DNA of 15,462 bases from Alphaproteobacteria bacterium (GTDB taxonomy: Bacteria; Pseudomonadota; Alphaproteobacteria; Micavibrionales; Micavibrionaceae). The stretch is taken from NCBI GenBank assembly GCA_030427765.1, contig JAUICS010000003.1:1-15462 (forward strand), given 5' to 3'. Positions 1-15,462 of the stretch are shown piece after piece. Under the pieces are notes generated by a model. It saw nothing but the letters and a program-made list of their open reading frames with translations, was not told the origin of the DNA and did no database searches. Each line of letters begins with the position of its first letter. The first letter of the stretch is position 1. Position numbers and translations under genes: made by a program.

Positions 1-841
1 TGGGATCTTCGTTGCCGAGTAACATGGTCGGCGTTATGCCTGAAAAACAATCAGTGAGGCGTTCCTGAATTTCCGGGCTATTCAGAATACTGAATGCGAC
101 TTCTCGGCCTTGTTGAGATAAATGCTGGATTTGTGTGTGTGTTGGCATGTCATAGTCACGAATATAACCTTCATCCGTAATGCCGAGCATTCTAAAGAAC
201 GACATATCCAATGGTGCATCTCCAAGGAAGTGATTGCCGTAGGCGGCTGCATAGGCGGCGTGAAGCCCTGTTAATGTTCCTTTATAAGGTACCGTTGGCA
301 AGTCAAAAAACGGAGCCTTCATAATAAGGCGTGTTTTGTAGGGGTTGTCACGAAATCTTTCCGCGTGTTCAGGGTCACGTAAAATATCCATAAGCATAAG
401 CGCGCTGACGGAATGCGCAATGATTACGCTTTCACGGTCCAGTCTCAGAAGCGGCGATTTTTCATCGGTAACCAGCCGTATGAAAATATCCCTGAAAGCA
501 GGTATAAATGCCGGATCGCGCTGAGGGTCCGGGAGTTCAATACATGTAACATCAATGCCTTGTTCGTTTAATCTTTCAACGAAACGCGCATTGTCCGGAT
601 GTGGTGCCTTTGACTTGAATCCTAGGAAAAATATGGCTTGTGGATTATGCTGGCCAACCAGACGGTTTGAAGATTTCGATTCAAATATGCGGATTGTACG
701 GTCATCAACCTCAAAAGGGGTATACGTCCATTCTGTTGGGTAAGTATCTGCAAAGTTAGGTACTTGTCTTGGCGTTACCGGTTCTGGTCTTAATGCCGCT
801 ACATCGGTAGGTGACGCGTCTCGAAAGAGCCTCGATATCAT
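1..841 (-). CDS. Alpha/beta hydrolase, C-terminus cut by window edge
   Basis: The minus strand is open from ATG at 841 to the window edge: 280 complete codons, no stop. The product resembles an alpha/beta-hydrolase. A beta-strand plus oxyanion-type stretch (AIFFLGFKS, about 69-77) is followed by a nucleophile elbow IIAHSVSA with candidate Ser144. The last visible residues, PTMLLGNEDP (271-280), look like the strand that carries the catalytic acid, making Asp279 the likely acid; the His would lie outside the window. The elbow is AHSVS rather than the common GxSxG. There is no signal peptide or membrane segment, so it is probably cytoplasmic. The substrate is unknown; a lipid or ester is only a guess from the patatin gene 105 bp upstream on the same strand. 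The ATG has no clear ribosome-binding site; an in-frame TTG at 853 is the only upstream alternative before a stop at 862. Confidence 0.75.
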   Translation of the reverse strand, partial: MISRLFRDASPTDVAALRPEPVTPRQVPNFADTYPTEWTYTPFEVDDRTIRIFESKSSNRLVGQHNPQAIFFLGFKSKAPHPDNARFVERLNEQGIDVTCIELPDPQRDPAFIPAFRDIFIRLVTDEKSPLLRLDRESVIIAHSVSALMLMDILRDPEHAERFRDNPYKTRLIMKAPFFDLPTVPYKGTLTGLHAAYAAAYGNHFLGDAPLDMSFFRMLGITDEGYIRDYDMPTHTQIQHLSQQGREVAFSILNSPEIQERLTDCFSGITPTMLLGNEDP

Positions 842-946
842 AAAAATCTGCAATAATTGTTATAGGATATATTCGGTGTAGCAGATTACATATGACGTGT
901 CATGGCATAAAAAGGCATAACGTTATATATACACATTTTTAGGCAT

Positions 947-2173
947 TTATTCTCGTAAGAATGAAAATAACGAACGCTTTGATTTGTTCTTTTTACCGGT
1001 TTTCGGGTTGCGTTTGTCATCGTAATTGGACGAAAGAAGCTGGCATAAATCATCCAGCCTGCTTTTATTTTCATCCATGATCAGATTGGCAAAATTATGA
1101 AGTTTTTCAAGGTTATCCGGACTGGCATCGTCAATCTGCTCATTCGGGGTGCTCATGGGGTCGTCACTGGCCAGCATAGTACGGTTAAACACGTATAAGT
1201 GATCGCCGACTTCCTTCGCAAAAGCATCCATAAGTGCCGATTCCGATGCGTGGAAAAAGATATTGATGAGGGGAAAGTCGTTAACGGGGTCCACAACGCC
1301 CAGACTGCCAAAACGGTTCCAGTCTTCATGTTTGAATGACCGGTGCGTATAACCGGTACCAAGGATAATCATGATGACCTCTGTATCATCCTTGATATGT
1401 GGGCGAAGGGCACCAAGATAACTGATACACGGGTTATCGAATATTGACCCGTCAATTCCGGAATACGAAATCATGGAACTGTCGTTATCGGGTTTGACCT
1501 GAAAATGATGGCACGGAAAAAATGTTGGCGCGGCCGTACTGGCCATGACGGCATCAACAAGTGATACGCTAGGTGCGGCCTGTGATTTACGAATATGTGG
1601 AAATTTCAGGTTCTTTAGCCAAACGGCATGCCCGCCGCCATCGACCATATTGTTGGTTGTCCGGACAGGAGTCTCATCGGTGTCATCACGTTCCTTGGCC
1701 AAATTCATCTGCTGCCCGTCAATGTTGTAGGTCGGTATAACCAAACTGCATAGCGTGTCCTGGAGGGACAGCTTACCGTACATATTGCGCAGTGCCCTGT
1801 GCAGATTTGTGGGATCATAATGTCCGTGTTTCATGAGCCAATTTAACTGACTAAGGCGCATTGTACGGTTGTTAAAGTCATGAATGAATGACCGGAACTT
1901 ACGGTATTTATCAGTTGTAAAGATTTTAATGCCCTGACGTTCATAAAAACGCACCATATGCCGTGCTTTGAATCGTGGGCGGTCGGGGTAATGTGGGTGG
2001 GGGACGTTCAAACCGGAATTGATAATCGCGCCGGTGGATGGGCCCATGAATACGTCAACCATATCGGCCATGGCCAATCCGGTGCGTTCTTCTATTGTGG
2101 CCATAATGTGCGCGGCAACCAATCCGCGCATACCGCCACCGTATGTAAATAATGCGATTATGCGATCTGTCAT
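947..2173 (-). CDS. Patatin-like phospholipase / acyl hydrolase
   Basis: A 408-residue patatin-fold lipid acyl hydrolase, expected to cleave acyl esters of phospholipids or other lipids with a Ser-Asp dyad. The family signatures appear in order: glycine-rich oxyanion loop GGGMRG (12-17), nucleophile elbow GPSTG with Ser46, the conserved block ASTAAPTFFP (211-220), and the acid motif DGS with Asp241 (DGG/DGA in most members). The residue before the oxyanion loop is Tyr (TYGGG), where IDGGG or DGGG is usual. No signal peptide is visible. The C-terminus (about 387-404) is rich in Lys and Arg and could touch membranes or nucleic acid. There is no good Shine-Dalgarno; a promoter-like sequence sits so close to the ATG that the message may be leaderless. 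Patatins occur as effectors of some anti-phage systems, but no cyclase, sensor or other defence gene is nearby, so a metabolic role is more likely. Confidence 0.85.
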   Translation of the reverse strand: MTDRIIALFTYGGGMRGLVAAHIMATIEERTGLAMADMVDVFMGPSTGAIINSGLNVPHPHYPDRPRFKARHMVRFYERQGIKIFTTDKYRKFRSFIHDFNNRTMRLSQLNWLMKHGHYDPTNLHRALRNMYGKLSLQDTLCSLVIPTYNIDGQQMNLAKERDDTDETPVRTTNNMVDGGGHAVWLKNLKFPHIRKSQAAPSVSLVDAVMASTAAPTFFPCHHFQVKPDNDSSMISYSGIDGSIFDNPCISYLGALRPHIKDDTEVIMIILGTGYTHRSFKHEDWNRFGSLGVVDPVNDFPLINIFFHASESALMDAFAKEVGDHLYVFNRTMLASDDPMSTPNEQIDDASPDNLEKLHNFANLIMDENKSRLDDLCQLLSSNYDDKRNPKTGKKNKSKRSLFSFLRE

Positions 2174-2179
2174 GTTTAT

Positions 2180-2208
2180 ATAATATCAGTCCGCCGCATT
2201 GGCGTGAA
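2180..2208 (-). promoter_or_regulatory. Candidate promoter of the patatin gene, possibly leaderless
   Basis: On the minus strand TTCACG (2208-2203) and TATTAT (2185-2180) are separated by 17 bp, matching the -35 and -10 consensus at four and five of six positions. A start seven bases beyond the -10 element would fall on the A of the patatin ATG at 2173. This fits the absence of a ribosome-binding site. Inferred from sequence only. Confidence 0.35.
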
Positions 2209-2262
2209 GGTTTTCCTGACAACAGATATGATGCCGCGCACGGAAGATTCTGGATTTTAGGC

Positions 2263-2293
2263 AAAAAAATACCGGGGCAGAAATCTGACCCGG
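2263..2293 (-). terminator. Strong rho-independent terminator
   Basis: Reading leftward, CCGGG (2293-2289) pairs with CCCGG (2276-2272). One U/C mismatch follows, then CAG/CUG pairs closed by an AUUU loop. The stem is followed by UA and seven U residues (2269-2263). It ends any transcript coming from lysR or from the candidate sRNA, and isolates the patatin gene. Confidence 0.85.
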
Positions 2294-2360
2294 CGAGTTG
2301 AACAGGGAGGTTTCACGTCTGGGAGACGTTGGGCGCAATGCCCAGCAACCGAAGTTGCAA
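2263..2360 (-). ncRNA. Candidate trans-acting sRNA with anti-Shine-Dalgarno loop (AbcR-like?)
   Basis: No reading frame of note exists here, but the minus strand forms a chain of hairpins. These are: GCAAC-UUCG-GUUGC (2358-2345, a C(UUCG)G tetraloop); UGGGC-AUUGC-GCCCA (2344-2330); ACGUCU-CCC-AGACGU (2329-2315); a weaker hairpin GUGAA...UUCAAC (2316-2297, sharing two bases with the one before) whose loop is ACCUCCCUG; and the U-tailed terminator. A -10-like TATATA (2372-2367) without a good -35 would give a 5' end near 2360 and an RNA of about 100 nt. The CCUCCC loop is complementary to ribosome-binding sites, the hallmark of several alphaproteobacterial sRNAs. From what is known of Rhizobiales, the AbcR (alpha-r15) sRNAs lie beside the lsrB/vtlR gene and are activated by it; here the neighbour is that type of regulator. 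Family membership is inferred from position and design, not from an alignment. Confidence 0.6.
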
Positions 2361-2402
2361 GAGCTTTATATACTTAAACGGACCTTCGGGACCACAGTGG
2401 TT

Positions 2403-2423
2403 TTTGCATGATAGGCATGCAAA
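2403..2423. promoter_or_regulatory. Perfect 8-bp inverted repeat, candidate activator site for the sRNA
   Basis: TTTGCATG, five bases (ATAGG on the plus strand), then CATGCAAA: a perfect dyad. Its centre lies about 53 bp upstream of the inferred sRNA start (near 2360), where LysR-type activators usually bind. The sRNA promoter lacks a recognisable -35, as expected for an activator-dependent promoter. A further TAGGCAT copy occurs at 2435-2441, repeating the one at 2412-2418. Confidence 0.4.
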
Positions 2424-2493
2424 TTATGCATATCTAGGCATTTCTGTTGTTGTTTCAGTCATTTAGATGGTTTTTACAACCATAAAAAATGTA
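2424..2493. other. Gene-free spacer downstream of lysR
   Basis: This AT-rich stretch separates the dyad from the lysR stop. The only structure noted is an inverted repeat ATGGTT-N5-AACCAT at 2467-2483, not followed by a U-run in either direction. With the items at 2180-2423 it completes the gene-free stretch 2174-2493; the remaining piece, 2209-2262, shows nothing recognisable. Confidence 0.5.
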
Positions 2494-3387
2494 TTAAAAA
2501 TCGGTTTGAGCGATGTTTTTAATCAAGAAATCGCGGAAAATCGCTATTCTTTGTGAATGGCGACGCTCTTCTGAATACACAAAATACATCTCGACAGGCT
2601 CGCGCTGGAGGTCCGGGAATAGAATTTCAAGGTTTGGATTGCTTTTGATCATATAATCCGGCAGGGCGGCGATACCGGCCCCATCATTTACGGCGCGTTC
2701 AATGGCGGAAATGGAGTTAATCAAGATTAAATTGTTGGTCGATTTCAAATCAACATCTGCCACTTGTAATATCCAGTTTGGGTTTTGGAACGGGCTTAAT
2801 GTGTCATCTGGAAACGCAATCAATGTATGGTCGGCCAAATCTTCCGGACTTTGGGGATACCCGTATAACTCAAGATATGATTTCGAGGCCGTAATGTGGA
2901 AATGGATAGTTGTTAAATGGCGCTGGATTAAATCCGGCTGTTTCGGGCGTTGCAAACGAATGGCGGCATCGGCCTCTCGCATACCTAAGTTCAGGATACG
3001 GTCGTCGAGAATAAATGTAAGCTGTAGGTCGGGATGTTCTTTACGCAGTATATGCAGTTTTGGTGCAAGCCATGTCGATCCGATAAAGTCGGCAAGCGTA
3101 ATACGCAGTGGCCCTTTTGGAAGTTTTTTAGTGTCCAGAAGTTTACCTTCGATAATTGACAGGCTGGTGAAAATATCGCTGGTGGTTTTGTGGAGGAGCT
3201 CCCCTTGCTCTGTTAACTTCAAACCGCGTGCGTGGCGGTGGAACAGAGTCAGGCCCAAATTTTCTTCAAGCGCGATGATTTGACGTGATACGGCAGATTG
3301 GCTGGAGTGCAGTGCTTCTCCGGCTTTTGTAAAGCTTCCCGCCTCGGCCACGGCATGAAATATTCGTAATTTATCCCAATCAAGCAT
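2494..3387 (-). CDS. LysR-type regulator, LsrB/VtlR-like
   Basis: A 297-residue LysR-family transcription factor. The N-terminal winged helix-turn-helix (about 1-60: FTKAGEALHSSQSAVSRQI) is followed by a linker helix and a periplasmic-binding-protein-like sensor domain (about 92-290). The stretches LDWDKLRIFHAVAEAGSFT, LFHRHARGLKLTEQGELL and MREADAAIRLQRPKQPDLIQ resemble the LsrB/VtlR group of alphaproteobacteria, which controls sRNA, envelope and oxidative-stress genes in Rhizobiales. The trxB neighbour also fits that group. The protein contains no cysteine at all, so it cannot use a thiol switch of the type reported for LsrB. Transcription probably starts in the 82-bp gap behind trxB; a dyad just upstream of the ATG suggests autoregulation. 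No terminator lies directly behind the gene, so read-through into the sRNA is possible. LysR membership is certain; the subgroup is a recollection of conserved sequence. Confidence 0.88.
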   Translation of the reverse strand: MLDWDKLRIFHAVAEAGSFTKAGEALHSSQSAVSRQIIALEENLGLTLFHRHARGLKLTEQGELLHKTTSDIFTSLSIIEGKLLDTKKLPKGPLRITLADFIGSTWLAPKLHILRKEHPDLQLTFILDDRILNLGMREADAAIRLQRPKQPDLIQRHLTTIHFHITASKSYLELYGYPQSPEDLADHTLIAFPDDTLSPFQNPNWILQVADVDLKSTNNLILINSISAIERAVNDGAGIAALPDYMIKSNPNLEILFPDLQREPVEMYFVYSEERRHSQRIAIFRDFLIKNIAQTDF

Positions 3388-3396
3388 TATGCCGTA

Positions 3397-3416
3397 TTAC
3401 CCTTATTTCAGGGTAA
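3397..3416. promoter_or_regulatory. Inverted repeat upstream of lysR, candidate autoregulatory operator
   Basis: TTACCCT, six bases, AGGGTAA: a perfect 7-bp dyad ending 10 bp before the lysR ATG (3387, minus strand). The pair of TTA/TAA ends fits the dyads bound by LysR proteins. It lies in the spacer of a possible promoter TTGCCT-N17-TAATAC and contains the only purine-rich AAGGG near the start. It could act as a DNA operator or as a hairpin over the ribosome-binding region. Confidence 0.4.
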
Positions 3417-3439
3417 AGGCAACATTTTGTTTTTATTGG

Positions 3440-3475
3440 TAATTTCTACTCTAACTTCTACTCAATCTTTTACTC
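3440..3475. repeat. Three imperfect 12-bp tandem repeats at the end of trxB
   Basis: TAATTTCTACTC (3440-3451), TAACTTCTACTC (3452-3463) and AATCTTTTACTC (3464-3475). The first two share 11 of 12 bases and the third matches the first at 8 of 12. The third copy includes the trxB stop codon. Confidence 0.6.
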
Positions 3476-4435
3476 GGCGGCGTTTTGTAAATCGGTAGAT
3501 TTATGTTCTGCAAGGAAACGGTCGGCCTCCAGCGCGGCCATGCAACCCATACCGGCGGCCGTGACGGCCTGACGGTATACTTTATCCTTCACATCACCGG
3601 CGGCGTATACGCCCGCAATATTTGTTGCGGTTGAATCCGGCTTTGTGACAATGTAACCTTCATCGTCCATATCAATTTTGCCTTTGAATAGTTCCGTTGC
3701 CGGATCATGTCCGATGGCAACGAAGAATCCTTCGACATTGATTTCAGATGTCGTGTTATCTTTCACATTTTTAAGGCGTACACCCTTCACCCCCGCATCA
3801 TCGCCAAGGACTTCCTCAACCACTGAATCCCAAATAACATTGATTTTCGGGTTGTTGAACAAACGTTCCTGCATAATACGTTCGGCGCGAAGCTCATCAC
3901 GGCGGTGAACCAGATTTACCTTCTCACAGAAATTCGTTAAAAATAAGGCTTCCTCAACCGCGGTATTGCCACCGCCGATGACTGCGACTTCTTTTCCTCG
4001 GTAGAAAAATCCGTCACAGGTGGCACAGGCGGAGACACCTTTGTTCATAAACGCTTCTTCCGATGGCAGGCCAAGCCATCGTGCCTTTGCACCTGTGGCA
4101 ATGATAATTGTATCGGCCTCGAATTCCGTTCCGCCATCTGATTTTGCCTTGAACGGACGGGATGAAAAATCAACTTCCGTAATCATGTCATGAATGGTTT
4201 CTGTGCCAACATTTTCGGCCTGTTTTTGCATCTGTTCCATCAGCCATGGACCCTGTACCATATCGGCAAAGCCAGGGTAATTTTCAACATCGGTTGTGAT
4301 GGTAAGCTGGCCGCCCGGCTGTATACCCATGACCTGAATTGGTTTTAAATTGGCGCGTGCCGCATAAATGGCGGCGGTAAAACCGGCTGGGCCGGACCCG
4401 ATAATAAGAACTTTTGTTTTCTTGACCTCTGACAT
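3470..4435 (-). CDS. trxB: Thioredoxin reductase
   Basis: A low-molecular-weight FAD- and NADPH-dependent thioredoxin reductase, which passes electrons from NADPH to oxidised thioredoxin in the cytoplasm. In the 324-residue numbering from ATG 4444: FAD Rossmann motif GSGPAG (16-21), redox-active CATC (140-143), NADPH-binding GGGNTA (157-162) with HRRDELRA (180-187), and the C-terminal FAD motif VYAAGDVKD (279-287). All are intact and the length is typical. I prefer ATG 4435 (product begins MSEVKKTKVLIIG, 321 residues): GGAtGGA lies a few bases before it, whereas 4444 has no ribosome-binding site. A promoter-like sequence precedes the gene, so it is probably transcribed separately from mltG. 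lysR follows on the same strand after 82 bp. The trxB-lsrB pairing suggests a link to redox balance, though that is inference. Confidence 0.96.
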   Translation of the reverse strand: MSEVKKTKVLIIGSGPAGFTAAIYAARANLKPIQVMGIQPGGQLTITTDVENYPGFADMVQGPWLMEQMQKQAENVGTETIHDMITEVDFSSRPFKAKSDGGTEFEADTIIIATGAKARWLGLPSEEAFMNKGVSACATCDGFFYRGKEVAVIGGGNTAVEEALFLTNFCEKVNLVHRRDELRAERIMQERLFNNPKINVIWDSVVEEVLGDDAGVKGVRLKNVKDNTTSEINVEGFFVAIGHDPATELFKGKIDMDDEGYIVTKPDSTATNIAGVYAAGDVKDKVYRQAVTAAGMGCMAALEADRFLAEHKSTDLQNAAE

Positions 4436-4465
4436 AATTTCCATCCGTGAAATGATTATTCAATT

Positions 4466-4494
4466 TATATAGCATCCGAATCTTCCTTGGCCAA
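4466..4494 (-). promoter_or_regulatory. Candidate trxB promoter
   Basis: On the minus strand TTGGCC (4494-4489) and TATATA (4471-4466) are spaced by 17 bp in the 75-bp gap between mltG and trxB. The predicted start near 4459 leaves a leader of about 24 nt before ATG 4435. Each hexamer matches consensus at four of six positions. Confidence 0.4.
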
Positions 4495-4519
4495 TGGGTG
4501 GGGTATATGATTCTTGGTT

Positions 4520-5533
4520 CTATTGACTCTTTCCTGCGTCATTTCGAACGCGGCGCCATTTTGCAACGTTTCTGTTATGCTCGCTGAGTGTTTTGGCGAA
4601 GGCATGACCGCCATCGCCGCTGGCCACAAAAAACAGGTAGTCATGCTTTTCGGGATTCAGTGCGGCCTTGATGCTTTCTTTGCTTGGGTGGCAAATCGGG
4701 CCAGGGGGCAGGCCGGTGTATTTGTACGTGTTGTATGGAGATTCAAATTCCCAGTCCTTACGCGTTATACGGCGGCCAAGCGGGCCATAGCCTTCACGCT
4801 CGGGATCGCCGTTTGTAATTGCAAATATGACGGTTGGGTCGGATTGCAAACGCATGTTTTTTTGAAGCCGGTTTGCAAAGACGCCTGCAACACGGGGCAT
4901 TTCCTCGTAATTTCCGGCCTCCTTCTGGATGATCGAGGCGAGTATAATAGCCTCCTCAGGTGATGAAACAATATCATCACTTACCGTGCGTTTGTCCCAT
5001 AGTTTGTCGAGTGTGCTTGACATCGATTTTTGCATACGGTCCATGACATCAAGGCGCGATACGTTTTTGTCATAGAAATATGTTTCGGGCAGAAGGGTCC
5101 CCTGCGCCGGGATAACCATTACCTGCTCACGCATATCTGATGTGTTGTTAATCAGTTCGACAATTTCGACACTTGTTAACCCTTCTGGCACGGTGATGGA
5201 GCGATGATATGTATCGCCCGTCAGTAATTTTTGCTGGACACCCTTCATTGATATGCCAGCGGGCATCATGTATTCACCAGCCTGCAGATTTTTATGTTCG
5301 CCATATAAACGATTCTTTGTTGTAAATACAAAGGCGGAGGAAATGATATTGTCTTTCTCAAGTTGCGCGGCAATTCGCTTTAGGCCTGTGCCTGACTGGA
5401 TATGGACGATCTTGTCGTTGTTAAGCGGTCCGTTTTTATGAAATTCCTGATGTAACCAAAGGCCAAATCCGCAGATTGTGGCGGCAGAAACAAAGATAAA
5501 AATGGAAAGTGTGGCCAGTATTATGCGGGCCAT
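4520..5533 (-). CDS. mltG: Endolytic murein transglycosylase MltG (YceG-like)
   Basis: A 337-residue inner-membrane lytic transglycosylase that cuts nascent glycan strands and so sets peptidoglycan chain length. One N-terminal membrane helix (about 4-27) anchors it, with the rest in the periplasm. A LysM-like region (about 42-105) precedes the YceG catalytic domain. The conserved AIILASIIQKEAG (195-207) contains the catalytic Glu, most likely Glu205. Other family blocks are LLPETYFYD (147-155), SDPTVIFAI (231-239), SPYNTYKYTGLPPGPI (265-280) and ALNPEKHDYLFFVA (291-304). Its ATG shares one base with the fabF stop (TAATG), so translation is probably coupled. This fabF-mltG order is common in alphaproteobacteria and links fatty-acid supply to wall growth. 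Nothing is missing compared with the family. Confidence 0.95.
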   Translation of the reverse strand: MARIILATLSIFIFVSAATICGFGLWLHQEFHKNGPLNNDKIVHIQSGTGLKRIAAQLEKDNIISSAFVFTTKNRLYGEHKNLQAGEYMMPAGISMKGVQQKLLTGDTYHRSITVPEGLTSVEIVELINNTSDMREQVMVIPAQGTLLPETYFYDKNVSRLDVMDRMQKSMSSTLDKLWDKRTVSDDIVSSPEEAIILASIIQKEAGNYEEMPRVAGVFANRLQKNMRLQSDPTVIFAITNGDPEREGYGPLGRRITRKDWEFESPYNTYKYTGLPPGPICHPSKESIKAALNPEKHDYLFFVASGDGGHAFAKTLSEHNRNVAKWRRVRNDAGKSQ

Positions 5534-6804
5534 TACACCTTACTCAGGATAAGGCTGGCATTCGTTCCGCCAAAGCCAAAACTGTTCGATAGAACTGTGT
5601 TAAGCTCTTTTTCTTTTGCGGTGCCTGGAACAAGATCAATGCCCTGACAATCCTCGGACGGATTTTCAAGGTTTTGTGTTGGTGGAATGACACCTGTTTC
5701 AAGGGCCTTGATACAATAAATGGCCTCAACCGCACCGGCGGCACCGAGTAAGTGTCCAATCGCGGATTTTGTTGATGACATGATTGTGTTTTCGATGGCC
5801 GGACCAAACAAACGTTTCACTGCCTTGCATTCAATGGCATCGCCAACCGGTGTCGATGTGCCGTGTGCGTTGATGTAATCAATATCATCAACTGTTTTAC
5901 CGGCGTTTCGTAAGGCGGCTTTCATGGCGCGGTATCCACCATTTCCGTCTTCCGGCGGAGATGTCATGTGGTATGCATCGCCGGATAAACCGTAACCGAT
6001 AACTTCACCGTAAATTTTGGCGCCGCGCTGTTTTGCGTGTTCATATTCTTCCAGCACGACAACACCTGCGCCCTCGGCTATGACGAAACCATCACGCCCT
6101 TCGTCAAATGGACGGGATGCCTTTGTCGGCGTATCGTTGAAACCGCTTGTAAGGGCACGCGCGGCACAGAAACCTGACACGCCGAGGCGGTCAATTGACG
6201 ATTCGGCACCACCGGCGACCATCACATCGGCATCGCCGAACATAATCAGACGTGCAGCATCACCAATGGCATGTGTTCCGGTGGCGCAGGCCGTAACAAC
6301 GGCGTGGTTTGGCCCTTTAAACCCATGCAGTATGGATATATGACCGGATGCAAGATTGATTAATGCGGACGGCACGAAATGCGGCGGAACGCGGCGTGGT
6401 CCTTTTTCGGCCAGTGTTAAACTGACCTGATTAATACGCGTTAAACCGCCTATACCGGATCCAACCAATACGCCTGTGCGCTCCGCTTTATCTTCCGTAT
6501 CGGCGGACCAGCCACTATCGGCAATGGCATCATTCGCGGCCTTAATGGCATATAGGATAAACGTATCGACCTTTTTCTGGTCTTTCGGCTCAAGCGCCAT
6601 GTCCGGATGGAATACGTGATCCCCGCTGTCCCCATGTTCTTCACGCGGGACAACACCGGCGATTTGGCATGTTAGGTCACTGGCATCCATATATTCGATT
6701 TTACGAATACCGCTTTCACCGCTTGTGATGGCCGACCAATTGTGGTTAACGCCTACACCAAGCGGTGATACCATACCTAAACCTGTAACAACGACACGGC
6801 GCAT
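5533..6804 (-). CDS. fabF: 3-oxoacyl-[acyl-carrier-protein] synthase II
   Basis: A 423-residue beta-ketoacyl-ACP synthase that condenses malonyl-ACP with acyl-ACP in the elongation cycle. The thiolase-fold catalytic set is complete: nucleophile Cys173 in VTACATGTHA, His314 in NAHGTSTPVGD, and Lys346 and His351 in STKSAIGHLLGAAG. The C-terminal NSFGFGGTNASL (407-418) is intact. An inserted loop (about 50-70, REEHGDSGDHVFHPD) is the least conserved part. There is no Shine-Dalgarno before ATG 6804 (the preceding bases are A-rich), although the first residues MRRVVVTGLGMVSPLG are typical. It follows acpP by 66 bp that hold a hairpin, and overlaps mltG by one base. Confidence 0.97.
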   Translation of the reverse strand: MRRVVVTGLGMVSPLGVGVNHNWSAITSGESGIRKIEYMDASDLTCQIAGVVPREEHGDSGDHVFHPDMALEPKDQKKVDTFILYAIKAANDAIADSGWSADTEDKAERTGVLVGSGIGGLTRINQVSLTLAEKGPRRVPPHFVPSALINLASGHISILHGFKGPNHAVVTACATGTHAIGDAARLIMFGDADVMVAGGAESSIDRLGVSGFCAARALTSGFNDTPTKASRPFDEGRDGFVIAEGAGVVVLEEYEHAKQRGAKIYGEVIGYGLSGDAYHMTSPPEDGNGGYRAMKAALRNAGKTVDDIDYINAHGTSTPVGDAIECKAVKRLFGPAIENTIMSSTKSAIGHLLGAAGAVEAIYCIKALETGVIPPTQNLENPSEDCQGIDLVPGTAKEKELNTVLSNSFGFGGTNASLILSKV

Positions 6805-6840
6805 GATTTTTTGATTAAATACGTTGAAACGATCCGATTA

Positions 6841-6861
6841 CACGCAGACAAAATCCGCGTG
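6841..6861 (-). other. Intercistronic hairpin between acpP and fabF
   Basis: On the minus strand CACGCGGA and UCUGCGUG form an 8-bp stem with one G-U pair around the loop UUUUG. The hairpin starts about ten bases after the acpP stop and has no U-tail, so it is unlikely to be a full terminator. It may stabilise an acpP-only message, which would suit the high demand for ACP. Confidence 0.5.
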
Positions 6862-6870
6862 CAAACTGGA

Positions 6871-7107
6871 TTATTCTGCGTTTTCTTTGATGAAGTTAAC
6901 AGCGTCTGCCACTGTTTGAATTTTTTCGGCAGCATCATCAGGAATTTCAATGTTGAATTCTTCTTCAAATGCCATAACCAATTCAACTGTATCAAGTGAG
7001 TCAGCACCCAAATCATCGATAAAGCTGGCTTCTTCCTTCACTTTATCCTCTTCTACACCAAGATGCTCAACAACAATCTTCTTTACGCGTTCAGCGACAT
7101 CACTCAT
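6871..7107 (-). CDS. acpP: Acyl carrier protein
   Basis: A 78-residue acidic acyl carrier protein. The 4'-phosphopantetheine attachment site is Ser37 in [19 protein letters not shown], the classic DSL motif at the start of helix II. It carries growing acyl chains among FabD, FabF, FabG and the other cycle enzymes in the cytoplasm. The ATG at 7107 is preceded by AAGGA at good spacing. Unlike its neighbours it lies behind a 196-bp gap with its own promoter-like sequence, and is followed by a hairpin. Separate, higher expression is therefore likely. Confidence 0.98.
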
Positions 7108-7158
7108 AGCAATTCCTTACTTTTTATTAAATTAAATTTTTCTGTTTGATGACGACTG

Positions 7159-7187
7159 AACTTAACCAGCCTCATCCCATATTGCAA
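7159..7187 (-). promoter_or_regulatory. Candidate acpP promoter
   Basis: On the minus strand TTGCAA (7187-7182) and TAAGTT (7164-7159) are spaced by 17 bp in the fabG-acpP gap. A start near 7152 would give a leader of about 45 nt carrying the AAGGA ribosome-binding site. A second, similar pair further upstream cannot be excluded. The rest of the 196-bp gap shows nothing recognisable. Confidence 0.4.
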
Positions 7188-7303
7188 GCAGTTTTCACCA
7201 CCCAGTTAGCAATGTAATAAATTCAACTACCATAATCATAACAGCTTGACTAGGCTCGATTATTTACCGTGATTACCCTATGTGGATAACCGCGGCAAAA
7301 ACC

Positions 7304-8041
7304 TTATATCATGGCCATTCCGCCGTTGACATGGATGGTTGATCCGGTCACATATCCGGCCTCTTCACTTGCCAGATAAACGGCCGCCGCCGCAATATCT
7401 TTCGGGTCGCCCATACGCCCTGCGGGGATACGGGAATTGATGCTGTCTTTTTGATCGTCGTTAAGGGCATCTGTCATCGCACTGGCAATAAAGCCCGGAG
7501 CCATTGAGTTTACTGTGATGCCGCGGCTGGCCACTTCTTGTGCCATGGCCTTTGACCATCCGATCATGCCGGCCTTTGTTGCAACGTAGTTACATTGCCC
7601 CGGGTTTCCGGTAACGCCGACAACCGATGATATATTGACGATGCGGCCGTTGCGGCGTTTCATCATGCCGCGCTGGACGGCTTTTGCCAGTTTGAACGGA
7701 ACGGTCAAGTTGATATCGATTACCTCCTGCCATTCTTCATCCTTCATCCGCATGGATAAATTGTCCTTTGTGATACCGGCGTTGTTCACCAAAATGTCGA
7801 TTGACCCCATGGCCCCTTCTACATCTTTTACCAACCCGTCAACATTTTCGGCATTGCCCAGATCAACCTGAAACGCCTTTGCATTGTCACCAAGCTTGGC
7901 AACAAGGGCATCAAGTTTTTCTTTATTACGTCCAGTGATGGCAACATTTGCGCCTGCATGATATAGCGCAAGTGCGATTTCTTTACCGATACCGCCGGTT
8001 GCGCCGGTAACCAATGCATTCTTTCCTGTAAGATCAAACAT
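7304..8041 (-). CDS. fabG: 3-oxoacyl-[acyl-carrier-protein] reductase
   Basis: A short-chain dehydrogenase that reduces 3-oxoacyl-ACP to 3-hydroxyacyl-ACP with NADPH. With ATG 8041 the product has 245 residues, close to the family norm. The cofactor motif TGATGGIG is at 12-19 and NNAG at 86-89. The catalytic Ser139 (NISSVVG), Tyr152 and Lys156 (YVATK) are all present, as are the ending GSTIHVNGGMAM and the PG motif near 182-183. A TTG nine bases upstream (8050) is also in frame, but AGGAG directly abuts it, whereas AGGAG sits nine bases before ATG 8041. ATG is therefore chosen. It starts one base after the stop of the upstream DUF6065-like gene, implying coupled translation. Confidence 0.96.
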   Translation of the reverse strand: MFDLTGKNALVTGATGGIGKEIALALYHAGANVAITGRNKEKLDALVAKLGDNAKAFQVDLGNAENVDGLVKDVEGAMGSIDILVNNAGITKDNLSMRMKDEEWQEVIDINLTVPFKLAKAVQRGMMKRRNGRIVNISSVVGVTGNPGQCNYVATKAGMIGWSKAMAQEVASRGITVNSMAPGFIASAMTDALNDDQKDSINSRIPAGRMGDPKDIAAAAVYLASEEAGYVTGSTIHVNGGMAMI

Positions 8042-8042
8042 A

Positions 8043-8789
8043 TTATTCAACTCCTATATGGTTAACTTTGAATTCTTTGAGTCTTAATTTTGACTGATGG
8101 TCCTCTGCCCCCACACTGCCGTCCGGTCTTAAGCCCTTGAAATAATCCTTTTGCCATTTTTGGGCGACGGCTTCACTCTCCGGGTCCCGCAAATCTTTGA
8201 CGAATTTGTTACGCCGTTTTGACCAGATGTCATGTTCTTTTTTTAACTCCGGATTTGCGTCGAACGGATGCATTTCCGGTTTGAATTCTTTAAGCTCATT
8301 CCGTTTTATAGGAAAAAATGAGCAAAATGGCTCCCCCTCTTCGAATGTTATCCATTCATTTTTGCGGGTAATTTGCCAGTTCATTGTAAAACTATAGGGT
8401 GCCCAGTCGGTTTCAATAATGCCCTGAAGTGGAGAAATGCCGTCTTTCGGGCTGTTCGGCGGGCCGGATACGTACATATTCCATCCGGGCTCGGTTTGAA
8501 ATAATCCATGTATGACAAAGGTTAGGATGCCGTTTCCAAAAACACTGGTACACACATGTTTTAGAAATTTGGTTGCGCGGAATGTAATGGCCTCAAGCCC
8601 ATCTTCACCATTCCACTTAACCGAAAATGTTTCGGTGCAATGTATTGACCAGCCGTGGGAATTGGCAATATTCAATGGTAGGCACCGATAAGCAAACTTT
8701 CCTGGCGATTCGTCCATCCATTCGCGTGTTGGTGAATTTGCGCGGATGTCGACTTGCTTTAAATTATCGGTGTAGAAATTTAACTTCAT
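8043..8789 (-). CDS. Uncharacterised DUF6065-like protein inside the fab operon
   Basis: A 248-residue soluble protein of unknown function. I recognise a resemblance to the uncharacterised DUF6065 family by its blocks: REWMDESPGKFAYRCLPL (22-39), IANSHGW (41-47), VKWNG (57-61), FGNGILTF (84-91), SGPPNSPKDGISPLQGIIET (108-127), YSFTMNWQITR (132-142) and FEEGEPFCSFFP (149-160). The last 60 residues are charged and contain WQKDYFKG (212-219) and HQSKLRLKEF (231-240). No catalytic motif of a known enzyme, signal peptide or membrane helix is seen; the Trp- and aromatic-rich middle suggests a compact beta fold. Its ATG overlaps the fabD stop (ATGA) and its stop lies one base before the fabG ATG, so it is made together with both. 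A role in lipid synthesis is inferred only from this position. The reading frame is certain, the family assignment fairly likely. Confidence 0.85.
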   Translation of the reverse strand: MKLNFYTDNLKQVDIRANSPTREWMDESPGKFAYRCLPLNIANSHGWSIHCTETFSVKWNGEDGLEAITFRATKFLKHVCTSVFGNGILTFVIHGLFQTEPGWNMYVSGPPNSPKDGISPLQGIIETDWAPYSFTMNWQITRKNEWITFEEGEPFCSFFPIKRNELKEFKPEMHPFDANPELKKEHDIWSKRRNKFVKDLRDPESEAVAQKWQKDYFKGLRPDGSVGAEDHQSKLRLKEFKVNHIGVE

Positions 8790-9733
8790 CCCTTAAATGA
8801 TGTTAAAAACTGCTCGATCTGTTCGGTTGTACCAACCGGTTCGCATGATACATCACGGTTAATCTTTTTAATTAATCCGGATAGAACTTTTCCTGCGCCG
8901 ATTTCATAAAACTGCGTCACGCCCTGAGCAACCATCCATTCGATACTTTCGCGCCAGCGTACGGTTTCTGTAATTTGATCAACCAGAAGACGGCGAATCG
9001 CATTCGGATCATCTTCGGCCTTGGCCGTAACGTTACTGACAACCGGCACCATTGGCGGGCGGATGTTCGTACCGGCCAGCGCCTGTGACATTTTTTGTGC
9101 GGCCGGTGCCATAAGCTGGCAATGGAACGGTGCACTTACCGGAAGGACGACGGAACGGCGTGCGCCGCGTTCTGCCGCCAATGCGACAGCGCGATCAACG
9201 GCGGCAACATGGCCGCTAACAACAACCTGTCCGGGTGAGTTATCGTTTGCCGCCTGGCAAATTTCACTGTTGGAAACCGAGCTTGCAATTTCCTTTACTG
9301 CATCAAAATCAAGACCCAGAACGGCGGCCATCGACCCTTTTCCAACCGGAACGGCTTCCTGCATCGCCTGTCCACGTATTTTCAAAAGCTTTGCCGTTTG
9401 CGCAACTTCTAATGCCGAAATCGTTGCAAGGGCGGAGTATTCCCCCAAAGAGTGTCCGGCAACAAAGGATAGGTCATTTTTGACATCCAGTGAGCCTTGC
9501 TTGTTCAAAACCTGAATAATGGCAAGTGACATCGCCATCAATGCGGGCTGCGTGTTTTCGGTAAGGTTCAGATCGGCCTCCGGCCCTTCGAACATAAGTT
9601 TTGAAAGGTGTTGACCCAATGCATCGTCAACCTCTTCAAAAACGTGACGTGCCTCTTCAAAATTTTCTGCCAGCTCTTTACCCATGCCAACATACTGGGA
9701 CCCTTGTCCTGGAAAGACAAACACCGGTTTCAT
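8786..9733 (-). CDS. fabD: Malonyl-CoA:ACP transacylase
   Basis: A 315-residue transacylase that moves malonyl from CoA to AcpP and so feeds the elongation cycle. The family residues are all present: oxyanion GQGSQ with Gln11, nucleophile Ser95 in GHSLGEYSA, Arg120 in KIRGQAM, His204 in APFHCQLM and Gln253 in VDQI. GAGKVLSGLIKK (279-290) closes the domain. The ATG at 9733 is preceded by GAGGG at good spacing. It is the first gene of the leftward cluster and lies back to back with pyrE across 184 bp. Its stop overlaps the next gene's ATG by four bases. Confidence 0.97.
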   Translation of the reverse strand: MKPVFVFPGQGSQYVGMGKELAENFEEARHVFEEVDDALGQHLSKLMFEGPEADLNLTENTQPALMAMSLAIIQVLNKQGSLDVKNDLSFVAGHSLGEYSALATISALEVAQTAKLLKIRGQAMQEAVPVGKGSMAAVLGLDFDAVKEIASSVSNSEICQAANDNSPGQVVVSGHVAAVDRAVALAAERGARRSVVLPVSAPFHCQLMAPAAQKMSQALAGTNIRPPMVPVVSNVTAKAEDDPNAIRRLLVDQITETVRWRESIEWMVAQGVTQFYEIGAGKVLSGLIKKINRDVSCEPVGTTEQIEQFLTSFKG

Positions 9734-9752
9734 GACGTACCCTCGTAATATT

Positions 9753-9779
9753 ATTAGAAATGAATTTCCAATTTCTAAT
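9753..9779. promoter_or_regulatory. Perfect 9-bp inverted repeat before fabD
   Basis: ATTAGAAAT, nine bases, ATTTCTAAT: a perfect dyad 20-46 bp upstream of the fabD ATG, with a smaller GAAAT-GA-ATTTC dyad overlapping its left arm. It probably lies in the fabD leader or promoter and could be an operator for a lipid-synthesis regulator. No known operator consensus was recognised. Confidence 0.4.
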
Positions 9780-9794
9780 CTATTTCATTTGTAT

Positions 9795-9837
9795 GCACAA
9801 TAGACAGTCGCAAGAAATTTTCTGTCTTCTGTTGTGC
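9795..9837. promoter_or_regulatory. Nested inverted repeat midway between fabD and pyrE
   Basis: Outer arms GCACAA (9795-9800) and TTGTGC (9832-9837) enclose inner arms AGACAG (9802-9807) and CTGTCT (9822-9827). A 14-base core separates the inner arms. No U-run follows in either direction, so it is not a simple attenuator. It occupies the middle of the divergent promoter region and could serve both operons. Confidence 0.45.
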
Positions 9838-9917
9838 GCTATAAGAAATGCTTGCCTGAATTGAGCGCAAATAGTAGGTTTTTTGAAGTATATGAGATTA
9901 TTTAAAGAGTATTACCG

Positions 9918-10601
9918 ATGAGCCATAAAGAATTTGCCCTGAATACAGCCAAAATACTGATTGATACGAAATCGATTCTTATTAATGCCAAAGACCCGTT
10001 TACATACACATCCGGGCGCGTTGGCCCCGTTTATATTGACTGTCGACGCTTGATTTCTTTTCCGGATGAACGTCAGGTCCTAATGGATAACGCAGCGGCC
10101 CTTCTGAATGAAAAGGTCGGTATCGAAAATATTGATATGGTTGCGGGCGGTGAGACGGCCGGTATTCCATACGCGGCCTTTATTGCTGAGCGTTTGAATA
10201 AACCAATGCTGTATGTCCGGAAAAAACCGAAAGGGTTTGGCCGTATGGCACAGATTGAAGGTTGTATGGAAGACGAGGGTAAAAATGTAATCCTTATCGA
10301 GGACCTTCAGACCGATGGCGGCAGTAAGCAGGTGTTTATCAATGCCCTGCGCGAGGCCGGCGCGGTTGTAAAACATTCATTCGTTGTATTCCATTATGCC
10401 ATTTTCGATGCCAGCATTAAGAATATGGAATCACTTGGTATTCAGCTTCATGCCCTGACAACATGGTGGGATGTGCTTGATTACGCGAAGGAAAACAGTG
10501 TGTATGATGAAGAAACACTGACATCCCTTGAAAAATTCCTTTATGACCCCGTGCAATGGTCTGTTGATCACGGCGGTAAGGGTGATGAGGACGCGGCCTA
10601 G
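9918..10601 (+). CDS. pyrE: Orotate phosphoribosyltransferase
   Basis: A 227-residue enzyme that joins orotate to PRPP to give OMP, the fifth step of UMP synthesis. The PRPP-binding loop VILIEDLQTDGGS (124-136) is clear. The flexible catalytic loop RKKPKGFGRMAQIEG (101-115) supplies Lys102, Lys103 and Lys105, and FTYTSGRVGPVYIDCR (28-43) forms the N-terminal orotate side. The EDLQTDGGSK variant is of the kind found in alphaproteobacteria. AAAGAG (9904-9909) lies eight bases before ATG 9918. It is transcribed away from fabD and its stop TAG shares the bases CTAG with the stop of the convergent hydrolase gene. The leader contains inverted repeats but no U-tailed attenuator like that of enterobacterial pyrE. 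Confidence 0.96.
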   Translation: MSHKEFALNTAKILIDTKSILINAKDPFTYTSGRVGPVYIDCRRLISFPDERQVLMDNAAALLNEKVGIENIDMVAGGETAGIPYAAFIAERLNKPMLYVRKKPKGFGRMAQIEGCMEDEGKNVILIEDLQTDGGSKQVFINALREAGAVVKHSFVVFHYAIFDASIKNMESLGIQLHALTTWWDVLDYAKENSVYDEETLTSLEKFLYDPVQWSVDHGGKGDEDAA

Positions 10602-11173
10602 CGCAGTATTTCGTATAATTCCGGAAATTCCTGCGTTCCCATATTGGCCAGACAGAAATGACCATGCGTATTGAATCTATGTAATTTCGCAGATGGATAT
10701 GTATCCATTATTATATCTACTGTTTCTTTTACGCTATCAACGGGCTCATCCTCCGAATACATGATGTGAATTTCATTGATGCGTTTACTTAAATCTTCTT
10801 TCAGATCGCATTTAAGGAAGTCGCCAAGCTGTTTGCCTGGGTCTAGCCACGGTGCCACCAAGACAAGTTTGTCTAATTTGATTTGATGTTCGCCAAGATA
10901 TTTTAGCAGGAACCCGCCGCCGCAACTATGTCCAACGAGCTGTGTTTGCCCATCAATTGGAAATGTCGAGAATATCGATTTCCATGTCTGGTAACTCGGT
11001 TTATGCGGCGTTGGCATTTCCGGTGTTTGCACATTGTATCCGTCTACCAGTAACATTTTTTGTAGCCATGGAATCCAGTGAAAATTAGACCCTGAGGGAA
11101 TGCTTCTATCCTCGAATTCTGCGCGATCGCAACACCCATGCAAAATATACGTGTTCTTTAAACGCGACATCAT
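10598..11173 (-). CDS. RBBP9/YdeN-type alpha/beta serine hydrolase
   Basis: A small, 191-residue alpha/beta hydrolase of the RBBP9/YdeN group. The nucleophile elbow is GHSCGGG with Ser83. The acid is probably Asp142 in YSEDEPV, and His172 in THGHFCL completes the triad; the family ending EFPELYEIL is also present. ILHGCCD (10-16) supplies the oxyanion region. The physiological substrate of bacterial members is not known. It is cytoplasmic. The ATG overlaps the TGA of the upstream membrane-protein gene by four bases, so the two are a translationally coupled pair; ATG 11170 (M2) is an alternative start. It converges on pyrE, with overlapping stop codons and no terminator between them. Confidence 0.88.
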   Translation of the reverse strand: MMSRLKNTYILHGCCDRAEFEDRSIPSGSNFHWIPWLQKMLLVDGYNVQTPEMPTPHKPSYQTWKSIFSTFPIDGQTQLVGHSCGGGFLLKYLGEHQIKLDKLVLVAPWLDPGKQLGDFLKCDLKEDLSKRINEIHIMYSEDEPVDSVKETVDIIMDTYPSAKLHRFNTHGHFCLANMGTQEFPELYEILR

Positions 11174-12039
11174 GTTTTTAGTCCTTTTTGAATGTGCCTG
11201 CGGTGCCGGTGATTTATGTATTCGGCAATCATAATTGTTATACAGGACGCGGCAAGCGCCATAATTGTCCCAAAAACATATCCATAAACCGGATATGTGG
11301 CATATACAATCAGGATATAAACTGTGCTGTGCAGTATTGCGTTACTAAAATACCTGTATGTAAATGATGATACAAAGTCTGGGGATTTTGTCGCACGTAA
11401 AATAATCAGGTTGCTTATTCCGATGGCTGGAAATGCGGCGAACAAACCGGCTAATGTCTTATTTGAATACTCCGCAACCAGAATTGAAACAGCAACAAAC
11501 GTTCCGCCTAATAAAAACCGTATGATATATTTCGTTGAACGTTTGCTGAAGATATTGTCTTTCGCGGGAACATCATCATGTTCCTTTAGATGAAATATGC
11601 GGTATTTTATCATAAGCAGCAGCAGTGTTTTTGTGCCACCACAAACAACAATGCTGAATATAATCACATCCCGTAATCCCTGTATTTCCATCTCATTCAC
11701 AATATACGCTGCAAATAACCACGCGATAGAGGCCGCCGGAATGGAGAAAAAGGGATTATGTTTTGCCAGCAATATATAACATATACAGAAGGCACCGAGT
11801 ACGGGCATCGCGAGTAGAGTGCCCAGACTGGCAACATGCGCATGATCACTGCCGTAAAAAATTGCTTGAAGTAATAACGCAACACCAACGACAGAAGGGG
11901 CGCCTGCAATAATGCCACCAACGCGCGTTCCATAACGCTCAGCCGCATATACAACCGCGATGATAACAAATCCGGCGACAAAGAAACTGATTATTAAACG
12001 TGTCAAAAGCAAATCGTCCATAATCAACGTTGATAACAT
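11170..12039 (-). CDS. Internally duplicated membrane protein, DUF3147-like units
   Basis: A 289-residue polytopic membrane protein with about eight hydrophobic segments. Residues 13-57 and 170-214 align without a gap. AERYGTRVGGIIAGAPSVVG (33-52) matches AEYSNKTLAGLFAAFPAIGI (189-208), with Ala, Glu, Gly, Ala and Pro at shared positions (33/189, 34/190, 42/198, 45/201, 48/204). The second unit opens YIIRFLLGG and resembles the short DUF3147 membrane family. The whole therefore looks like two such units joined by a hydrophilic linker (about 150-170). The Gly/Pro-rich re-entrant-like motif suggests a channel or transporter, but the substrate is unknown. Start ATG 12039 or Met7 (12021); neither has a clear ribosome-binding site. 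It is divergent from pyrB across 85 bp and is coupled to the downstream hydrolase. Confidence 0.82.
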   Translation of the reverse strand: MLSTLIMDDLLLTRLIISFFVAGFVIIAVVYAAERYGTRVGGIIAGAPSVVGVALLLQAIFYGSDHAHVASLGTLLAMPVLGAFCICYILLAKHNPFFSIPAASIAWLFAAYIVNEMEIQGLRDVIIFSIVVCGGTKTLLLLMIKYRIFHLKEHDDVPAKDNIFSKRSTKYIIRFLLGGTFVAVSILVAEYSNKTLAGLFAAFPAIGISNLIILRATKSPDFVSSFTYRYFSNAILHSTVYILIVYATYPVYGYVFGTIMALAASCITIMIAEYINHRHRRHIQKGLKT

Positions 12040-12124
12040 TGATGTATTTGATTTGAATAGAACAAACTTATCTTTACCTATGATTTAATTTTTGATATCA
12101 CATCTTGAATAAACATGGATACAT

Positions 12125-13120
12125 ATGGTTGATAACCCTGAAAAAGATCTCCTGAATATACGCGCCGACCGTGACGTTGGCTTCTTCGATCTTTTTTCCA
12201 TTGAACAAATTTCCAATGATGATTTAGCCCTTATTTATCAGCTTTCCCGCGCATTCCGGGGTTATAAAACCTATAAGTTCGATTTTAATAAAGGATGCAG
12301 TATGGTGAATGCGTTTTTCGAGCATTCCACCCGTACACTCGCCAGTTTTGATCTGTCCGGTAAAAATCTGTCTATGGACACGAATAGTATCAGCGGCAAC
12401 AGTAGTTCCATCAGCAAGGGTGAAGGGTATCTGGATACCGTTTTGACCCTTGATGCCTACAATCTGAAAACAATCGTTATACGATGCCGGGAGGCCGGCG
12501 TGCCGGAAATGATGGCCCGCCATGTCCGCGCATCGATTATCAGCGCCGGTGACGGCTGGCATGAACATCCGACGCAGGCGCTTTTGGACGGTCTGACTAT
12601 GCTGGATCACTTTAAATCAGACGATTTAAACGGCAAAACCGTCACGATTGTCGGTGATATTATGCACTCTCGCGTGTTTGGGTCGCTTGTACGTCTTTTG
12701 AAACTTTTAAAGGCCAATATTCGTGTGGCCGCGCCGGAGACGTTTCTGCCTGCACATGTTGAAAATTATGGTTTGAAGACATTTTATAGTGTTGAGGATG
12801 CGCTGGACGGCGCCGATGTGGTGTACGCATTGCGCGTACAGGAGGAGCGCGGTGCAAACGGGTTCATTCCGACATTGCGCGAATATTCTAAAATGTACGG
12901 CATTAGCAGGAAAAGGATGGATTTGGCCGCCAAAGATGCGATTTTAATGCACCCTGGCCCTGTACGCAGAGACATTGATGTTCATTCGGCATTGGTTGCG
13001 GTCGATGAACAATCCCATATCCTGCGCCAGGTCGAAAATGGCATGGCGGTGCGCAAGGCCCTGTTATGGGTGCTATGTAGCCGATGTGACGGGAAAGAGA
13101 AGGAGGTAACGCTCCAATGA
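12125..13120 (+). CDS. pyrB: Aspartate carbamoyltransferase catalytic subunit
   Basis: A 331-residue catalytic chain that forms carbamoyl-aspartate from carbamoyl phosphate and aspartate, the committed step of pyrimidine synthesis. Carbamoyl-phosphate sites are FFEHSTRT (64-71), SKGE with Lys98 (97-100) and HPTQALLDG (148-156). Aspartate sites are RVQEERG (237-243) and MHPGPV (275-280). The residues after HPGP read RRDID instead of the more usual NRGVE, a variant in the aspartate loop region. No regulatory pyrI is present. An in-frame stop at 12110 leaves ATG 12125 as the only plausible ATG, with a weak GGA before it. The TGA overlaps the pyrC ATG (ATGA), which fits the PyrB-PyrC complexes known in other bacteria. 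Confidence 0.95.
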   Translation: MVDNPEKDLLNIRADRDVGFFDLFSIEQISNDDLALIYQLSRAFRGYKTYKFDFNKGCSMVNAFFEHSTRTLASFDLSGKNLSMDTNSISGNSSSISKGEGYLDTVLTLDAYNLKTIVIRCREAGVPEMMARHVRASIISAGDGWHEHPTQALLDGLTMLDHFKSDDLNGKTVTIVGDIMHSRVFGSLVRLLKLLKANIRVAAPETFLPAHVENYGLKTFYSVEDALDGADVVYALRVQEERGANGFIPTLREYSKMYGISRKRMDLAAKDAILMHPGPVRRDIDVHSALVAVDEQSHILRQVENGMAVRKALLWVLCSRCDGKEKEVTLQ

Positions 13121-14415
13121 CAACGCTTCTGATTAAAAATGGTCATGTGATTGACCCTGCAAACGGTATTGATGACGTTCATGACATCCTGGTGGCAGAC
13201 GGGAAAATTCAAAAGGTTGAGGCCGGATTAAACGATACGGCGGATGAGGTTATTGACGCAAGTGGCTTGACCGTAACGCCGGGATTGATTGATATGCAGG
13301 TACATTTCCGCGAGCCGGGACGTGAAGATCGCGAAACACTTGAAACCGGTTCCTGGGCGGCGCTGGCGGGCGGTGTGACATCTGCGGTGGCCATGCCAAA
13401 CCTGAAGCCCGTTGCCGATAACCAGACAGTCATTGAATTTATTATCAAAAGGTCAAATGAGCTTGATTTGATCAATATCTATCCGACAGGCTCGATCACC
13501 ACAGGACAGGAAGGCGCAACCCTGTCCGAAATTAATGAGCTTAAAACCTCCGGTGCGATTGCCATTACCGATGACGGCGTTGATGTGCAGGATGAGGGGA
13601 TATTGCGCCGCGCGTTTGAATATTCCAAAACATGCGACATTTTGCTGATGAGTCACTGCGAAACAAATACTCTGACGGAAGACGGTGTGATGCATGAGGG
13701 TTGGGTTTCGACCCAGCTAGGTCTGGCCGGAACACCGGCGGCGTCCGAGGATCTGGCCGTTCAAAAGAATATCTTGCTGGCCGAAATGTGCGGTGGCCGT
13801 TTACATCTGCTCCATAACTCGACATCCGGTGCGGTGGATGCGATTCGCCGCGCAAAACAGGCCGGAAAAGCAACGATTACGGCCGAGGTGTCAGTTCAGC
13901 ATTTTGCCCTGACGGATGAGGAATGCAAAGGGTATAACACAAATGCAAAAATGTATCCGCCACTGCGGTCCCAAGATCACGTCGATGCGATTATCGCGGC
14001 GATTAAGGATGATACGATTGATGCGTTTACCACCGATCATGCGCCGCATATTGAGCCGGATAAGCTTCAGCCTTTCGATAAAGCGGCGTTCGGGTCAACG
14101 GGATTGCAAACCAGTTTTGCTGTCATGAATACGTATCTGGTGAAGCCGGGACATATAAGCCTGTCGAAGGGCATTTCAAAAATGTCGGCGGAGCCTGCCA
14201 AAATCCTCGGTATCGATAAGGGAACATTGTCTGTCGGTGCGGATGCGGATATTGCGATCTTTGATATTAATAAGGACTGGGTGCCCAGCAACGAAAACCG
14301 TTTGTCGAAGGGTAAAAACTGTATCTTCAACGGCAAAACCCTGACAGGTCAGGCGCAGTACACAATTGTCGGAGGCAGGGTAAAGTTCAAGCAGGGGCAG
14401 ATCGTTGCCAGTTGA
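13117..14415 (+). CDS. pyrC: Dihydroorotase-family protein with altered metal motif
   Basis: A 432-residue amidohydrolase of the class I dihydroorotase type, which closes carbamoyl-aspartate to dihydroorotate. Expected metal and substrate positions are Asp153 (ITDDGVD), His180 (MSHCET), His233 (LLHNSTS) and Asp307 (TTDHAPH), all present, with REPG (65-68) and PPLR (281-284). The first His of the HxH zinc motif is Gln61 (MQVHFREPG), leaving only His63. A second family His in the EVTPHH region is Gln261 (EVSVQH). Such a Q-V-H form occurs in a minority subclass, to my recollection. Either the enzyme binds metal differently or it is a PyrC'-like structural partner of PyrB. A strong AAGGAGGT lies before the ATG, which overlaps pyrB by four bases; the product should be abundant. 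Confidence 0.9.
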   Translation: MTTLLIKNGHVIDPANGIDDVHDILVADGKIQKVEAGLNDTADEVIDASGLTVTPGLIDMQVHFREPGREDRETLETGSWAALAGGVTSAVAMPNLKPVADNQTVIEFIIKRSNELDLINIYPTGSITTGQEGATLSEINELKTSGAIAITDDGVDVQDEGILRRAFEYSKTCDILLMSHCETNTLTEDGVMHEGWVSTQLGLAGTPAASEDLAVQKNILLAEMCGGRLHLLHNSTSGAVDAIRRAKQAGKATITAEVSVQHFALTDEECKGYNTNAKMYPPLRSQDHVDAIIAAIKDDTIDAFTTDHAPHIEPDKLQPFDKAAFGSTGLQTSFAVMNTYLVKPGHISLSKGISKMSAEPAKILGIDKGTLSVGADADIAIFDINKDWVPSNENRLSKGKNCIFNGKTLTGQAQYTIVGGRVKFKQGQIVAS

Positions 14416-15145
14416 TGCACTTATCCTTATAAGTAGCGGTTTTGTTCTTAGTATATTAGCGGTTCTCTTCGGGGCGACAATGTTTTTGACGGTCCCGCTG
14501 TTTCAATTTTTATTTCCGGAAATATCCCTTGGTGCCCTTGTCGGAAATATGAAGGTTGGCTCCCTGTTCCGCAGTGTCGGTTCAACAATTATGACGCATC
14601 CATCGATTTACTATGTTCAGAATATTAAACTCGCTGTTCTGGCATTGGTCGGCACCGTTATTGGGGCATCCTTTATTTCAAATCTTGATCAGGTATGGGT
14701 GCTTCCTGCCCTCATTATGGCGGTTTTGGTTGCGGTGTTTGCGCCAAAAATTGCACCGTACGTGTCGGCACGTACGTTTCATGTAATGTCGTTTTTTTCG
14801 GGTGTAAATGCCGGTGTGTTTGGGGCGGGTATCGGTGTTATTCTTCTCGCACTTCTACGGTTTCAATATCCGGATGATACAGATATTGGCGTGTTAAAAA
14901 TACAGGCGCGGTTTGTTGAGTTCTTGCTGGTGATTGTCGCGGTGATTGCCCATTTCTTCCATGGCAATTTGATATTTTCCATTTGGTTTCCGTGGTCATG
15001 CGGTGCTGTCGCGGGCGGAGTGGTTGGTGGAATATTGCTGAATAAACTTGGCAAACTGCCAGGTACGCTGCAAAAATGGTTTTTATATGCCAGTTTTGTG
15101 ATTGCGATTGCACTTGTTACATTGAATATGTTTAAGGTTTTATAG
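14405..15145 (+). CDS. TSUP-family (TauE/SafE-like) membrane transporter
   Basis: A 246-residue inner-membrane protein with about eight hydrophobic segments in two related halves, as in the TSUP family of anion exporters. The first half has LFGATMFLTVPLFQFLFPEI (21-40) and VGNMKVGSLFRS (46-57). The second has the Gly-rich SGVNAGVFGAGIGVILLALL (132-151) and IQARFVEFLL (166-175). The substrate cannot be read from sequence; sulfite, sulfonates and other organic anions are known for the family. The start is a TTG at 14405, because AGGGG sits seven bases before it and no nearby in-frame ATG exists. This overlaps pyrC by 11 bases. pyrD follows two bases after its stop. Its place inside a pyrimidine operon suggests, but does not prove, transport of a pathway acid such as orotate or dihydroorotate. 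Confidence 0.82.
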   Translation: MPVDALILISSGFVLSILAVLFGATMFLTVPLFQFLFPEISLGALVGNMKVGSLFRSVGSTIMTHPSIYYVQNIKLAVLALVGTVIGASFISNLDQVWVLPALIMAVLVAVFAPKIAPYVSARTFHVMSFFSGVNAGVFGAGIGVILLALLRFQYPDDTDIGVLKIQARFVEFLLVIVAVIAHFFHGNLIFSIWFPWSCGAVAGGVVGGILLNKLGKLPGTLQKWFLYASFVIAIALVTLNMFKVL

Positions 15146-15147
15146 AC

Positions 15148-15462
15148 ATGAAAAATCCATTATTTCTACTGCCGCCGGAAATGGCGCACACAGTAACGAT
15201 TGCGGCCCTGAAAATGGGGCTGGGGCCACGTGCATCTGTGTCGCCGGAAAAACCCGTTACTTTGTTTGGCAAGATTTTTAAGAACCCAATCGGCCTGTCT
15301 GCCGGTGCGGATAAGGAAGGGGCAGCCCTGTCCGGATGGGATAAAATGGGTTTTGGCTTCGTTGAGGTAGGTACGGTGATGCCCCGTCCTCGTCATGGCA
15401 ATCCACTGCCGCGTATATGGCGGTTCACAGACCAAAATGCGGTTGTGAACTGGATGGGGCTG
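15148..15462 (+). CDS. pyrD: Dihydroorotate dehydrogenase (quinone), N-terminal part
   Basis: The first 105 codons of a class 2 dihydroorotate dehydrogenase, which oxidises dihydroorotate to orotate with FMN and passes electrons to quinone at the inner membrane. The N-terminus (about 1-25) carries the hydrophobic, amphipathic stretch that class 2 enzymes use to reach the membrane. The FMN barrel begins with NPIGLSAGADKEGAA (47-61), FGFVEVGTVMPRPRHGNPLP (74-93) and VVNWMGL (99-105). Most family members have NRMG where this has NWMG. The rest of the gene lies beyond the window. The ATG lies two bases after the transporter stop, so expression is coupled to it. Confidence 0.93.
   Translation, partial: MKNPLFLLPPEMAHTVTIAALKMGLGPRASVSPEKPVTLFGKIFKNPIGLSAGADKEGAALSGWDKMGFGFVEVGTVMPRPRHGNPLPRIWRFTDQNAVVNWMGL

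What the first reader, a model, noticed from the sequence alone, without database searches (positions are those of the whole stretch)
2263..2360. Candidate AbcR-like anti-Shine-Dalgarno sRNA beside an LsrB/VtlR-type regulator
The sequence shows five stem-loops in about 100 nt on the minus strand: a C(UUCG)G hairpin, two short perfect stems, a weaker hairpin exposing CCUCCC, and a terminator with seven Us. In Rhizobiales the AbcR/alpha-r15 sRNAs lie next to lsrB/vtlR and depend on it. Finding the same layout outside an obvious rhizobial context would suggest an old regulator-sRNA module controlling many transporter mRNAs. Family membership is inferred from position and structure.
Basis: partly seen in the sequence, partly recalled or inferred. 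Interest (0 to 1): 0.75.

Follow-up and report, generated by a model that had tools for sequence, protein, structure and literature searches.

The report
Widespread small RNA beside LsrB/VtlR regulator
A short regulatory RNA sits behind a gene-switch protein here; the same pair recurs in many Alphaproteobacteria, so a control system known from nitrogen-fixing and host-associated bacteria is probably older and wider than described.

Summary
The feature is real. Window 2263-2360 (minus) encodes a small-RNA gene: three hairpins, an exposed GAAACCUCCCUGUUCAACU stretch and a terminator, directly behind a LysR gene that follows trxB. The core lies there in 27 of 30 LysR loci of the order, window included. 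A model built from it hits 125 of 289 genomes of the class; in 85 of the 104 with a listed LysR it is within 600 nt downstream. Twelve of 13 base pairs change on both sides. The LysR is the LsrB/VtlR orthologue: in a genome with true AbcR genes its only hit sits beside them. The published LsrB box and a palindrome lie at the matching promoter position. In the order, 28 of 30 RNA loci of LysR-bearing genomes keep the palindrome within one mismatch (21 exactly); 0 of 7 LysR-less do. Outside the order this test is mixed. It is not a member of Rfam ar15 (AbcR). SorX scores as a relative. No Rfam family reached its cut-off at the window, and no paper text held six core strings. Transcription, activation and targets are inferred; my target search gave no signal.

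The parts
2263..2360 (-). small RNA gene, about 98 nt (5' end estimated from the -10 box)
   Evidence: core in 27 of 30 LysR loci of the order, window included; fold z -3.30; covariation (weaker); start inferred, not measured
2345..2358 (-). hairpin 1, GCAAC-UUCG-GUUGC
   Evidence: the place is occupied by hairpins of other sequence in many relatives
2330..2344 (-). hairpin 2, UGGGC-AUUGC-GCCCA
   Evidence: sequence varies, a hairpin is predicted there in many relatives
2315..2329 (-). hairpin 3, ACGUCU-CCC-AGACGU, first anti-SD motif (CUCCC) in loop and upper stem
   Evidence: strongly conserved in the alignment of 27 (L021 departs); 5 of 6 pairs with two-sided changes across the class
2296..2314 (-). 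unpaired second anti-SD stretch GAAACCUCCCUGUUCAACU, proposed main seed
   Evidence: AACCUCCCUGUU invariant in 27 sequences; ACCUCCCUGUU shared with SorX
2263..2293 (-). Rho-independent terminator with seven U
   Evidence: 7 of 7 stem pairs with two-sided changes across the class; not listed by the simple scan
2367..2372 (-). -10 box TATATA
   Evidence: GTATATAA is the majority consensus of 27 sequences; motif match only
2417..2431 (-). palindrome ATGCATAATTTGCAT, proposed LysR site
   Evidence: ATGC-N7-GCAT exact in 110 of 143 class loci, shuffles mean 1.3, max 4; in the order kept in LysR-bearing and not in LysR-less genomes
2408..2420 (-). LsrB/VtlR box GCATGCCTATCAT (published GCAT-N3-TG-N3-T, one mismatch here)
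   Evidence: about -60 to -48 from the estimated start, against -61 to -49 in S. meliloti (PMC8844928 passages)
2494..3387 (-). LysR regulator, LsrB/VtlR orthologue, 297 aa, no cysteine
3470..4444 (-). trxB, thioredoxin reductase, upstream neighbour as at lsrB/vtlR
   Evidence: TIGR01292 427.7 bits, cut-off 343.45
947..2173 (-). patatin-like phospholipase, downstream neighbour (synteny marker only)
   Evidence: PF01734; found in 21 of the 30 LysR loci of the order

Best explanation
The locus is a regulator-sRNA module of the LsrB/VtlR-AbcR type. The LysR encoded at 2494-3387 binds the ATGC-N7-GCAT / GCAT-N3-TG-N3-T site at 2408-2431 and switches on a promoter with a good -10 and a poor -35 box. 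The product is a roughly 98-nt trans-acting RNA. With Hfq it pairs its two C-rich stretches (CUCCC in the hairpin-3 loop; the unpaired GAAACCUCCCUGUUCAACU) with ribosome-binding sites and lowers translation of a set of mRNAs, most plausibly for uptake of nutrients. Shown by computation: conserved RNA, covarying pairs, linkage to the LysR, box at the matching position, and, within the window's order, absence of the site where the LysR gene is gone. Inferred: transcription, direct activation, Hfq use, targets.
For: RNA: core in 27 of 30 LysR loci; 33 of the 37 genomes of the family, window included (counted); 125 of 289 of the class; 12 of 13 pairs with two-sided changes, 196 two-sided cells against 42.3 in shuffles. 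Linkage: of 104 R1 genomes with a listed LysR, 85 within 600 nt downstream on the same strand, 13 more within 6 kb, 6 elsewhere. Regulator identity: the only LysR hit of G362 lies directly upstream of two ar15 hits of 127 and 119 bits. Site: exact box in 11 of 26 loci of the order against a shuffle mean of 0.43, max 3; exact palindrome in 110 of 143 class loci against max 4. Dependence: 28 of 30 RNA loci of LysR-bearing genomes keep the palindrome within one mismatch (21 exactly), 0 of 7 of LysR-less genomes; -35 matches are higher in the LysR-less (Mann-Whitney p 0.0009). In G001 and G011 the RNA follows trxB with no LysR between; in G030 and G033 the RNA is away from the LysR but keeps the palindrome. 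Hfq is in 34 of 38 genomes and 31 of 31 of good quality.
Against: No RNA data for this organism or for any LysR-linked member. Hfq was not found in the window's own draft genome (77% complete). The window's box has one mismatch, and in the class the exact box is in only 25 of 143 loci (shuffle mean 2.8, max 7). A seed pattern before ATG gave 3 sites against 2 reversed controls. Outside the order G206 has the exact palindrome at both RNA loci without a LysR at E<=1e-45, and L340 (G182) has one mismatch. Of 80 named loci 10 have no LysR upstream although 950 nt or more were held. The p-values treat genomes as independent. The LsrB redox cysteines are absent, so the signal must differ.
Confidence: 0.82

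Rival explanations
1. Processed 3' UTR of lysR: the RNA is cut from the lysR mRNA (as SorX from an OmpR-type mRNA) and has no promoter of its own.
For: It lies behind lysR on the same strand. SorX, a relative by R2, is cut from RSP_0847 mRNA (PMC9438474 passages) and lies just behind a response-regulator gene (PF00072 plus PF00486) in L091 and L092.
Against: A conserved -10 and box/palindrome lie between lysR and the RNA. The RNA persists without lysR beside it (G001, G011, G031, G030, G033), and -35 boxes match better where the LysR is lost. A consensus scan found promoter-like sites no oftener than shuffles.
Confidence: 0.08
2. True AbcR/alpha-r15 member.
For: Same locus, same box, two anti-SD stretches.
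Against: ar15 model: no hit at the window even at E<=10 and 0 of 289 class genomes (strict filter, no positive control rang there). R2 gives nothing up to E 1 in the true AbcR locus L185. The AbcR middle hairpin and UUCCCCUC motif are missing.
Confidence: 0.04
3. Leader hairpins and a terminator of the downstream patatin gene (cis element), not a trans-acting sRNA.
For: The patatin gene follows in 21 of 30 loci of the order.
Against: In the 26 loci of other families no patatin was found within the stretch held, while 19 carry CCTCCCTG behind the LysR. The terminator closes the unit, and conservation peaks in an unpaired anti-SD stretch.
Confidence: 0.03

Closest known systems
VtlR/LsrB-AbcR1/2 (alpha-r15, Rfam RF02345) of Rhizobiaceae and Brucellaceae
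   Same: trxB-LysR-sRNA order, orthologous LysR, GCAT-N3-TG-N3-T box at about -60, two anti-SD stretches, terminator
   Different: Different sequence and fold: CUCCC in a short 3-nt-loop hairpin, CCUCCCUGUU unpaired before the terminator, no middle hairpin; one copy found here; LysR without cysteines
SorX (Rfam RF02784), Rhodobacter sphaeroides
   Same: ACCUCCCUGUU seed just before a GC-rich terminator; R2 finds SorX loci at E 4.9e-13 and 1.1e-12; Hfq-dependent, inhibits potA translation (PMC9438474 passages)
   Different: Comes from an OmpR-type mRNA 3' end and lacks hairpin 3; the window scores 20.1 bits against a cut-off of 46.6
alpha-R8 (SisA-D of Caulobacter)
   Same: sRNA family of the class with an unpaired CCUCCCU stretch before a terminator (PMC12559287 section 7)
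   Different: Core UUUCCUCCCU, mostly next to an FGase gene, no shared promoter motif among SisA-D; here GAAACCUCCCUGUU, next to lsrB/vtlR with a conserved site
ar14 (RF02344; that NfeR1 belongs here is recalled)
   Same: C-rich anti-SD loops
   Different: Not among the window's hits; CCUCCUCCC in the loops (model consensus printed)

Membership tests
AbcR / alpha-r15 (RF02345) | covariance model at or above 40 bits | tested here: not met
   no hit at the window or in G000; positive control L185 127 bits
AbcR / alpha-r15 (RF02345) | encoded directly behind trxB-lsrB/vtlR | tested here: met
   same arrangement in L185
AbcR / alpha-r15 (RF02345) | LsrB box about -61 to -49 | tested here: inconclusive
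   one mismatch in the window at about -60 to -48 of an estimated start; exact in 11 of 26 loci of the order; binding not testable
AbcR / alpha-r15 (RF02345) | aSD1 in 5' hairpin loop, aSD2 UUCCCCUC, middle hairpin, then terminator | tested here: not met
   two aSD stretches but other sequence and order, no middle hairpin
AbcR / alpha-r15 (RF02345) | multiple copies per genome (PMC3712013 passage) | tested here: not met
   one R1 match in the window's 77%-complete genome; tandem copies in G197 (3) and G277 (2)
AbcR / alpha-r15 (RF02345) | represses ABC-transporter mRNAs | tested here: inconclusive
   crude seed search gave 3 sites against 2 controls; repression itself not testable
LsrB/VtlR regulator | orthologue of the LysR beside AbcR, with trxB upstream | tested here: met
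   trxB in 27 of 30, 21 of 26 and 28 of 31 LysR loci
LsrB/VtlR regulator | conserved redox cysteines (C144, C273 in Agrobacterium, PMC11975290 passages) | tested here: not met
   window LysR has no cysteine; Cys in 3 and 2 of 65 sequences at the columns of L185 residues 140 and 269; equating these with C144/C273 is inferred
SorX (RF02784) | covariance model at or above 46.6 bits | tested here: not met
   20.1 bits, E 0.014
SorX (RF02784) | 3' end of an OmpR-type mRNA | tested here: not met
   window RNA follows lysR
alpha-R8 | core UUUCCUCCCU | tested here: not met
   window reads GAAACCUCCCU; definition
alpha-R8 | FGase gene adjacent (in most species) | tested here: not met
   neighbours are LysR and patatin
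the new family (models R1, R2) | core hairpin, GAARCCUCCCUGUU, terminator | tested here: met
   window 81.1 bits, E 5.2e-15; the window is in the seed of R1, so this is by construction

The most novel reading that the evidence does not exclude
An LsrB/VtlR-activated anti-Shine-Dalgarno RNA was already part of the genome of the ancestor of most Alphaproteobacteria. AbcR1/2 of Rhizobiales and SorX of Rhodobacteraceae are its derived or relocated descendants; the redox cysteines of LsrB are a late addition, so the original signal was something else (for example a metabolite). The class would then have one old, GcvB-like regulator of uptake.
Probability: 0.5. Interest if true: 0.82.

Novelty: new variant of a known kind. 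Interest (0 to 1): 0.72.

Why it matters
AbcR sRNAs are described from Rhizobiaceae and Brucellaceae (PMC3712013 and PMC8844928 passages), and a 2025 paper heads a section 'LsrB is a LTTR unique to Rhizobiales', from selected species (PMC11975290 passages). Here the same regulator is found in 183 of 289 genomes of the class, often with a conserved RNA behind it. That makes the origin and first signal of a system tied to symbiosis and host colonisation testable in free-living bacteria such as Azospirillum. It points to a family that Rfam lacks and joins SorX to it. The lineages that lost the regulator but kept the RNA are a natural test of the regulatory link.

Tried and rejected
Rfam at gathering and permissive thresholds: no family over its cut-off. 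ar15 over 289 class genomes: 0, but under a strict filter and with no control ringing; only the later G362 hits showed that the model works on this collection. ar15 below its cut-off: G214, G358 and G350; the G350 hit lies behind the LysR. R1 and R2 on 35 Rhizobiales loci: best E 0.016 and 1.2e-4; the six R1 alignments shown lie mainly on the terminator, so no sequence homology to AbcR is claimed. Target search by CAGGGAGG-N(3-11)-ATG in the window's genome: 3 sites, reversed control 2; the frames there were not followed. PMC7685610 (A. brasilense sRNAs): three strings sought in the main text, none found. Six core strings in full texts: 0 papers; strings in figures or supplements would be missed. 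Promoter scan: no more promoter-like sites than in shuffles, so the -10 call rests on conservation. On A2 the number of further pair types was not above shuffles (9 against 8.0).

Full report
Observation. On the minus strand 2360-2263 the window folds into three hairpins, an unpaired C-rich stretch and a terminator with seven U (MFE -36.0, z -3.30, 0 of 200 shuffles as low). The gene before it is a LysR regulator (PF00126, PF03466), before that trxB (TIGR01292), and behind it a patatin-like phospholipase. Rfam gives nothing at its cut-offs; at permissive settings the best is SorX, 20.1 bits against 46.6, sharing ACCUCCCUGUU.

Conservation in the window's order. The LysR was sought in 58 genomes, the window's own included: 33 have it at E<=1e-50, and I examined the 30 loci returned, the window among them. 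27 of 30 carry CCTCCCTG followed by a T run behind the LysR, most of them with the full ACGTCTCCCAGACGTGAAACCTCCCTGTTCAACTCGCC core; missing at L019, L029 and L030. The genomes of L019 (G030) and L030 (G033) have it elsewhere; that of L029 (G015) has no hit. trxB is in 27 of 30 loci and the patatin gene in 21. The model R1 finds the RNA in 39 of the 58, 33 of 37 in the window's family by my count. The two 5' hairpins vary in sequence; fold z is -4.5 on average over 27 sequences, 60 shuffles each.

Conservation in the class. The LysR has a hit at E<=1e-45 in 183 of 289 genomes; by my count 11 of the 183 rows show more than one hit. R1 hits 125 of 289 genomes at E<=0.001, with a strict filter. 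For the 104 of these whose LysR place is in the listing, the RNA is within 600 nt downstream on the same strand in 85, within 6 kb in 13, elsewhere in 6. Of the other 21, 14 have a LysR whose place was cut from the listing and 7 have none. 46 listed LysR genomes had no R1 hit; I fetched 40 of these loci, and R2 later found an RNA at E<=0.001 in 11 of the 40. Names include Azospirillum brasilense, Magnetovibrio blakemorei, Kiloniella majae, Nisaea denitrificans, Inquilinus limosus, Roseospira, Belnapia, Reyranella and Micavibrio sp. UBA7657. In 58 of the 80 a LysR (over 42% identity, same strand) lies upstream, in 55 within 450 nt; of the 22 without, 12 have at most 623 nt of upstream DNA held and 10 have 950 nt or more.

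Structure. On 105 class-wide matches (96 distinct) 97.6% of cells pair and 12 of 13 pairs have changes on both sides: 196 two-sided cells against 42.3 in shuffles and at most 62 in slid versions. That alignment was fitted to this structure, which favours it. On the MAFFT alignment of 27 sequences, 4 pairs have two-sided changes (shuffle mean 1.9) and 10 cells (2.7), while further pair types (9 against 8.0) are not above shuffles.

Which regulator. In the order of G214, 38 of 41 genomes have the LysR. In G362 ar15 (AbcR) scores 127, 119 and 112 bits, and our LysR's only hit there lies directly upstream of the first two, with trxB before it and GCATAACTGGCAT between. So the window's LysR is the LsrB/VtlR orthologue. 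Agrobacterium has the order trxB-vtlR-abcR1-abcR2 (PMC7486931 passages and section 10). S. meliloti LsrB activates abcR1 through GCAT-N3-TG-N3-T at -61 to -49 (PMC8844928 passages). In the window a one-mismatch box lies at about -60 to -48 from the start that I estimated from the -10 box.

The link between regulator and RNA. Exact boxes occur in 11 of 26 loci of the order (shuffle mean 0.43, max 3; one of 27 was too short and dropped). In the class the exact box is in 25 of 143 loci (mean 2.8, max 7), and ATGC-N7-GCAT in 110 of 143 (mean 1.3, max 4). Seven genomes of the order have the RNA but no LysR at E<=1e-50, and 32 have both. I compared the 7 with 30 of the 32; L334 (G017) gave no site and G005 was not fetched. 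None of the 7 promoters has the palindrome within one mismatch, against 28 of 30 (21 exact; Fisher p 3.5e-6), and the best -35 boxes of the 7 match better (p 0.0009; the whole promoter score only p 0.024). One mismatch is lenient, so the exact count matters. The TrxB tree (FastTree, supports not inspected) puts L325 and L326 together and L328 apart, so probably at least two losses in the family; f2 and G049 belong to other families, but were not put on a tree. Where the RNA sits away from the LysR but the LysR is in the genome (G030, G033), the palindrome stays. Outside the order the picture is mixed: of 8 RNA loci in 7 LysR-less genomes, 5 lack the palindrome, L340 has one mismatch, and both loci of G206 have it exactly.

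Relatives. R2, built from A5, finds SorX (L092 4.9e-13, L091 1.1e-12), which was not in the model. Both lie just behind a response-regulator gene, as SorX does. In 35 Rhizobiales loci R2 gives at best 1.2e-4, and nothing up to E 1 at true AbcR: common descent with AbcR is suggested by place and promoter, not by sequence. G197 and G277 carry three and two R1 hits in tandem, like AbcR1/2.

Mechanism. Best reading: LysR-activated, Hfq-assisted RNA whose C-rich stretches block ribosome-binding sites. AbcR and SorX are reported to act so on transporter mRNAs; for this family it is inference. Hfq is in 34 of 38 genomes and in 31 of 31 of good quality, but not in the window's 77%-complete draft. The LysR of the window lacks all cysteines, and the columns of the three L185 cysteines are cysteine in 3, 5 and 2 of 65 sequences, so the LsrB redox switch (PMC11975290 passages) is unlikely here.

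Novelty. [quoted passage not shown] The RNA outside Rhizobiales was in none of the passages that I saw, and six core strings were in no paper of the library. Sheehan and Caswell 2018 was not looked up, and the SorX paper and Overloper 2014 were not held, so prior mention cannot be excluded.

Noticed in passing
L325, L326, L328 (G001, G011, G031): No LysR lies between trxB and the RNA; the RNA is kept under promoters whose best -35 boxes read TTGACG, TTGACC and TAGACA. A natural regulator-loss experiment.
   Followed up: yes
L089, L090, L118 (family f40): Two or three tandem RNA copies behind the LysR, with C-rich hairpin loops, like AbcR1/2 tandems.
   Followed up: partly
L335, L337 (G013 C8, G009 C30): Second, shorter copies (CCUCCCUGUUCAACUCGCCGG plus terminator, no hairpin 3), perhaps behind reading frames like SorX.
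   Followed up: no
window 2494-3387 and L185: The LysR of the window has no cysteine; the cysteines of the AbcR-linked LysR (L185) are rare in the 65 orthologues aligned (3, 5 and 2), so redox sensing looks like a late addition.
   Followed up: partly
window 947-2173: Patatin-like phospholipase with weak likeness to CBASS lipase (98 bits, cut-off 200), behind the RNA in 21 of 30 loci of the order and in Micavibrio sp. UBA7657 (L195), which suggests a Micavibrio-like host for the window (not tested further).
   Followed up: partly
window 8043-8789: DUF6065 protein (PF19541, E 9.9e-97) between fabD- and fabG-like genes (these two names are from reading the sequence); function unknown.
   Followed up: no
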